From Thiobacillus sp. 0-1251 (GTDB lineage: Bacteria > Pseudomonadota > Gammaproteobacteria > Burkholderiales > Thiobacillaceae): 64,000 nt of DNA. Shown here in pieces: positions 1 to 64,000 of this stretch. The number at the start of each line of letters is the position of its first letter. The first letter of the stretch is position 1. The stretch covers positions 372,001 to 436,000 of the forward strand of contig MKWL01000001.1 of the NCBI GenBank assembly GCA_001899305.1, read 5' to 3'. The translations under genes and the position numbers were made by a program. The notes below the pieces were generated by a model, which was not told the origin of the DNA, did not search any database, and was given only the letters and a program-made list of their open reading frames with translations.

Positions 1-1
1 G

Positions 2-967
2 TTCGGAGTCGGCATGACGCTTGCCTCCGGCTGCGGCAACAAGACGCTGATCCGTATCGGCGGCGGCAATCTCAAGTCGGTCATGGTGTTGCTGGTCATC
101 GCGCTGATCGCGTATTTCATGATCAATCCCTTCCCGGGCAGCGACAAGACCCTCTATTCCACCCTGTTCTACCCCTGGACCAATCCGACCGCCGTTGCGT
201 TGACGACCAACCAGGATCTTGGCGCGATGCTCTTTGGCGACAAGGCCGCCACCGGCCGCATGGTCATGGGGGCCATCATCGGCGGCCTGCTGCTGATCTG
301 GGCCTTCAAGTCGGCCGATTTCCGCGGCAGTTTCGACAACATCCTTGGCGGCCTCGTGGTCGGCCTCGCAGTACTGGCCGCCTGGTATATCACCAGCAAC
401 ATCCGGGTGGATGCCAGCGGCGACATTCTCACGCTGCAATCCTTCGTCCAGGACTGGGATCTGTATGCGCCGGCCGACGCGGTCAGGCCCGCCGCAGCCG
501 GTCCGCTCGCCGCGCAGTCCTTCACCTTCATCAACCCCATGGGGCAAACCCTCGGCTACGTGGCGAGCGGCTTCGACCGTACGCTGCTCACCTTCGGCAT
601 CATGGCGCTGGCAGGCGTGATCGCCGGTTCCTTGCTGTGGTCGGTGATTTCCCGCAATTTCCGGATCGAGTGGTTCGCCTCCGTCCGCGATTTCTTCAAC
701 CACCTGGTGGGCGCGATCCTGATGGGGTTTGGCGGCGTGCTGGCGATGGGCTGCACCATCGGGCAGGGCGTCACCGGCTTCTCCACCCTGGCGCTGGGTT
801 CCATCCTCACCTTCGTCGCCATCGTGCTCGGCAGCGCCATCACGATGAAAGTGCAGTACTACAAGATGGTGTACGAGAGCGAGGCGACTTTCCTCAAGGC
901 ATTCATCACCGCGCTGGCCGATCTCCGGCTGCTGCCTGCCGGAATGCGCAAGCTGGAAGCGGTTTAA
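2..967 (+). CDS. YeeE/YedE family sulfur-compound transporter, 5' truncated
   Basis: Polytopic inner-membrane protein of the YeeE/YedE (TsuA-like) family, whose characterised members import thiosulfate or related sulfur compounds. The frame is already open at base 2 (FGVG precedes the first ATG at 14), so the true start lies outside the window. Two family hallmarks are visible: a Cys in SGCGNKTLIRIGGG near the beginning and a second in MGCTIGQGVTGFSTLALGS near the end, both next to hydrophobic helices; in TsuA such cysteines line the substrate path. At least seven hydrophobic segments are present. A sulfur importer fits a sulfur-oxidising host. No partner TusA-like gene is visible here. The family call is confident; the substrate is inference. 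Confidence 0.85.
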   Translation, partial: FGVGMTLASGCGNKTLIRIGGGNLKSVMVLLVIALIAYFMINPFPGSDKTLYSTLFYPWTNPTAVALTTNQDLGAMLFGDKAATGRMVMGAIIGGLLLIWAFKSADFRGSFDNILGGLVVGLAVLAAWYITSNIRVDASGDILTLQSFVQDWDLYAPADAVRPAAAGPLAAQSFTFINPMGQTLGYVASGFDRTLLTFGIMALAGVIAGSLLWSVISRNFRIEWFASVRDFFNHLVGAILMGFGGVLAMGCTIGQGVTGFSTLALGSILTFVAIVLGSAITMKVQYYKMVYESEATFLKAFITALADLRLLPAGMRKLEAV

Positions 968-1045
968 AGCACATTTGGCTTTGACGCGAATTCAAAATCC
1001 AGTATAATTTTGCGCTTTGCCGGACATGGCACTTGTCAGGTAAAA

Positions 1046-1121
1046 GGGTCGGTAGCTCAGCCGGTAGAGCAGCGGACTTTTAATCCGTTGGTCGCGAGTT
1101 CGAATCTCGCCCGACCCACCA
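1046..1121 (+). tRNA. tRNA-Lys (anticodon UUU)
   Basis: A complete 76-nt cloverleaf. The acceptor stem GGGTCGG pairs with CCGACCC, followed by A and an encoded CCA. The D arm has AGCTCAGCCGGTAGAGC, the anticodon loop is CTTTTAA with anticodon TTT, and the T arm contains GTTCGAATC. The 3' 46 bases are repeated exactly at 8307-8352, because an integrative element used this gene as its attachment site and restored the functional 3' end on the left side. Confidence 0.97.
1076..1121 (+). repeat. attL, 46-bp direct repeat (tRNA-Lys 3' end)
   Basis: Identical to 8307-8352, from the anticodon loop (ACTTTTAATCCG) to the terminal CCA. Identity stops exactly at both sides (G versus A before, A versus C after). 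Integration into a tRNA 3' half is typical of tyrosine recombinases. Confidence 0.93.
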
Positions 1122-1129
1122 ATATCTAA

Positions 1130-1159
1130 AAGGCTTAGCCGTAAAGGCTAGGCCTTTTT
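1130..1159. terminator. Bidirectional hairpin after tRNA-Lys and integrase
   Basis: Stem AAGGCTTAGCC / GGCTAGGCCTT with one G-U type mismatch, loop GTAAA, then a T run on the plus strand and an A run before it. It lies between the tRNA and the convergent integrase stop at 1148, so it probably ends both transcripts. It belongs to the inserted element; the chromosomal terminator of the tRNA is now at 8361-8386. Confidence 0.7.
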
Positions 1160-2209
1160 CAATTCCTGGCGTGGGGAAAACGTGGAAAACTGCACCACAT
1201 TCCCACCCTGGCCGTTCTCGATCCGAGACGCCGCAGCCGCTAGATGCTCGGTTGCATACTTCGCATAACGATCCACCATGCTGCGGGACTTCCATCCCCC
1301 GAGTTCCTTGAGTTCGTCGCAGCTGGTACCAGCCTGACGGTGCCAAGAAGCCCAGGTATGGCGCAGATCGTGAAAGCGTAAGTCCTCGATTCCTGCCTTT
1401 TCCAGTGAGGTATGCCAGGCGCTGTTACTTAACTCCCAGCGTATCGGGCTGCCCTGATAGGTGAAGCAGTAGCGAGAATGCTTTCCAATCTGCCCCCTGA
1501 GTACGGAGACCGAATCTGCATTCAGCGGCACGCCTCGCGGCGTTCCATTCTTGGTTTGATTGAGCCAGGCAGTTTTACGCTGCAAATCCACCCGATCCCA
1601 TTCCAAGCCGGTAATTTCCCGCGCCCGGCAACCGGTGGCGAGGGCAAAGCGGACAATCGCGGCCAAGTGTTCGGGGCAGGAACGGATTAAACGCTCCGCC
1701 TCTTCCCTGTTTAGCCAACGATCCCGCTCGACCTCTCCCGGAAGCAGGCGAATCTTCGGAAACGTGGTGATCCACTGCCATTCATCGCGCGCCATACGTA
1801 ACAGGGCGCGAATCGTGGCTAGGTAGCGGTTGATCGTCGCGGGCATGTTGCCCTTCTTCATTTCCCCCTGGATGACAGTCCAGATGGTATCGCCCGAAAT
1901 CTCATCGAGATTCAGATGACCCAAGTAGGGGTCGAGGTTGCGACAAATCCGCCGAACATCACCAATGCTTCTGAGGTTCGCTTTGAGCGCGAGGTACCGT
2001 ACAACCGCTTCTTGCCAAGAACGCTTGGGCTTTATTCCGAAGTGCGCTTCGTTGTATGCCGCCAGCTTTAGCTGCGCGAGATACGCTTCGGCTGCACCGC
2101 GGTCTTCAGTCCGAGCGCTTTGGCGTACGCGTTCGCCGTTTGGTAAGACGGCGTCAATCCACCAGAAACGAGAGTCTTGTCTCCGGTAGATTCCGGTTTC
2201 ACGGGCCAT
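1148..2209 (-). CDS. Tyrosine recombinase/integrase of the tRNA-Lys element
   Basis: Site-specific recombinase of 353 aa that would integrate and excise the element at tRNA-Lys. The N-terminal part (about 1-150) carries the SAM-like arm and core-binding domains; the catalytic domain follows. Catalytic residues seen: R195 in [15 protein letters not shown]280 and R283 in [14 protein letters not shown], and Y315 in MVDRYAKY. The second catalytic His is replaced by W306 (LGGWKS), a known variant. Its 3' end points at attL, the usual orientation. The start at 2209 lies inside the end of the upstream AlpA-like ORF, a 142-nt overlap, which may couple their translation. Confidence 0.93.
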
Positions 2210-2427
2210 AAGGTTTTCTCCTTTCCGGCCCGCCCTTGCTCGCGGGATTTATAGTCATCCAGCCAGGCATCGAGGTCAAGCTTGTCGTAGAGACAGCGCC
2301 GACCCAGCTTGATGAAGGGGACACCAAGCTCGACGAGCAGGGTCACCCCGATACCGAGATATTCCCCGGCTTGTTCCTTGTTCAAGCAACGCGCAGCGGG
2401 CAAAGGCAGGGCGGTTCCCTCTTTCAT
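2068..2427 (-). CDS. AlpA-like helix-turn-helix DNA-binding protein (excisionase candidate)
   Basis: A 119-aa protein starting [20 protein letters not shown]. Residues about 14-52 ([20 protein letters not shown], then a basic [20 protein letters not shown] stretch) match the winged HTH of the AlpA/MerR-like excisionase group that regulates integrases of P4-type elements. The start at 2427 overlaps the stop of the Rep-like gene by one base (TAATG), which suggests translational coupling. The C-terminal ~45 residues are read from DNA that also encodes the integrase N terminus in another frame, so the tail is poorly constrained and the functional part is probably the first 70 residues. The role as Xis or as activator of int is inference. 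Confidence 0.7.
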
Positions 2428-3743
2428 TAACCGCCTCGCGACTGCCGTAGATACTGGCGAGCCTCTTCCTCGATGTCGGGTGATTCGTTCACCTGGTTGA
2501 GGATGGAATTGAAGCGCCGCGCCTTGATCCTGACTTTCTCTTCGACGTACTGGTCTGGGTGGATGCCCTCCCACATGCAGAGCGTGTGCAGATGGTTATC
2601 CAGACGGAGGCGCAGGCCATCCCAGGCGGCATCCAAGCTCAGGTGACCATTCAAGGCCATCAAGGTCGTCATGGAAGACAGCATCCGGGAAAGAACCTGT
2701 TTTTCGCTGGGTGCGCTCACAGAGGTAAAGCGATCCAGCAATGGCCCGCCATCCTCCCCCCAGTCGATAGACGCCAAACAGGCCCACAGAGGATGCACAG
2801 GCCAGCGTGAGCGGGTTGAATCCTGTTCGCTGGGCAAGGTCAGGCGCAGCCATTCATCGGTGGCGTAGGCCCACAGGCCGCCCAGGTGACGCAAGGTTTG
2901 ATGTAGGGTGGATAAACCCTTCTGCGTCAGCAGTTCGCGTTTGAATTCGAATTCCAGCCGCCAGATCGGGCGCACCCCATCCCATCCGGCCTTGAGCCAA
3001 AGCTCTTTGAGGTATTCCTTGCCGCTGGTCTGGATTTCCAGGGACTTGTTATACAGGCGGGCAGCGATCACCCCACCCATGCCGATAGACCAACCGGAGA
3101 ACTGGCCGAGGCAGGAATAGGACTGGATATTGTGAGCACGCGTCACCCAGGCATGACGGGACCAGCTTTCCATATCCGCATCGCACATGAAATCGACATA
3201 GAGGTCGATTCGGCTTGTCCGGGCGGGCTCAACGTCGCCCAGCTTCAGAAGAACGTCGCTAAGTGTCGCTTCCGCCCGTTGAGGCGAGAACGCCGATAGC
3301 ATGGGGCTGGATACCTGGACATAGGCCATCGGCAGGGTGCCGGACTTGGGCCGTGAGAGTGAGATGCGGAAAGCGTTATCCCGGAGGACGAAGGGAAAGA
3401 TGCCCGAGCCTTTGTCCTTGACCTCAAAGACATGCTCATCGACGACATACTGGGCCTTCGCCTGTTCCGATTCATGTTCGGACTGGGCGATTTTCTTGAG
3501 GGTTTCCAGCTTACGGGTAACCGAATCGGCCAGCATACCGGGATAGGAAAGATAAAGACTGTCCACGCCCCAGCGCAAAGGCACAAACCCTATTTCCTCA
3601 CAATTGCAGTTATTGGATGCTGTGTTACTAGGCACCGCATCCTTATCCAACGCCGCGCATTGGTCAGCCGCGCAGGCGCGGCCTGCCCCACACGCGTCGT
3701 CGGACTGAAGTTTGTTTTCTGTTTCCTGGGATTCCATATCCAT
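2427..3743 (-). CDS. Rep-like replication initiation factor of the element
   Basis: A 438-aa protein resembling the plasmid/phage replication initiation factor (Rep_trans) group. Seen in order: an N-terminal cysteine-rich stretch (about 1-45); WGVDSLYLSYPG; a core with SRIDLYVDFMCDAD; ARLYNKSLEIQTSGKEYLKEL; WRLEFEFKREL; and a C-terminal helical domain ending near the AlpA-like start. The RxDxxVD, YNK and WRxExE signatures recur in rolling-circle-type initiators. If correct, the element can replicate after excision, which would help it persist and spread. The catalytic tyrosine cannot be assigned with certainty; Y in GKEYLKEL or YNKS are candidates. Overlaps the next gene by one base. Confidence 0.6.
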   Translation of the reverse strand: MDMESQETENKLQSDDACGAGRACAADQCAALDKDAVPSNTASNNCNCEEIGFVPLRWGVDSLYLSYPGMLADSVTRKLETLKKIAQSEHESEQAKAQYVVDEHVFEVKDKGSGIFPFVLRDNAFRISLSRPKSGTLPMAYVQVSSPMLSAFSPQRAEATLSDVLLKLGDVEPARTSRIDLYVDFMCDADMESWSRHAWVTRAHNIQSYSCLGQFSGWSIGMGGVIAARLYNKSLEIQTSGKEYLKELWLKAGWDGVRPIWRLEFEFKRELLTQKGLSTLHQTLRHLGGLWAYATDEWLRLTLPSEQDSTRSRWPVHPLWACLASIDWGEDGGPLLDRFTSVSAPSEKQVLSRMLSSMTTLMALNGHLSLDAAWDGLRLRLDNHLHTLCMWEGIHPDQYVEEKVRIKARRFNSILNQVNESPDIEEEARQYLRQSRGG

Positions 3744-3836
3744 TCCTTTTGAGGTACCAGCGTGCCGACATGGCTTCTGGAATGGATACGGATTAAATAG
3801 ACCGAGACGGCCTCACCCCATGGACTGAAATTGAAA

Positions 3837-4745
3837 TCACAACATTGACAAGCTTCCTGTTTTTTGCCATTGGCGATACTCACGCAAACGCTGAGTTAGG
3901 TAGTTGGCATCTTCGATACGGTTCTGATAGCGGTCCAAACCCGCTTCATCACACATGTCCAGAATCTGGTCATGAGTGAAACCGCCATCTAACCATCCAC
4001 TAGCGTCCAGCATCGCAAACACCATGTAGAGGCCGGGATAGCGGATTTTCCCATTTAAGGCAGAGTTAGCTAGACGGTAGCCAATACGCTTCAGAAAGTC
4101 CGTCTCGGAATTCTCCTGAGCCTGCAAATGACGTTCCAGGAAAAAAGGATGGTGGCGCAGCAAACGCGGCTCAATATGAATTGCCTTGCAAAAAGCGCCT
4201 TCATCACCTGCCTTAGCCTGTGCAACTAAAATGGTCAGCTTCCGTCCGTGCAACATCAGAGAGAGGTAATTGTGGAAGGAGGCGAAAAAGAAAATCCAGA
4301 AGAATACTGCGCGCTTGGTTGCCTCAGTTCTGTCCTCATCACTTAGCTCTTCGTAGGCAAGTCGTGAAGCCTCTTCAGCTCCCGGCGTATCCGGAAACAT
4401 GCCCTCCATCCACGACCATGAATCATCTTCGCCTGCTTCGCGAATTTGTTCATCCATCCACGTTTGCTGTTCGTCTGTCGACATCGCGGCGACCTCGGCG
4501 TTTAACTCTTTATGGCCTTCTTCACCTAAGAGAAATAGCCATAGAGCGGTTCCAATCCGCCTCTCATCATCGAAAAGCCCAACATAACTATCCAGGGCCG
4601 CCCCCCGAAAGATTCCCTCGTATTTTCTTAAAAGCTTGGCCCATCTGGCCTGTGACTGAAGGTCCCGCAACATCTCCGCGTACTGCGGAGCCATCGTGAC
4701 GACAAGTTTTCTTGTCAATTCTTTATCTAATTGAAGCTTTGTCAT
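3837..4745 (-). CDS. Uncharacterised 302-aa protein of the integrative element
   Basis: I do not recognise a family. The protein is acidic and rich in Trp and Glu in the first half (WLFLLGEEGHKELNAEVAAM, DEQIREAGEDDSWSWMEGMF) with one hydrophobic stretch near residue 145 (RAVFFWIFFFASFHNYLSLM) that could be a membrane or buried helix. The second half is helical and more basic. It lies upstream of the Rep-like gene on the same strand with a 93-bp gap, so it could be part of the core transcript, or cargo. Base composition is lower in GC than the chromosome. Function unknown. Confidence 0.6.
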   Translation of the reverse strand: MTKLQLDKELTRKLVVTMAPQYAEMLRDLQSQARWAKLLRKYEGIFRGAALDSYVGLFDDERRIGTALWLFLLGEEGHKELNAEVAAMSTDEQQTWMDEQIREAGEDDSWSWMEGMFPDTPGAEEASRLAYEELSDEDRTEATKRAVFFWIFFFASFHNYLSLMLHGRKLTILVAQAKAGDEGAFCKAIHIEPRLLRHHPFFLERHLQAQENSETDFLKRIGYRLANSALNGKIRYPGLYMVFAMLDASGWLDGGFTHDQILDMCDEAGLDRYQNRIEDANYLTQRLREYRQWQKTGSLSML

Positions 4746-4960
4746 TCCACTCTTCTACTTCTTCAGCCTCTGCGTGACCCATCCTACAGTCTGCGACGAT
4801 TCCCGCCGTCATGCACCGGTTAGCAAGGACAACACGCCAATCTATCGTTGAAAGATGACGTTTCTGTCGCCAAGTTTTTGTGGTTAAACTCCTCCCCCAT
4901 AAATAAAACATCACCATTTATCTTCAAGCGCAATGCCTTATCAACCAAGGGGAAAACACA

Positions 4961-5332
4961 ATGAGCGAAGCCCAAGAAAAAACGTTTTTTGAATACGGTG
5001 AAGTCAAAGTCACCAATGCACGTTTCATTGTTCCATCGCAGACATATGCAATGTCTGGCATCACGTCGGTGAAATTCTTTACTGAAAAACCCAGCTTACT
5101 TTGGCCAATAGTAGCTTTCCTGATCGCCATCTTGATAGGCGTCGGTGATGGCAACATCTGGTCGGTCGGCATCCCGGTAATTATCGGCGTGGTACTCCTT
5201 TTACGTAAAGCAACCCATCACGTCGTACTCAGCAGCGCGTCCGGTGAGACACGTGCACTCAATAGCAAGAACAAAGAATTTATCGCGAACGTTATCAAAG
5301 CGCTAAACCAATCCATCGTTTCTCGCGGTTAA
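4961..5332 (+). CDS. DUF6232-like small membrane protein
   Basis: A 123-aa protein beginning MSEAQEKTFFEYGEVKVTNA. The N-terminal pattern (FFE-G-VKVTNARFIV, QTYAMSGITSVKF) resembles the DUF6232 group, small bacterial proteins of unknown function with a beta-rich domain around two transmembrane helices; here helices are at about 45-65 (LLWPIVAFLIAILIGVGDGN) and 66-85. The start has a purine-rich site (AAGGGGAAAA). It reads away from the Rep side and is followed after 31 bp by the 542-aa gene on the same strand, so the two are likely co-transcribed cargo. Confidence 0.7.
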   Translation: MSEAQEKTFFEYGEVKVTNARFIVPSQTYAMSGITSVKFFTEKPSLLWPIVAFLIAILIGVGDGNIWSVGIPVIIGVVLLLRKATHHVVLSSASGETRALNSKNKEFIANVIKALNQSIVSRG

Positions 5333-5363
5333 CCCATCGGTTAATACATCGGACCCCGTTTCC

Positions 5364-6992
5364 ATGAAGACCAGTGATGTCAAGTACGGCGATAAAAGCG
5401 GAGGGATAGAAGACAGTGGTGACGCCGCTGAGCTTCGCGGTGCGATCCCACCTTCAGAATCCGATGAAGCGTTGGCGAAAATACAGGCTGAGCAGGAGCC
5501 AGCAGAGGAGGCTTTTCTACCACGTGTGCTGAAGCGCTTCGGTCCTTGGAAGCGCTGGGTTTGGTACTGGCAGACCCGACAACATGAGCGCGTCGAGTCT
5601 GACTTCTGGCGGGATCGTGATCCCAAGGAGAATGCGCGTGGCTGCCTACCCGATGAAGAGGGGGTCCAAGTGCCGGCAATATGGGTAGCCGAGCTATACA
5701 CGCCTTCTACAGTGGGAAGGCTACTCAAAGGAATTCATGATTTAGGTTGGGAGTACGGAAGGGTTGGGCACGACAGCCTGACCAAATGGATGAATGACGT
5801 GCGAGAAGGGCGTCAGGCGGGTTGGACAAGTCTTGGGCTGATATCGCCACCGGACGCTGCGCACTTAATGAGTGAGCGTACGGCTCCGTTGCCTTCTGGA
5901 GTGAAGGCGGCTTTGCCAATCTTGGTGTCACTTACCCCGAGTCTCACCGCCTTTGTTATTGCTTTCCTATTCGATGATACGGCCGCTACTTCGCTGGAAA
6001 CGCCTTTGCGTGCTGAGTTCAAGACGAGTATCCGCAGAGACCCGCTATTCCGACCTTGGCATGTCGCCCGATACGTCTTGATGGACCGGATGGCTCGCCT
6101 AGGGCACAGCATATATTCCCCAGATTTACTGCGTCGTGAAGCGGTGAAGTCCCACCTACAAAAACTTGAGAACGACTGTGTGAACTGGGTTCGGGACCAC
6201 CTTCCCGGCGCCTTCACCTTGCAACCCGGTTCACGTGTACCCACAGCCGCCCTGCTGGTAACTGAGCGAGTCAGGCCACTATCAGAGGAGGCTTCCAAGA
6301 TCAGAGCGTTTGATGGACTTGCTATAAATCGCGACTACGACGCATGGGAGTCTGATGAGTGGCCCCAAGCAGGTCTTGTTCTGCCGCGTGGCTGGGATGA
6401 CGAAGGGAATCGACTCGTCTTCACTTGTCGTAGACACGATGCCTTTCCTGACAGTCCTAGCTACCACGATCCCGCCTCAAATTGGACGATTGCCCAGCGG
6501 GCTGATGACCTTATCCGAGGCCTGCTGTCGCGATGGGCCCTTACCTGTCTACTGGATAGTTACCATGAGACTATGTCAGTATTGCGCGACCGAACCGCGC
6601 ACGATGGCAGGTATCGGCCTGTTCGGGATTTGAAGGAACTTCGCTCGCTCGCACGGACTACACTTTATGATATTGGTGTATGTGCGCAAGAGATTGTGGA
6701 ATTTGCTGAGTCGGATTTCAGTTATCGTTACGATGTATTGGAGATGTCCTACGTTCGAAAGGTGCGTGGTGAGAAGTCTGATCTTTTGAACGACCTCATA
6801 TCTTCACAAAAAATGCGCGCACGGCAGGTTCAGCGAGAGGCCGCTCTCCTGCAATCGACATTGTCAACTAGTAGCGACCTGTCCCAGACCATTTCTAACA
6901 TACGTATACAGCGACTCGTGGTTTTGCTGACGTTTGTGTCCATCGGCGTTGCGTTGTGGGCTGCGTTCCTCACATTCAAAACAGTTACGTAG
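5364..6992 (+). CDS. Uncharacterised 542-aa C-terminally anchored protein
   Basis: No family recognised. Residues 1-45 are acidic and look disordered. The middle holds a basic tryptophan-rich stretch (FGPWKRWVWYWQTRQHERVE, about 59-78), a hydrophobic segment near 185-205 (ALPILVSLTPSLTAFVIAFL), and a large soluble part. Residues about 475-515 look coiled coil, and the protein ends with one strong transmembrane helix (LVVLLTFVSIGVALWAAFLT), leaving the bulk on the cytoplasmic side. It is the largest cargo gene of the element and follows the DUF6232-like gene closely. A tail-anchored soluble protein paired with a small membrane protein on a mobile element could be a defence or stress module, but nothing in the sequence proves this. 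Confidence 0.65.
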   Translation: MKTSDVKYGDKSGGIEDSGDAAELRGAIPPSESDEALAKIQAEQEPAEEAFLPRVLKRFGPWKRWVWYWQTRQHERVESDFWRDRDPKENARGCLPDEEGVQVPAIWVAELYTPSTVGRLLKGIHDLGWEYGRVGHDSLTKWMNDVREGRQAGWTSLGLISPPDAAHLMSERTAPLPSGVKAALPILVSLTPSLTAFVIAFLFDDTAATSLETPLRAEFKTSIRRDPLFRPWHVARYVLMDRMARLGHSIYSPDLLRREAVKSHLQKLENDCVNWVRDHLPGAFTLQPGSRVPTAALLVTERVRPLSEEASKIRAFDGLAINRDYDAWESDEWPQAGLVLPRGWDDEGNRLVFTCRRHDAFPDSPSYHDPASNWTIAQRADDLIRGLLSRWALTCLLDSYHETMSVLRDRTAHDGRYRPVRDLKELRSLARTTLYDIGVCAQEIVEFAESDFSYRYDVLEMSYVRKVRGEKSDLLNDLISSQKMRARQVQREAALLQSTLSTSSDLSQTISNIRIQRLVVLLTFVSIGVALWAAFLTFKTVT

Positions 6993-7019
6993 TGCTGTGG
7001 TTGGAGCACAGCGAGAAGC

Positions 7020-7841
7020 TTAGCTTGCGGAGGTTCCTTCCTGGGCCGCTAAACTTTTGATGAGTTTCTGCATATCAGCTTCAGTATTCGTGATTCTAGC
7101 GACCTTCTCAAAATAGACGTTTGCAATGTCATCACTAGTTAGAACAAGGATTTGAAATGATCCTTTCGACTCGTCGCCAAGCGGAATTTTTCCAGGATGA
7201 CGTATTGGAGCGTCATCCCCTATTTCAAGAAGCCCGCTCCGGGCGTTTTTGAGGACAAGGTGGTTAATGGTGCCGCTTGCTTTCGCGTAGAATTCATCAA
7301 CCATGCCGTCATAAATTAGCACCCGCCCGTTGTGACTCGTCTTTGAGAGCACGTGCGCACGCACGAACGCCGGCGAGTCCTTCTCATCGAGTAAGCTATA
7401 TAACCATTGATTGCTGGCCAGTACCCTTAATGGGCCCTTCGTGATCATTGCGCCGATCGCCCAGCCCAGTAGAAAGCCCGTGACGGAGATGGCAACGAAA
7501 TAAGAAAGGATGTTTAACGCGTCCCGGTCAAATATTCCTTTGAAAGCCATAACCGACGGGGCGTTAGGGGTGCTGCTATCGGCACGTAAAATAGTAACGA
7601 ACTTATCAAGGGCGATATCCTTGATAGATGGGAAATGTTCATAGAGAGCGCCGTAATTGAGAATGCAATAGAAGACGGCATGCAGAAAAAAAGCGATCCC
7701 GACCACGCCTGATAACTGAGCCAATGGGCTTATAGGTGCGGATTCGCGCGTTACTTTTTCAGGAAAATAGACGCCGGCGAAGAAAAGAATGCCGGGTAGC
7801 AACAAGACCACAACAATGACAGTTGACCAGGCAATTGACAT
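7020..7841 (-). CDS. DUF6338-like membrane protein
   Basis: A 273-aa protein with an N-terminal transmembrane helix starting at residue 3 (AWSTVIVVVLLLPGILFFAG), a second near 50-70 and a third near 120-145, followed by a cytoplasmic beta-rich domain (RVLIYDGMVDEFYAKASGTI, KARITNTEADMQKLIKSL at the end). The layout, with a PG motif after the first helix and a C-terminal domain speaking of surface residues in short strands, resembles DUF6338 proteins, often seen on mobile islands. It converges on the 542-aa gene (27-bp gap). A 68-aa gene lies upstream on the same strand. Function unknown. Confidence 0.6.
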   Translation of the reverse strand: MSIAWSTVIVVVLLLPGILFFAGVYFPEKVTRESAPISPLAQLSGVVGIAFFLHAVFYCILNYGALYEHFPSIKDIALDKFVTILRADSSTPNAPSVMAFKGIFDRDALNILSYFVAISVTGFLLGWAIGAMITKGPLRVLASNQWLYSLLDEKDSPAFVRAHVLSKTSHNGRVLIYDGMVDEFYAKASGTINHLVLKNARSGLLEIGDDAPIRHPGKIPLGDESKGSFQILVLTSDDIANVYFEKVARITNTEADMQKLIKSLAAQEGTSAS

Positions 7842-7894
7842 TGCTTGCTATGCCCGGTGTGGCATTATCCCGCAGTCAGCTTGGGGTGCGAAGG

Positions 7895-8101
7895 TTATAT
7901 CTGTGGCAGCGTTGCAGCAGCATGCACATCAATAGGCTGCTTAGATTTCTTTTTTGCGACCAGAATTTCATCGACGACCGTTCCCAATGTCACGGCTTCG
8001 CGCCCCGGGCGCGTCAAGACCGTCATGACGATACTCGGGTCGCCTGCTAGCCGAACGAGCTGATCGTATAAGTCCTCTTCTTTTCTGGTCATGAAGCGCA
8101 T
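7895..8101 (-). CDS. Small 68-aa protein upstream of the DUF6338-like gene
   Basis: Sequence begins MRFMTRKEEDLYDQLVRLAG and contains DPSIVMTVLTRPGREAVTLG. It is soluble, charged and helix-rich at the N terminus. No family recognised. It is read 53 bp ahead of the DUF6338-like gene on the same strand and is the right-most gene of the element, so it may be a small regulator or partner. Because of its short length it may also be a chance ORF, although its codon use resembles neighbouring genes. Confidence 0.4.
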   Translation of the reverse strand: MRFMTRKEEDLYDQLVRLAGDPSIVMTVLTRPGREAVTLGTVVDEILVAKKKSKQPIDVHAAATLPQI

Positions 8102-8306
8102 TTTTTAATGTATCCCACTTAACCTTAATCTACGAATACTAGATAGCATAAAAATAGGGCATAGGCAATGCGAGTCTATCCCATCCATCCTTCGCCTTTG
8201 CCGTTCTTGTAAGCGTTCCATCAATTGTGACAATAACGAACATGAGCCGGCGGCTATTGGCGAGCGTCGGCGGGCACGTTATAAATAAAAACAAGTAGTT
8301 AAATCA
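8102..8306. other. AT-richer right end of the element, no gene seen
   Basis: Between the last cargo gene and attR. It contains AT-rich runs (for example TAGATAGCATAAAAATAGGG near 8140) and would be expected to hold integrase arm-type sites and a promoter for the leftward 68-aa gene, but no clear repeat or promoter could be assigned. Confidence 0.4.
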
Positions 8307-8352
8307 ACTTTTAATCCGTTGGTCGCGAGTTCGAATCTCGCCCGACCCACCA
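8307..8352 (+). repeat. attR, 46-bp direct repeat of the tRNA-Lys 3' end
   Basis: Perfect copy of 1076-1121. It lacks the 5' half of a tRNA and so is not a second tRNA gene; it marks the original chromosomal continuation of tRNA-Lys. Confidence 0.93.
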
Positions 8353-8360
8353 CATCCAGA

Positions 8361-8386
8361 AAGCCACGCGGAAGCGTGGCTTTTTT
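8361..8386 (+). terminator. Original terminator of tRNA-Lys, stranded by the insertion
   Basis: Stem GCCACGC / GCGTGGC with a GGAA loop followed by TTTTTT, nine bases after the attR CCA. It would have ended the tRNA-Lys transcript before the element inserted. Confidence 0.85.
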
Positions 8387-8586
8387 ATTGTTGGTACAAG
8401 GTGGAAGGCGGCCGACAGGTGACGAAAAATGTCATCTCATGTCGCGGCTGGGCATGCATGGCCAGCGTAAGTCCCGGAAAAGGCACCCGGAAAGGTCCGC
8501 GAGGAAAAACGCTACCACCGCTACGAGCAAGACCCAGCGGGCTTTTCAAGGCCCATTCCTGCAAAATGCACGCTCCCCCCTAAAGT

Positions 8587-8602
8587 TGGCACGGCAACTG
8601 CT
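8587..8602 (+). promoter_or_regulatory. Candidate sigma54 promoter of the pilin gene
   Basis: TGGCAC, five bases, then CTGCT: the invariant GG and GC are exactly 12 bases apart as in sigma54 (-24/-12) promoters, with one mismatch in the -12 element (CTGC for TTGC). The start codon follows at 8663. Type IV pilin genes of many proteobacteria are driven by RpoN with PilR, so site and gene agree. Confidence 0.6.
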
Positions 8603-8662
8603 CGTTATTGCACCAGACACGGCAGGCTCGTGTTCATCTTGCCCAACCAAAGGAGATTTTAA

Positions 8663-9130
8663 ATGCGTAAAATTCAACAAGGTTTCACCCTGATCGAACT
8701 GATGATCGTCGTGGCGATCATCGGTATTCTGGCTGCGGTTGCAATTCCTGCTTACCAGGATTACACGATCCGGTCCAAGGCCACTGAAGCTTCCAGCCTG
8801 ATCGCGGCTGCAAAACAGGCTGTTGCCGAAGCGGCGGCGAATGGCTCTCTCGCGGCTATTGAGAACTCAACCCAAGCTGGTGCAGATGCGTTGGGCGTTG
8901 CGCTGGACACCACAATCGTGGGCAATTATGTGGCGAAAGTAACGATCGCCGGCACAGGTGCAACGACGGCCACGGTTACTGCAACCTTTAAGGCGGCTGG
9001 CGGCAACATTCCTACCGCCCTTGGCGGTAAAACCATCGTCTGGGACGCGCTGGTAAATACAGGCAGCACCAGCTGGACTGTGGATAAAGCTACTAGTACG
9101 CTGGATCCCAAATATCAGCCGAAACAATAA
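8663..9130 (+). CDS. pilA: Type IV major pilin (PilA/PilE type)
   Basis: Structural subunit of type IV pili (twitching, adhesion, DNA uptake). It begins with a short class IVa leader MRKIQQG followed by the processed F8 and the hydrophobic assembly helix ([20 protein letters not shown]); E12, the Glu5 of the mature protein, is present. Total 155 aa, normal for a major pilin. A strong ribosome binding site (AAAGGAG) lies 7 bases before the ATG. The rest is rich in Ala, Thr and Gly. Oddity: there is no cysteine at all, so the usual C-terminal disulfide loop is missing. No other pilus genes are in the window. Confidence 0.9.
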
Positions 9131-9149
9131 GCCGCAAGTTGCGCAAAAA

Positions 9150-9168
9150 GGGCATCCTTAGGATGCCC
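9150..9168 (+). terminator. First hairpin after the pilin gene
   Basis: Perfect stem GGGCATCC / GGATGCCC with a TTA loop, 20 bases after the pilin stop. No T run follows, so it may act with the second hairpin just downstream or as a 3' stabiliser. Confidence 0.5.
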
Positions 9169-9184
9169 TCGGACTGCTGACAAA

Positions 9185-9217
9185 CCCCGTCTTTTTACGA
9201 AGACGGGGTTTTGTTTT
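9185..9217 (+). terminator. Rho-independent terminator after the pilin gene
   Basis: Stem CCCCGTCTT / AAGACGGGG with a short loop, followed by TTTTGTTTT. A strong intrinsic terminator. Confidence 0.85.
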
Positions 9218-9276
9218 GGATAAATGGGGTCGCCCATTAGCCGACCGGATAAATGGGGTGACTGGATAAATGGGGT
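9218..9276. repeat. Three copies of a 13-bp motif upstream of the transposase remnant
   Basis: GGATAAATGGGGT occurs at 9218-9230, 9247-9259 and 9264-9276, the last continuing as CAGACACG. Motifs of the type AAATGGGGTCAGAC are common beside REP-associated transposases and are probably their ends or substrates. Confidence 0.7.
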
Positions 9277-9332
9277 CAGACACGATTATTTGTCCTAGAT
9301 GAGGCCTGTTCTTGTCCTGACCTGAGCATCCC

Positions 9333-10035
9333 ATGGCTCGTCTTCCCCGGTATGTCATCCCCGGCCAGACTCGCAGCACATCATCCAGCGCGGCAACAAC
9401 CGGCAGGCCATCTTTGCTGTCGAGGCTGACTACCCGTTCTTCCGCGACGCGCTGGTTGAAGCGTCGCTCAAGTACGGCTTGGCCATTCACGCCTATGTCT
9501 TGATGACAAACCACATCCACCTGCTGGCCACTCCCGACTACGACGACAGCATCAGCAAGGTATTCCAGTCGGTTGGTCGCAAGTATGTGCAGTACTTCAA
9601 CTTTACTTACAAGCGCAGCGGCACCCTGTGGGAAGGGCGCTATCGCGCGACGGTGGTGGACAGTGAGTACAGTATCTGCTGACCCTGATGCGGTATATCG
9701 AGATGAACCTTGTGGTGGCAGGCATGGCGGCGCACCCGAGAGACTATCCCTGGTCGAGTTATGGCTTCAATGCGCAAGGTGAGGTCGGGCCGAATGCGGA
9801 CTGGTTGACGCCGCACACGGAATATATGCGCTTGGGCCGGAGCGCTGCCGAGCAGCAAAGCGCTTACCGGAAATTGTTCAGGGTGGCTGTTTCAGACAAC
9901 GATGTGAAGGCAATCCGGGAATGCACGCACAAGGGCTGGGCGCTAGGCGGGGAGCGGTTCAGGGCCGAAATCGAGGCATTGGGAAAGAGGCGGGCTGCGT
10001 CCAAGGGGGTTGGTCGGCCGCGGAAGCACGAGTAA
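9333..10035 (+). pseudogene. REP-associated tyrosine transposase (TnpA_REP/Y1 type), frameshifted
   Basis: Remnant of a single-strand HUH-type transposase of the RAYT group. The protein can be followed across three frames: MARLPRYVIPG from 9333, then QHIIQRGNN through the HUH motif in MTNHIHLLATP and the candidate catalytic Tyr region VGRKYVQYFN, to a stop at 9680-9682, then LTLMRYIEMNLVVAGMAAHP to the C-terminal basic tail ending at 10035. The first break is near 9369-9374 and the second near 9665-9675, each looking like a small insertion. With both corrected the length would be normal (about 230 aa). The three-fold GGATAAATGGGGT motif lies just upstream. Confidence 0.85.
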
Positions 10036-10115
10036 TGCGCTCGATATTGTTACTCGTTGACAAGAGCCCCAGTACGAGAATAATAGGGCTATCTATTTAT
10101 ATAGAAGAGCTAGCC

Positions 10116-10370
10116 ATGAAAATCGTCCCGGTATTTGAAGCAAAGAACCGATTTTCGGAGTTGATTGCCGCTGTAGAACAGGGGGATCAGGTTACGATTA
10201 CGCGCCGGGGAGTACCGGTTGCGCGTCTGGTAGCGAAGACTGCCGATATAGCCGATGCGTCCGGGCAACGCCAGCGCGTTGCCTCGGCTCTGGAGCGGTT
10301 GCGGCAGATTCGCAGCGGGCTTGTGCTCGAGGGTGACTTGAAGGCTGTTGCACGCGCTGGACTGGACTGA
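10116..10370 (+). CDS. Phd/YefM-family antitoxin
   Basis: An 84-aa antitoxin that would bind its own promoter and neutralise the VapC-type toxin encoded next. The N-terminal part (MKIVPVFEAKNRFSELIAAV, then GDQVTITRRGVPVARLV) is the typical Phd/YefM dimerisation and DNA-binding fold; the C-terminal half (ALERLRQIRSGLVLEGDLKA) is the toxin-binding tail. The ATG at 10116 follows a weak AGAAGAG site. The stop overlaps the toxin start by one base (TGATG), so the pair is coupled. The pair lies beside the transposase remnant in an accessory stretch. Confidence 0.88.
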   Translation: MKIVPVFEAKNRFSELIAAVEQGDQVTITRRGVPVARLVAKTADIADASGQRQRVASALERLRQIRSGLVLEGDLKAVARAGLD

Positions 10371-10786
10371 TGGCGTTTGTGGTCGACAATTCGGTCGTGT
10401 GCGGCTGGTTTATCGGCAACCAGGCAACGGATTACACCGAGGCGGTTGCAACACGCTTGCTGGATGAACAGGCATATGCCCCTACCCTGTGGCAATTGGA
10501 GTTTGCCAATGTGCTGAGAACGGCATGCAAACGGGGTGCACTTGACGCACAGGCGGCGCATGAAGTGATTGATCAGATCGGCGCATTGCCGATCGTGGTC
10601 GATCGGGATACGCCGGGTCCGGCAGCGATTTTGTCCCTGGCGCTACGCTATGATCTGACGAGCTATGATGCCGCTTATCTGGAACTGGCCCTGCGTCTGC
10701 AACTACCCATTGCAACCCAGGACGCAGCGTTGATGGAAGCAGCTAGGGCGTCCGGGGTGGGGGTGTTGAAGGCGACTACTCGCTGA
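10370..10786 (+). CDS. vapC: VapC-family PIN-domain toxin
   Basis: A 138-aa PIN-domain ribonuclease toxin; homologues cut tRNA or other RNA with Mg2+. The acidic active site is visible: D6 in FVVDNSV, E44 in LWQLEFANVL, D102 in LTSYDAAYLELA and D120 in ATQDAAL. Length is normal. It is coupled to the antitoxin by a one-base overlap and converges on recX, with which it overlaps by 11 bp at the 3' end; this suggests the pair was inserted closely against the recXA locus. Confidence 0.88.
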   Translation: MAFVVDNSVVCGWFIGNQATDYTEAVATRLLDEQAYAPTLWQLEFANVLRTACKRGALDAQAAHEVIDQIGALPIVVDRDTPGPAAILSLALRYDLTSYDAAYLELALRLQLPIATQDAALMEAARASGVGVLKATTR

Positions 10787-11232
10787 GATCTGCCTGGCCT
10801 TCGCTCCAGTCTTGTGTCGCGCGACGGATCACCTCAGAAGTAAATCCCCGGCTTTGCATGAAGCGTATCTGGCGGGCTTTGTCGGCTGCATCGGCGGGCG
10901 GGGCGCCGAATTTCTTCTGCCACACTTTGCGCGCGCGTTCGAGCTCGCTGTCGTGGTTGATGCTCAGCACAGCTTCGATCACGGCACCGCCCACGCCCCG
11001 CTGCCGCAGATCGTAAGCGAGCTTGATACTGCCGGCCCGCGCGCGATGATCGGCCACATAGCTCTCAGCAAACCGCCGGTCGGACAGCCACTTCTTTTCC
11101 TCGAACTCATCCAGCAATATCTCGATATCGTGCTGCACAAAGCCCACTTGCCCAAGCTTGCGGAAGAGCTCGGCGCGGCTGTGTTCGCGCCGCGCCAGCA
11201 GGCGCAGCGCGCGCTCACGCAGGTCGCCGGGT

Positions 11233-11249
<17 letters not shown>
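10776..11249 (-). CDS. recX: RecX, modulator of RecA filament
   Basis: Regulatory protein that caps and limits RecA filaments. 157 aa, normal length. Three-helix repeats are visible: [20 protein letters not shown], then [20 protein letters not shown] and [19 protein letters not shown], ending in [20 protein letters not shown]. The start at 11249 lies inside the 3' end of recA (17-bp overlap), so it is translated from the recA message, as usual. Its 3' end overlaps the convergent vapC toxin. Confidence 0.95.
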
Positions 11250-12282
<1,033 letters not shown>

Positions 12283-12348
12283 GGTGTCTCTCTCCTGATC
12301 AGTGGGTTTGCGTGAAGGGCAGGCGGCAGAGCCGTCTGCATGGAGAGT

Positions 12349-12377
12349 AATGTAGGATATATATTTGATAGTGTCAA
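12349..12377 (-). promoter_or_regulatory. recA promoter
   Basis: On the minus strand a perfect -35 TTGACA (12377-12372), a 17-base spacer rich in A and T, and TACATT (12354-12349) as -10. It lies 67 bp from the recA start. No LexA-like dyad overlaps it. Confidence 0.65.
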
Positions 12378-12394
12378 TAAAAAATATTACCTAT

Positions 12395-12405
12395 GTATTA
12401 AATAC
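12395..12405. promoter_or_regulatory. Palindrome in the recA / WYL-regulator intergenic region
   Basis: GTATTAAATAC, an 11-bp dyad symmetric around its central base, lies between the two divergent promoters in a stretch far richer in AT than the surroundings. TATTTGAT also occurs twice (12362-12369 and 12420-12427), once on each side. These are candidate operators for the divergent regulator. Confidence 0.4.
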
Positions 12406-12416
12406 TACTTGATGGA

Positions 12417-12444
12417 TTGTATTTGATGCCTGCCGCCCTATAAT
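12417..12444 (+). promoter_or_regulatory. Promoter of the WYL regulator gene
   Basis: A perfect -10 TATAAT at 12439-12444, with TTGTAT 16 bases upstream as a weak -35. The ATG follows at 12478. Confidence 0.6.
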
Positions 12445-12477
12445 TTCGAGCACAATGACTCGAGCGGAGCGAGCACG

Positions 12478-13374
12478 ATGATTCCAAAAGAAAAAATGCG
12501 CCTGGACGTGAAGTGGGCAACGCGCCAGCGGCTGCAGTACATCGAGATCATGGCCTGGTACGCCGGGGTGGTGACGCGCAGCGACGTCGCCTGGGCATTC
12601 GGCCTGTCCGACCCGGCCGCGACCAAGGACCTCAAGCTCTACGGCGATCTGGCGCCCGGCAACCTCGTCTACAACCACAGCGTGTTCGGTTTCGTGCCGG
12701 GCGAGCGGTTTTCTGCCGCGTTTGCCGACCTTGCGCCGGCGGCTGTGCTGCCGATCATCGCCGCCAACCTGGCGGTGGCGAACGGCCCGTATGGCGACGC
12801 GCTGGTCTATGGCCTGCCGACCGCATCGCTGCCCTTGCCGGTCCGCTTGCCCGGCCCGCAGACCCTGGCGCAGATCACCCGTGCCATTCATGGCCGTCGC
12901 AAGCTGCGCGTCGACTACCGCTCCCTGTCCCGGCGCGAGAGCGGCGCGGAGCGGACCATCGAGCCGCACACGCTGGTCAATACCGGGCTGCGCTGGCATG
13001 TGCGGGCGTACAGCGAGGACACCTGCGATTTCCGTGATTTCGTGCTGTCGCGCGTGATGGCGGCCGAATGCCTGGAAGCGGCCGCAGAATCGGGTGAGCA
13101 ATACGACGACGACTGGGTCGAGCGCGTGAACCTGCAGCTTGCACCGCACAGCGGGCTCGATGCGTCCAGGCGGGAGAGCCTGCTGCTGGATTATGGCGCG
13201 AGCGGCGATGTCATTGACGTGAGCGTGCGGCGTGCGCTGCTTGGTTACGTGCTGCAGCGGCTGGGGGTCGACACCACGCCGGACCACACGATGAACCCGA
13301 ACGCCTACCAGTTGATGCTGTTGAACCGAGACGAGATCGAGCCGTTCGCGGCGTGGGCTTTCAGCGAGCGGTAA
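12478..13374 (+). CDS. WYL-domain transcriptional regulator (CapW/BrxR type)
   Basis: A 298-aa DNA-binding regulator. Residues about 1-75 form a winged HTH of the kind seen in CapW and BrxR (RLQYIEIMAWYAGVVTRSDV, WAFGLSDPAATKDLKLY, APGNLVYN). Residues about 135-200 form the WYL ligand-binding domain (IEPHTLVNTGLRWHVRAYSE, FRDFVLSRV), and the last ~75 residues are the C-terminal dimerisation part. Family members control CBASS and BREX defence operons, and other WYL regulators bind single-stranded DNA after damage. No defence genes stand beside it; it is instead divergent from recA. This makes control of recA or of itself a reasonable guess. Confidence 0.85.
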   Translation: MIPKEKMRLDVKWATRQRLQYIEIMAWYAGVVTRSDVAWAFGLSDPAATKDLKLYGDLAPGNLVYNHSVFGFVPGERFSAAFADLAPAAVLPIIAANLAVANGPYGDALVYGLPTASLPLPVRLPGPQTLAQITRAIHGRRKLRVDYRSLSRRESGAERTIEPHTLVNTGLRWHVRAYSEDTCDFRDFVLSRVMAAECLEAAAESGEQYDDDWVERVNLQLAPHSGLDASRRESLLLDYGASGDVIDVSVRRALLGYVLQRLGVDTTPDHTMNPNAYQLMLLNRDEIEPFAAWAFSER

Positions 13375-13428
13375 GCAGTGAACAGGAAGCGGCAAAATCC
13401 TGCCCACTCACCACTCACCACTCACCAC
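13375..13428. repeat. CCACTCA tandem repeat between convergent genes
   Basis: Three or four copies of a 7-bp unit (CCACTCA) at about 13402-13430, preceded by GTAAGCAGTGAACAG which can pair with it. Similar GTGAG/CTCAC-rich spacers occur at 15282-15350, 21437-21542 and 35400-35470. Confidence 0.6.
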
Positions 13429-13926
13429 TTACCCAATCAATTCGATCAATCCGCGTAGCGCTGCCGCCACCGCGCGCGAGCGGATCTCCTCGCGGTCACC
13501 GTCGAGGCGACAGGTGGAGGACATGACGGTACCGTCCGCCAGCGCCCAGCCATAGCAGACCAGGCCGACAGGTTTTTGCGGGGTGCCGCCGCCGGGACCG
13601 GCGATGCCGGAGATGGCGAGCGCCGCCTGCGCGTGGCTGTGCCTCAGGGCGCCGGCGGCCATGGCACCGGCGGTTTGCTCGGAAACCGCGCCGTGGGCGG
13701 CGAGGATTTCTTCGGATACGCCCAGCATTTCGACCTTGGCGGCGTTGGCATAGGTGATGAAGCCGCGTTCGTACCACTGTGAACTGCCGGGGAGGGCGGT
13801 GACCAACTGGCCGACCCAGCCGCCGGTGCACGACTCGGCGGTAGCCAGCATCCAGCCGCGTGCGCGCAGCCTGTCGCCGAGTTCGATGGCGAGTTGATGG
13901 AGTTCTTCGTCGCTTACACGAGCCAT
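13429..13926 (-). CDS. cinA: CinA-like nicotinamide-nucleotide amidase (PncC)
   Basis: Deamidates nicotinamide mononucleotide in the NAD recycling pathway. 165 aa, the stand-alone C-terminal CinA/PncC domain; it lacks the N-terminal MoeA-like domain of long CinA. Core motifs are present: LATAESCTGGWVGQLVTALP, with the catalytic Ser/Thr region, FITYANAAKVEMLGV, and ALAISGIAGPGGGTPQKPVG. I chose the ATG at 13926 (MARVSDEELH) because upstream residues in the open frame show no homology and lie within pgpA. It overlaps pgpA by 13 bp and follows it in the same unit. Confidence 0.93.
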   Translation of the reverse strand: MARVSDEELHQLAIELGDRLRARGWMLATAESCTGGWVGQLVTALPGSSQWYERGFITYANAAKVEMLGVSEEILAAHGAVSEQTAGAMAAGALRHSHAQAALAISGIAGPGGGTPQKPVGLVCYGWALADGTVMSSTCRLDGDREEIRSRAVAAALRGLIELIG

Positions 13927-14420
13927 TGCAATCCCTTGATAACGGCGATGGCATAGCCTGCCGCCAGAAGATCGTCGAACATCACGCCGAAGCCGTTTTT
14001 CAGATGCGTGTCGGCAAACCGGATTGGCCAAGGCTTCAGGATATCGAACAGCCGGAAGAGTGCAAAGGCCAACGCGATCCACGGCCAGCCAGGCGGCGCA
14101 AACAGCAGCACCAGCGCGAAGGCGACGATTTCGTCCCACACCATGCCGCCGTGATCGGGCACGCCGAGCGCGCGGCCGGTGCGGCCGCAGGCCCAGATTC
14201 CCAGGAGGAATGTGGCGACCAGCAGAATGATCCGATTCGGCAGGTCAGGTGCAGTGGTGGCAATCAACCAGAACAGCGGCAGACCGAGTACGGTACCGAC
14301 GGTGCCCGGCGCCTTTGGCGCGAGTCCGCTGCCGAAACCGAGGGCGATCAGGTGTGCCGGATGGGCAAGCAGGAATCGGAAATCAGGTTGCAAAGTGATC
14401 GTATCCCGTTTTATCGACAT
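13914..14420 (-). CDS. pgpA: Phosphatidylglycerophosphatase A
   Basis: Inner-membrane enzyme that removes the phosphate from phosphatidylglycerophosphate to give phosphatidylglycerol. 168 aa, normal. Motifs: GFGSGLAPKAPGTVGTVLGL near the start, and HGGMVWDEIVAFALVLLFAP with the catalytic acidic residues, followed by RLFDILKPWPIRFADTHLKN and FGVMFDDLLAAGYA; four hydrophobic helices. I chose the ATG at 14420 (MSIKRDTITLQ); it lies 38 bp inside the original 3' end of thiL, a close overlap typical of this operon. Confidence 0.95.
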   Translation of the reverse strand: MSIKRDTITLQPDFRFLLAHPAHLIALGFGSGLAPKAPGTVGTVLGLPLFWLIATTAPDLPNRIILLVATFLLGIWACGRTGRALGVPDHGGMVWDEIVAFALVLLFAPPGWPWIALAFALFRLFDILKPWPIRFADTHLKNGFGVMFDDLLAAGYAIAVIKGLQWLV

Positions 14421-15281
14421 GTAGCGGCTGACCGTTGGCATCGTTAACGGTGAGGCCAGGCTCGGCATGGATGTGGCCGATGCGCGTGACCGTCACGCCC
14501 GCGGATGCGGCGGCTGCCAGCACCGCATTCCGCTTGCTGGCAGGGGCGGTGAAGCAGAGCTCGTAGTCGTCACCGGCAGCGTCGGCAAGGCGGAAAACTC
14601 AAGTGTGGCGCCGACGTGCGAGCGTTCCAGGATGTGGCCGAGGTCGCCCAGCAATCCATCCGAAATGTCGATCGCGCTGGATGCGAGTCCGCGTAGCACC
14701 AAGCCAAGCTCGATGCGTGGCGTCGGCAGGTAAAGCGCGGGCAGCACCCTGGCGGCATCGATCTGTTCCATGAAGAGACGTCCCTGGCGATAGGCCAGCG
14801 CCAGGGCGGCCGAGCCGATCACGCCGGATACCCACACGTCGTCGCCGACCTTGGCGCCGTCACGGCGCAGCGCCTGCCCTGGCGGTACTTCACCCATCAC
14901 CGTGATGCTGATCGCCAGCGTGCCGCGCGTAGTGTCGCCGCCGACGAGTTCGATGCCGTGCTGATCGGCAATGCGGAAAAAGCCGCGCGCGAACGCGGTG
15001 AGCCAGGCATCGTTCTCTTCCGGCAGCGCGATGGCCAGTGTCGCCCAGCGTGGCGTCGCACCCATCGCGGCGAGGTCGGACAGGTTCACCGCCAGCGACT
15101 TGTGGCCGAGCCCGGCGGGGCTGTCCTGCGGCGAGAAATGGCGGCCTTCGAGCAGCATGTCGGACGACACCGCCAGCTGCATGCCCGGGGTCGGCGCCAG
15201 CAGCGCGCAATCGTCGCCGACCCCCAATACCGCGCCGGGAGTGGCGCGGGTGAAGTGTCTGGCGATGAGGTCGAATTCCAT
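14383..15281 (-). pseudogene. thiL: Thiamine-monophosphate kinase, internal deletion and frameshift
   Basis: ThiL phosphorylates thiamine monophosphate to the cofactor TPP. The first 229 codons look normal (GVGDDCALLAPTPGMQL, SDMLLEGRHF, ELVGGDTTRG, SAIDISDGLLGDLGH, ATLEF). Then the frame breaks: the open frame runs into unrelated residues and stops at 14493, while the conserved C terminus continues one frame over (DAAGDDYELCFTAPASKRNA, VTRIGHIHAEPGL, GYDHFAT) to a TGA at 14383-14385. The break is near 14578-14595. The usual 15-20 residues between the ALP and GDDYEL motifs are missing, so this is a deletion not divisible by three rather than a single-base slip. It may be a true lesion or an assembly fault. 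Confidence 0.85.
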
Positions 15282-15328
15282 GTTGGTGAGCGGGAAGGGG
15301 AAAGCGGGGAGCGGATTCCGCTCACTGC

Positions 15329-15781
15329 TTACTGTTCACCGCTCACGCCTTTCTTCTTCGCATGCGTGATCTCCACCGCACGCACGTCCTGCGCCAGCTT
15401 GTCGAGCACACCGTTGATGTATTTATGGCCGTCGGTGCCGCCGAATTTCTTGGCGAGCTCGACGCCTTCGTTGATGGCGACGCGCCAGGGCACGTCGGGA
15501 CAGTGCAGCAGTTCATACGTGCCGATGAGCAGGATGCCGCGTTCGATCGGCGAAAGCTCGGCGAGCGGACGGTCGAGCAGGGGCGCGATCCGCGAACTCA
15601 GCATGTCCTCCTCTTTGAGCACACCGTAGAGCAGCGTGCGGAAATAATCCTCGTCGGCGCGCTTGAACTGCTCGTCCTCCTTGAGATTGGCGGCGATCAG
15701 GGTGACGTCTGCACCGCCTACCAACCAGGCGTAGACGCCTTGCAGCGTGAATTCGCGTGCAGTCTTGCGTGAACCGGCCAT
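15329..15781 (-). CDS. nusB: Transcription antitermination factor NusB
   Basis: RNA-binding factor that, with NusE/S10, assembles antitermination complexes on rRNA leaders. 150 aa. Typical helical motifs: REFTLQGVYAWLVGGAD, DYFRTLLYGVLKEEDML, LSPIERGILLIGTYELLHCP, and VAINEGVELAKKFGGTDGHK followed by YINGVLDKLA. One base separates it from ribH, the conserved ribH-nusB order. A GTGAG/CTCAC-rich spacer separates it from thiL. Confidence 0.97.
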   Translation of the reverse strand: MAGSRKTAREFTLQGVYAWLVGGADVTLIAANLKEDEQFKRADEDYFRTLLYGVLKEEDMLSSRIAPLLDRPLAELSPIERGILLIGTYELLHCPDVPWRVAINEGVELAKKFGGTDGHKYINGVLDKLAQDVRAVEITHAKKKGVSGEQ

Positions 15782-15782
15782 C

Positions 15783-16253
15783 TCAGAGACGTTTCAGCAG
15801 GTTGGCCATTTCGATCGCTGCGCGTGCGGCGTCGCGGCCCTTTTCGGCCATGCGGGCATGGCCCTGCTCTTCGGTATCGAGGGTGAGGATGGCATTGGCA
15901 ATCGGCACGCCGGTGTTCAGTTGGACGTCCATGATGCCGCGCGCGGATTCGTTCGAGACGACTTCAAAATGATAGGTGTCGCCGCGAACCACCGCGCCCA
16001 GTGCGATGAGTGCATCGTATTTCTCGGACAGCGCCAGTTCCTGCAGCGCCAGCGGATGTTCGAGCGCACCGGGCACGTTGACCAGCAGCACGTCGTTCCG
16101 GGATACGCCCAGCCGCAGCAGCTCCGCTTCGCAGGCTGACAGCAGGCCCTCGCAGATATCGCGGTTGAAGCGGCTCATGACGATGCCGAATTTCAGGCCC
16201 TTGCCCTGGTAGGCGGGGTCGAGTTCGGAGAAGGTGTCCTTTTTGGTTCCCAT
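15783..16253 (-). CDS. ribH: 6,7-dimethyl-8-ribityllumazine synthase
   Basis: Condenses 3,4-dihydroxy-2-butanone 4-phosphate with the ribityl pyrimidine to make lumazine, the last-but-one step to riboflavin; forms icosahedral or pentameric shells. 156 aa. Motifs: [60 protein letters not shown] with the catalytic His, and [16 protein letters not shown]. It sits between ribB and nusB in one operon. Confidence 0.97.
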
Positions 16254-16275
16254 GGTGCGTCCTTTTATCAGTGGC

Positions 16276-17361
16276 TCATGCTTTTTCGGAATAGCCGGTG
16301 ACTTCCAGCCCGAAGCCGTCCATCGCCGGCATCTTGCGCGGGCTCGCCAGCAGCTTCATCTTGCCGACGCCGAGGTCGCGCAGGATCTGCGCGCCGATGC
16401 CGTAGTCGCGCAGGTCGTATTTGCGGCTGTCGGCCGGCGGCGGGTTGATGCGGTGCAGTAGCGCCTCGGCGGTTTCCGGGCGGTGCAGCAACACGATGAC
16501 GCCGGACTGCGATTCGGCGATGCGTTCCATCGCACCGAGGATCGGCCAGGAGTGGCCGCCGCCGGTGACGTCGAGAAAGTCCATCACGGAGAGCGGCTCG
16601 TGCACGCGCACCAGGGTTTCGCGGTCCGCGTGGATCTCACCCTTGATCAGCGCCAGATGGGTTTCGCGGGCGCTCGTGTCGCGGTAGGCGACCAGGCGGA
16701 AGGCCCCGTACACCGTCTGGATCAGGCGGTCGGCGGCGCGTTCGACCAGGCTTTCGGTCTGGTTACGGTAATGGATGAGGTCGGCGATGGCGCCGATCTT
16801 CAGGCCGTGTTCCTGCGCGAACGGGATCAGGTCGGGCAGGCGCGCCATGGTGCCGTCGTCCTTGAGAATTTCGCAGATCACCGAGGCAGGCTCGAGTCCG
16901 GCGAGCCCGGCGAGGTCGCAGCCGGCTTCGGTGTGGCCGGCGCGTACCAGCACGCCGCCGGGCTGCGCGCGTAGCGGGAAGATGTGGCCGGGCTGGATGA
17001 TGTCGGTCGGCTTGGCGTGCTTCTTCACTGCGGCCTGGATGGTAACTGCGCGGTCGGCAGCTGAAATGCCGGTCGTCACACCTTCGGCGGCCTCGATCGA
17101 CACAGTGAATGCGGTGCCGTGCGGCGTCTGGTTGTCGTTCACCATCTGCTTCAGGCCGAGCTGGCGGCAGCGGTCGTCGGTCAAGGTGAGACAGACCAGG
17201 CCGCGCCCGTATTTCGCCATGAAGTTGATCGCGTCCGGCGTGACGTGCTCGGCCGCCATCACCAGGTCGCCCTCGTTCTCACGATCCTCCTCGTCGACCA
17301 GCACGACCATGCGGCCGGCCTTGAGTTCTTCAATGATTTCAAGCGTGGAGGCGAGGCTCAT
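16276..17361 (-). CDS. ribB: 3,4-dihydroxy-2-butanone 4-phosphate synthase with degenerate RibA-like domain (RibBX)
   Basis: Makes the four-carbon unit of riboflavin from ribulose 5-phosphate. 361 aa in two parts. Residues 1-205 are an intact Rib[18 protein letters not shown] (metal-binding acidic cluster), [28 protein letters not shown], and [17 protein letters not shown]. Residues about 206-361 resemble GTP cyclohydrolase II but lack its zinc cysteines and catalytic signature (the region reads [20 protein letters not shown]). This is the RibX-type domain described in several proteobacteria, so a true RibA must be encoded elsewhere. The start overlaps the ribE stop by one base (TGATG). Confidence 0.92.
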
Positions 17362-17966
17362 CAGTCTTTGTCCGTTGTTTGTGTGAATTGCATCATGCGC
17401 TCAACATAGCGCGCGATCATGTCGACTTCCAGGTTGACGCGGCTGCCCGTTTGCAGGTGCTTGAGCATGGTCATTTCCAGCGTATGCGGAATGAGGTTCA
17501 GCGCGAAGCGCGTGCCATCCACCTTGTTGACAGTCAGCGACACGCCATTCACCGTGATCGAGCCCTTGCGGATGATGTAGCGTGCCAGTGCGGGAGGCGC
17601 ATCGATTTCCAGCAGGTGCGATTCGCCTGCCGGGGCGAAGCGGTACACCGTGCCGACGCCGTCGACATGTCCGGATACCAGATGGCCGCCCAGTCGGTCG
17701 GCCAGCCGCAGCGCCTTCTCCAGATTGACCTCGGCGCCCGGCACGAAACCCGCGGTGACGCGCAGGGTTTCGGCGGAGACGTCGACGGTAAAGCTGTCCG
17801 GCGTCAGCGCCACAGCGGTCAGGCAGACACCGTTGACTGCGATGCTGTCGCCCTGCGCGACGTCGGAAAAATCCAGCCCGCCGCCGAGAATGACCATGCG
17901 CGCGTCGGCGCCGCGTGCTTCGTATTCGTGGATGCGGCCTATGGATTGAATGATGCCGGTGAACAT
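17361..17966 (-). CDS. ribE: Riboflavin synthase, alpha chain
   Basis: Dismutates two lumazine molecules to riboflavin and the pyrimidine. 201 aa made of two homologous lumazine-binding barrels: the first begins MFTGIIQSIG and holds GDSIAVNGVCLTAV, the second holds GHLVSGHVDGVGTVYR and GSITVNGVSLTVN. I set the start at the ATG at 17966 because MFTGII is the invariant N terminus; an upstream TTG at 17984 falls in the inverted-repeat element. The ribosome binding region (GGAAACGGAAT) is in the 3' arm of that element, so its folding could affect translation. Confidence 0.96.
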   Translation of the reverse strand: MFTGIIQSIGRIHEYEARGADARMVILGGGLDFSDVAQGDSIAVNGVCLTAVALTPDSFTVDVSAETLRVTAGFVPGAEVNLEKALRLADRLGGHLVSGHVDGVGTVYRFAPAGESHLLEIDAPPALARYIIRKGSITVNGVSLTVNKVDGTRFALNLIPHTLEMTMLKHLQTGSRVNLEVDMIARYVERMMQFTQTTDKD

Positions 17967-17971
17967 GCGGG

Positions 17972-18131
17972 ATTCCGTTTCCAAATCAACTGTGACTTTG
18001 TCGTCTTCGCCTTACCCGCAAGGGGTAGGCCGTGGTTGTATAGACGCTGAAGCGTCAACAACCACGCTCTGCCGTGCTAGTTGCACTGTCTGCGGCTCGT
18101 CTTCGCGTCACACCTGATTTGGAAACGGAAT
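17972..18131. repeat. 160-bp inverted-repeat element abutting the ribE start
   Basis: Perfect 17-bp terminal inverted repeats, ATTCCGTTTCCAAATCA at 17972-17988 and its complement at 18115-18131, extend to 25 bp with two mismatches (inner TGTGAC/GTCACA). Inside are a hairpin with GCAA loop (18009-18030), a strong hairpin at 18031-18066 (CGTGGTTGT/ACAACCACG enclosing GACGC-TGAA-GCGTC), and a direct repeat CGTCTTCGC (18002-18010 and 18099-18107). It resembles a miniature mobile element or a large structured leader; it does not match the FMN riboswitch. Confidence 0.75.
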
Positions 18132-18258
18132 AGAGGGCCAGCCAGTAGACCCGGCATTGTAGGCGTTTAGGCGGAGCGGGTGAACCCCGGCCGCCACGAA
18201 GAGCGGGAAAGTCCGCGATCACAGACGGGTTATTGAGATAAGAGGGTCTTCAAGTTGT

Positions 18259-18264
18259 TATAAT
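18259..18264 (+). promoter_or_regulatory. -10 element before the flavin oxidoreductase gene
   Basis: Perfect TATAAT, 30 bases before the ATG at 18294. No convincing -35 at normal spacing (TTGAGA lies 20 bases upstream). A small CCTGC/GCAGG hairpin follows at 18266-18278. Confidence 0.4.
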
Positions 18265-18293
18265 GCCTGCTTTGCAGGAATCGAAGGCTCGGC

Positions 18294-19496
18294 ATGACGG
18301 CGTTTCCCCCCCTGGCCCTGCGCGGTCACACCCTCTTGCCCATCGTGCAGGGTGGCATGGGGGTGGGCGTGTCGGCCCACGTGTTGGCGGGTTCGGTGGC
18401 GCGCGCGGGTGCGATGGGTACGATCGCGAGCATCGACCTGCGGCACCATCACGCCGACCTGATGGAGCAGGCGAAGCATTGCCGCGACAAGGACGAACTC
18501 AACCGCCTGAACCTGATTGCGCTCGACCGCGAGATCAAGGTTGCGCTGGCGATTGCGGCGGGCAAGGGGCTGGTGGCGGTCAACGTGATGAAGGCGGTGG
18601 ATGCGCATCCGGCCTATGTCCGCCAGGCCTGCGCCTCGGGTGCGCAGGCGATCGTGATGGGGGCCGGGCTGCCGCTCGACCTGCCTGAACTGACCGTGGA
18701 CTATCCCGACGTCGCGCTGGTCCCGATTCTGTCCGATGCGCGCGGCGTCGCCATCCTGCTCAGGAAATGGGCACGCCTGAAAAAATCCGGGAGCGGCGGG
18801 CGGCTGCCGGATGCCATCGTGATCGAGCATCCCCGTTACGCAGGCGGCCATCTCGGCGCGCCCAACCCGGCCGACCTCGCCCATGCGCGCTTCGACTTCG
18901 CCGAAGTGCTGCCCGGCGTCTTCAAGGTGTTTGACGAAATGGGCATCGCGCGCGGGCAGATCCCGGTCATCGTCGGCGGCGGCATCAACAGCCATGAAAA
19001 ACTGCTGGCCGCACTGGCTCTAGGCGCCAGCGCCGTGCAGGTCGGCACGCCGTTCGCCGTCACCGCCGAGGGCGACGCCCATCCCAACTTCAAGCGCGTG
19101 TTGGCGGAGGCGGAACCCGACGACATCGTCACCTTCATGAGCGTGGCCGGCCTGCCTGCACGCGCGGTGAAAACCCCTTGGCTTGCCAACTACCTCAAGC
19201 GCGAACCCAAACTTCAGGCATGCGCCAAGGCCGACCCCAACCGCTGCGCCATCGGTCTGCACTGCCTGACGCAATGCGGCCTGCGCGACGGTCTCGAGAA
19301 GGCCGGGCAGTTCTGTATCGATTCGCAACTGGTGGCCGCGCTCAAGGGCGACGTCAGCAAGGGCCTGTTCTTCCGCGGTTCGGAGCCGCTGCCATTCGGC
19401 CGCGAAGTCCGCACGGTGCAGGAGCTGATCGATTACCTGCTCACCGGCGTGAAGCCTGTTTCGGCGGCATCCCGGCTGGAGACCCTGGCGGCGTGA
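18294..19496 (+). CDS. NAD(P)H-dependent flavin oxidoreductase (nitronate monooxygenase-like)
   Basis: A 400-aa FMN-binding TIM-barrel protein of the 2-nitropropane dioxygenase/YrpB group. Motifs: LPIVQGGMGVGVSAHVLAGS (FMN loop), AGGHLGAPNPADL, IPVIVGGGINSHEKLLAALA, and GASAVQVGTPFAVTAEGD. The last 100 residues carry cysteines in ACAKADPNRCAIGLHCLTQC, suggesting an additional metal or Fe-S site as in several anaerobic members. The stop overlaps the start of the radical SAM gene (GTGA), so it leads an operon towards the ubiquinone genes. Substrate unknown. Confidence 0.85.
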   Translation: MTAFPPLALRGHTLLPIVQGGMGVGVSAHVLAGSVARAGAMGTIASIDLRHHHADLMEQAKHCRDKDELNRLNLIALDREIKVALAIAAGKGLVAVNVMKAVDAHPAYVRQACASGAQAIVMGAGLPLDLPELTVDYPDVALVPILSDARGVAILLRKWARLKKSGSGGRLPDAIVIEHPRYAGGHLGAPNPADLAHARFDFAEVLPGVFKVFDEMGIARGQIPVIVGGGINSHEKLLAALALGASAVQVGTPFAVTAEGDAHPNFKRVLAEAEPDDIVTFMSVAGLPARAVKTPWLANYLKREPKLQACAKADPNRCAIGLHCLTQCGLRDGLEKAGQFCIDSQLVAALKGDVSKGLFFRGSEPLPFGREVRTVQELIDYLLTGVKPVSAASRLETLAA

Positions 19497-20443
19497 GCGT
19501 CCTCGCCGATCTTGTCCATACCTTTGGCCGCGCCATGCTGGAGCGGCACGGCGAGCGGGTGCACAAGATCGCGCTCGATGCCGGCTTCACCTGCCCCAAT
19601 CGCGACGGCAGCAAGGGCATCGGCGGCTGCACCTTCTGCAACAACAAATCCTTCGCGCCGGGTGCGCGCGATCCGGCACCGCTCGCCGCGCAGTTCGACC
19701 GCGCGCGCGGACGCATCGCACGCCGTACCGGGGCCCGCCGTTTCATCGCCTACTTCCAGGCCTATACCAATACCTATGCGCATGTGGACGAACTGCGTGC
19801 GCTCTATGATGCGGCGCTGGCCGCACCCGACGTGATGGGGCTGGCGATCGGTACGCGGCCCGACTGCGTGCCTGCGCCGGTGTTGGATCTGCTGGCGGAA
19901 TACCGTGCGCTTGGCCACGAGGTGTGGCTGGAGCTCGGCCTGCAATCGTCCTTCGACGACACGCTGGCGCGCGTGAATCGCGGCCACGGCTTCGCCGAAT
20001 ACGAGGCGGCGACCCGGGCGGCGCGGGCGCGCGGCATTCCGGTCTGCTGTCACCTCATCGTGGGTCTGCCCGGCGAGGACGCCTCGCACAGCCATGCCAG
20101 TCTAGATCGCGTGCTCGAGGTCGGCGTCGACGGCCTCAAGCTCCACCCCTTGCATGTGGTGAAGCACACCCGGCTCGCTATCGACTGGAAGCGCGGTGAA
20201 TACGAACCGCTCGCCGAGGCGGACTACACGCGTATCGCCGCCGACCTGATCGAACGCACGCCGTGGGAGGTGGTGTACCACCGCGTCACCGGCACCGCCG
20301 CGCCCGACATCCTGCTCGCGCCGGCGTGGTGCGCGAAGAAATGGGACGTGTTGAATGGCATCGCCGACGAACTGGCTCGGCGGGGCAGCCGGCAGGGCGC
20401 GCGCACGGGCCATCCATGGAAGGAGACGCATCATGCCGCTTGA
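19493..20443 (+). CDS. YhcC-like radical SAM protein (TIGR01212 type)
   Basis: A 316-aa radical SAM enzyme of the YhcC/TIGR01212 group, whose exact reaction is not settled. The cluster motif is seen as CPNRDGSKGIGGCTFC, the variant spacing of this family (first Cys far from the CxxC pair). Further signatures: YFQAYTNTYAHVDELRALYD, GLAIGTRPDCVP, LELGLQSSFDDTLARVNRGH and LKLHPLHVVKHT. I chose GTG at 19493, which overlaps the previous stop by four bases and removes an unrelated upstream stretch. The end overlaps ubiU by 11 bp. Confidence 0.88.
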   Translation: MSVLADLVHTFGRAMLERHGERVHKIALDAGFTCPNRDGSKGIGGCTFCNNKSFAPGARDPAPLAAQFDRARGRIARRTGARRFIAYFQAYTNTYAHVDELRALYDAALAAPDVMGLAIGTRPDCVPAPVLDLLAEYRALGHEVWLELGLQSSFDDTLARVNRGHGFAEYEAATRAARARGIPVCCHLIVGLPGEDASHSHASLDRVLEVGVDGLKLHPLHVVKHTRLAIDWKRGEYEPLAEADYTRIAADLIERTPWEVVYHRVTGTAAPDILLAPAWCAKKWDVLNGIADELARRGSRQGARTGHPWKETHHAA

Positions 20444-21434
20444 CCTGATCTGCCCGGCGGGCAACCTGGTTTCACTCAAGGCCGCCATCGACAACGGCGC
20501 CGATGCCGTCTACATGGGCTTCCGCGACAACACCAACGCGCGCGCCTTCCCCGGCCTCAACTTCGACGAGGCGCAGGCGATGGAAGGCCTGCGTTACGCA
20601 CACGACCGCGGCCGCCGCGTGCTGCTCGCACTCAACACCTACCCGCAATCCGACAGCTGGAGCCGCTGGACCGGCGCGATCGACCGCGCCGCCAGTCTCG
20701 GCATGGACGCGGTGATCCTCGCCGACGCCGGACTGATGCGCTACGCGGTGAAGCATCATCCGCAACTGCGGCTGCACCTGTCGGTGCAGGGCTCGGCCAC
20801 CAGCTACGAAGCGGTGAATTTCTACCGCGAGCATTTCGGCATCCAGCGCGCGGTGCTGCCGCGCGTGCTGTCGCTGCCGCAGGTGGACAACGTGGTGCAG
20901 CACACCGACGTCGAGATCGAGCTGTTCGGCTTCGGCGGCCTGTGCGTGATGGTCGAGGGGCGCTGTCTGCTGTCGTCCTACTGCACCGGCGAATCGCCCA
21001 ACTCGGCGGGCGTATGCTCGCCGCCCAAGGCGGTACGCTGGACGGATACGCCGTCCGGGCTGGAATCGCGGCTGAACGGCGTGCTGCTAGACCGCTATGG
21101 CAAGGACGAAAAAGCCGGCTATCCGACCTTGTGCAAGGGCCGCTTCGAGGTCAGCGGCGAAACCTATTACGCGCTCGAGGAGCCCACCAGCCTCAACACG
21201 CTCGACCTGCTGCCCGAGATGCTGAAGATGGGCATTGCCGCGATCAAGATCGAAGGCCGCCAGCGCAGCCCGGCCTACGTCGCGCAGGTGACCAAGGTGT
21301 GGCGCGCCGCCATCGACGCGGTGAAGAAAAATGCCGACGGCTTCAAGCCCACAGCCCCCTGGCAGGCCGAACTCAACAAGCTGTCGGAAGGGCAGAGCCA
21401 CACGCTCGGCGCCTATCACCGGCCGTGGAAATGA
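20433..21434 (+). CDS. ubiU: UbiU, O2-independent ubiquinone hydroxylation protein
   Basis: Peptidase-U32-like protein that, with UbiV, carries [4Fe-4S] clusters and hydroxylates ubiquinone precursors without O2, probably with prephenate as oxygen donor. 333 aa. Motifs: LDLICPAGNLVSLKAAIDNG at the start, RYAVKHHPQLRLHLSVQGSA, and the cluster-binding cysteines in FGGLCVMVEGRC, LLSSYC, GVCSPP and LCKGRF. ATG at 20433 has AAGGAGAC ahead of it and overlaps the radical SAM gene. Next come ubiV, queD and ubiT, the functional set. Confidence 0.93.
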   Translation: MPLDLICPAGNLVSLKAAIDNGADAVYMGFRDNTNARAFPGLNFDEAQAMEGLRYAHDRGRRVLLALNTYPQSDSWSRWTGAIDRAASLGMDAVILADAGLMRYAVKHHPQLRLHLSVQGSATSYEAVNFYREHFGIQRAVLPRVLSLPQVDNVVQHTDVEIELFGFGGLCVMVEGRCLLSSYCTGESPNSAGVCSPPKAVRWTDTPSGLESRLNGVLLDRYGKDEKAGYPTLCKGRFEVSGETYYALEEPTSLNTLDLLPEMLKMGIAAIKIEGRQRSPAYVAQVTKVWRAAIDAVKKNADGFKPTAPWQAELNKLSEGQSHTLGAYHRPWK

Positions 21435-21436
21435 TC

Positions 21437-21542
21437 GTGAGGCGTGAGGCGTCAGGTGTGAGGACGGGGGCATTGGGCTGCCCGTTCCATCGCTCCCCTC
21501 CAGCAGCACATCCCTCCTCACCCCTTACGCCTCACGCCTCAC
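21437..21542. repeat. GTGAGGCG inverted repeat between ubiU and ubiV
   Basis: GTGAGGCGTGAGGCG at 21437-21451 is the exact complement of CGCCTCACGCCTCAC at 21528-21542, separated by 76 bp. The right arm ends one base before the ubiV ATG. One of several related GTGAG/CTCAC-rich spacers in the window. Confidence 0.75.
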
Positions 21543-21543
21543 C

Positions 21544-22437
21544 ATGAATTTAAGCCTGGGTCCCCTCCTGTATTACTGGTCGCGCGACGACGTGCTCGCC
21601 TTCTACGAGGAAGCGAAAACCTGGCCCGTCGCACGCGTGTATCTGGGCGAGAGCGTGTGCTCGCGTCGTCACCTGCTGCGCCTGCCCGACTGGCTGGCGC
21701 TGGCGGAGCAGCTCGCCGCCGCCGGCAAGGACGTGGTGCTGTCCAGCCAGACGCTGATCGAATCGGAATCCGATCTCAAGACGCTGCGTCGCATGGTCTG
21801 CGACGGCCGCTTCCGGGTCGAAGCCAACGAGTGGGGCGCGGTGCGGCTGCTGTCCGAAGCGGGTGCGCCTTTCGTCGCCGGGCACACCCTCAATATCTAC
21901 AATCCCGAAACCCTCGATGTGCTGGCCGGGCTCGGCGCAGAACGCTGGCTGCCGCCAGTGGAGATATCGCGCGCCGCCCTGGCGGCGATTCTGGCCAGCG
22001 CCCCGGCTGGCATGGAAACCGAGGTGTTTGCCTACGGCCGCCTGCCGCTGGCGTATTCCGCGCGCTGCTTCACCGCGCGCCACTACAACCTGCCCAAGGA
22101 CGACTGCCAGTTCCGCTGCCTTGACCATCCCGACGGGCTGGCGCTGTCCACCCGCGAGGGTGAGCCCTTCCTTACGATCAATGGCATCCAGACACAGTCT
22201 GCCGGGGTCTATACGCTGATCGACGAATTGCCCGCCCTGCGCGAGCTCGGCGTCGCCAGCCTGCGCCTGTCGCCGCAGTCGCGCCACATGGGACGTGTGG
22301 TCGAGGCTTTCCGGGCGGCGCTGGCGGGGGAAGCGGGGGCCGCCGATGCGCTGGCGAGGGTCATGCCGGGCCCGGCTGTCGACGGCTATTGGCATGGTCG
22401 CGCAGGTCTCGAACACCGTTTGGAGCGGCACGCCTGA
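21544..22437 (+). CDS. ubiV: UbiV, O2-independent ubiquinone hydroxylation protein
   Basis: Partner of UbiU, also a U32-family [4Fe-4S] protein. 297 aa. Motifs: LGPLLYYWSRDDVLAFYEEA, VYLGESVCSRRHLLRLPDWL with the first cluster cysteine, FVAGHTLNIYNPETLDVLAG, AYGRLPLAYSARCFTARHYN followed by PKDDCQFRC with the remaining cysteines. The start is immediately after the inverted repeat that separates it from ubiU. No clear ribosome binding site is visible because the repeat arm occupies that place. Confidence 0.93.
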   Translation: MNLSLGPLLYYWSRDDVLAFYEEAKTWPVARVYLGESVCSRRHLLRLPDWLALAEQLAAAGKDVVLSSQTLIESESDLKTLRRMVCDGRFRVEANEWGAVRLLSEAGAPFVAGHTLNIYNPETLDVLAGLGAERWLPPVEISRAALAAILASAPAGMETEVFAYGRLPLAYSARCFTARHYNLPKDDCQFRCLDHPDGLALSTREGEPFLTINGIQTQSAGVYTLIDELPALRELGVASLRLSPQSRHMGRVVEAFRAALAGEAGAADALARVMPGPAVDGYWHGRAGLEHRLERHA

Positions 22438-22438
22438 C

Positions 22439-22879
22439 ATGCTGATCACGCGCAGACTGGAATTCGATGCCGGCCATCGCATTCCCAATCACGCCAGCCA
22501 GTGCCGGCACCTGCATGGCCATCGCTACGCCATCGAGATCACGCTCGCTGGCGAGATCATCCGCACCGAAGGTGCTGCGGCGGAGGGCATGGTGATGGAT
22601 TTTTCCGACGTGAAGCGCATCGCCAGCCGTGTACTGGTGGACCACTGGGATCACGCCTTCCTGGTGTATCAGGGCGATCATGCCGTGGTCGAGTTTCTGG
22701 CGTCGCTGCCCGGCCACAAGACGGTCGTGCTGCCGGCGGTGCCCACCGCAGAGAACCTCGCCGACGAAGCCTTCCGCATCCTCGATGCGGCCTATGTCGA
22801 CACCTTCCGCAACCAGCTCAGGCTGCAGCGGGTGCGGCTGTACGAAACCCCCAACAACTGGGTCGACGCCCTGCGTTGA
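22439..22879 (+). CDS. queD: 6-carboxy-tetrahydropterin synthase/PTPS family
   Basis: Converts dihydroneopterin triphosphate to 6-carboxy-tetrahydropterin, an early step of queuosine/7-deazaguanine synthesis; some relatives act in other pterin paths. 146 aa. Seen: zinc-binding histidines in FDAGHRIPNH and RHLHGHRY, catalytic Cys in ASQCRHLHGH, and VDHWDHAFLVYQGD and PTAENLADEAFRIL. The ATG at 22439 lies just after the ubiV stop and the gene's stop overlaps the next ATG (TGATG). Its place inside the ubi set is odd, and may be co-transcription only. Confidence 0.9.
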   Translation: MLITRRLEFDAGHRIPNHASQCRHLHGHRYAIEITLAGEIIRTEGAAAEGMVMDFSDVKRIASRVLVDHWDHAFLVYQGDHAVVEFLASLPGHKTVVLPAVPTAENLADEAFRILDAAYVDTFRNQLRLQRVRLYETPNNWVDALR

Positions 22880-23358
22880 TGCCTGTTTTCAGGATTGGAG
22901 CGATCATGCTGAATCTTGCCGTGCCTGCACCCCTGGGCAGCCTCATTGCCCGGCTTCCCGCCACGCCGCCCAGCCGCGCGTTTTCAGTCGTGGCCAACCG
23001 CCTGCTGTGGCCCGCGCTGCAAACGCTCGACTGGCAGCCGCTGGTCGGCCGGCGCTACGCCATCCGGGTGAAGGACCTGGGGCTGAGCCTGCGCTTCACC
23101 GTCACCGCGCGCGGATTTGCGCCGGACAGCGGCGCCCCCGACCTTACAATCAGCGCCACCGCGCGCGATTTCCTGCTGCTGCTCGCCCGCCGCGAAGACC
23201 CCGACACCCTTTTTTTCAGCCGTCGCCTGGTGAGCGAGGGCGACACCGAACTCGGTCTCATCGTCAAGAATCTGCTCGACGCCCTCGAACCTGAGGCGAT
23301 TGTGCGCCGGCTGCCGGCGCCGCTGGCACATGCGGCCCGGCGCCTGATGGCGACATAG
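22879..23358 (+). CDS. ubiT: UbiT, SCP2-domain lipid-binding ubiquinone accessory protein
   Basis: SCP2-like protein that binds ubiquinone intermediates and is needed for the anaerobic pathway with UbiU and UbiV. About 159 aa. The SCP2 core is clear: YAIRVKDLGLSLRFTVTARG, APDLTISATARDFLLLLARR, DPDTLFFSRRLVSEGDTELG, LIVKNLLDALEPEA. Two starts are possible: the ATG at 22879, coupled to queD by TGATG, or the ATG at 22906 (MLNLAVPAPLG), which has TTGGAG close upstream. The second resembles UbiT N termini at least as well. The gene converges on the next flavoprotein gene. Confidence 0.92.
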   Translation: MPVFRIGAIMLNLAVPAPLGSLIARLPATPPSRAFSVVANRLLWPALQTLDWQPLVGRRYAIRVKDLGLSLRFTVTARGFAPDSGAPDLTISATARDFLLLLARREDPDTLFFSRRLVSEGDTELGLIVKNLLDALEPEAIVRRLPAPLAHAARRLMAT

Positions 23359-23380
23359 CGGGATAAACCCACCCGGGCGC

Positions 23381-24652
23381 TCAGGCCTCGGGCTTCTCGG
23401 CAGCGGCAGGCGGAAGCGCGATTTTCTGGTCGACGCTGAACTGGTAGTCATGGAAGACATGCTCGGCGCTGAGCACCTGATAGCTGCCGTCCGACACGCG
23501 CCGGGTGGTGTCCTTGAGACGCCAGGCGGTCTGGCCGCAGGTCCAGATGTCGAAGTTGCGCATGTGGGTGCACAGGCAGGTCTTGTCCATGACCTTCACC
23601 TTCTTCGCGCCCGGGTGCAATTCCACCTCGCGGTTGTAGGCGTCGATGTAGGCGCAGCGGCTGTTGGCGTCGAGCAGGTAGCCGTAGGCCTCACAGTTGG
23701 GACGGATGCCTGAGCCGATGCCGGGGCTGCCCTTGAGCATGCGCATCGGGTAGCCGGTCGGCGAAATGGTGTTGACCTCGATGTCGTCCTCGCTGGCCTT
23801 GAAGTATTCCTGCTTGATCTTGTCCGGCAGGCCGCATTCCGCAGTGACGGTGAAGCGCGTCGCCACCTGGACGGCAGCCGCACCCTGCTCGAGGAAGGCC
23901 GCCGCGTCGCTGCCGGTGAAAATGCCGCCGGCTGCGATCACCGGGATGTCGAGGTGCTCGGCCTTGAGATACGCCAGCACGTCGCTGACGAGGGTGGCGA
24001 GGTCATACTTCGCCCAGTCCTCGATGCCGAAGCCGAGGTGCCCGCCGGCGAGCGGGCCTTCCACCACGATATAGTCCGGCAGGCGCTGCAGCCGGGCGTT
24101 CTTGCGCAGGAACATCGCCAGCGCGCGTGGCGAGGAGACGATGATGCCGAGTTTGGCGTCGCGGAAGCGCGGATGGTCCTCGATCAACGCGAACGAGCCG
24201 AGGTGCAGGCCGGCGGACAGCGTGATGCCGTCGATGCCGGCGTCGAGCGCGGCGGACAGGCGCATGCGCAGCGTCTCGCGCGGCGCATTCATGGTCAGCT
24301 TCTCCATGCAGTTGATGAAGATCATGCCGTCGCCGCGCTTGGCCTCCATCGTGCGGCCGACGTGGTAGCGCGTGGCCTCCTCGAGCACCGCGAGGTTGAA
24401 GTGCACATTGGATTTGTCGCTGTTGGCGGCATTGGTCTTGTACTTCTTCAGCTTCTCGCTGACGAATTTGGTGTCGAAACGCCGGTCGGACACGGTCTGC
24501 ACCATGGCATCGGAGATGTGGCCGATGCCGCCGAGACGCGCGACTTCGAGCGCCAGTTCAGCAGTGGAGATATCCACGCCCATGCCGCCGATGACGATCG
24601 GCACCAGTTCCTGCCTGCCGAAGCGCAGGCGGAAATCATCCACACGTTTCAT
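23381..24652 (-). CDS. NAD(P)H-dependent flavin oxidoreductase (nitronate monooxygenase-like), second paralogue
   Basis: 423-aa FMN-dependent TIM-barrel protein related to the gene at 18294 but clearly diverged. Motifs: VPIVIGGMGVDISTAELALE, LRMRLSAALDAGIDGITLSA, EGPLAGGHLGFGIEDW, IPVIAAGGIFTGSDAAAFLE, and GAAAVQVATRFTVTAECG. The C-terminal part has several cysteines (NCEAYGY, SRCAYI, KTCLCTHMRN, WTCGQTA), again suggesting a metal centre. I set the start at the ATG at 24652 (MKRVDDFRLRFG); the longer open frame upstream shows no homology. It stands alone, convergent with ubiT. Substrate unknown. Confidence 0.85.
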   Translation of the reverse strand: MKRVDDFRLRFGRQELVPIVIGGMGVDISTAELALEVARLGGIGHISDAMVQTVSDRRFDTKFVSEKLKKYKTNAANSDKSNVHFNLAVLEEATRYHVGRTMEAKRGDGMIFINCMEKLTMNAPRETLRMRLSAALDAGIDGITLSAGLHLGSFALIEDHPRFRDAKLGIIVSSPRALAMFLRKNARLQRLPDYIVVEGPLAGGHLGFGIEDWAKYDLATLVSDVLAYLKAEHLDIPVIAAGGIFTGSDAAAFLEQGAAAVQVATRFTVTAECGLPDKIKQEYFKASEDDIEVNTISPTGYPMRMLKGSPGIGSGIRPNCEAYGYLLDANSRCAYIDAYNREVELHPGAKKVKVMDKTCLCTHMRNFDIWTCGQTAWRLKDTTRRVSDGSYQVLSAEHVFHDYQFSVDQKIALPPAAAEKPEA

Positions 24653-24944
24653 TTTGTTCCTTATTGAGTGCTGTTGGCAGTCGGACCGTTCCCTCGGTGA
24701 ACAGACGCTGGGACGCCTGTCTGTCTGAGGTGGCGCAACTATCCCATGTCTTCCCAGGTTGGCGCGGGCCCTGGAACAAGTGTGTCGAGGGTCGCGTTCA
24801 CAGGGGCGGACATTCCCCGCAAATCGGATTGTATCCATACGCCATGCTTAAGGCACCGGTAAGTTCGTTGCCGCGTCTATTTCGGTGCGTGTGTTGGCGC
24901 CGCAGCTCGCGCAAGCGCGCAAGAGGTTGACCGGGGGAACGCTT
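24653..24944. other. Intergenic region upstream of the flavoprotein gene
   Basis: About 290 bp between two minus-strand genes. It must contain the promoter of the flavoprotein gene and the 3' end of the NnrS-like transcript. I see no clear promoter, terminator or conserved site; short ORFs here have no support. Confidence 0.4.
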
Positions 24945-26075
24945 TCAGGATGAGGGTCTGTCCAGCGGTATGGCTCGCACCTGCATCAGGGCCGCGCTAG
25001 TTTGCAGCATGAACCACAGCAGCGTAGCCGCACTCAGGAACAGACCCCATTCCTGGTCCATGCCGCCCACAATACCGCCGAGGCAGAACAGTGCGGCGCG
25101 GGCGCCGCCGTAGCGTCCCAGGCGGCTGCGCAGTGCGGCATGCCACTCGCCTTGCATGCCCGGGTGCAGCCATACCGGTAACAGCTGACTGGCCGCGCCG
25201 GATACCAGGGGTGGCAGGAAACCGGCGACGAATACCGATGTAGGCGTCGACACTGGAAAAGCGGCTGCGGCGGCACCGAACACCATGCTGGCGGCGAATC
25301 CGGCCAATGCGGCGGCGAGCAGCGGCGCGGCGCCGTGCCACGCAAAAATTTCAGCACGATAAAGCCGTAACCAGCGGGCTCCGAGCCGTCCCAGCGGAAC
25401 TGCCCATAACATTGCGCCGAGCCCGGCAAGCGGACCGAACCATGCCGCACCGACTGCGACCAGCACCGTGCCGGCCACGGCCCACGGCAGGTTGCGGCGC
25501 AACCACGGGGCGACCTGTGGGTCGGGCCTCCCGGCCACGGTCGGCAACAGCACTGCAAGCGTGCTCACGGCCGTCAATCCAATGAATCCGAGCGTGTTGA
25601 GATGAAGATGAAGGCGCCGCAACCCCACCCATTGCTGAGGCCAGAATACGCCCGCGAGGATGGCGAGCAGGGCGCATGCGAGACAGGCCAGGGCGGCTTC
25701 GTACCAGGCCAGGCCCGGATGGGGGCGTCCGAGCATTCCGGCCTGACGGCGCCGGCTCCAGGCGAGCAGCAAACCGGCGGCCATCAGTGCGAGGAATGCG
25801 CCCGCGTAGCGCCCCCATGCCATGTCGGGGAAGCCAAATGCAGCCACGGCAAAGACGCCGCCTGCCAGTGCCAGGACCGGCAGGCCGGCGAGTCCTGTGC
25901 CGGGCGCGCGCGTCCGGGTAAGCACCGGGATGAAATGGCTCATGGCGCCGAAGATCAGCGGCATCGCGCCTACCGCCAGGATCAGGTGCAGGGTGACGAC
26001 GCGCCCGGCATGGAGCGAACCCAGCAGGGCTGTGACGAAGGCAGCCAGGGCCAGGCACACCAGCGCCGGCAACAC
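24945..26075 (-). CDS. NnrS-like polytopic membrane protein
   Basis: A 376-aa protein with about 11-12 transmembrane helices. It resembles the NnrS/haem-copper-oxidase-subunit-I-like group linked to nitric oxide stress; conserved His candidates occur in LHLILAVGAMPLIFGAMSHF and RRLHLHLNTLGFIG. The start is a GTG at 26075, nine bases after the DUF2249 stop, so it is in one unit with DUF2249, which carries a candidate NsrR site. A second, distantly related protein is at 28031-29311. The family call is tentative; the association with NO/low oxygen comes from the neighbourhood. Confidence 0.6.
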   Translation of the reverse strand: MLPALVCLALAAFVTALLGSLHAGRVVTLHLILAVGAMPLIFGAMSHFIPVLTRTRAPGTGLAGLPVLALAGGVFAVAAFGFPDMAWGRYAGAFLALMAAGLLLAWSRRRQAGMLGRPHPGLAWYEAALACLACALLAILAGVFWPQQWVGLRRLHLHLNTLGFIGLTAVSTLAVLLPTVAGRPDPQVAPWLRRNLPWAVAGTVLVAVGAAWFGPLAGLGAMLWAVPLGRLGARWLRLYRAEIFAWHGAAPLLAAALAGFAASMVFGAAAAAFPVSTPTSVFVAGFLPPLVSGAASQLLPVWLHPGMQGEWHAALRSRLGRYGGARAALFCLGGIVGGMDQEWGLFLSAATLLWFMLQTSAALMQVRAIPLDRPSS

Positions 26076-26084
26076 CGTTCGTGC

Positions 26085-26339
26085 TCAGTTGCGGATGAAG
26101 TCGATCACGATCTCGCCTGGATTGCGCTGCAGATACTGGATGTCGACCGTTTCACCGTAGCGGTTGCGGAGCTGGTCGAGCAGGGGCAAGGGGTCGTGAT
26201 CGTTGACGAAACGCATGCGCTCGCCAGCGTTCAGTGCGTCCAGCGCGCCAAAAATGGCGGCATGGCGGAAACGCTTGGCGATTCCGCGTGCGTCGAAGGG
26301 ATAGACCTGATCCTGACGAAGATGGAGATGGGCATTCAT
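26085..26339 (-). CDS. DUF2249 domain protein
   Basis: An 84-aa small soluble protein of the DUF2249 family (TusA-like fold, common beside hemerythrin, NnrS and nitrite/NO genes). It contains YPFDARGIAKRFRHAAIFGA and GERMRFVNDHDPLPLLDQLR, the latter the family signature (R-V-N-D-H-D-P). The role is thought to lie in NO/redox metabolism but is not established. First gene of the unit with the NnrS-like protein; an NsrR-like sequence lies 15 bp ahead of the start. Confidence 0.82.
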   Translation of the reverse strand: MNAHLHLRQDQVYPFDARGIAKRFRHAAIFGALDALNAGERMRFVNDHDPLPLLDQLRNRYGETVDIQYLQRNPGEIVIDFIRN

Positions 26340-26353
26340 GGTAGCCGTCCTTA

Positions 26354-26376
26354 AAGATGTAAATGGAATATATATT
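26354..26376. promoter_or_regulatory. Candidate NsrR-type operator upstream of DUF2249/NnrS-like genes
   Basis: 23-bp sequence with half AAGATGTAAAT then AATATATATT on the other side of the centre, agreeing with about 16 of 22 defined positions of the NsrR dyad (AAGATGY-N-RCATCTT type). It overlaps an AT-rich promoter region with TATAAT on the minus strand. A second such site is at 30023-30045. Confidence 0.45.
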
Positions 26377-26484
26377 ATAGACGCAGGATGCGATTTCCGT
26401 GTGCGACTTTTTCCTGACTGGCGGATAGCCGATTCCCGGCCCTTGCCTGTTGAAGGCGGACGGCTCGCGAGTCCTTTGCCCGCG

Positions 26485-26907
26485 CTACGGACCGGTGTCC
26501 AGCTCATCTGCCCCGGGCACGCGGAAAATGCCTTGCAGCCGGAGCAACTCCTCACGGTGTTGTGTCACCAGGTCGTTCAGTATCGTGTGGCCTGCGCGCG
26601 TCAGATGCACCTCAACCGAGCGCCGGTCGGTGCGCCCGGTCTGGCGTTTTACCAGCCCCAGTTTCTCGCACCGCGAGATCAGCGAAACCACGCCGTGATG
26701 ATGGGCCTGCAGGCGTTCGGCCAGTTCGCCGACCGTGGCCCATTCGCGACCCGGAAAGCCGCGTATGTGCAATAGCAGCTGATATTGAAGGTGGGTGATG
26801 CCGCGCTGGTGAGTCGCCTCTTCGCTGAAACGCAGGAAACGCCGGAGCTGATAGCGGAAATGGGAAAGCGTTTCGAAGTCTTGTTTGCTGAGGCGGGATG
26901 ACGTCAT
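26485..26907 (-). CDS. MarR-family transcriptional regulator
   Basis: 140-aa winged-HTH repressor. Seen: helical N terminus (QDFETLSHFRYQLRRFLRFS), recognition region VGELAERLQAHHHGVVSLIS, and the wing with VKRQTGRTDRRSVEVHLTRA. The start was set at the ATG at 26907 (MTSSRLSKQD), because residues further upstream read through a promoter region. It is divergent from the Yip1-domain gene; a perfect 9-bp inverted repeat between them is the likely operator. Ligand unknown; its position suggests control of part of the NO/low-oxygen cluster. Confidence 0.88.
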   Translation of the reverse strand: MTSSRLSKQDFETLSHFRYQLRRFLRFSEEATHQRGITHLQYQLLLHIRGFPGREWATVGELAERLQAHHHGVVSLISRCEKLGLVKRQTGRTDRRSVEVHLTRAGHTILNDLVTQHREELLRLQGIFRVPGADELDTGP

Positions 26908-26935
26908 GTTCAGGCTCAGAAAAGATGGACTGGAT

Positions 26936-26958
26936 TTTATATCATGCTGTGATATAAA
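26936..26958. promoter_or_regulatory. Perfect inverted repeat, candidate MarR operator
   Basis: TTTATATCA, 5-base spacer, TGATATAAA. Lies 29 bp upstream of the MarR gene start and about 90 bp before the divergent Yip1-domain gene, as expected for an autoregulatory MarR site. Confidence 0.65.
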
Positions 26959-27045
26959 TAAGTCGTGGCCGTATTCGCTGGGGTGGGTCTTGATGCCGCG
27001 GTCGGGAATGGCTGTCGTGGTGGCATGTCCAGAGAGGAGATTTCC

Positions 27046-27612
27046 ATGAGTATCCTGCATATCCACAAGCTTTTCACGTCCCCTCATGGCTGGAATACCT
27101 TGTCGCAGACCCAGCCGTCCGCACTCAGGCTGTTCATCCTGCTTGTCCTGCCGTTTTCGCTGGTTCCGCCCCTGATGCTCGAATACGCCGGCCATCATGT
27201 CGGCGCCCTCCTGTTTCCGGATACGCCCGGCATGGCATGGAGCTTGGCAGCCCTGTTCTTCCTCATGGCCGAATTGCTGACGGTTCCTCTCATGGCATGG
27301 ACGATCAAGTCGGTCGCGCGCAGCAAGGGAATCGAGAGCAGCGACGGGGCGGCCTTCATGCTGGCGGCGATCGCGCCGGTTCCGCTTTGGCTGTCGTCGC
27401 TGGTGCTCTTCTATGATCAGGTCCTGTTGATCATGGTCGGCGTCACCTTGGGACTGGTCGGGTCCGTCGTCCTGATTTTCCGTGGCGTGCAGAGCATCCT
27501 GAAAATCGACGAAGGCCTCATCGCCATCGATATCGCTTACACCGTCACTGCGCTGGGTCTCATCGCGTGGGTGATACTGGTCATGTTAGGACTCATCCCC
27601 GCCCTGGCCTGA
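27046..27612 (+). CDS. Yip1-domain membrane protein
   Basis: 188-aa inner-membrane protein of the Yip1 family, with five hydrophobic helices (LFILLVLPFSLVPPLMLEYA, SLAALFFLMAELLTVPLMAW, FMLAAIAPVPLWLSSLVLFY, VLLIMVGVTLGLVGSVVLIF, and IAYTVTALGLIAWVILVMLG). A strong GAGAGGAG site precedes the ATG. Such proteins recur near anaerobic or denitrification genes in betaproteobacteria but their job is unknown. Divergent from MarR and followed by the DsrC-like gene. Confidence 0.75.
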   Translation: MSILHIHKLFTSPHGWNTLSQTQPSALRLFILLVLPFSLVPPLMLEYAGHHVGALLFPDTPGMAWSLAALFFLMAELLTVPLMAWTIKSVARSKGIESSDGAAFMLAAIAPVPLWLSSLVLFYDQVLLIMVGVTLGLVGSVVLIFRGVQSILKIDEGLIAIDIAYTVTALGLIAWVILVMLGLIPALA

Positions 27613-27680
27613 TGCAAGGATGCCCGCGTTTTTTGGCCGCCTGGTGCCGTGGTGCCGGGCATTTCTAAGGAGGTTGAACG

Positions 27681-28005
27681 ATGGATGCAACCGTAAGCTT
27701 GCCTGCCCTCGATGAAGAGGGCTATCTGGTCGAACCCGGCGAGTGGAACGAAGCCGTGGCCGAACAACTCGCGCTCGCAGAAGACGTCAGGTTGACTGAC
27801 GAACACTGGGATGTCATACGCTTCATGCGTGAATATTACGAAGAACATCAGATCGCGCCAGATGCGCGCTATGTGATCAAGCATTTGTCGAATCGACTGG
27901 GCGCCGATGCGCGCAATGCGCTCTTCAAGTTGTTCGCCTATGGCTGTCAAGCAGGCATGCAAGATCGCCGGGATGAAACGGCCACGCGCCTGGAGCACGG
28001 GCTGA
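27681..28005 (+). pseudogene. TusE/DsrC-like sulfur-relay protein, one-base frameshift near the 3' end
   Basis: DsrC/TusE-family protein, a sulfur carrier or redox partner. The fold is clear from residue 1 to 93: DEEGYLVEPGEWNEAVAEQL, LTDEHWDVIRFMREYYEEHQ, PDARYVIKHLSNRLG, LFKLFAYGCQAGM. Right after this Met the open frame goes into an unrelated tail ending at 28058. If the single C at 27960 is skipped, the frame reads KIAGMKRPRAWSTG and stops at 28003-28005, the expected C-terminal arm. So the gene has a one-base insertion, real or a sequencing fault. The cysteine kept is the one in YGCQAG. It overlaps the convergent NnrS-like gene only in the aberrant frame. Confidence 0.8.
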
Positions 28006-28030
28006 TCCTTTCGGGGCGTGTACACCACCG

Positions 28031-29311
28031 TCAGGTGAAACGCCCACCATGCCGGTAGAACCGGCGGACTGCCGACAGCAGGTTGATCTGCAGCAACAGC
28101 GCCGACAACGCCAGCATCAGGCCGCCCGTGCGCGTCAGCAATGGCCAGAAAAGGCCCGCAGTAAGCAATCCGCAGGCAACCAGGTGAAAGCGGAATTGCC
28201 AACGCGTGCGGCCTTCCGCAATCATGTCCTTCATCGTGGGAATGCTGCCTGCGCGGGCCTGCAACTGCGCCTGTAGATGAAACCACGCCAGAAACGGCAC
28301 GATCTTGTAAAGCATGCCGTTTACCACACTCACCGCGAACCCGCCAATGAACAGCACGGCCAGCAATAGCGGATAGACATCGCTGTCCGCCCAGGCCGGA
28401 CTGAACTGGGCAACGGTCCAGACGGTCACGCTGGCGATCAGGCTGGCCATGCCCAGACGCCAGAAATCAAGCGTGACGTCAGGCAGTTTCCGGCGCCTGC
28501 GCGTTTGCAGCCCCAGGGTGGCGACGGCAAACAGCAGTATGCCGGCGGCGAAGCCGGCCTCGACGAGCACACCGGCGCGCGGCGGCAGGCCAGGCGCGAC
28601 GGCGTGGATCAGCAGCAGGACGAACAGCCCGGGCGTCAGCCAGCGGCCAAGCAGGGGAGGATAAGGCGGCGTGATCTGGAACATCGGGACGACCTGGAAA
28701 GCGACGCCGACGACCAGCAGCAGAACCCAGCCGAGCAGGCCGAAGGCGAGATGGGCAGCGAGTGCGGCTGCGCGGGCTGGCGGGATCCATACGCCGGCCC
28801 GCATCAGAGCCAGTGTCAGGCCGAGTATGAACGTCAGGCCCAGACTCAACACCGCCAGTCGCATGCCCCAGACCGTGACGTTGCTGGTTGCGCGTACGAG
28901 GCTGACGGCGGCGGCGGCGAGAAAGACGGCGAAACCGATGGCCAGCAGGACGATGGCGATACCGAATGCGATCGATTCGGTGGACAGAAAACCCGTCATC
29001 AGCGCGAGCGTTCCCAGAGCCAGCGGCCTCTGAGTAAGCCAGGCCACTGCGCGCAGCCTGGGCAAGGGCGACCCGGCCACCACCGGCAGCATCTGCATCA
29101 GGGCGCCCAGCATGGCCATGGCGAGGAAACCCAGCGTGAGTGCGTGAGTGAGGGCGAGCGCCTGCGGCGTCCAGCGTGAGGCCAACGACGCCGGGTCTAG
29201 GACGACCAGCAGGGCAGCGGCCAGAAGAAACAACGGAGCCGACAGGAAAAACTGCAACGGCAGTGAAAACGGGGGTGCCTGCTCGAAGGACAGGCCGGCT
29301 TGCGTGCTCAT
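28031..29311 (-). CDS. NnrS-like polytopic membrane protein, second copy
   Basis: A 426-aa protein with about 12 transmembrane helices, distantly related to that at 24945. Conserved His positions resembling haem ligands occur in LTHALTLGFLAMAMLGALMQ, AALAAHLAFGLLGWVLLLVV and FLAWFHLQAQLQ. It ends with a basic tail. On the same strand it is preceded by a second DUF2249 gene and a hemerythrin gene, so hemerythrin-DUF2249-NnrS-like form one unit. Role in NO or oxygen handling is inferred from family and context. Confidence 0.62.
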   Translation of the reverse strand: MSTQAGLSFEQAPPFSLPLQFFLSAPLFLLAAALLVVLDPASLASRWTPQALALTHALTLGFLAMAMLGALMQMLPVVAGSPLPRLRAVAWLTQRPLALGTLALMTGFLSTESIAFGIAIVLLAIGFAVFLAAAAVSLVRATSNVTVWGMRLAVLSLGLTFILGLTLALMRAGVWIPPARAAALAAHLAFGLLGWVLLLVVGVAFQVVPMFQITPPYPPLLGRWLTPGLFVLLLIHAVAPGLPPRAGVLVEAGFAAGILLFAVATLGLQTRRRRKLPDVTLDFWRLGMASLIASVTVWTVAQFSPAWADSDVYPLLLAVLFIGGFAVSVVNGMLYKIVPFLAWFHLQAQLQARAGSIPTMKDMIAEGRTRWQFRFHLVACGLLTAGLFWPLLTRTGGLMLALSALLLQINLLSAVRRFYRHGGRFT

Positions 29312-29326
29312 GGGGCGGCGAGCCTG

Positions 29327-29575
29327 TCAGCGTGCATCCGCTGCGCCGGCCGGGTGGATCAGGATGACGTAGCTGCCATCGGCTTCCATCCGCGTGGCGT
29401 GGCGGTAGCCGCGCTCGGCAAGCAGGGGGTAGAGCGGAAACGGCTCGCGGTGAAGTAGCAAGCGGATTGACTGGCCGGGGCGCAGCAGCGCCAGCGTCCG
29501 CAAGACTTTTTCCATCGGCTCGGGCGGCTCCAGCTCGCGTGCGTCGACGAGGATCTCGTCTGCCGGCTCGATCAT
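29327..29575 (-). CDS. DUF2249 domain protein, second copy
   Basis: 82-aa protein of the DUF2249 family: ILVDARELEPPEPMEKVLRT, GQSIRLLLHREPFPLYPLLA, then GYRHATRMEADGSYVILIHP. It overlaps the hemerythrin stop by four bases (ATGA) and is followed after 15 bp by the NnrS-like gene. In this copy the signature reads LLLHREPFPL. Function not established. Confidence 0.8.
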   Translation of the reverse strand: MIEPADEILVDARELEPPEPMEKVLRTLALLRPGQSIRLLLHREPFPLYPLLAERGYRHATRMEADGSYVILIHPAGAADAR

Positions 29576-30009
29576 GCGACGGCCTGCATGGAACGGATCA
29601 GGTCGTCGCGGTTGCCGCTCAGGACTTGGTCCGACATGGGATAGAGCATGTTCTCCTCCTTCAGGTTGTGCTGCTGCATCAACATGTTGAGCGTCTCGGA
29701 GAGGCCGAGATAGGCATTCCGGTCGCCTGCCGCGACCGCTCCCGCCATATCCTGCATCAGACCGCGCATCTGCTCGTGTTCCATGCGCATGACGTGCGTC
29801 GGCCCCATGCTGTTGCCGGTGCGGGTCTCGAACGCGGGAAACAGCACGGTTTCCTCCATCGCCAGATGGTGTGCCATGGCCGCCTGAAAACGGTCGAACA
29901 GGCTGCGCGCGCTGCCCCAGTCTTTTTGCGCCGCTGCGGCTTCGGCGGATGCGAACAGATCGTCGCAGGCGCGGTGATCGCTGCCGAGAAAATCCAGAAT
30001 CGTGCTCAT
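29572..30009 (-). CDS. Hemerythrin-domain protein
   Basis: 145-aa four-helix diiron protein that could bind O2 or NO or repair damaged iron-sulfur clusters. Metal ligands are visible: SDHRACDDLF, MAHHLAMEETVLFP, THVMRMEHEQM and MQQHNLKEENMLYPM. I chose the ATG at 30009 (MSTILDFLGSDH) because it aligns with hemerythrin starts and the upstream residues fall in the promoter. A candidate NsrR-type site begins 14 bp before the ATG. First gene of the unit with DUF2249 and NnrS-like; divergent from nrdD. Confidence 0.9.
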   Translation of the reverse strand: MSTILDFLGSDHRACDDLFASAEAAAAQKDWGSARSLFDRFQAAMAHHLAMEETVLFPAFETRTGNSMGPTHVMRMEHEQMRGLMQDMAGAVAAGDRNAYLGLSETLNMLMQQHNLKEENMLYPMSDQVLSGNRDDLIRSMQAVA

Positions 30010-30022
30010 GTCATGTCCCCAT

Positions 30023-30045
30023 AAGATGTTGAAAGAATACATGTT
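30023..30045. promoter_or_regulatory. Candidate NsrR-type operator upstream of the hemerythrin gene
   Basis: 23-bp sequence with outer halves AAGATGTT and ATACATGTT around a central GAAAGA; about 16 of 22 defined positions agree with the NsrR dyad. Hemerythrin-like genes (ytfE/dnrN type) are classic NsrR targets. NsrR itself is not in the window. Confidence 0.5.
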
Positions 30046-30080
30046 TAAGTATATCAGGACTTCCTAACCTGAAATTCTTC

Positions 30081-30135
30081 TTGACTGTGACACAAGATGT
30101 CGTATGGTTGATTCAGCTGGTACACAAGATGTTGT
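30081..30135 (+). promoter_or_regulatory. nrdD promoter with two candidate NrdR boxes
   Basis: TTGACT at 30081-30086, 16-base spacer and TATGGT at 30103-30108 form a promoter. ACACAAGATGTCGT (30090-30103) lies within it and ACACAAGATGTTGT at 30122-30135; starts are 32 bp apart, three helical turns, as found for NrdR box pairs. They match the NrdR consensus in 12 and 13 of 16 positions. nrdR is encoded at 34906-35388. Confidence 0.6.
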
Positions 30136-30151
30136 TTTCGAGGAGGGCGAG

Positions 30152-32167
30152 ATGAATTCTGTAATAGCAGGTGTTCCCCGTGAAGTCATCAAACGTGACG
30201 GGCGTCGAACGATGTTCGATGCCGCGAAGATACGTTCAGCCATTTTGCGGGCCGGGCAGGCCAGCGGCGAATTCGGTGAGGCCGAGGCGGAGTTGCTGAC
30301 CGCCCAGGCGATGAAGGTGCTGACCCACAGCTTCCGCACCGCCCCGCCGGACATCGAGCGCATCCAGGACGTGGTCGAGCAGAGCCTGATCGCCGCCAAT
30401 CATCTAGTGACCGCGCGCGCCTACATCGCCTACCGCGACAGCCACAGGAAGCTGCGCGAGGACCGCAAGACCGTGGTCGACGTCGAAGCCTCGATCAACG
30501 AATACCTGTCGCGCCAGGACTGGCGCGTCAACGCCAACGCCAACCAGGGCTACAGCCTGGGCGGGCTGATTCTCAACGTGTCGGGCAAGGTGGTGGCCAA
30601 CTACTGGCTCAACCACGTCTACCCGCCCGAACTCGGCGAGGCGCATCGCGACGGCTCCATCCACATCCACGACCTCGACATGCTGGCGGGCTATTGCGCC
30701 GGCTGGTCGCTGCGCACGCTGCTGCACGAAGGTCTCAACGGCGTGCCGGGCAAAGTGGAAGCGGGCCCGCCCAAGCACATGTCGAGTGCGGTCGGCCAGA
30801 TCGTCAACTTCCTCGGCACGCTGCAGAACGAATGGGCCGGCGCGCAGGCCTTCTCGTCGTTCGACACCTACATGGCGCCGTTCATCCGCAACGATCGCAT
30901 GAGCTACGAAGCCGTCAAGCAGTGCATCCAGGAACTGATCTACAACCTCAACGTGCCGTCGCGCTGGGGTACGCAGACGCCGTTCACCAACCTCACGTTC
31001 GACTGGACCTGCCCCGAGGACCTGCGCGAACAGGTGCCCGTCATTGCCGGCGAGGAAATGCCGTTCAGCTACGGCGAGCTGCAGGTCGAGATGGACATGA
31101 TCAACCGCGCCTACATCGAGGTGATGACCACCGGCGACGCCAAGGGTCGCGTGTTCACCTTCCCCATCCCCACCTACAACATGACGCCGGACTTCCCGTG
31201 GGAATCGGAAAACGCCGAGCGCCTGTTCGCGATGACCGCGCGCTACGGCCTGCCGTATTTCCAGAACTTCATCAATTCCGAGATGAAGCCGAACCACATC
31301 CGCTCGATGTGCTGCCGCCTTCAACTCGATCTGCGCGAACTCCTGAAGCGCGGCAACGGCCTGTTCGGCTCGGCCGAGCAGACCGGCAGCGTGGGCGTGG
31401 TGACGGTCAACTGCGCGCGCCTCGGCCATGAGCATGCGAGTGACGAAGCTGCGCTGCTGCGTCGCCTCGACGCGCTGCTCGACATGGCGCGCAACGGGCT
31501 GGAAATCAAGCGCAAGGAAATCCAGCGCCTGATGGACAGCGGCCTCTTCCCCTACACCAAGCGCTATCTCGGCACGCTGCGCAACCACTTCTCGACCATC
31601 GGGGTGAACGGCATCAACGAGATGATCCGCAACTTCAGCGGCGACGACCACGACATCACCACCGAATGGGGCCACGACTTCGCCGTGCGGCTGCTCGACC
31701 ATATCCGTTCCCGCATTGCCGGCTTCCAGGAAGAAACAGGCCACCTGTACAACCTGGAGGCCACGCCGGCCGAAGGCACGACCTACCGTTTCGCGAAGGA
31801 GGATGCCAAGCGCTACCCCGGCATCCTGCAGGCGGGCACCGACGATGCGCCGTACTACACCAACTCGTCGCAGCTGCCGGTGGGGTTCACCGACGACGCC
31901 TTCGAGGCGCTGGAGCGGCAGGACGACCTGCAGCGCAAGTACACGGGCGGCACCGTGCTGCATCTCTACATGTCCGAGCACATCTCGTCAGCGGAGGCGT
32001 GCAGGAAACTGGTGCGGCGTTCGCTCGAGCGTTTCCGGCTGCCCTACATCACCATCACGCCGACTTTTTCCATCTGCCCCAAGCATGGCTACCTCGCAGG
32101 CGAGCACGAGTTCTGCCCGACATGCGACGAGGAAGCCCTGTCCCGCAAACGTGCAGTTGCTGCATAA
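30152..32167 (+). CDS. nrdD: Anaerobic (class III) ribonucleoside-triphosphate reductase, main part
   Basis: Reduces NTPs to dNTPs without oxygen. 671 aa. Seen: N-terminal ATP-cone (REVIKRDGRRTMFDAAKIRS), catalytic barrel with AGYCAGWSLRTLLHEG and MCCRLQLDLRELLKRGNGLF (active-site cysteines), and a C-terminal zinc-type end ICPKHGYLAGEHEFCPTC. The polypeptide stops at 32167 before the glycyl-radical motif, which every NrdD needs. That motif is in the next ORF, in the same frame, after TAA and 15 bases. I start at the ATG at 30152 (GAGGAGGG site) because an earlier in-frame ATG at 30104 overlaps the -10 box. Confidence 0.92.
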   Translation: MNSVIAGVPREVIKRDGRRTMFDAAKIRSAILRAGQASGEFGEAEAELLTAQAMKVLTHSFRTAPPDIERIQDVVEQSLIAANHLVTARAYIAYRDSHRKLREDRKTVVDVEASINEYLSRQDWRVNANANQGYSLGGLILNVSGKVVANYWLNHVYPPELGEAHRDGSIHIHDLDMLAGYCAGWSLRTLLHEGLNGVPGKVEAGPPKHMSSAVGQIVNFLGTLQNEWAGAQAFSSFDTYMAPFIRNDRMSYEAVKQCIQELIYNLNVPSRWGTQTPFTNLTFDWTCPEDLREQVPVIAGEEMPFSYGELQVEMDMINRAYIEVMTTGDAKGRVFTFPIPTYNMTPDFPWESENAERLFAMTARYGLPYFQNFINSEMKPNHIRSMCCRLQLDLRELLKRGNGLFGSAEQTGSVGVVTVNCARLGHEHASDEAALLRRLDALLDMARNGLEIKRKEIQRLMDSGLFPYTKRYLGTLRNHFSTIGVNGINEMIRNFSGDDHDITTEWGHDFAVRLLDHIRSRIAGFQEETGHLYNLEATPAEGTTYRFAKEDAKRYPGILQAGTDDAPYYTNSSQLPVGFTDDAFEALERQDDLQRKYTGGTVLHLYMSEHISSAEACRKLVRRSLERFRLPYITITPTFSICPKHGYLAGEHEFCPTCDEEALSRKRAVAA

Positions 32168-32182
32168 ACCAAGGAGACCGAG

Positions 32183-32371
32183 ATGAATGACATGACTGTT
32201 CCGACCCAGGCCCAGAATGTGGCAGCCCTGCCGGACGAGGAGCGCACCCGCTGCGAAGTGTGGACCCGCGTGATGGGCTATCACCGCCCGGTGACGAGCT
32301 TCAACAAGGGCAAGAAGAGCGAGCATCGCGAACGGCGCTTCTTCGTCGAAAGCCGTTGCAGGATGGGATGA
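32183..32371 (+). CDS. nrdD: Separate glycyl-radical domain of NrdD
   Basis: A 62-aa protein, MNDMTVPTQAQNVAALPDEE then TRCEVWTRVMGYHRPVTSF, which carries the glycyl-radical loop (RVMGY, the Gly being the radical site) and the downstream NKGKKSEHRERRFF tail that normally ends NrdD. It is in the same frame as nrdD, separated by one stop and 15 bases, and has its own AAGGAGA site 6 bases before the ATG. It would have to dock on NrdD like the small glycyl-radical protein GrcA does on pyruvate formate-lyase. Its stop overlaps the nrdG ATG by four bases. A rare alternative is readthrough of the TAA. Confidence 0.85.
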   Translation: MNDMTVPTQAQNVAALPDEERTRCEVWTRVMGYHRPVTSFNKGKKSEHRERRFFVESRCRMG

Positions 32372-33060
32372 CCATGCTGCGTGTCGGCGGCTTCACGCCG
32401 CTGTCCACCACCGACTGGCCCGGCATGCTGGCCGCGGTGGTGTTCTGCCAGGGCTGTCCCTGGCGCTGCGGCTATTGCCACAACCCCGATCTGATTCCCG
32501 CCCGCGGCGACAGCGAGATTCCCTGGGATGACGTTCTGGCCTTTCTGCGCCGCCGCCGGGGCCTGCTCGACGCCGTGGTGTTTTCCGGCGGCGAGCCGAC
32601 TGCGCAGGCAGGGCTGGTCGACGCTGTGCGTGAGGTGCGCGCGCTCGGATTCAAAATCGGCCTGCATACGGGGGGCATGTATGCGCAAAGACTGGCGGAG
32701 GTATTGCCGCTGGTCGACTGGGTCGGACTGGACGTGAAGGCGCCGTTTGCGGATTACGCGCGCATCACCGGCGCGGCAGGCAGCGGCGAACGTGCGCTGG
32801 CCGGTTTGCAGCAGGTGCTGGCATCCGGCGTCGATCATGAAATCCGCACCACGGTGCATCCGGCACTGCTGGGCGACACGGCCGTGATCGGCCTTGCGCA
32901 CGATCTGTCCGACCTCGGGGTGAAGCGTTACGTCATCCAGGCGTTCCGAAGCCAAGGGTGCCAAAACGACAGCCTGCGGCTGAGCGGCACGCGCGAACGG
33001 CCCTTGCAGACGGTGGGCGAGCAGATGGCCGGGCTGTTCGAGGATGTCCTGGTGCGCTGA
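32368..33060 (+). CDS. nrdG: Anaerobic ribonucleotide reductase activating enzyme
   Basis: Radical SAM enzyme that makes the glycyl radical on NrdD. 230 aa, longer than the ~155 aa of E. coli NrdG and closer to the NrdG2/pyruvate formate-lyase-activase-like type. CxxxCxxC is seen in CQGCPWRCGYCHNP, SAM-binding GGEP in VVFSGGEPTAQ, and ITGAAGSGERALAGLQQVLA, EIRTTVHPALLGD and YVIQAFRSQGCQN follow. The ATG at 32368 overlaps the stop of the glycyl-radical ORF, so the three genes form one operon under the NrdR-box promoter. Confidence 0.92.
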   Translation: MTMLRVGGFTPLSTTDWPGMLAAVVFCQGCPWRCGYCHNPDLIPARGDSEIPWDDVLAFLRRRRGLLDAVVFSGGEPTAQAGLVDAVREVRALGFKIGLHTGGMYAQRLAEVLPLVDWVGLDVKAPFADYARITGAAGSGERALAGLQQVLASGVDHEIRTTVHPALLGDTAVIGLAHDLSDLGVKRYVIQAFRSQGCQNDSLRLSGTRERPLQTVGEQMAGLFEDVLVR

Positions 33061-33067
33061 CAGCCTG

Positions 33068-33814
33068 CTAAGGCCGACCGACGCGCAGGAAAATCGGCCA
33101 CTGCAATTTTTTTGCAGTGTCGGCATCACCCCACAAAGGCATCAGTTCTGCCATCAGCGCCGGCAGCGGATCGTGGTCCCGCGCCGTCTGGTATCGCTTC
33201 ACCGCCGACCAGGTGGAGAGATACGCGATTAGCCGCGGCAGTGTCCAGTCGACTTCGATGTGAAATGCCGGGGCGTCGATTTCCGCAAACGGGAAATCGA
33301 GGCTGCGGTAGGCATCGTCGATCAGCGCGCGTTCGGGGGGCCAGTACGGGCCGACCGTGTCTGAATAGAAATGGCGAAACGGCACATCCATGTCTCCCGG
33401 CAAGACCATGCGGCCGTAGCCCCACAGGGCGAGCACGCCGCCGGGCTTGAGTACGCGCGTCACCTCGGCGTAGAAGCGCGGCAGGTCGAACCAGTGTGCC
33501 GCCTGGGCGACGGTGACGAGGTCGACGCTGCGATCCGCCAGGCCGCTGGCTTCGGCAGGGGCCACCCGGTAGTCGATCGCGGGATGCGGTTCGGCGTGGC
33601 CGATCTGTTCGGCGGAGGCGTCGGTGGCGACGACCTGCCGGAAATGCGGCGCCAGCCCCAGCGCCGCCTGCCCGCTACCGGTCGCGCAGTCCCAGGCGGT
33701 GTCGCGCACCGCGCACAGGCTCGCGAGCCAGGCGAACAGTGCGGCGGGATAGTCGGGGCGATAGGCGGCGTAGCGGTCGGATGCCGACGAGAAATGATCC
33801 TTGAAGCCGCTCAC
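33068..33814 (-). CDS. Class I SAM-dependent methyltransferase
   Basis: 248-aa cytoplasmic methyltransferase of the UbiE/DUF-like methyltransferase-11 group. SAM-binding motif I is in AWDCATGSGQAALGLAPHF, the acidic motif in VVATDASAEQIGHAEP, and VDLVTVAQAAHWFDLPRFYA with VLKPGGVLALWGYG completes the fold. The GTG start at 33814 overlaps the ribD stop by four bases, so it is the last gene of the glyA-nrdR-ribD side. Substrate unknown. Similar proteins (TrmB-like trans-aconitate type) occur in many operons. Confidence 0.85.
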   Translation of the reverse strand: MSGFKDHFSSASDRYAAYRPDYPAALFAWLASLCAVRDTAWDCATGSGQAALGLAPHFRQVVATDASAEQIGHAEPHPAIDYRVAPAEASGLADRSVDLVTVAQAAHWFDLPRFYAEVTRVLKPGGVLALWGYGRMVLPGDMDVPFRHFYSDTVGPYWPPERALIDDAYRSLDFPFAEIDAPAFHIEVDWTLPRLIAYLSTWSAVKRYQTARDHDPLPALMAELMPLWGDADTAKKLQWPIFLRVGRP

Positions 33815-34899
33815 GCAGGCAGCAGCGTCAGGCGCAGGTCGCCGCCGACCTGCCGCACGTCGCCCAATCTGAAGCGTGCCGCGTCGTCCAGCGTGGTGAG
33901 CGCGGGGTGGGCGAACAGGCCGCGCGCGACGTCGCCCACCGCCATCGGCGCCAGATAGGCCACCCATTCGTCGCCCAGGCCGGCGGCGAGCAGCGCCCCG
34001 TTGAGCGCGGCGCCGGCCTCGACGTGCAGTTCATTGACGCCGCGCTGCGCCAGCAGCGCGAGCAGGGCGGCCAGGTCGACGCGGCCATCGCTCCCGGGTA
34101 ATTCGATCACCTCTGCGCCCGCCTGTTCGAGCGCGGCGCGCGCAGCAGGGTCGGCATGGTGACAGGCGATCAGTGCGGGCAGGATGGCGGCATCCGCGGG
34201 CGTGCGCAAGGTCGAATCGACAACCACCCGCAACGGCTGGCGGCCGATGTCCAGATCGCGCACGTTCATGCGCGGATTGTCGGCCAGCACGGTGCCGCTG
34301 CCGGTGAGGACGGCACAGGCGCGTGCACGCAGGCGCTGCACGTCGGCGCGCGCGGCTTCGCCGGTGATCCATTGCGATGTGCCGTTGGCGAGCGCGGTCT
34401 TGCCGTCCAGCGTGGAGGCGGTCTTGAGGCGCACCCACGGGCGCTGCCGCGTCATGCGCGAGATGAAACCGGGATTGAGCGCGCGCGACTCGGCCTCCAT
34501 CAGGCCGACCTCGGCCTGGATGCCGGCCAGCGTCAGCATCGATATGCCGCCGCCCGCGACCAGCGGATTGGGGTCGGTCATCGCCGCCACCACGCGCGCC
34601 ACGCCGGCGTCGATCAGCGCCTCGGCGCAGGGTGGCGTGCGGCCGTGGTGCGAGCAGGGTTCCAGCGTGACGTATACCGTCGCGCCGCGCGCCGCTTCGC
34701 CCGCAGCGTTCAACGCGTGGATTTCGGCGTGCGGGGTGCCGGCACGTTCATGCCAGCCTTCGCCGACGACGCGCCCGTCCTTGACGATGACGCAGCCGAC
34801 ACGCGGATTCGGACTGGTGGTGTAAAGCCCGTGCGCGGCAAGTTGCAGCGCGCGGGCCATGTGCAGATGATCGGCGGCGGAGTGGCGGTCGGCACGCAC
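33811..34899 (-). CDS. ribD: Bifunctional riboflavin deaminase/reductase RibD
   Basis: Deaminates and then reduces the pyrimidine intermediate of riboflavin synthesis. 362 aa. N-terminal deaminase with zinc ligands HAEIHALNAAGEAARG and TLEPCSHHGRTPPCAEALI; C-terminal reductase from about residue 150 with LKTASTLDGKTALANGTSQW and DNPRMNVRDL, and ending GGDLRLTLLPA. It lies next to nrdR (6-bp gap), a conserved order, and about 18 kb from the ribH-ribB-ribE group. Confidence 0.96.
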   Translation of the reverse strand: MRADRHSAADHLHMARALQLAAHGLYTTSPNPRVGCVIVKDGRVVGEGWHERAGTPHAEIHALNAAGEAARGATVYVTLEPCSHHGRTPPCAEALIDAGVARVVAAMTDPNPLVAGGGISMLTLAGIQAEVGLMEAESRALNPGFISRMTRQRPWVRLKTASTLDGKTALANGTSQWITGEAARADVQRLRARACAVLTGSGTVLADNPRMNVRDLDIGRQPLRVVVDSTLRTPADAAILPALIACHHADPAARAALEQAGAEVIELPGSDGRVDLAALLALLAQRGVNELHVEAGAALNGALLAAGLGDEWVAYLAPMAVGDVARGLFAHPALTTLDDAARFRLGDVRQVGGDLRLTLLPA

Positions 34900-34905
34900 G
34901 GCAGA

Positions 34906-35388
34906 CTATTCGAAGAGGTCGTCCACACCCTGGGGCGGCGTGCGTTCCAGGTCCTGCAGCATCTCGCGGAAATCGTCCGGGTCCTGGAAGCTCTTGTACA
35001 CCGAGGCGAAGCGGATGTAGGCGATCTTGTCGAGCTTCTTCAGTTCGCTCATCACCAGTTCGCCGACTTCGCGCGCGGGCACTTCGCGCTCACCCAGCGT
35101 CAGCAGGCGCTGGCGAATGCGGTCGACCGCGGCGTCGGCCAGTTCGGTGGACACCGGGCGCTTGTGTAGCGCGCGGCGGAAACCTTCGCGTAGCTTGGTC
35201 TCGGAAAAGTCCTCGCGCGTGCCGTTGGACTTGACGATCTGCGGCGGCCGCAGCTCGGCGGTCTCCCAGGTGGTGAAGCGCTTGTCGCACGCGGCGCAGC
35301 GGCGGCGGCGGCGAATCGCATCGCCTGCCTCATTGACGCGGGAGTCGATGACCTGGGTATCCAGAGAACCGCAGAAGGGACACTTCAT
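34906..35388 (-). CDS. nrdR: Transcriptional repressor NrdR
   Basis: 160-aa zinc-ribbon/ATP-cone repressor of ribonucleotide reductase genes. Zinc ribbon: [17 protein letters not shown] and [19 protein letters not shown]-cone: [20 protein letters not shown] and [21 protein letters not shown]-terminal [17 protein letters not shown] is standard. The best candidate target in the window is nrdD (30081-30135). Separated from glyA by a GTGAG/CTCAC-rich spacer. Confidence 0.97.
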
Positions 35389-35399
35389 GGGAGCGCGAG

Positions 35400-35470
35400 G
35401 AGCAAGGGGTGAGGGGTGAGGCGTGAAAGGGAGCGGACTGCCGCCTCACTCCTCACGCCTATCGCCTCAC
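35400..35470. repeat. GTGAGG/CCTCAC-rich spacer between glyA and nrdR
   Basis: Left part GGGGTGAGGGGTGAGGCGTG and right part CCTCACTCCTCACGCC plus CGCCTCACGC can pair. The same motif is at 21437-21542. Confidence 0.65.
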
Positions 35471-35473
35471 GCA

Positions 35474-36718
35474 TCAGCCGTAGACCGGATACTTCGCCGT
35501 CAGCTTCGCCACGTCGCCCTTCACCCGCTCGATCACCGCTTCGTCGGTCGGTGCGTCGAGCACGTCGGCAATCATGTGCGCCAGTTGTTCGGCTTCGAGT
35601 TCCTTGAAGCCGCGCGTGGTCATCGCCGGGGTGCCGATGCGAATGCCGCTGGTGACGAAGGGCTTCTGCGGGTCGTTGGGAATGGAATTCTTGTTGACCG
35701 TGATGTGGGCGCGGCCGAGCAGCGCCTCGGCTTCCTTGCCGGTGAGCTTCTTGGGCTGCAGGTCGACCAGGAAGACGTGGCTCTCGGTGCGGCCGGAAAT
35801 GATGCGCAGGCCGCGCTCGACCAGCACCTTGCACATCACCAGGGCGTTGGCGATCACCTGTTCCTGGTAGTGCTTGAATTCCTTGCTGCCCGCTTCCTTG
35901 AATGCCACGGCCTTGCCGGCGATGACGTGCATCAGCGGGCCGCCCTGCAGGCCGGGGAAGATCGCGGAGTTGATCGCCTTCTCGTGCTCGGCTTTCATCA
36001 GGATGATGCCGCCGCGCGGGCCGCGCAGGGTCTTGTGGGTGGTCGAGGTCACGACGTCGGCGTGCGGCACCGGGCTGGGGTAGACGCCCGCCGCGATGAG
36101 GCCGGCGTAGTGCGCCATGTCGACCATGAAGATGGCGCCGATCTCCTTGGCGATCCTGGCGAAGCGCTCGAAGTCGATGCGCAGCGCGTAGGCCGAGGCG
36201 CCGGCGATGATCAGTTTCGGCTTGTGTTCGCGTGCCAGCGCTTCCATTTTCGGGTAGTCGATCTCTTCCTTCTCGTTGAGGCCGTAGGCGACGACGTTGA
36301 ACCACTTGCCGCTCATGTTGAGCGCCATGCCGTGGGTGAGGTGGCCACCTTCGGCCAGGCTCATGCCCATGATGGTGTCGCCGGGCTTGAGGAAGGCCAT
36401 GAACACCGCCTGGTTGGCCTGAGAACCGGAGTTGGGTTGCACGTTGGCCGCCTCGGCGCCGAACAGCGCCTTGACGCGATCGATCGCCAGCTGCTCGACG
36501 ACGTCGACGTATTCGCAACCGCCGTAGTAGCGCTTGCCGGGGTAGCCCTCGGCGTATTTGTTGGTGAGCTGCGAGCCCTGCGCTTCCATCACCGCCGGGC
36601 TGGTGTAGTTTTCCGACGCGATCAGTTCGATGTGGTCCTGCTGGCGCTGGTCTTCTTTCTGGATCGCGGCCCACAGGTCGGAATCGGTCTTGGCGAGGGT
36701 GTCTTGGCGGTTGAACAT
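35474..36718 (-). CDS. glyA: Serine hydroxymethyltransferase
   Basis: PLP enzyme that interconverts serine and glycine and charges tetrahydrofolate with one-carbon units. 414 aa, normal. Motifs: [60 protein letters not shown], and the PLP lysine in [20 protein letters not shown]. It reads towards nrdR, as in many betaproteobacteria, and is divergent from the TRAP binding protein. Confidence 0.98.
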
Positions 36719-36811
36719 GGATGGCAGTCGGGCAGGGCTTGAAAGACCGCGATTTTAACACGCAGCGGTTTCGCGGCGGCTCGTATAATCGGCCAAAACC
36801 GGAGTGGATTC

Positions 36812-37900
36812 ATGCAAAGACGAGACTTTCTGGCGGGCGCCGGCGTGGCCGCCGTGCTGCCGCTGTCCGCCGCACAGGCTGCGCCTGCCGAAGGGACGCA
36901 GTTGCCTTCGATTCGCTGGCGGCTGGCGTCGAGCTTTCCCAAGAGCCTGAACATCCTGTATGACACGGCGGAAACCCTGAGCAAACGGGTGGCGGCGCTC
37001 ACCGGCGGCAAATTCGAGATTCGCGCGTTCGCCGGCGGCGAACTGGTGCCCGGCCTGCAGGTACTCGACGCGGTCGGCAATGGTACGGTCGAGTGCGGGC
37101 ATTCGGCGGGCTATTACTACGTCGGCAAGAACATGGCGCTGGCCTTCGACTGCGCGGTGCCGTTCGGCCTCACCGCGCGCCAGCAGAATGCCTGGATGTA
37201 CGCCGGCGGCGGCCTCTCGGCGATGCGCGCGCTTTACGCCAAATACAACGTGGTGCAGTTCCCCGGCGGCAACACCGGCACCCAGATGGGTGGCTGGTTC
37301 CGCAAGGAGATCAAGTCGCTGGCCGATCTCAAGGGCCTGAAAATGCGCATCCCCGGCATCGGCGGCCAGATCATGGCTCGGCTCGGCGTGGTCCCGCAAA
37401 CCCTGCCCGGCAGCGACATCTATCCCGCGCTCGAACGCGGCGCGATCGACGCCGCCGAATGGGTGGGCCCCTACGACGACGAAAAGCTCGGCTTCCACCG
37501 GATCGCCAAGCATTATTACTACCCCGGCTGGTGGGAAGGGGAGGCGCAGCTCTCCTTCTACGTCAACCAGGCTGCGTGGCACGCCTTGCCTGAATCGTAC
37601 CGCCAGGCCTTCGAAGTGGCCGCCGCCGAGGCCAACCAGCTGATGCTCGCGCGATACGATGCCCAGAACCCGCCCGCGCTGCTGCGCCTGGTGGGACAGG
37701 GCGTCCAGCTGCACGCCTATCCTAAGGACGTGATGCTCGCCGCCCGCCGTGCCAGCTTCCAGATGTATGAGGAAGAGGCCCGGACCAACCCTGACTTTGC
37801 CGCGATCTACCGTGCATGGAAGCAGTTCCGCGACACCGAGTTCCAGTGGTTCAAGGTTGCGGAAGCGGCGTATAGCAATTTCAATTACTACGTAAAATGA
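36812..37900 (+). CDS. TRAP transporter substrate-binding protein (DctP/TakP type)
   Basis: Periplasmic solute receptor of a tripartite ATP-independent transporter. 362 aa with a twin-arginine type signal, MQRRDFLAGAGVAAVLPLSA then AQA cleavage. Core signatures: RWRLASSFPKSLNILYDTAE, GNGTVECGHSAGYYYVGKNM, KGLKMRIPGIGGQIMARLGV and AAEWVGPYDDEKLGFHRIAK, close to TakP and related receptors for 2-oxo acids or lactate. No dctQ/dctM gene is beside it; one pair is 16 kb away at 52978-54910. A REP-like repeat follows. Confidence 0.9.
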   Translation: MQRRDFLAGAGVAAVLPLSAAQAAPAEGTQLPSIRWRLASSFPKSLNILYDTAETLSKRVAALTGGKFEIRAFAGGELVPGLQVLDAVGNGTVECGHSAGYYYVGKNMALAFDCAVPFGLTARQQNAWMYAGGGLSAMRALYAKYNVVQFPGGNTGTQMGGWFRKEIKSLADLKGLKMRIPGIGGQIMARLGVVPQTLPGSDIYPALERGAIDAAEWVGPYDDEKLGFHRIAKHYYYPGWWEGEAQLSFYVNQAAWHALPESYRQAFEVAAAEANQLMLARYDAQNPPALLRLVGQGVQLHAYPKDVMLAARRASFQMYEEEARTNPDFAAIYRAWKQFRDTEFQWFKVAEAAYSNFNYYVK

Positions 37901-37935
37901 TCCTGGTGATCACCCCAAGCATCGTTCCCCAAGCA

Positions 37936-38030
37936 CCGTTCGGGCTGAGCCTGTCGAAGCCTGTCCTGAGCTTGCCGAAGCGGCCCTGTGCCTACTTGGA
38001 GAAGCCCTTCGACAAGCTCAGGACGAACGG
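37936..38030. repeat. REP-like palindromic repeat before coq7
   Basis: Left arm CCGTTCGGGCTGAGCCTG... at 37936-37959 and right arm ending CAGGACGAACGG at 38007-38030 are complementary in 21 of 24 positions, with a further partial copy CCTGTCCTGAGCTTGCCGAA at 37961-37980. The GTTCGTCCTGAGC-TGTCGAAG motif is a widespread intergenic repeat of proteobacteria. Confidence 0.85.
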
Positions 38031-38065
38031 CGGCACAGCAAGTTCGTAAAGAAAACCGAGGCACC

Positions 38066-38689
38066 ATGAACAAACTCGACCAACTCATCACCACCTTCGA
38101 CCTCGGCCTGCGCACCGTCTTCGCCAGCCCTCATGCCGGCCGTCCCTATCCCGGCGCCGGACCGGAAGCCGAACTGAGCGAAGCGGAAAAAGCCCAGGCC
38201 GCCGCGCTGATGCGCGTCAACCACGTCGGCGAAGTCTGCGCCCAGGCGCTGTATGCCGGCCAGGCGCTTACCGCCAAGAATGAAAAAGTACGCGCCGAAC
38301 TCGAACAGGCCGCGCGCGAGGAGACCGACCACCTCGCCTGGTGCGAGACGCGCATCAACGAACTCGGCGGCCGCAAGAGCCTGCTGAATCCGCTGTGGTT
38401 CGGCGGCGCGTTTGGCATGGGCGTCGTCGCCGGCCTGCTCGGCGACAAATGGAACCTCGGCTTCCTCGCCGAAACCGAACGCCAGGTCGAGGCCCATCTC
38501 GACGGCCATTTGCAGAAACTGCCGGAAGCTGACGCGAAGAGTCGCGCGGTGGTCGAGCAGATGAAAGTCGACGAAGCCCAGCATGCGCAGACCGCGGTCG
38601 ACCATGGCGGCGCGCCGCTGCCCATGCCGGTGAAGATGGCGATGCGATTTGCGGCGGATGTGATGCGGCAGACGGCGAGCCGGGTTTAA
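38066..38689 (+). CDS. coq7: Coq7-type ubiquinone biosynthesis hydroxylase
   Basis: Diiron monooxygenase that adds the C6 hydroxyl in ubiquinone synthesis, using O2. 207 aa. Iron ligands: [40 protein letters not shown] and [14 protein letters not shown], the pattern of two ExxH pairs with bridging Glu. It replaces UbiF found in enterics. Together with ubiU/ubiV/ubiT at 20-23 kb, the organism has both O2-dependent and O2-independent hydroxylation. ATG at 38066 follows a REP-like repeat. Confidence 0.95.
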
Positions 38690-38748
38690 ATTAGAACTCT
38701 GGTTTACTGGACGCATTTGCAAAGCGGATGCGTTCAATGACCCCGATG

Positions 38749-39273
38749 TTAAGTTGCCTGCCCTAACCACACAGGCACTGGAAATGGTGCCTTTCCAGAC
38801 GCAACTAATGTGAAGTACGCCGCCATTCGGTGATTCCCGTCGAGAACTTCAAGACCATCAGCTTGGACGGCAAGAACCGGAAATCCTGGAAATGACTTGT
38901 GTATTGAAAGATAACTAAGCACAGACTGGAACCGCTGTTTCCCGTCCGGAATTTGTTGCGTATAGATGTTTGGTTTGCCTTGCACATAGCCGGTAATCAA
39001 TTGTGCCAATGTTTGGTTTGAAGCTTGTCCAAGGTCCTCAATCGTAGGGATGATCTTGGTCCGCTGCCACGTGAACGAAGCCCAGTAGGACACTGGCCTC
39101 ATTCCAAGAAGATATCGCCAACGATCAGTTGAAACTTCATGCCGCTCAGAATTTGGTGGCCACCCTTCGCTTTGAACATATGGGCCAAGCCACTCGTTAA
39201 TTATCTCGGGTGGGAAGGCAGGTAAATCCTGTTGAACGTGCAGAATCTGCTCATTGGTAAGGTCGGTTCTCAT
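38749..39273 (-). CDS. Uncharacterised 174-aa protein with ParB/Srx-like motif
   Basis: No firm family. Residues about 140-155 read VQADGLEVLDGNHRMAAYFT; the DGNHRMAA element is typical of the ParB/sulfiredoxin-like fold, where it binds a nucleotide. The rest is Trp- and Gln-rich (RWRYLLGMRPVSYWASFTWQ). GC content and codon use are lower than in flanking genes, pointing to transfer. A 21-bp motif (39291-39311) lies 18 bp ahead of its start and recurs ahead of the next gene. Function unknown. Confidence 0.6.
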   Translation of the reverse strand: MRTDLTNEQILHVQQDLPAFPPEIINEWLGPYVQSEGWPPNSERHEVSTDRWRYLLGMRPVSYWASFTWQRTKIIPTIEDLGQASNQTLAQLITGYVQGKPNIYTQQIPDGKQRFQSVLSYLSIHKSFPGFPVLAVQADGLEVLDGNHRMAAYFTLVASGKAPFPVPVWLGQAT

Positions 39274-39290
39274 GATCCTGGGTTACTCAA

Positions 39291-39311
39291 TGAAGAGGCT
39301 AAAGGGTCAGC
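39291..39311. repeat. First copy of a 21-bp repeat ahead of an orphan gene
   Basis: TGAAGAGGCTAAAGGGTCAG plus C; recurs at 40031-40051 as TGAAGTGCTAAAGGGGTCAG plus C. Each copy lies about 20 bp upstream of a minus-strand start codon. Confidence 0.65.
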
Positions 39312-39386
39312 CCGTGTAGGGCGCAATCGTTATTGCACCGTATGAAACATCCGGTGCAATGCGCTTCCGCTTATTGCACCCTGCGC
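39309..39386. repeat. Nested palindromic repeat with TTATTGCACC units
   Basis: ATTGCACCG (39332-39340) and CGGTGCAAT (39352-39360) form a perfect hairpin; GCGCAATCGTTATTGC and a second TTATTGCACC copy flank it. The GGGCGCAATAAC / GGTGCAATGCGC pattern is a common dispersed intergenic repeat in betaproteobacteria. Confidence 0.65.
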
Positions 39387-39442
39387 GCTCGGGTTCTGAT
39401 CCCCGCGTTTTTTCTTTGGGTGAGTCATAGGGACGGTTGAAC

Positions 39443-40009
39443 TCAGAGCATGCCGTCATCCAGAACTTGCCTCATTCTGGATACTGACTCTCGACAGACA
39501 TGGTTATAAAACAATAGAAAATCACCATTTGCCTCTTTCTCGATGCGATCAATTGTTGCCGATGTGTATAACATGAACTGGTCGTGATTCGAATCAAGGG
39601 CCGGATCTTGTCTTCTTAATTTGCCTATTGTTCGGCCAATAACGGATGCTTCTTCCATTTGGTTGGCACGGACAGCAACTGCATAGCACTTGTACATCGT
39701 TCCAATGGCTGATTTATCAAACTCTTCTTTTGACGTTAGAGCATGGCTGGTTTCATGTGTCGAAGTAGCTATGCCATTGCTATTTTTCATGAGCAAGAAA
39801 GGCCACCGCAGATTGTTTGTGACCATCTTCGTGTAGCCGCCATCTCGATCAAAGGTATCTGTTTTGCACCAAAGCAGCCCCTTGATTAAACCTTCGTCTC
39901 TCACGCAATCATGTTTTCTCCCGACTTCAGAAACCAAGGCTGCAACAACAGCCCCTGTCAGCCAAATGCCAACTAGTATCCCGGCAATAATTTTAAATTT
40001 CCCTGCCAT
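39443..40009 (-). CDS. Uncharacterised 188-aa membrane-anchored protein
   Basis: No family recognised. One N-terminal membrane helix (IIAGILVGIWLTGAVVAALV) is followed by a soluble region with paired cysteines (HDCVRDE, LLWCKTD, MYKCYAV, NHVCRES), which would sit in the periplasm if the helix is an anchor. A helical part near 85-150 may be a repeat domain. AT-rich compared with neighbours, so probably acquired. The 21-bp repeat is at 40031-40051 upstream. Confidence 0.6.
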   Translation of the reverse strand: MAGKFKIIAGILVGIWLTGAVVAALVSEVGRKHDCVRDEGLIKGLLWCKTDTFDRDGGYTKMVTNNLRWPFLLMKNSNGIATSTHETSHALTSKEEFDKSAIGTMYKCYAVAVRANQMEEASVIGRTIGKLRRQDPALDSNHDQFMLYTSATIDRIEKEANGDFLLFYNHVCRESVSRMRQVLDDGML

Positions 40010-40443
40010 ATTTTTATTCCTATGGTTGTCTGAAGTGCTAAAGGGGTCAGCTTCGACTGGGTTTTAATCGCGCTCCGCATAATGGCTTTCCCATTGCGAA
40101 GTGGTCCTTGGGTTGGCATTAGCCCTTATTTAGTTTCAACGCGTCGTCTCAACTACGCCCAATAGGCACGAGGCGGAGGTGTAACGGCATTATGCCGGGA
40201 GATTATTTCCTTATGGAGCCCATCATGTCATGCCGGCGCGCCTGCGGTCGGCCGGCGGAAAAATCCTGCGTGTTAGGATGAAAAAAGAACGGCTGTCGCC
40301 AAGCGATGGTGTCGACATCCTGCGTGTCGCAGATGCGCGGAACTCATCAGCGCTGCAGCGCTACGCTGGGGTCATGGCCTAACATCTAACGCATCGTCTG
40401 ATTAAAACAAGGGTTGGCTCACGGCTCACAACCGGAGGTGAAC
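40010..40443. other. Intergenic region before glpK
   Basis: 434 bp without a supported gene. It includes the second 21-bp repeat copy (40031-40051) and, from about 40200, GC-richer DNA leading to glpK. A weak AT-rich patch (ATCTAACGCATCG...TTAAAAC) near 40384-40408 may hold a promoter. Nothing else recognised. Confidence 0.5.
40031..40051. repeat. Second copy of the 21-bp repeat
   Basis: TGAAGTGCTAAAGGGGTCAG plus C, 22 bp ahead of the minus-strand gene starting at 40009. AAAGGGGTCAG-type motifs are also seen near REP-associated transposases. Confidence 0.65.
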
Positions 40444-41927
<1,484 letters not shown>

Positions 41928-41931
<4 letters not shown>

Positions 41932-43535
41932 ACCGGGACGAAGCGATCGCGCGCCTCACGGAGCGGCGCACGCCCTGGGACATGATCGTGATCGGCGGCG
42001 GCGCGACGGGCCTCGGCATCGCGCTCGACGCCGCCACGCGCGGCTATGACACGCTGCTGCTGGAACGCGACGACTTCGCCCAGGCCACTTCCAGCCGCAG
42101 CACCAAGCTGCTGCACGGTGGCGTGCGCTACCTGCGCCAGGGCAACCTGAAGCTGGTGATGGGCGCGCTGCGCGAACGCACCCGCGTGCTGGCCAACGCG
42201 CCGCACCTGTCCAGCGAGCAGCCCTTCATCATCCCCACCTACAAGCGCGGCGAAAGCCTGTACTACGGCTTCGGCCTGGGGGTTTACGAACGCCTGGCCG
42301 GGCGCGCCAGCCTCGGGCGCTCTCAGCGGCTCAGCGCAGCCGAGACCCGCCGCGAACTGCCGACGCTGCGCGCCGAGCATCTGCGCGGCGGCGTGCTGTA
42401 CCACGACGGCCAGTTCGACGACGCGCGCCTCGCGGTCTGCCTTGCGGCCAGCGCGTGGGACCACGGCGCGACGCTGATCAACTACTGCCAGGTGACCGGC
42501 CTGCTGCGTGCGGGCGGGCCGGGCACGCCGGTGAGCGGGGTGATGGCGCGCGACCGCGAAACCGGCGCCGAGCACGAGATCCCGGCGCGCGTCGTGGTCA
42601 ATGCCACCGGCGTGTTCTGCGATTCGATCCGCCGCATGGCCGACCCGGGCGCCGCCGCCTGGGTGGCGCCCAGCCAGGGCGCGCACATCGTGCTCGACCG
42701 GCGCTTCCTGCCCGGCCGCAACGCGCTCATGGTGCCGAAGACCGACGACGGCCGCGTGCTGTTCATCATCCCGTGGCAGGAGCGGCTGCTGGTCGGCACC
42801 ACCGACGTGCCGGTCGAGGACGCGGCGGCCGAGCCGCGTGCGCAGCCGGCGGAGATCGATTTCCTGCTCGAGCACGCCGGGCGCTACCTGCAGGACGCAC
42901 CGCGCCGGGAGGACGTGCTGAGCGTGTTCGCCGGATTGCGCCCGCTGGTGCGCGCCGGCAGCGGCCGCAGTACGTCCGCGCTGGCGCGCGACCACCTGCT
43001 GCGCGAGGAATCCGGCCTCGTCAGCATCACCGGCGGCAAGTGGACGACCTATCGCGAAATGGCCGAGCAGGCCACCGACGTCGCCGCGCGTGTGGCGCAA
43101 CTGCCTGGCCGTCCCTGCTGCACCGCGAACCTGGCCCTGCACGGCGCCATGGCAGACTCCGAGCTCCCTCCGCTGCGCGCCTATGGTTCGGATGCCGGCG
43201 CGGTGCAGGCCCTGGCGCAGGCGCGCGCGGAGTGGGGCGCGCCTTTGCATCCACGGCTGCCCTACATCGGCGCCGAAGTGGAATGGGCGGCCCGTCACGA
43301 CATGGCGCGCAGCGTGCAGGACGTGCTGGCGCGGCGCACCCGCGCCTTGCTGCTCGACGCGCGCGCCAGCATCGAGGCTGCGCCCACTGTGGCGGCTTTG
43401 CTGGCCGGCGCCCTGGGGCGTGATGTCGCCTGGCAGACACACGAGGTGGCCGCGTATACCGAGTTTGCCCTCGGCTATCTGACGCCTGAGGCCGTGGCAG
43501 CGGATGGGCAGCAGGCGCCGGAGGCGCGCACATAG
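41928..43535 (+). CDS. glpD: Aerobic glycerol-3-phosphate dehydrogenase
   Basis: FAD enzyme that oxidises glycerol 3-phosphate at the membrane and feeds electrons to quinone. 535 aa. FAD-binding motif [72 protein letters not shown], and [20 protein letters not shown] near the C terminus. The start is a GTG at 41928 overlapping the glpK stop, so glpK-glpD is an operon, ended by the hairpin at 43614. Confidence 0.97.
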
Positions 43536-43613
43536 CCTGATGCCGCGCGGCGTGCGGCCGGGCAGGAATATAACGCTGGGCTTTCCCGCGCATAAGCCTA
43601 TGATCAGTCCGTG

Positions 43614-43646
43614 CCGGGTTTGCGCTCACGGAAACCCGGTCTTTTT
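43614..43646 (+). terminator. Terminator after glpD
   Basis: Stem CCGGGTTT / AAACCCGG with a ten-base loop followed by TCTTTTT. About 80 bp after the glpD stop and just before the 42-aa gene. Confidence 0.85.
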
Positions 43647-43669
43647 AAGCCGTTGCAAGGTGCATCACC

Positions 43670-43798
43670 ATGGCAAAAGGCCAGTTACGCGGAAACAAGG
43701 AAGCCAAGAAACCCAAGAAGCCGAAACAGGTTGTGGTTCCGGTGGGATCGTTCATCGCCCCGCCAAAAACGGGCAAGCCCATCAAGGTCCCGCACTGA
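43670..43798 (+). CDS. Small basic 42-aa conserved protein
   Basis: MAKGQLRGNKEAKKPKKPKQ followed by VVVPVGSFIAPPKTGKPIKV and PH. The MAKGQ-R-N-EAKKPKK start is the pattern of a short Lys/Pro-rich protein found widely in proteobacteria and annotated as hypothetical. It probably binds nucleic acid or ribosomes given its charge, but that is a guess. It lies between the glpD terminator and the Mut7-C gene. Confidence 0.7.
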   Translation: MAKGQLRGNKEAKKPKKPKQVVVPVGSFIAPPKTGKPIKVPH

Positions 43799-43915
43799 TC
43801 GTTGAGGAAGCCCGCACAAACGCCACCGTCGAGGTGGCGTTTTGCATTCGGGGCATCGGTCGGGCGGGGGCGTGCGGGTTTTCCGGGCAGCCGCAAATGG
43901 CGACAATAGTTGCAT

Positions 43916-44656
43916 ATGGTTAATGCGACCTTCCGCTTCTATGAAGAACTGAACGACTTCCTGGCGCCGGCCCGGCGCAAGCAGGCATTCAGCGTGCCGT
44001 GCGCCGAGGCGGCGACGACCAAGCACATGATCGAGGCGCTGGGCGTGCCGCACACCGAGGTCGAGCTGATCCTGGTGAACGGCGAGTCGGCGGATTTCGG
44101 TCGCATCCTCCAGGACGGCGACCGGGTAGCCGTGTATCCGCGCTTCGAGGCGATGGACGTGACGCCACTCCTGCGCGTACGCGACTACCCGCTGCGCGAG
44201 CCACGCTTCGTCGCCGACGCGCACCTCGGCGGGCTGGCCCGCATGCTGCGCATGCTGGGCTTCGATACGCTGTACGACAACCATTTCCACGACGACACCA
44301 TCGTGGCGATATGCGAGCAGGACGGCCGCATCGTGCTGACGCGCGACCGCGAACTGCTGAAGCGACGCGCGGTGACGCACGGCTGCTACGTACATGCGCT
44401 GAAACCAGAGACGCAGTTGAAGGAAATCGTCGAACGGCTCGACCTGGCGCGCAGCGCCCGGCCGTTCACCCTCTGCCTGCACTGCAACGTGCCGTTGCGT
44501 CCGGTCGACAAGGCCAGTGTGGTGGACCGGCTGCCAGCCAGGGTGCGGATGCATTACGACCGTTTCAGCATCTGTGGCATGTGCGGCCGCGTGTACTGGG
44601 AAGGATCGCACTGGCTGCATATGCGGCAGATGCTGGATGGCGTGCTGTCGCCATGA
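43916..44656 (+). CDS. Ubiquitin-like/Mut7-C RNase-domain protein
   Basis: A 246-aa protein with two parts. Residues 1-90 form a ubiquitin-like beta-grasp domain (ATFRFYEELNDFLAPARRKQ, LQDGDRVAVYPRFE). Residues about 95-246 form a Mut7-C, PIN-like RNase domain (FVADAHLGGLARMLRMLGFD, IVLTRDRELLKRRAVTHGCY) followed by a zinc ribbon (CLHCNVPL, FSICGMCGRVYWEGSHW). The fusion is a known family but its targets are not established. The ATG at 43916 was preferred over a TTG six bases upstream. Confidence 0.88.
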   Translation: MVNATFRFYEELNDFLAPARRKQAFSVPCAEAATTKHMIEALGVPHTEVELILVNGESADFGRILQDGDRVAVYPRFEAMDVTPLLRVRDYPLREPRFVADAHLGGLARMLRMLGFDTLYDNHFHDDTIVAICEQDGRIVLTRDRELLKRRAVTHGCYVHALKPETQLKEIVERLDLARSARPFTLCLHCNVPLRPVDKASVVDRLPARVRMHYDRFSICGMCGRVYWEGSHWLHMRQMLDGVLSP

Positions 44657-44703
44657 AACTTGAGCGATGTCGTTCGGTCCATCGTGGAATTGAAGGAGGA
44701 TCG

Positions 44704-45180
44704 ATGAGTAATTTGAAGCTGCAAATCCTTGCATCCCTGCTGGCCGGGCTGGCGCTGACCGGCTGCGACGACGCACCCTCCGGTTCGTCCGGTGCGGCGG
44801 ATGCGGAGGCCGCACCGCTCGATCGCAAGCTGGATGCCCCCCAGGTGGCGCGCGGCAAGGCGGTCTATGAAAAGCACTGCATGGAATGCCACGGTGTCGA
44901 GGGTAAGGGGCAGCCGGGCGACTGGCGCGTGCGCGATGCCGACGGCATGTTCCCGCCGCCGCCGCTGGATGACAGCGCGCATGCCTGGCACCACCCTACT
45001 GCAGCCCTACTGGAAGTGATCCGCGACGGCAGCCCGCAGGGGCAGGGCAAGATGCCGGCCTGGAAAGGCAAGCTCTCGGAGCAGGAGATGCAGGACGTGG
45101 TTGTCTACATCAAGTCGCTGTGGTCCGATCCGGTGTACCGCTTATGGTGGAAGATGGAACAGCAATCGATGGAGCCGTGA
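44704..45180 (+). CDS. Class I c-type cytochrome, predicted lipoprotein
   Basis: 158-aa periplasmic electron carrier. A lipoprotein signal ends at [11 protein letters not shown] (lipid on Cys21), followed by a Ser/Ala linker, then the haem motif in [15 protein letters not shown] (CxxCH) and the axial Met region [21 protein letters not shown] strong GAAGGAGGA site precedes the ATG. The single-haem CcmD/SoxX-like build does not name its partner. It stands between the Mut7-C protein and a DUF302 gene on the same strand. Confidence 0.9.
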
Positions 45181-45262
45181 AACTTGTTGGCGTTTCTGCC
45201 GTCAGGGGAGGACGGCAGGTAAAATACCAGCCATTGAAACCCTACCCATCTGGAGCAGCCCC

Positions 45263-45658
45263 ATGAGCGAATATGGATTCGAAACCACCATCAGCGGTCC
45301 TTTCAACGCAGCCGTCGACAAGGTCACCGCCGCCCTCAAGACCGAAGGCTTCGGCGTGCTGACCGACATCGACGTGCAGGCCACGATGAAGGCCAAACTC
45401 AACGTCGACGGCCGCCCCTACCGCATCCTCGGCGCCTGCAACCCGCCGCTGGCGCACCAGGCCATCACCGCCGAACCCGACGTCGGCATGCTGCTGCCCT
45501 GCAACGTCGTCGTGCGCGAGGAAGCCGACGGCAAGGTGACGGTGTCCTTCCTCGACCCCGGCATCATGGTCAAGCTGGTGAGCAACACCGCAGTGCATGG
45601 CGTGGCGACCGAGGCCCGTGCGCGGCTGATGCGGGTGAAGGACAGCCTGGCGGCGTAA
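45263..45658 (+). CDS. DUF302 domain protein
   Basis: A 131-aa cytoplasmic protein of the DUF302 family ([80 protein letters not shown]). These small proteins often accompany cytochromes or sulfur-oxidation genes; the bound ligand is unknown. It ends at a strong terminator (45679). Adjacent to the cytochrome on the same strand, 82-bp gap. Confidence 0.9.
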
Positions 45659-45678
45659 GCGCGCCCGGCGCAAGAATA

Positions 45679-45702
45679 AGCCCGCTTCGGCGGGCTTTTT
45701 TT
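45679..45702 (+). terminator. Terminator after the DUF302 gene
   Basis: Stem AGCCCGC / GCGGGCT with a TTCG tetraloop followed by eight T. Confidence 0.9.
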
Positions 45703-45811
45703 CGTTTGTGTGGCGTGCCGTCACATTGTTGCATGAGCTAACTGTCGCCTAATTCTCGATCGCTATCTTGACCCTCACGCGAATGTTCGCGTGTTCCAAG
45801 GAGCGATCATC

Positions 45812-46147
45812 ATGAAACGCAAAGCCTATCTGGCGGCGCTTGCCGCCTTCTCCACCGCAGCCGTGGTCGGCACCGCCGTCGCGGCCAAGTCCCCGGAAAA
45901 CGACGCGCTGACGATTTCGAGCGCTGGAATCAGCCTCGTCCAGGCGGTCGGCGCCGCCGAACAGCATGTTGGCGGCAAGGCCTCGCGCGCCGAGTACGAG
46001 CGCCACAAGGGACGTGGCGTGTTCGACGTCGAGGTCGTGAAGGGGGTCACGGTGATGGACGTGAAGGTGGACGCCGGAAATGGCAAGGTCATCGAAGCAA
46101 CCGCCGATGCGGCCGACCATGACGACGGCGGCGACCACGAAGACTGA
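45812..46147 (+). CDS. Periplasmic PepSY-domain protein
   Basis: 111 aa with a signal peptide (MKRKAYLAALAAFSTAAVVG, cleavage near AVA-AK) and a PepSY domain (LVQAVGAAEQHVGGKASRAE, FDVEVVKGVTVMDVKVDAGN, GKVIEATADAADHDDGGD). The acidic His/Asp tail may bind metal. PepSY proteins often stand with two-component systems that sense envelope or metal stress; two DUF347 proteins and a two-component pair follow. A terminator at 46153 may separate it partly from them. Confidence 0.88.
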   Translation: MKRKAYLAALAAFSTAAVVGTAVAAKSPENDALTISSAGISLVQAVGAAEQHVGGKASRAEYERHKGRGVFDVEVVKGVTVMDVKVDAGNGKVIEATADAADHDDGGDHED

Positions 46148-46152
46148 ACCTG

Positions 46153-46178
46153 GCCGGAGCCTGGCTCCGGCTTTTTTT
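46153..46178 (+). terminator. Hairpin after the PepSY gene
   Basis: Stem GCCGGAG / CTCCGGC with a CCTGG loop followed by seven T, 6 bases after the stop. Downstream genes may be reached by partial readthrough. Confidence 0.85.
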
Positions 46179-46199
46179 GCATTTCCGGGGAGCGTACAC

Positions 46200-46985
46200 A
46201 TGAACGACATGCCGGCGGCCGCAGGGCGGGATCTGCTCAACAAGGTGCCCGAGGCCATCCTGTTTTTCTGGATCATCAAGATCCTGGCCACGACGGTGGG
46301 CGAGACCGCCGCCGATTTCCTGAACTTCAATCTCAATTTCGGCCTGACCGGGACTTCCATCGTGATGGCTGGCCTGCTGGCGGTTTCGCTCGCTGCCCAG
46401 TTGCGCGCGAAGCGTTATGTGCCTTGGCTCTATTGGCTGACGGTCGTCCTGATCAGCGTCGTCGGCACCCTGATCACGGACAATCTGACCGACCACTTGG
46501 GCGTGCCGCTGGGGGTGACGACGGCTGCTTTCAGCCTGGCCCTGCTTGCTACGTTCGCGATCTGGTACGCGAGGGAGCGGACGCTGTCGATCCACAGCAT
46601 CCGTACGCGCAGCCGGGAACTTTACTACTGGGCTGCCATACTGTTCACCTTTGCGCTGGGCACGGCAGCCGGGGACCTGTTCGCAGAGCGTCTGAATCTC
46701 GGCTACGCTCATTCGGCATTGCTGTTCGGCGGACTGATCGCGGCGGTGACGGTTGGCTACTACGCGTTCAGGGCCAACGCGGTGCTGGCGTTCTGGCTCG
46801 CCTACATCCTGACCCGGCCGCTGGGGGCCGCGTGCGGCGACTACCTGTCGCAGCCGGCGGCGAATGGAGGGCTGGGCCTGGGCACGGTGCAGACCAGCCT
46901 GCTGTTCCTGGCCGCCATTTCCGGCCTGGTGTTCTACCTTACCCTGACCCGCAGGGATTCGACCGAACAAAGGAGTGCACAATGA
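46200..46985 (+). CDS. DUF347/COG4705-type membrane protein, first copy
   Basis: 261 aa with about eight transmembrane helices in two repeats. Repeated motif: NKVPEAILFFWIIKILATTV, GETAADFLNF and later ILTRPLGAACGDYLSQP. The same architecture is seen in the next gene, and they are related in sequence. COG4705 proteins are uncharacterised; a link to manganese or other metal handling has been proposed for the genomic neighbourhood in some species. The ATG at 46200 lies directly after GAGCGTACAC. Its stop overlaps the next start (ATGA). Confidence 0.8.
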   Translation: MNDMPAAAGRDLLNKVPEAILFFWIIKILATTVGETAADFLNFNLNFGLTGTSIVMAGLLAVSLAAQLRAKRYVPWLYWLTVVLISVVGTLITDNLTDHLGVPLGVTTAAFSLALLATFAIWYARERTLSIHSIRTRSRELYYWAAILFTFALGTAAGDLFAERLNLGYAHSALLFGGLIAAVTVGYYAFRANAVLAFWLAYILTRPLGAACGDYLSQPAANGGLGLGTVQTSLLFLAAISGLVFYLTLTRRDSTEQRSAQ

Positions 46986-47740
46986 ACCTCACAACCGAAG
47001 AAGCCCTGAGCAAGGTTCCGGAAGTCACGCTCGTCTTCTGGATCATCAAGATCCTCGCGACCACGCTCGGCGAGACCGGAGGCGATGCGCTGTCCATGTC
47101 GATGAACCTCGGCTATCTGCTGAGCACCGGGATCTTCGCGGCCGTCTTCCTCGCCGCGGTCATCGTCCAGATTCGCGCCAGGCGGTTCCACCCCGCGATC
47201 TACTGGACCACGATCATCGCAACGACCACGGTCGGCACGACGCTCGCCGATTTCGCCGACCGCTCGCTCGGCATCGGCTACGCCGGCGGTACGACGCTGC
47301 TGTTCGGCCTGCTGATGGCGTCGCTGGCCCTCTGGTACCGCACGCTGGGATCTGTTTCGATCGACACCGTCGGATCGCCCAGGTCCGAATTGTTCTACTG
47401 GATGACGATCATGTTCTCGCAGACGCTCGGAACGGCCCTTGGCGACTGGACGGCCGACAGCGCCGGTCTCGGCTACGAAGGCGGCGCGCTCGTGTTCGGC
47501 GTTCTGCTGGCGCTGATCGCCGCGGCATACTACAGGACGAAGATTTCCCGCACCGTGCTGTTCTGGGCCGCGTTCATCCTGACGCGGCCGCTGGGCGCCG
47601 TGGTGGGCGATCTGCTGGACAAGCCCGTGCACGCCGGCGGACTGGACCTCAGCCGGTTCGGCGCCTCGGCCGTGTTGCTGTCGGCGATCGTCGTGTTCGT
47701 CGCGGCTTTCCGGCAACGGCCGGCCCGACTGAGCCACTGA
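46982..47740 (+). CDS. DUF347/COG4705-type membrane protein, second copy
   Basis: 252 aa, paralogous to the gene before it. Motifs: LSKVPEVTLVFWIIKILATT, LGETGGDALSMSMNLGY, SELFYWMTIMFSQTLGTALG, and ILTRPLGAVVGDLLDKP. Eight helices. It is closer to the family consensus than the first copy. The tandem pair probably forms a heterodimer or arose by duplication. It stands 29 bp ahead of the response regulator. Confidence 0.82.
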   Translation: MNLTTEEALSKVPEVTLVFWIIKILATTLGETGGDALSMSMNLGYLLSTGIFAAVFLAAVIVQIRARRFHPAIYWTTIIATTTVGTTLADFADRSLGIGYAGGTTLLFGLLMASLALWYRTLGSVSIDTVGSPRSELFYWMTIMFSQTLGTALGDWTADSAGLGYEGGALVFGVLLALIAAAYYRTKISRTVLFWAAFILTRPLGAVVGDLLDKPVHAGGLDLSRFGASAVLLSAIVVFVAAFRQRPARLSH

Positions 47741-47768
47741 ACGATGCGGGCAGACACGAAAGGCGAGC

Positions 47769-48431
47769 ATGCGCATCCTGCTGGTTGAAGACGACCCGAT
47801 GATCGGCGAGGCGGTTGCCACGGCCCTGAAGGATGCCGCCTACGCCGTCGACTGGGTACGCGACGGCAGGACGGCCTCGCATGTCCTCGAATCAGCCGAG
47901 CACCAAGCTGTCCTGCTCGACCTCGGTCTGCCGGGGCGCGACGGCCTGGAGGTGCTGCGCCGCCTGCGCGAGGCGGACCGCAGGCTGCCGGTCATCATCG
48001 TCACCGCGCGTGACGGCGTCGACGACCGCATCCAGGGGCTCGATCTGGGCGCGGACGATTATCTGGTCAAGCCCTTCGACGTCAACGAACTGCTCGCGCG
48101 CATGCGTGCCGTGATCCGCCGCCAGGGCGGCCAGGCGGCGCCGATCCTCGGCAACGGTCGCGTCAGCCTCGATCCGGCCACCCGCGAGGCGGCCTGCGGC
48201 GACCGCACGGTGACGCTCAGCGCGCGAGAGTTCGCGCTCCTGCAGGCCCTGCTGCTGCGGCCCGGTGCGATCCTGGCACGGTCCGAACTGGAAGAACGAA
48301 TCTACGGCTGGAACGAGGAGGTCGAGAGCAACGCCGTGGATTTCCTGATCCACGGCGTGCGCCGCAAGCTCGGCCAGGACGTGATCAAGAATGTGCGCGG
48401 CGCCGGCTGGCGCGTGGACAAGGCGTCGTGA
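47769..48431 (+). CDS. OmpR/QseB-type response regulator
   Basis: 220-aa DNA-binding regulator. Receiver: acidic pair EDD near the start, phospho-acceptor Asp in AVLLDLGLPGRDG, conserved Lys in YLVKPFDVNELLAR. C-terminal winged helix: VTLSAREFALLQALLLRPGA and AVDFLIHGVRRKLG. Its stop overlaps the start of the sensor kinase. Belongs to the QseB/PmrA-like branch and probably controls the PepSY-DUF347 genes upstream. Confidence 0.95.
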   Translation: MRILLVEDDPMIGEAVATALKDAAYAVDWVRDGRTASHVLESAEHQAVLLDLGLPGRDGLEVLRRLREADRRLPVIIVTARDGVDDRIQGLDLGADDYLVKPFDVNELLARMRAVIRRQGGQAAPILGNGRVSLDPATREAACGDRTVTLSAREFALLQALLLRPGAILARSELEERIYGWNEEVESNAVDFLIHGVRRKLGQDVIKNVRGAGWRVDKAS

Positions 48432-49768
48432 GCCGTTCGCTGCAGCGCCACCTGTCGAAGATGCTGGCCGTGGCCGTCCTGGCCTGCGGCGTGATCGCGA
48501 CCGCGGTCGCCTTCTATTTCGCCTATGCCGAGGCGCAGGAATTCCAGGACGATGCCTTGCGGCAGATCGCCGCGCTGAGCGCCGGCGGCGCATCGGACAT
48601 CCGGCAGCTCGATGCAGCGAGCAAGAGTGTCGAAGACCCCGAATCGAGAATCCGCGTGGTCCGTCTTCCCGCCGGGCCGCGTCCGGCGTGGTTGCCGCCG
48701 GACATCGCGCCGGGTCTTCACACGCTCGCCGGAAGCGGCGGGCAGGAGGCGATGCGGGTGTTTGTTCGCGATACTGGGCATGGCGGCCGTCTCGCCGTCG
48801 CGCAGTCGACCGACAGCCGCAATGAGATCGCGCTCAACAGCGCGCTGCGTACGCTGATCCCGCTGTTGCTGCTGCTGCCGCTGCTGATCGGGCTGATCGC
48901 ATTCATCGTGCGTGGCGAATTCGCGCCCATCCGGCGGCTTGCAGAGGAACTCGACAGGCAATCGGCCGAACGCCCGACGTTGCTGCCCCGGCATGACCTG
49001 CCGGAGGAAATCGCGCCTTTCGTCGACGCCATCAACCGGCTCCTTGCACGCGTCGACACGATGATCGCCGAGCAGCGCCGGTTCGTCGCCGATGCCGCGC
49101 ATGAGCTGCGCACGCCGCTCACGGCGCTTGCGCTCCAGGCACAGAACCTCGCCCAGGCAACGTCTCCGGCCGACATGCGCGAGCGCCTGGTCCCCCTCCA
49201 GGCGGGAATCGAGCGGGCGCGCAGGCTGACCGTGCAGCTGCTCGACCTGGCGCGGCTCCAGGCCAGCGAAGCGGCATGGACCGACGTCGACGTGCAGGCA
49301 TTTGCACGCGAACTGATCGCCGAATTCCATCCCTTGGCCGAGGCCAGGGGAATCGACCTGGGCATGGAGGACGCCGGACTGAAGTCGATGCGGTCCGACC
49401 CGCGGGCGCTTGGCCTGATCGTCCGCAATGCGCTGGAAAACGCGCTCAAGTACACACCGCGTGGCGGCGAAGTGACACTGCGTTTGCGGCGCGATGGCAA
49501 CCAGGCCCTGGTCGAGGTGGTCGATACCGGCCCGGGCATTCCGGAGGCGGAGTTGCGGCACGCCTTCGACGCCTTCCATCGTCTGTCGACTGGGGGGGAA
49601 GGCAGCGGCCTGGGGCTGGCGATCGCGCGCGAAGCCGCAGTCCGATTGGGTGGGGTGGTAACGCTCAACAATACGCCGAACCATGCCGGACTCGTGTTTG
49701 GCTACGTGCAACCGGTCGAGCAGAACGGTCGGAGCGGCCGGCCCGCCGGTGCGCGAATCCTGGAGTGA
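48428..49768 (+). CDS. Sensor histidine kinase (QseC/PmrB-like)
   Basis: 446-aa membrane kinase. A first helix (MLAVAVLACGVIATAVAFYF), a periplasmic sensor of about 110 residues, a second helix (LRTLIPLLLLLPLLIGLIAF), HAMP-like linker, then the phospho-His in VADAAHELRTPLTALALQAQ, N-box RNALENALKYTPRGG, G1 VVDTGPGIPEAE and G2 GSGLGLAIAREAA. The GTG start at 48428 overlaps the regulator stop. Signal unknown. Confidence 0.94.
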   Translation: MSRSLQRHLSKMLAVAVLACGVIATAVAFYFAYAEAQEFQDDALRQIAALSAGGASDIRQLDAASKSVEDPESRIRVVRLPAGPRPAWLPPDIAPGLHTLAGSGGQEAMRVFVRDTGHGGRLAVAQSTDSRNEIALNSALRTLIPLLLLLPLLIGLIAFIVRGEFAPIRRLAEELDRQSAERPTLLPRHDLPEEIAPFVDAINRLLARVDTMIAEQRRFVADAAHELRTPLTALALQAQNLAQATSPADMRERLVPLQAGIERARRLTVQLLDLARLQASEAAWTDVDVQAFARELIAEFHPLAEARGIDLGMEDAGLKSMRSDPRALGLIVRNALENALKYTPRGGEVTLRLRRDGNQALVEVVDTGPGIPEAELRHAFDAFHRLSTGGEGSGLGLAIAREAAVRLGGVVTLNNTPNHAGLVFGYVQPVEQNGRSGRPAGARILE

Positions 49769-49809
49769 TTGAATCCCTGCGCGTGCAGCAGTTCGACGTC
49801 CCGAGTGGC

Positions 49810-50124
49810 TTAGTCCGTGTCCAGTTCCTTTACCACTTCCTGCACCAGCACCCACGGCGCGACGACCACCGCCCAGAACATCGGCTGGCGCGCATGCCAG
49901 TCCTCGGCGTCACTCAGTTCGGCGCGGGCGATGCGGCCATCGGCCAGCCATGCCTGCACGGTCGCGGCGTTGTTCTCGGCAACGTGCAGGGCGGTGTCGA
50001 CGAGGTCCATGCCGATGGCGACCTTGATGACGTCGCCGCGCGCGAAGTGGCGTTCGAGTTCGGGCCAGGTGAGCTGGGCGGTTTCGAGGTTGAGCTTGGC
50101 GCGGAGGATGTCGCTGGGGGTCAT
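49810..50124 (-). CDS. DUF2288 family protein
   Basis: 104-aa protein with the family pattern LRAKLNLETAQLTWPELERH, FARGDVIKVAIGMDLVDTAL and QPMFWAVVVAPWVLVQEVVK. The start at 50124 (MTPSDILR) was chosen over upstream in-frame codons. Members are small conserved proteins of unknown role. It converges on the sensor kinase gene and lies 34 bp beyond the end of the ygiQ-type gene. Confidence 0.88.
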   Translation of the reverse strand: MTPSDILRAKLNLETAQLTWPELERHFARGDVIKVAIGMDLVDTALHVAENNAATVQAWLADGRIARAELSDAEDWHARQPMFWAVVVAPWVLVQEVVKELDTD

Positions 50125-50158
50125 GGCGCGATGCGAGTTACACGTTACAAGTGAAACG

Positions 50159-52528
<2,370 letters not shown>

Positions 52529-52534
52529 GGCGTG

Positions 52535-52559
52535 TTTATCCGCGGAGTACGCGGATAAA
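52535..52559 (-). promoter_or_regulatory. Perfect hairpin directly before the ygiQ-type gene
   Basis: TTTATCCGCG, 5-base loop, CGCGGATAAA. On the minus strand it ends 7 bases before the ATG at 52528 and covers the place of the ribosome binding site; it may end the FKBP message or control translation. Confidence 0.6.
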
Positions 52560-52567
52560 TGAAGGAC

Positions 52568-52894
52568 TTAGTTGACGCCCAGCAGTTCCACTTCGAACAC
52601 CAGGGTGGCGTTCGGCGGGATCACGCCGCCGGCACCGCGCGACCCGTAGGCCAGTTCCGGCGGGATGGTGAGCTTGCGCTTGCCGCCGACCTGCATGCCG
52701 GCCACACCCTGGTCCCAGCCGGGGATGACCTGGCCCATGCCGAGCTTGAATTCGAAGGGGTCGTTGCGGTCGACGCTGGAGTCGAATTTCTGGCCGTTGG
52801 TGAGCCAGCCGGTGTAGTGCACCGACACGTACTGGCCGGCGCTGGCGGTGTCGCCGCTGCCGGCGACGAGGTCTTCGATGATGAGTTCGCTCAT
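52568..52894 (-). CDS. FKBP-type peptidyl-prolyl cis-trans isomerase
   Basis: 108-aa cytoplasmic rotamase. The FKBP core is complete: [60 protein letters not shown] and [17 protein letters not shown]. No signal peptide. Lies upstream of the ygiQ-type gene on the same strand. Confidence 0.95.
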
Positions 52895-52977
52895 GATTCA
52901 GTCCTGGAATGTGAGATTGCGATGGGCGCGCAGGCGACAGTGCTGCGCGAAGCCGCTCATTTTCTCACGTTTCCGGG

Positions 52978-54369
52978 TCAGCGCCACTCGGCCGGTAGAT
53001 AACCGGTGTCGGGATCGACGTCGAGGGGGATGTCGATGACGCTACTGGCGTCCGGCGGCGTATTGCGCAGCACGACCTGCGGAATGCCCAGTACCACGGC
53101 GACCATGATCAGCTGGATGACGAGGAAGGGAATCGCGCCGCGGTAGATGTCGCCGGTACGGATGGATTTGGGGGCGACGCTCTTGAGATAGAACAGCGCG
53201 AAGCCGAAGGGCGGGTGCATGAAGGCGGTCTGCATGTTGACCGCCAGCATCACGCCGAACCAGATCGGGTCGATGCCGAGTTTGGTGGCGATCGGACCCA
53301 CCAGCGGCACCACGATGAAGGCGATCTCGAAAAAGTCGAGGAAGAACGCCAGCACGAACACCAGCAGGTTGACCGCGACAAGGAAGCCGAGCACGCCACC
53401 GGGCAGTTGGTTGAACAAATGCTCCACCCAGACGTCGCCGTCGAGTCCGCGGAACACCAGGGTGAAGATGGTCGAACCGATGAGGATGAAGATGACGAAG
53501 GTGGTCAGCCGCGTGGTGCTGTCCATCGCCTGGGTCAGCTGCAGGCGGGATAGCCGCCCGCGTGCCAGCGCCAGCAGCAGGGCGCCGGCCGCGCCCATCG
53601 CGCCGCCTTCGGTGGGCGTGGCGACGCCGATGAAGATGGTGCCGAGCACGAGGAAGATCAGCATCAGGGGCGGCAGCAATGTGGTCAACACACGCAGCAG
53701 CAGGACGCTGCCGTGCAGGGTGCGTGCCGAGGCCGGCAAGGCCGGCGCGGCCAGCGGCCTGAACAGCGTCATGGCGAATACGTAGGCCAGATACAAACCG
53801 ACGAGCAGCGCGCCGGGCAGCAGCGCGCCCTTGTACATGTCGCCGACCGACGCGCCGAGTTGATCCGCCAGTACGATCAGCACCAGCGACGGCGGCACGA
53901 TCTGCGCCAGCGTGCCCGAGGCGGCAATGACGCCGGCGGCCAGCCGCTTGTCGTAGCCATGGCGCAGCATCACCGGCATCGAGATCAGGCCCATGGCAAT
54001 GACGGTCGCCGCCACCACGCCGGTGGTGGCGGCCAGCAGGCCGCCGACCAGGATCACCGCATAGGCCAGGCCGCCGCGCACCGAACCGAACAGCTGGCCG
54101 ATGGTGTCGAGCAGGTCCTCGGCCATGCCCGAGCGCTCGAGGATCAGGCCCATGAAGGCGAAAAAGGGAACCGCCAGCAGCGTGGGATTGGCGACGATGC
54201 CGTAGACGCGCTCGGGCAGCGCCTGCAGCAGCGAGAGGTCGAAATGCCCGGCGGCGATGCCGATGCCGGCGAACAGCAGGCCGTTGGCGGCGAGTGCGAA
54301 TGCCACCGGGTAACCCAACAGCAGGAAGACCACCAGGCCCAGAAACATCAGCGGCGCCAGGTTGCCCAA
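52978..54369 (-). CDS. dctM: TRAP transporter large permease (DctM)
   Basis: Polytopic subunit that carries the solute using Na+ or H+ gradients. 463 aa with about 12-13 helices, FLGLVVFLLLGYPVAFALAA at the N terminus, ALIVLADQLGASVGDMYKGA, and GVATPTEGGAMGAAGALLLA (family signature). The start is a TTG at 54369 (LGNLAPLMFLG) preceded by AGGAAG in the dctQ 3' end; an ATG 21 bases further in is an alternative. Adjacent to dctQ; the receptor gene is not here but a DctP is at 36812. Confidence 0.92.
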   Translation of the reverse strand: MGNLAPLMFLGLVVFLLLGYPVAFALAANGLLFAGIGIAAGHFDLSLLQALPERVYGIVANPTLLAVPFFAFMGLILERSGMAEDLLDTIGQLFGSVRGGLAYAVILVGGLLAATTGVVAATVIAMGLISMPVMLRHGYDKRLAAGVIAASGTLAQIVPPSLVLIVLADQLGASVGDMYKGALLPGALLVGLYLAYVFAMTLFRPLAAPALPASARTLHGSVLLLRVLTTLLPPLMLIFLVLGTIFIGVATPTEGGAMGAAGALLLALARGRLSRLQLTQAMDSTTRLTTFVIFILIGSTIFTLVFRGLDGDVWVEHLFNQLPGGVLGFLVAVNLLVFVLAFFLDFFEIAFIVVPLVGPIATKLGIDPIWFGVMLAVNMQTAFMHPPFGFALFYLKSVAPKSIRTGDIYRGAIPFLVIQLIMVAVVLGIPQVVLRNTPPDASSVIDIPLDVDPDTGYLPAEWR

Positions 54370-54370
54370 A

Positions 54371-54910
54371 TCAGACTTCCTCTTCCGGCGCTTCGCGCGG
54401 CAGCACGAGTTGCCCCGACAGCACGCCGATGCGTTTGATGACTTCGGCGATTCCCTGCAGCGCGAGCAGGGCAAAGCCTGCGGGCAGCAGCAGCTTCACC
54501 GGCCAGCGCACGAGACCGCCGGCGTCGGGCGACATTTCATGGGTCGCCCAGGCTTCGATGAACATCGGCCAGGCGAGCCAGGCCAGCAAGCCGGCCATCG
54601 GCAGCAGGAACAGCAGGCCACCGGCGAGGTCGATCCAGGCCTGGCCGCGCGGGCTCAGGCGGCTGTAGAGAATGTCGATGCGCACGTGGCCGTTGTGCTT
54701 CAGGGTGTAGCCTGCCGCCAATAGGAACATAGCGCCAAACAGGTACCACTGGATTTCCAGCCAGGCGTTCGAGCTTTCGCCGAGCGCATAGCGGGCGAGC
54801 GCGTTGCCCGCCGAAATCAGGGTGGCGACGAGCACCAGCCAGATGACGAGGCGGCCGATGCGTTCGGTCAGCGCGTCGATCAGGCGGGCCAGAGCGAGCA
54901 GGGCATTCAC
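54371..54910 (-). CDS. dctQ: TRAP transporter small permease (DctQ)
   Basis: 179-aa protein with four helices: LVIWLVLVATLISAGNALAR, WYLFGAMFLLAAGYTLKHNG, LAGGLLFLLPMAGLLAWLAW and LLLPAGFALLALQGIAEVIK; LKHNGHVRIDILYSRL is a DctQ hallmark. GTG start at 54910 overlaps the tesA-like gene stop by four bases. Confidence 0.9.
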   Translation of the reverse strand: MNALLALARLIDALTERIGRLVIWLVLVATLISAGNALARYALGESSNAWLEIQWYLFGAMFLLAAGYTLKHNGHVRIDILYSRLSPRGQAWIDLAGGLLFLLPMAGLLAWLAWPMFIEAWATHEMSPDAGGLVRWPVKLLLPAGFALLALQGIAEVIKRIGVLSGQLVLPREAPEEEV

Positions 54911-55518
54911 AACGCGCCGGCCTCCTTGAGGAAGGCATCCAGTCGTTCGGCCACCACGCGGTAGCCGGCGGCATTGGCGTGGATGGGATCGGACTTGAGG
55001 CGGTTGTCCTTCAGTACGTCGTTGAACGCCTGCTCTTCCAGCGGCAACTTCATGTCCTTGGCGACGCGGGCGTAGAAATCCGGTGCGCCGCCGAACAGCT
55101 TGGGTTCGGGCACGCCGATCAGCACGACCTCCGCTCCACTGGAACGAATCGTCTGCACCAGCAGGCGCAGGTTGTTCTCGGTCGTGGCCTCGGGCTGCTT
55201 CTGCAGCATGTCGTTGCCGCCCAGGCACAGCAGCACCAGGCGCGGCTTGTATTCGTCCAGTACGGCGGGCAGGCGCTGCAGTCCGGTGGCCGTGGTGTCG
55301 CCGGGCACCCCGGCGTTGATCACCGTGTGGCCGCTGAGCGCGGCCAGCACGGCGGGGTAGGCGGTTGCTTCGCTGGCGCCGGTGCCGTGCGTGAGGCTGT
55401 CGCCGAAGGCGAGGATGACGTCGTGCGGGCTGAGCTTCGGCAGCGTGGGCGTGCGGCCGCATGCGACAAGCAGGACGGCGACGCAAACCGCGATGAAAAA
55501 GCGGCTTGCTGCCAGCAT
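54907..55518 (-). CDS. tesA: GDSL-type lysophospholipase/arylesterase (TesA-like), lipoprotein signal
   Basis: 203-aa secreted esterase/thioesterase. Lipoprotein-type signal ending VAVLLVACGR, GDS block VILAFGDSLTHGTG with the nucleophile Ser, GGND block LVLLCLGGNDML, and catalytic Asp-x-x-His in LKSDPIHANAAGYR. Most TesA proteins are periplasmic without a lipid anchor; here the LVAC sequence suggests one. It overlaps dctQ and is followed (upstream on this strand) by pmbA. Confidence 0.9.
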   Translation of the reverse strand: MLAASRFFIAVCVAVLLVACGRTPTLPKLSPHDVILAFGDSLTHGTGASEATAYPAVLAALSGHTVINAGVPGDTTATGLQRLPAVLDEYKPRLVLLCLGGNDMLQKQPEATTENNLRLLVQTIRSSGAEVVLIGVPEPKLFGGAPDFYARVAKDMKLPLEEQAFNDVLKDNRLKSDPIHANAAGYRVVAERLDAFLKEAGAL

Positions 55519-56859
55519 TTAGTTACCGGCCACCGTCATATGGTCGATCAGGATGGAGCCGACCTGCTTGGAGCCGCGCCGCTCGACGTCGCGGCCGATG
55601 GCGACGATGCCCTTGAACATCCCGGCGAGGTTGCCGGCGATGGTGATTTCCTCGACCGGGTACTGGATCTCGCCGTTTTCCACCCAGAAGCCGGCGGCGC
55701 CGCGCGAGTAGTCGCCGGTGACCATGTTGGCGCCGTGGCCGAGCAGCTCGGTGACCAAGAGCCCGGTGCCCATCTGCTTCAGCAGGCCGTCGAGGTCGTG
55801 CTCGCCGGGCGTGACGATCAGGTTGTGGCTGCCGCCGGCGTTGCCGGTGGTTTTCATGCCGAGTTTCTTCGCCGAGTAGGTCGACAGGAAATAGCCTTGC
55901 AGCACGCCGTCCTTGACGATGTCGCGGTCGAGGCAGGCCACCCCCTCGCTGTCGAATGGGGCGCTACCGAGGCCACCCGGCATGAACGGCTGCTCGCGGA
56001 TGTTGACCAGCGGGGCGAACACCTGCTGGCCCAGGCTGTCGAGCAGGAACGAGGACTTGCGGTAGAGGCTGCCGCCCGACACGGCGGCGACGAAGTTGCC
56101 GATCAGGCCGGTGGCGATCGGCGCCTCGAACAGCACCGGGCAGGTGCGGGTGTCGAGCTTCCTGCCATTCAGTCGGCGCACGGTGCGGGTGCCGGCGATG
56201 CGGCCGACGGTCTCGGCCGAGTCCAGGTCGTTGGCATTGCGCGCGCTGGTGTACCAGTAGTCGCGCTGCATCCCGCCCTTGTCCTCGCCGATCACGGCGA
56301 CGGACATGCCGTGGCGCGAACCGGCGTAGCCGTTGCAGAAGCCGAGGCTGTTGGCATAGATGAAGTGCGAGGTGTGCAGGCTGACGCCGGCGCCTTCGGA
56401 GTTGGTCAGCCGCTTGTCCACCGCCAGCGCCGCCGCTTCGCAGGCCTGGGCACGCTCGGCGGCTTCTTCCACGGTGAGCGCCCACGGGTGGTAGAGATCG
56501 AGCTCGGGCACGTCCTTCGCCAGCCGGTCGGCGTCGGGCAGGCCGGCCGCTTCGTCCTCGGCGGTGTAGCGGGCGATGGTCAGCGCCTTGTCGACCGCGC
56601 TTTTCAGTGCCGCCTCCGACAGGTCCGAAGTCGAGGCGTGGCCGCGTCGCTGGCCGATATAGACGGTGACGCCGGCGCCCTTGTCCTTGTTGTACTCGAT
56701 GGTCTCGATCTCGCCCTGGCGCACGCTGACGCTCTGTCCGACACCCTCGGAAATCTCGGTGTCGGCGGCGGTGGCGCCCTGTTTGGCTGCATGCTCGATG
56801 ACGATCCGGGACAGGGCCATGAGCTGGTCGCGGGTATAGCTGAATTGGGAGCAGGACAT
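55519..56859 (-). CDS. pmbA: Metalloprotease PmbA/TldE
   Basis: 446-aa partner of TldD in a peptidase involved in peptide maturation and CcdA degradation. TldE subunit features: EISEGVGQSVSVRQGEIETI, GAGVTVYIGQRRGHASTSDL, ANSLGFCNGYAGSRHGMSVA, and ATGLIGNFVAAVSGGSLYRK, LLGHGANMVTGDYSRGAAGF, ending in ILIDHMTVAGN. Divergent from darP, the common arrangement in proteobacteria. Confidence 0.95.
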   Translation of the reverse strand: MSCSQFSYTRDQLMALSRIVIEHAAKQGATAADTEISEGVGQSVSVRQGEIETIEYNKDKGAGVTVYIGQRRGHASTSDLSEAALKSAVDKALTIARYTAEDEAAGLPDADRLAKDVPELDLYHPWALTVEEAAERAQACEAAALAVDKRLTNSEGAGVSLHTSHFIYANSLGFCNGYAGSRHGMSVAVIGEDKGGMQRDYWYTSARNANDLDSAETVGRIAGTRTVRRLNGRKLDTRTCPVLFEAPIATGLIGNFVAAVSGGSLYRKSSFLLDSLGQQVFAPLVNIREQPFMPGGLGSAPFDSEGVACLDRDIVKDGVLQGYFLSTYSAKKLGMKTTGNAGGSHNLIVTPGEHDLDGLLKQMGTGLLVTELLGHGANMVTGDYSRGAAGFWVENGEIQYPVEEITIAGNLAGMFKGIVAIGRDVERRGSKQVGSILIDHMTVAGN

Positions 56860-56928
56860 GTCGGCTTATCGAAGGAAAAGGGGGCGTAAAGGGTTTTGGT
56901 TCGGCACGTTTGGGCGACAGAAACTACA

Positions 56929-57492
56929 ATGACGATAATAACAGTAACCGAAAGTCCCACCGTGCGCCTGATCGACCCTGATGCCGAACTGGAATTCGAC
57001 CCCGACGAGGTCTACGACGGTCCCAGCAAAAGCCACAAGAAACGCGAAGTCGAGGCCCTGCAGGCCCTGGGTGAAATCCTGGTCAAACTGCCGGATGCCC
57101 AGTTCAAACGCATCGAGCTACCGGAAGAACTGCGTGCCGCCGTGGCCGACTGCCGCAAGATCACCCAGAACGGTGCACTGCGCCGGCAGAAGCAATATAT
57201 CGGCAAGCTGATGCGCTCGGTCGATCCGGTGCCGATCCAGGCGCAGATCGACGTCTTCAATGGCGTGTCTGCGGCGGAAAACGCCAAGCTGCACCAAGCC
57301 GAGAAGTGGCGCGAGAAGCTCCTCGCCGACAACGAGGCGCTGACGCTCTTTCTGAACAACTTTCCCGACGCTGATGCCACCCATCTGCGGCAGCTGATCC
57401 GCAATGCGCGCGACGAAGCCGCGCGCAACAAGCCGCCCAAGGCTTTCCGGGAAATCTTCCGGGTGATCCGCGAGGCCATGCAAACGAAATAA
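56929..57492 (+). CDS. darP: Ribosome biogenesis factor DarP (YjgA)
   Basis: 187-aa protein that binds pre-50S ribosomes. Motifs: YDGPSKSHKKREVEALQALG, DCRKITQNGALRRQKQYIGK, LMRSVDPVPIQAQID and RQLIRNARDEAARNKPPKAF. The ATG at 56929 has a weak site (GGGCGACAG). It is divergent from pmbA and 15 bp ahead of the DUF748 gene. Confidence 0.94.
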   Translation: MTIITVTESPTVRLIDPDAELEFDPDEVYDGPSKSHKKREVEALQALGEILVKLPDAQFKRIELPEELRAAVADCRKITQNGALRRQKQYIGKLMRSVDPVPIQAQIDVFNGVSAAENAKLHQAEKWREKLLADNEALTLFLNNFPDADATHLRQLIRNARDEAARNKPPKAFREIFRVIREAMQTK

Positions 57493-57507
57493 GCCAGGGG
57501 AGGCAGC

Positions 57508-60500
57508 ATGTGGGGACGCATCGTCAAAATCGCCTTGAGCCTGCCGTTCCTGATCGCGGCCGGGTTGTTCGGACTGTATCTGGTCTTCGGATTCTTTCTG
57601 GTCGACCCACTGGCGCAGAAGCTGCTGCCCTGGATCGGCGAGAACAAGCTCGCCAGCCAGCTGAGCGTGCGGCACGTCAAATTCAATCCCCTCACGCTGG
57701 AAGCCACCGTGGACGGCCTCAAGCTGGCCGAGCAGAACGGCGCGCCGCTGGCGAGTTTCGAGCGGCTGTATGTCAACCTCGATACCACCGGGCTGTTCCG
57801 CTGGGCCTGGCGCATCCGGGATGTCGAGCTCGATCAGCCCCACGCCACAATCGAGGTGCGTCCCGGCGGCACGCTGAACTGGGCGGCACTGATTGCCAAA
57901 CTCAATGAAGACAAGACGCCGCCGTCCGACACGATCGCGCGGGTGCTGATCGATCACATCCGGATCGGCGACGGCCACATCGTCTATACCGACGCGAATC
58001 GCGCGGGCAAGCCGTTCAACGCCGTGCTGGAGCCGCTTGGCATCGAACTCGACGGCCTGTCGACCCTGCCCGAGGATCGCGGCGATTACCAGATCGCGGC
58101 CAAGCTGCCGGCGCAGGGGGGCACGCTCAAATGGAAAGGCGACGTCGGGCTGAATCCCGTCGCGTCGAGCGGCGAACTGGGCCTGGAAGGTGTGCAGTTG
58201 GCCAAGCTGTTGCGGGTGATCAAGGGTCCGCGCAATTTCGACCTGCCGTCCGGCACGCTGGCGGCCGGCTTGCGCTACCGCTTTGCCATGGTGCGCGACA
58301 AAGCGGGCGAGGACGTGCCCTGGGTGCGGATCAACGGCGCCAACCTGATCGTGCAAAACCTGGCACTGGCGCCGCGCGACGGCGGCGCGCCGGTGCTGCA
58401 ACTGGCCGAGGCGCAGGTCGGCAACGCAAATTTCGATCTGGCCACGCGTACGCTCGATGTCGCGAGCGTGCGTCTTGCCGGCGGCAAGCTGGCGGCCACG
58501 CGCGACGTGAAAGGCACGCTGGATTGGCAAACCCTGTTCGCGGCGGAGGAAGGTGCGGCCGCCCCCCCGCCGGCCGCATCCAAGGCCGCCGTGCCGATGG
58601 CGCCATGGAAAATCGGCGTCCATGAAATCAAGCTGGCCGACTGGTCGGCACGGTTCACCGACCAGGGGTTCGCCAGGCCGCTGGGTGTCACGGCCGAAGG
58701 CTTCGGCCTGACGGCGGCGCTGACAGGCGAGGTAGGCGCCACGGCCGCCATCGACGTGGGCCCGGTCAACGCCGCGTTGGGCTCGGTCCGTGTGCTGTCG
58801 GGCGCGCAACCGGTGGCGGAATTGCAGCGCGCCGCGCTGGTCAACGCCCAGTTGAAGCTGGCGGAAAAACAGCTGGCCATCGAAGCGATTGAATTGAGCG
58901 GTGCGAAAACCACCGTCTCGCTGGACAAGCAGAAGACGCTCAACTGGGTCGATATCCTGAAGAAAGCGCCCGGCGCGCCGGCCGCTGCGCCAGCCAAGGC
59001 GGACACGGCCGCTGCGTCGCCGATGGATGTGCGGCTCGCACGCCTCGGTCTCGATGGTGTCGAGGTCGGCATCGTCGACCAGTCGCCTGGCGTGCCGGTC
59101 AGGCTCGATGTTGCCAAGGGCTTCGTCACCCTGAAAGATCTCAGCCTGGACATGGACAAGGCCATACCGCTGGAAGCCGGCTTCACACTCAAGCAGGGTG
59201 GCCGTTTCGATGCCAGCGGCACGGCCATCCCGGGCAAGGCGTCGGGCAAGCTGGACCTCAAGCTCGCAGGGCTGTCGCTGAAGCCGTTCGCGCCCTACGT
59301 CAACCAGTTCGCCAAGCTCAACCTGCGTTCGGGCGCCGCGTCGACGCGAGGCAAGCTGTCCTTTGCACAGGCGAAATCGGGCATGAAGCTGGATTTTCGC
59401 GGCGGCTTCGCTGTGGACGATCTGGCCATCACGGAAGAGGAAACTGAGGAAGCTTTCCTCGGCTGGAGAAAACTGTCGTCTGACAGCCTCGACTTCAGGC
59501 TGGGGCCCAATCGGCTGAACATGAAGGAACTGGTGGCGCTGAACCCCTTCGGCAAGGTGATCATTTTCGAGGACAAGACGATCAACCTGCAGCGCATCCT
59601 GCGGACGCAGACATCGGGCAAGCCCGCTGCTGTGGCGGCCGCCAAGCCCAAGCCATCCGCCCAGGAGGATACGTTCCCGTTGAGCATCGACCGTCTGCGC
59701 ATCGTCGGCGCCAATGCCGAGTTCGCCGATCTCTCGCTGACGCCGCAGTTCGGCACCCGCATGCACGATCTTGGCGGCGTCGTGACCGGTCTCTCGACCG
59801 ACCCGGCGACCACCGCGCAGGTCGAACTCGACGGCAAGGTGGACGACTACGGGTCGGCCCGCGTGCGCGGCTCGATCCAGCCGTTCCGGGCGACCGACTT
59901 TACCGATCTCACGCTGGCGTTCCGCAATCTGGAAATGACGCGGCTGACGCCGTATTCAGGAAAATTTGCCGGCCGCCGCATCGATTCCGGCAGGCTCTCA
60001 GTCGATCTCGAATACAAGATCAAGGATCGCCAGCTGGCCGGCGAGAACAAGTTCGTCGTCAACAAGCTCAAGCTGGGTGAGCGCGTCGAGAGCCCCGATG
60101 CGCTGCATCTGCCGCTCGATCTCGCCATCGCCCTGCTGGAAGACAGCAACGGCGTCATCGATCTCGATCTGCCGGTGTCGGGCAGCCTCGACGATCCGCA
60201 GTTCAGCTACGGCAAGATCATCTGGAAGGCGCTGGTCAATGTGTTGACCAAGCTGGTCACGGCGCCCTTCCGCGCGCTCGGCAAGCTCATGGGCATCAGC
60301 GCCGAGAAGATGGAGGCCGTCAACTTCGATCCCGGCAACAGCGTCCTGCTGCCCCCCGAACAGGAGAAGCTCAAGGCCGTCGCCGAGGCGCTGGCCAAGC
60401 GCCCCGCGCTGACGCTCAGCCTGGCACCTGGCTACGACCCCGAGGCCGACCGGCGCGCCCTGCAGGAGCAGGCGATGCGCAAGGAAGCCGTTGCGGTCGC

Positions 60501-60999
60501 CGGCATCAAGCTCGCCCCGGGCGAGGCGCCCGGCCCGGTCGATGTCAACAACTACAAGATCCAGACCTGGCTGGAAGACCGCTACGCGGCAAGCGCCGGT
60601 AAGGAGGACTACCAGAAGCTGCGTGCCAGTTTCCAGGACAAGAATGCGGGTGCCGCCGCGCGCGTGATGGAAAGCGAAATGGTCGAGCGCCTTGCGCGCC
60701 GCTTCAAGACCCGCGACACAGGCCCTATTTCCGCTTTCCATGCCGAACTGCTGGAACGACTGACCCGGCAGACGAAGATCGCTGACGAGTCTCTGCTCAA
60801 ACTTGCACAGGCGCGCGGCCAGGTCATGCGCGATGCGCTGGTCAAGCTGGGGCTCGACGCCAGCCGCGTGGGTGTTTCCGAACCCATCAAGCAGACCGCC
60901 AAGGAGAAACTGGTGGAGAGCAAGCTGAATCTGGGCGCCGACGCAAAGCCCAAGGCCGAAGCCGCACCTGTCGCCACGCCCGCCGCCGCCTCGCCTTGA
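57508..60999 (+). CDS. DUF748 giant AsmA-like envelope protein
   Basis: 1163-aa protein with an N-terminal membrane anchor (ALSLPFLIAAGLFGLYLVFG), AsmA-type beta repeats throughout, and a repeated DUF748 region (GTLKWKGDVGLNPVASSGEL, LNPFGKVIIFEDKTINLQRI, RVRGSIQPFRATDFTDLTLA). Near 960-1060 a helical part follows with DPGNSVLLPPEQEKLKAVAE, an OmpA-like peptidoglycan-association pattern. Such proteins are thought to bridge inner and outer membranes for lipid transport. The ATG has GGGGAGG close by. It follows darP, probably in one transcript. Confidence 0.85.
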   Translation: MWGRIVKIALSLPFLIAAGLFGLYLVFGFFLVDPLAQKLLPWIGENKLASQLSVRHVKFNPLTLEATVDGLKLAEQNGAPLASFERLYVNLDTTGLFRWAWRIRDVELDQPHATIEVRPGGTLNWAALIAKLNEDKTPPSDTIARVLIDHIRIGDGHIVYTDANRAGKPFNAVLEPLGIELDGLSTLPEDRGDYQIAAKLPAQGGTLKWKGDVGLNPVASSGELGLEGVQLAKLLRVIKGPRNFDLPSGTLAAGLRYRFAMVRDKAGEDVPWVRINGANLIVQNLALAPRDGGAPVLQLAEAQVGNANFDLATRTLDVASVRLAGGKLAATRDVKGTLDWQTLFAAEEGAAAPPPAASKAAVPMAPWKIGVHEIKLADWSARFTDQGFARPLGVTAEGFGLTAALTGEVGATAAIDVGPVNAALGSVRVLSGAQPVAELQRAALVNAQLKLAEKQLAIEAIELSGAKTTVSLDKQKTLNWVDILKKAPGAPAAAPAKADTAAASPMDVRLARLGLDGVEVGIVDQSPGVPVRLDVAKGFVTLKDLSLDMDKAIPLEAGFTLKQGGRFDASGTAIPGKASGKLDLKLAGLSLKPFAPYVNQFAKLNLRSGAASTRGKLSFAQAKSGMKLDFRGGFAVDDLAITEEETEEAFLGWRKLSSDSLDFRLGPNRLNMKELVALNPFGKVIIFEDKTINLQRILRTQTSGKPAAVAAAKPKPSAQEDTFPLSIDRLRIVGANAEFADLSLTPQFGTRMHDLGGVVTGLSTDPATTAQVELDGKVDDYGSARVRGSIQPFRATDFTDLTLAFRNLEMTRLTPYSGKFAGRRIDSGRLSVDLEYKIKDRQLAGENKFVVNKLKLGERVESPDALHLPLDLAIALLEDSNGVIDLDLPVSGSLDDPQFSYGKIIWKALVNVLTKLVTAPFRALGKLMGISAEKMEAVNFDPGNSVLLPPEQEKLKAVAEALAKRPALTLSLAPGYDPEADRRALQEQAMRKEAVAVAGIKLAPGEAPGPVDVNNYKIQTWLEDRYAASAGKEDYQKLRASFQDKNAGAAARVMESEMVERLARRFKTRDTGPISAFHAELLERLTRQTKIADESLLKLAQARGQVMRDALVKLGLDASRVGVSEPIKQTAKEKLVESKLNLGADAKPKAEAAPVATPAAASP

Positions 61000-61063
61000 T
61001 TCCGATTCAAGCGGGTCGGCGTTTCGTCGTTAAGGGTAGGCCTTCCTGCCTGTTGACCGTGCC

Positions 61064-61861
61064 ATGATGTTTCGCCGAATCCGCATTCTCATCCTGTTGG
61101 GTATTCTTGCTGCCGCAGTTGGCCTGACCTGGTTGGAGCAGACCATGGTGCGCGCATGGGGCGGGCCCTTGGATGTGGCCGTCGTCCCGATCAACGGCGA
61201 CGGCTCGATGCAGGCGGAGGACATGATCCGCGCGCTCAAGGTGAGCGATTTCGACGACATCGGCACTTTTCTGGAACGCGAGACCGCGCGCTATGGTGTG
61301 AAACAGTCGCCGGCCGTGCAGATCAGCCTGCTGCCGGAACTGCATGAGCAACCACCGGCGCCGCCGCACGACCACAATGCGCTGAAAACGGTGTGGTGGA
61401 GCCTGAAACTGCGGTGGTGGGTGTATCGGCACTCGGGCGAATGGTTGCCGCAATTGGGCAGGATCAAGCTGTTCGTGCTCTATCACGCGCCGCAGGACGG
61501 CGTCGCGCTGGCGCATTCGCTGGGACTGCAGAAAGGCCTGATCGGCGTGGTGCATGCCTTTGCCGATCTCCGGCAGACGCAGCAGAACAATATTGTCATC
61601 GCGCACGAGCTGTTGCATACGCTGGGGGCGACCGACAAGTACGACGCCGAGGGACGGCCGATTTACCCGCAGGGCTATGCCGAACCGGAACGTCCGCCGC
61701 AGACGCCGCGCCACGAGGCGGAGATCATGGCGGGTCGGCTGGTGGATGCCGCGGGCCGGCTGGTCATGCCGCCCAGCCTAGACCAATGCGTGATCGGCGC
61801 CATGACGGCGCATGAAATCAACCTCGACGAAGGCTTCAAACGGCGCTTCGCGTCACCCTAG
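61064..61861 (+). CDS. Putative membrane-anchored zinc metalloprotease
   Basis: 265-aa protein with an N-terminal helix (LILLGILAAAVGLTWLEQTM) and a catalytic signature IVIAHELLHTLGATDKYDAE, an HExxH motif followed by H-x-LGA and D, as in zincin-like proteases. MEP-type partner residues are not certain. Other motifs: LPELHEQPPAPPHDHNALKT. No family recognised beyond the motif. It is preceded by the DUF748 gene (64-bp gap) and converges on the EI24 gene. Confidence 0.65.
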   Translation: MMFRRIRILILLGILAAAVGLTWLEQTMVRAWGGPLDVAVVPINGDGSMQAEDMIRALKVSDFDDIGTFLERETARYGVKQSPAVQISLLPELHEQPPAPPHDHNALKTVWWSLKLRWWVYRHSGEWLPQLGRIKLFVLYHAPQDGVALAHSLGLQKGLIGVVHAFADLRQTQQNNIVIAHELLHTLGATDKYDAEGRPIYPQGYAEPERPPQTPRHEAEIMAGRLVDAAGRLVMPPSLDQCVIGAMTAHEINLDEGFKRRFASP

Positions 61862-62571
61862 GGCTGGCGCTGCTGCGCCAGCCGCGCCAGGCCGTAGTGG
61901 ATGAACGCCAGCGCGGCGAATACCGGACCCAGCAGGTTCAGCAAGGGAACGAACTGCACCAGTCCGGTCAGCACCCCCAATCCCCACCAGCCGCCGCGTT
62001 CGTTCTTGAACAGCGCCGCCATTTCACTCGCGCTCGCATGCTCGGCGAGCGCGTCGTAGCGGAACAGGCGCTGGTTCAGATAGGCCGCGGCCGCGAAAGG
62101 TACGAGCACGCCGACGCCGATGAGCCACAGCGGCAGCGTCACCACCCACAGGACGACGAACACGATCATCGCGATCAGCGCATTCCACAGGCTGCCGACG
62201 AAGCTGCCGCCGCTTTCTCGCTTGAGTTCCGGGTAATGGCGTTCGGCCACGATGCGGATCAGCGCGGTCATGCCGAACAAGGCCGTGATGACGAGGGCGG
62301 TGAGATAGACCAGGGGGACGTAGAACAGCACATGCAGCAGGGCCTGGATGCCGTTGGCGATCCATACCGGCTCGAGACCGGTCAGCCAGGTCTGGATGCC
62401 GAGCTTGTCGAGCCCCAGCGCAATCCAGCCGGAAAAGGTGGTCCAGAACGTCACGGCCAGCACCAGCCAGAGCAGGCCGGCCGCCAGCATCGGCCAGATC
62501 ACCACCCACAGCACTCGCGGCTGGAACAGGTCGCGCAGGGCGCGCGCCAATGCTTCGAGCACGGTCGTCAT
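61858..62571 (-). CDS. EI24/CysZ-like membrane protein
   Basis: 237 aa with 4-6 helices (WVVIWPMLAAGLLWLVLAVT, GIQALLHVLFYVPLVYLTAL, NALIAMIVFVVLWVVTLPLW, VLTGLVQFVPLLNLLGPVFA) and the PLVYL/ALFGM family pattern. EI24-domain proteins include CysZ, a sulfate permease, but this branch is uncharacterised. Start at 62571 overlaps the mog stop by four bases (ATGA), so they are in one operon. Converges on the metalloprotease. Confidence 0.85.
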   Translation of the reverse strand: MTTVLEALARALRDLFQPRVLWVVIWPMLAAGLLWLVLAVTFWTTFSGWIALGLDKLGIQTWLTGLEPVWIANGIQALLHVLFYVPLVYLTALVITALFGMTALIRIVAERHYPELKRESGGSFVGSLWNALIAMIVFVVLWVVTLPLWLIGVGVLVPFAAAAYLNQRLFRYDALAEHASASEMAALFKNERGGWWGLGVLTGLVQFVPLLNLLGPVFAALAFIHYGLARLAQQRQP

Positions 62572-63122
62572 GCCGATATCCGCAAGGCCGACTTGGGACG
62601 GAATACGTCGATCGTCCCCGCCCGGGTGTCGAGATACGGCCCGCCGATGAGATCGATGCAATAGGGCACGGCGGCGAAGATGCCGTCGAGCGTCTCCTTG
62701 ATCGCCTTGGGTTGCCCCGGCAGGTTGAGGATCAGGCTGCCGCCGCGCGTGACGCCGACCTGGCGCGACAGAATTGCGGTGGGGACATACTTCAGTGACA
62801 CTGCGCGCATCGCCTCGCCGAAGCCGGGCAGCACCTTGTGCGCCACGGCGAGCGTGGCTTCGGGTGTGACGTCGCGTGGCGCGGGTCCGGTGCCGCCGGT
62901 GGTGAGGATGAGCGAACATGTTTCGGCATCGGCCAGTTCGATCAGCGTCGCCTCGATCAGCGCCTGCTCGTCGGGAATCAGCCGGGTGATGAATTCGACG
63001 GAATTGAGCAGCACGTCGCCGAACCAGGCTTCGAGTGCGGGCAGGCCCTTGTCTTCGTAGACGCCGCTGCTGGCGCGGTCGCTGATGGAAACCAGGCCGA
63101 TGCGGACGGGATCGTGGGTCAT
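62568..63122 (-). CDS. mog: Molybdopterin adenylyltransferase
   Basis: 184-aa enzyme that adenylates molybdopterin before Mo insertion. Motifs: VRIGLVSISDRASSGVYEDK, SLILTTGGTGPAPRDVTPEA, MRAVSLKYVPTAILSRQVGV, and SLILNLPGQPKAIKETLDGI. The start at 63122 (MTHDP) was chosen over longer in-frame extensions. Supports molybdoenzymes such as nitrate reductase. Divergent from the thioredoxin gene. Confidence 0.95.
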   Translation of the reverse strand: MTHDPVRIGLVSISDRASSGVYEDKGLPALEAWFGDVLLNSVEFITRLIPDEQALIEATLIELADAETCSLILTTGGTGPAPRDVTPEATLAVAHKVLPGFGEAMRAVSLKYVPTAILSRQVGVTRGGSLILNLPGQPKAIKETLDGIFAAVPYCIDLIGGPYLDTRAGTIDVFRPKSALRISA

Positions 63123-63194
63123 GTGGTCATAAAAGAGGGTTGCGTGAGTTCCTGAATTTATCAGAATGCTGGAATGAAGATAAAGGAGACCAGG

Positions 63195-63686
63195 ATGAAT
63201 CTGATCAGGATGGTGGTGGCGGCAGGCTGTTTGTGGGCGACTGCGGTACTGGCCGACCCGCCCCCGGGTTACCCGTTTGTCGATTTCGATGCCGGCCTGA
63301 AGGCGGCGCATGCGAGCGGCAAGCCGATATTCCTCTATTTCGGGCGCTATGGTTGCGCCTGGTGCGAACACACCAACAAGACGACCTTTTCCGACGCGGC
63401 GCTGAAAAAGTTGTACAGCGACAACTATGAGCTGGTGTATGTCGATGCCGAATCGGGCAAGCGGTTGACGCTGCCCTCCGGCGAGCGCATCACCGAGGCC
63501 GAGCTGGGTGCGCGCCTGCAGGCATTCGCCACCCCCTTGTTCGTGTACATGACGCCGCAAGGCGACAAGATCATGCAGGTTCCCGGCTTCAAGACCGTGC
63601 AGGATTTCCGCGACTTCGACCGCTACGTGCGCGGTGGTTTTTACAAGCAGAAGACCCTGCTGCAGTTCCTGGACGGCAAGTCGTGA
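63195..63686 (+). CDS. Secreted thioredoxin-fold protein (SoxW-like)
   Basis: 163-aa periplasmic protein. Signal peptide MNLIRMVVAAGCLWATAVLA, then a thioredoxin fold with the active site in FGRYGCAWCEHTNKTTFSDA (CxxC), followed by LFVYMTPQGDKIMQVPGFKT. It resembles SoxW and other thioredoxins of sulfur oxidisers. ATG at 63195 has AAGGAGA; an earlier in-frame ATG at 63174 lies on the wrong side of the site. Its stop overlaps the next start. Confidence 0.88.
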   Translation: MNLIRMVVAAGCLWATAVLADPPPGYPFVDFDAGLKAAHASGKPIFLYFGRYGCAWCEHTNKTTFSDAALKKLYSDNYELVYVDAESGKRLTLPSGERITEAELGARLQAFATPLFVYMTPQGDKIMQVPGFKTVQDFRDFDRYVRGGFYKQKTLLQFLDGKS

Positions 63687-64000
63687 GGTCGGCGTTCCTG
63701 CTGCTGGCCGTCCTGGCGGGCAGCGCGCATGCAGCCTGGCAATGGAGCGAGCCGCTGACCGTCAACTCGGTGCGCGGCGCAAAGATCTACCCCCATATGG
63801 AATCGGCCAACCGCCACAACGTGGCGGTATCGGGCACGACCGTCGGCGTGGTGTGGGAAGACAACCGCAGCGGCACTTCGCAATGCTATCTGGCGATGAA
63901 ACCGGCGGCCGCGGCAGATTTCCAGCCCGAGATCCAGCTGAGCCAGACCGAGTGCTACGAGCCGGTCGTGGTCGCATTGGACGGCGGGCGCTTCGTGGCG
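63683..64000 (+). CDS. Secreted protein with BNR-like repeat, cut by window end
   Basis: The frame opens with GTG at 63683, overlapping the previous stop by four bases, and continues to the end of the window. N-terminal signal: RSAFLLLAVLAGSAHA. Then WQWSEPLTVNSVRGAKIYPH and GVVWEDNRSGTSQCYLAMKP, typical of sialidase/BNR-type beta-propeller repeats. Its coupling to the thioredoxin suggests a redox-maturation relation. The rest lies outside the window. Confidence 0.7.
   Translation, partial: MRSAFLLLAVLAGSAHAAWQWSEPLTVNSVRGAKIYPHMESANRHNVAVSGTTVGVVWEDNRSGTSQCYLAMKPAAAADFQPEIQLSQTECYEPVVVALDGGRFVA

Follow-up and report, generated by a model that had tools for sequence, protein, structure and literature searches.

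The window, a stretch of 64,000 nucleotides of the Thiobacillus sp. 0-1251 genome, encodes on its forward strand a class III ribonucleotide reductase whose conserved parts are distributed over two consecutive genes, with the activase gene nrdG alongside. The features of the locus are as follows.

30090..30137, forward strand: putative pair of NrdR-box-like sites 5' of nrdD (30090-30105 and 30122-30137), from a consensus scan
30152..32167, forward strand: nrdD core, 671 aa, stop codon TAA at 32165-32167, without the glycyl-radical loop
31307..31318, forward strand: codons of M386-C387-C388-R389 (finger-loop cysteines), all four invariant in 38 aligned relatives
32075..32125, forward strand: predicted zinc ribbon C642-x2-H645 ... 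C655-x2-C658, in the core, from the 38-row alignment
32117..32164, forward strand: charged core tail after the zinc ribbon, predicted as a helix (aa 656-672) by AlphaFold2 on the read-through chain
32171..32177, forward strand: ribosome-binding site AAGGAGA of the small gene, from the sequence and a start-site control
32183..32371, forward strand: glycyl-radical subunit gene, 62 aa, ATG to TGA, matching PF13597 positions 532-562 and phrog_4132
32252..32254, forward strand: codon of Cys24 in a C-E-V/I-W motif found in 166 of 167 split loci
32276..32278, forward strand: codon of Gly32, the presumed radical glycine (RVMGY), from conservation and alignment with Thermotoga
32368..33060, forward strand: nrdG activase, matching the NrdG2 model TIGR02495 with 211 bits (cut-off 131)

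The 562 positions of the profile PF13597 are divided at the gene boundary, with positions 2-530 in the nrdD core and 532-562 in the 62-aa ORF, and both matches exceed the gathering score. The core comprises an ATP-cone (aa 11-99; PF03477), a catalytic barrel, an MCCR finger loop and a zinc ribbon, and matches NF006126 with 1130 bits (cut-off 548) and TIGR02487 above its cut-off. Residues M386-R389 are presumed to form the radical-cysteine loop, an assignment that follows the SCCR motif given in the available part of PMC4493059. In the 38 aligned rows, C642, H645 and C655 of the predicted zinc ribbon are invariant and C658 is nearly so. The ribbon is followed by the charged tail in split cores, whereas basal fused relatives run on directly. 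The NRDD profile, the radical-glycine motif, the finger-loop cysteines and an adjacent NrdG were all found, as in a class III enzyme, but with the glycine and the cysteines on two genes. A class II (B12-dependent) identity was rejected, as the best models are those of NrdD and only the ATP-cone region matches B12-dependent models, far below cut-off.

The small ORF is in the same frame as nrdD and is separated from it by an 18-nt interval, stop included, with AAGGAGA six to seven bases ahead of its ATG at 32183. Its TGA overlaps the ATG of nrdG (ATGA, 32368-32371), and a second possible nrdG start lies at 32374. The positions that an earlier note on this DNA had given for the nrdD stop, the ribosome-binding site, the ATG and the in-frame 62-aa ORF are correct. 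As it described, the radical loop and the C-terminal tail are in the small ORF; one correction concerns the zinc ribbon, which lies wholly inside the long ORF. The RVMGY block aligns with the radical-loop motif of Thermotoga NrdD, and glycine occupies the Gly32 site in all of the blocks compared (182 distinct cellular, 58 distinct viral), a value of 100% that is partly by construction, the blocks having been chosen by a pattern containing G. In the sole split locus that lacks the C-E-V/I-W pattern, the Cys is displaced by two residues. The Cys near the radical loop was considered as a hallmark of the split form, and since some basal fused relatives have it, no role is claimed for it. The window genome has a single copy of the small subunit gene.

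The two NrdR-box-like sites upstream of nrdD are 32 bp apart and carry 3 and 2 mismatches to the scan consensus. Of 163 nrdD cores, 56 have such a pair in the 300 nt ahead of them; among random stretches it occurs in 31 of 3000. An ORF on the reverse strand (34906-35388), 2-3 kb from nrdDG, was recognized by eye as a putative NrdR from its zinc ribbon and ATP-cone. Together, the NrdR-like ORF and the box-like pair suggest that the reductase genes may be under local control.

The arrangement is widespread among relatives, 55 of 100 of which have the small gene. Among the first 50 fetched loci, a core and a small ORF were present in 47, and the two were separate in 47 of 47; the other 3 could not be judged. 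The full count covered 232 loci with a usable core end, from all sources and with several species per genus included, and these divide into 30 fused loci, 25 near-identical duplicates that were dropped, 9 without a small gene within 400 nt, 1 truncated locus and 167 distinct split loci. In the latter, the small gene lies in frame 0, 1 or 2 relative to nrdD in 56, 54 and 57 cases (11, 9 and 11 in the genus subset of this count), nrdD ends with TGA, TAA or TAG in 98, 46 and 23, and the gap between the two genes ranges from -143 to +200 nt, with 126 loci between 0 and 60 nt. The small gene starts with ATG in 165 of the 167 and is preceded by a Shine-Dalgarno-like sequence in 162, counts that are flattered by a script that took the best-scoring start per locus. 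The identical procedure was therefore applied to 835 random placements inside nrdD cores: an ATG with a Shine-Dalgarno match of at least 5 bases was found at 149 of the 167 split loci and at 20 of the 835 control placements. The nrdG gene follows within 400 nt of the small gene in 155 of 167 loci. A radical subunit is encoded in 137 of 138 core-positive genomes, and the one exception, G251, is a genome of 86% completeness in which the core match spans query positions 6-582 only. The small ORF is a gene in its own right.

In three genomes the small gene and nrdG lie away from nrdD, at a distance of 9 kb (G067), on another contig (G115) and at 2.4 kb (G123). These loci bear directly on the possibility of a single chain, produced by read-through of the stop at 32165 or by frameshifting past it. 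The window itself would allow this, its two ORFs being in frame with an 18-nt interval that includes the stop, but the small gene occurs about equally in the three frames, also within the genus subset, so stop suppression is no general explanation. The use of all three stop codons, the wide range of gaps, the start sites far above control and the detached genes in the three genomes argue against it as well, and we consider read-through very improbable; the suppressed stop that the earlier note had left as an alternative fails as a general mechanism. That this strain has a sequencing error here, or a pseudogene in decay, deserves almost no credence. The short interval taken alone would fit such an origin, but the arrangement is common to all 47 judgeable loci among the first 50, complete plasmid records such as pHG1 of Cupriavidus necator H16 annotate separate genes, and the radical block is under purifying selection. 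Pooled pN/pS is low, 0.27 for cellular pairs and 0.23 for pairs of the viral copies described below, as computed from the first 120 of 211, with pairs that are not independent and synonymous sites near saturation. The earlier argument that the small gene's own ribosome site and its overlap with nrdG speak against mere error is thus borne out by the 167 distinct split loci, and the comparison of relatives it had proposed finds the split recurring together with the ribosome site.

Extra copies of the small gene are present in 8 of 138 core-positive genomes, where they are redundant with the operon copy. With a further copy from a named locus, L202, and with three contributed by one genome, G314, ten orphan copies were read. 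Three of the ten (L253, L256, L258) lie between an endolysin gene and a spanin-like gene, that is, in prophage lysis modules; the matches are strong for the endolysin and weak to moderate (E 1.8e-7 to 5.8e-4) for the spanin. One of the ten, L202 (330-536, reverse strand) in a named alphaproteobacterial rumen bin, has an NrdR-box-like pair 93 and 62 nt upstream. Control of the orphans by FNR boxes was considered and rejected, as 1 of 10 has an FNR-like site ahead of it, a weak one, against a background of 0.70 per kb, with no excess. In another genome (G229), an orphan subunit (L254) is followed, some 0.1 kb further on, by a 636-aa ORF that in part matches NrdG and is radical-SAM-like, and a link of this copy to another radical enzyme is possible.

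A scan of IMG/VR with the orphan copies as queries returned 168 stretches that encode a relative, of which 80 were kept. The domain is present in 80 of 80 (RVMGY in 74, RCMGY in 6), and the fetched piece contains neither nrdD nor nrdG in 79 of 80; the exception (L264) has an nrdD core of the split type. A subset of 50 records, drawn mostly from the longer of the 80 and possibly fragments themselves, was searched whole: nrdD was not found in 49 of the 50, NrdG exceeded its cut-off in none of the 50, and the one terminase family tried was present in 18 of the 50. Thirty proteins encoded next to viral copies were also scanned. About half had no match or matched only unnamed families, and the clear matches were to an endolysin, a terminase, a portal protein, a head-tail adaptor, a tail fibre, a tail chaperone, a DNA methyltransferase and a DnaB-like helicase. 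Each of the 10 scanned copies from viruses or prophages exceeds the Pfam NRDD cut-off, and all 10, like the window subunit, match phrog_4132, a family listed without function, over only columns 115-162, approximately, of its 179. No NrdR-box pair was found upstream of viral copies (0 of 59), and NrdR control of these copies was accordingly rejected. Among GenBank phages, the window subunit had no match at E 1e-3 and a viral subunit had two weak matches. The case for phage-borne genes is therefore built on IMG/VR contigs and prophages, and there may be mis-calls among these.

The taxonomic spread was assessed in one scan of species genomes, from which the best 80 of 585 relatives were taken as named loci: 62 are split, 15 fused and 3 undecided. 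Split loci are found mainly in Pseudomonadota, with single or few records in Bacteroidota (a Flavobacterium isolate), Acidobacteriota, Elusimicrobiota, Armatimonadota, Omnitrophota, Actinomycetota, Nanobdellota and candidate-radiation lineages. Many of the records outside Pseudomonadota are metagenome bins and could reflect mis-binning. A Campylobacterota plasmid carries a split locus in which the small gene overlaps both neighbours, and the Pseudomonas species among these best 80 of 585, all of them other than P. aeruginosa, are split. Several individual loci have features of their own. Three split nrdD loci (L110, L114, L144) adjoin denitrification-related genes, among them nitric-oxide reductase, NnrS and napA, and nosL. 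In a Holosporaceae bin (L167), the core is of the split type and the locus, which extends more than 2 kb beyond it, contains no radical subunit; the subunit gene is possibly detached. On a Thiothrix plasmid (L143), the nrdD core is apparently broken, matching in three pieces with no core gene annotated, and the small gene and nrdG are intact; on an Azospira plasmid (L148), the split class III genes are located between class I alpha and beta genes.

The separation is also present in public annotation. NCBI lists separate proteins in C. necator H16 (plasmid pHG1) and others, the small one being named nrdD, and the small protein of Paracoccus ferrooxidans is annotated as a hypothetical protein. 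According to the accessible part of PMC2864759, C. necator H16 requires nrdDG to denitrify completely, and the C. metallidurans nrdDG genes are listed as Rmet_5137 and Rmet_5139. Both Cupriavidus loci are split, so that the locus skipped between Rmet_5137 and Rmet_5139 is, judging from the sequence, probably the radical subunit. Siedow and colleagues, in 1999, reportedly may have named a glycine near core residue 650 of the H16 enzyme as the radical site; core residue 650 of H16 is a glycine within the zinc ribbon.

A quick maximum-likelihood tree was computed from 133 cores (105 split, 28 fused), with alignment columns that stop before the zinc ribbon. Eight of the nine basal rows are fused. 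The other 124 rows form a clade (support 99) of 104 split and 20 fused cores, the latter in scattered groups. Nine changes between split and fused states are needed on the tree, of which well-supported branches force at least 4, only 30 of the 130 inner branches being strongly supported. A single clade of fused enzymes was rejected, as this constraint lowers the log-likelihood by 413 (p-AU 5.7e-61, LG+G4). The change counts give no direction, but the linkers do. In fused enzymes of a same-order genus and of a Maricaulis bin, the linker from the ribbon to the radical loop apparently contains the core tail and the N-terminal E-R-Q-P-C segment of the small protein, whereas basal fused relatives pass from the ribbon to the radical loop without such a linker. 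The simplest reading would be one old fission followed by several re-fusions. Relatives with a continuous NrdD, named by the earlier note as evidence that would count against the split, thus do exist, at 15 of the 80 named loci; they are scattered within a mostly split clade, and so do not make the stop an error.

The read-through chain was modelled by AlphaFold2 together with 37 relatives (mean pLDDT 81.5, pTM 0.77). The model shows a helix at 656-672, the final residue or so of which falls in the artificial linker, disorder at 675-690, and an ordered radical domain with block means of about 65-78. Class III reductases rank first in a Foldseek search. As a single artificial chain, the model is silent on two-chain binding, and supports the family assignment and a predicted natural break point. 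The available part of PMC11226230 describes several states of Prevotella NrdD in which the radical domain is mobile or disordered; it is conceivable that a fission set free a unit that already moved by itself.

The domain order, from the ATP-cone through the barrel, finger loop and zinc ribbon to the radical loop, is identical to that of the one-chain class III enzymes of Thermotoga maritima (4COI), Prevotella copri (8P23) and phage T4 (1H78), but the zinc ribbon and the radical loop are here on different polypeptides. We consider it highly probable that the locus encodes a two-gene class III ribonucleotide reductase with a separable radical subunit, of which the orphan and phage copies would be spare parts; its assembly, the radical transfer, the exchange and a benefit to phages are what we infer. 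The nrdD core would supply the ATP-cone, barrel, finger-loop cysteines and zinc ribbon, and the 62-aa subunit would have a ribosome site of its own for translation, with the stop/start overlap coupling it to nrdG. By analogy with known class III enzymes, the small protein would dock in the barrel at the place of the C-terminal domain of one-chain enzymes, NrdG would place the radical on Gly32, and the radical would then move to the finger-loop cysteine, in the order described for class III enzymes in the accessible part of PMC4493059, from the activase to a glycine of the C-terminal loop and on to a cysteine. In the absence of a covalent link, the radical subunit could come from another locus and could probably be replaced after oxygen damage. 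Fused relatives make up 15 of the 80 named loci and 28 of the 133 tree rows, so detachment is not needed for function.

The closest known system is GrcA (YfiD) of E. coli, likewise a small separate protein with a glycyl-radical domain. As far as PMC12338860 was available, GrcA is activated by a radical-SAM activase, hands its radical to a cysteine of the large enzyme, and is proposed to displace the damaged domain; a displacement of this type may apply to the split NrdD. The small subunit differs from GrcA in being of NrdD type, shorter (62 aa) and inside the nrdDG operon. Moreover, GrcA backs up an enzyme that keeps its own radical domain, whereas the window core has no radical loop, so the small protein would be needed for every turnover; redundancy with a radical domain of the core itself is thus absent for the operon copy. 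Phage T4 carries such a cofactor, Y06I/vs.6, for pyruvate formate-lyase (PMC1524935, in its available part), of which the phage subunits would be the NrdD counterpart. The split class II reductase NrdJa/NrdJb likewise has its catalytic subunit in two genes (accessible part of PMC9669993), and differs in its class, in its cofactor and in where it is cut. A separate NrdD radical subunit is not described in the available parts of PMC4390871, PMC9531940, PMC11226230, PMC2864759, PMC4493059, PMC9669993, PMC9176816, PMC5645315, PMC12338860 and PMC1524935, and neither is a phage copy of it; subscription journals were mostly outside this coverage, and an earlier description is possible.

The stand-alone copies bear on two further explanations. 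The split could be an ordinary fission with obligatory tight binding and no exchange, the phage copies doing something else, such as poisoning the host NrdD. Split NrdJa/NrdJb is known without a repair role (PMC9669993, in the part available), and the adjacency of nrdD, subunit and nrdG in most loci would suit co-translational assembly. Orphan and viral copies, on the other hand, keep the residues around the glycine and have low pN/pS, as expected of working carriers rather than decoys. Phage T4 also reportedly offers a working precedent for pyruvate formate-lyase (Wagner and colleagues, 2001). Tight binding without exchange is in our view unlikely, though far from negligible. The viral loci could, alternatively, be mostly host fragments mis-called as virus, as is likely for L264, whose split nrdD core points to such a fragment or a chimera; that the terminase family tried occurs in only 18 of 50 records and that no close GenBank phage match exists would agree with this. 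Against it, 49 of the 50 whole records are without nrdD and none has NrdG above cut-off, and several direct neighbours are phage structural or lysis genes, which makes large-scale mis-calling improbable. The detachable, GrcA-like radical subunit favoured by the earlier note is backed by genetics and by the stand-alone copies in prophages and viral contigs: that phage genomes carry the small piece alone suggests a replaceable part, and spare subunits would be the simplest reading of the orphan chromosomal and phage copies. The broader proposal, in which an exchangeable-subunit NrdD is present in a large clade and a phage family of about 50-70 aa (phrog_4132) supplies the host reductase in anaerobic infection, appears to us evenly poised.

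The glycyl radical is destroyed by oxygen, and one-chain enzymes then need the damaged chain to be remade or rescued. A separate small radical subunit would make this repair cheap, and would open the reaction of the activase with its substrate to study on a protein of 62 aa. Genome papers that list nrdD and nrdG with a skipped locus between them would likewise be explained. For phrog_4132, a phage protein family listed as unknown, the small subunit would provide a testable function, and the phage copies would be auxiliary genes that complement one part of a host enzyme.
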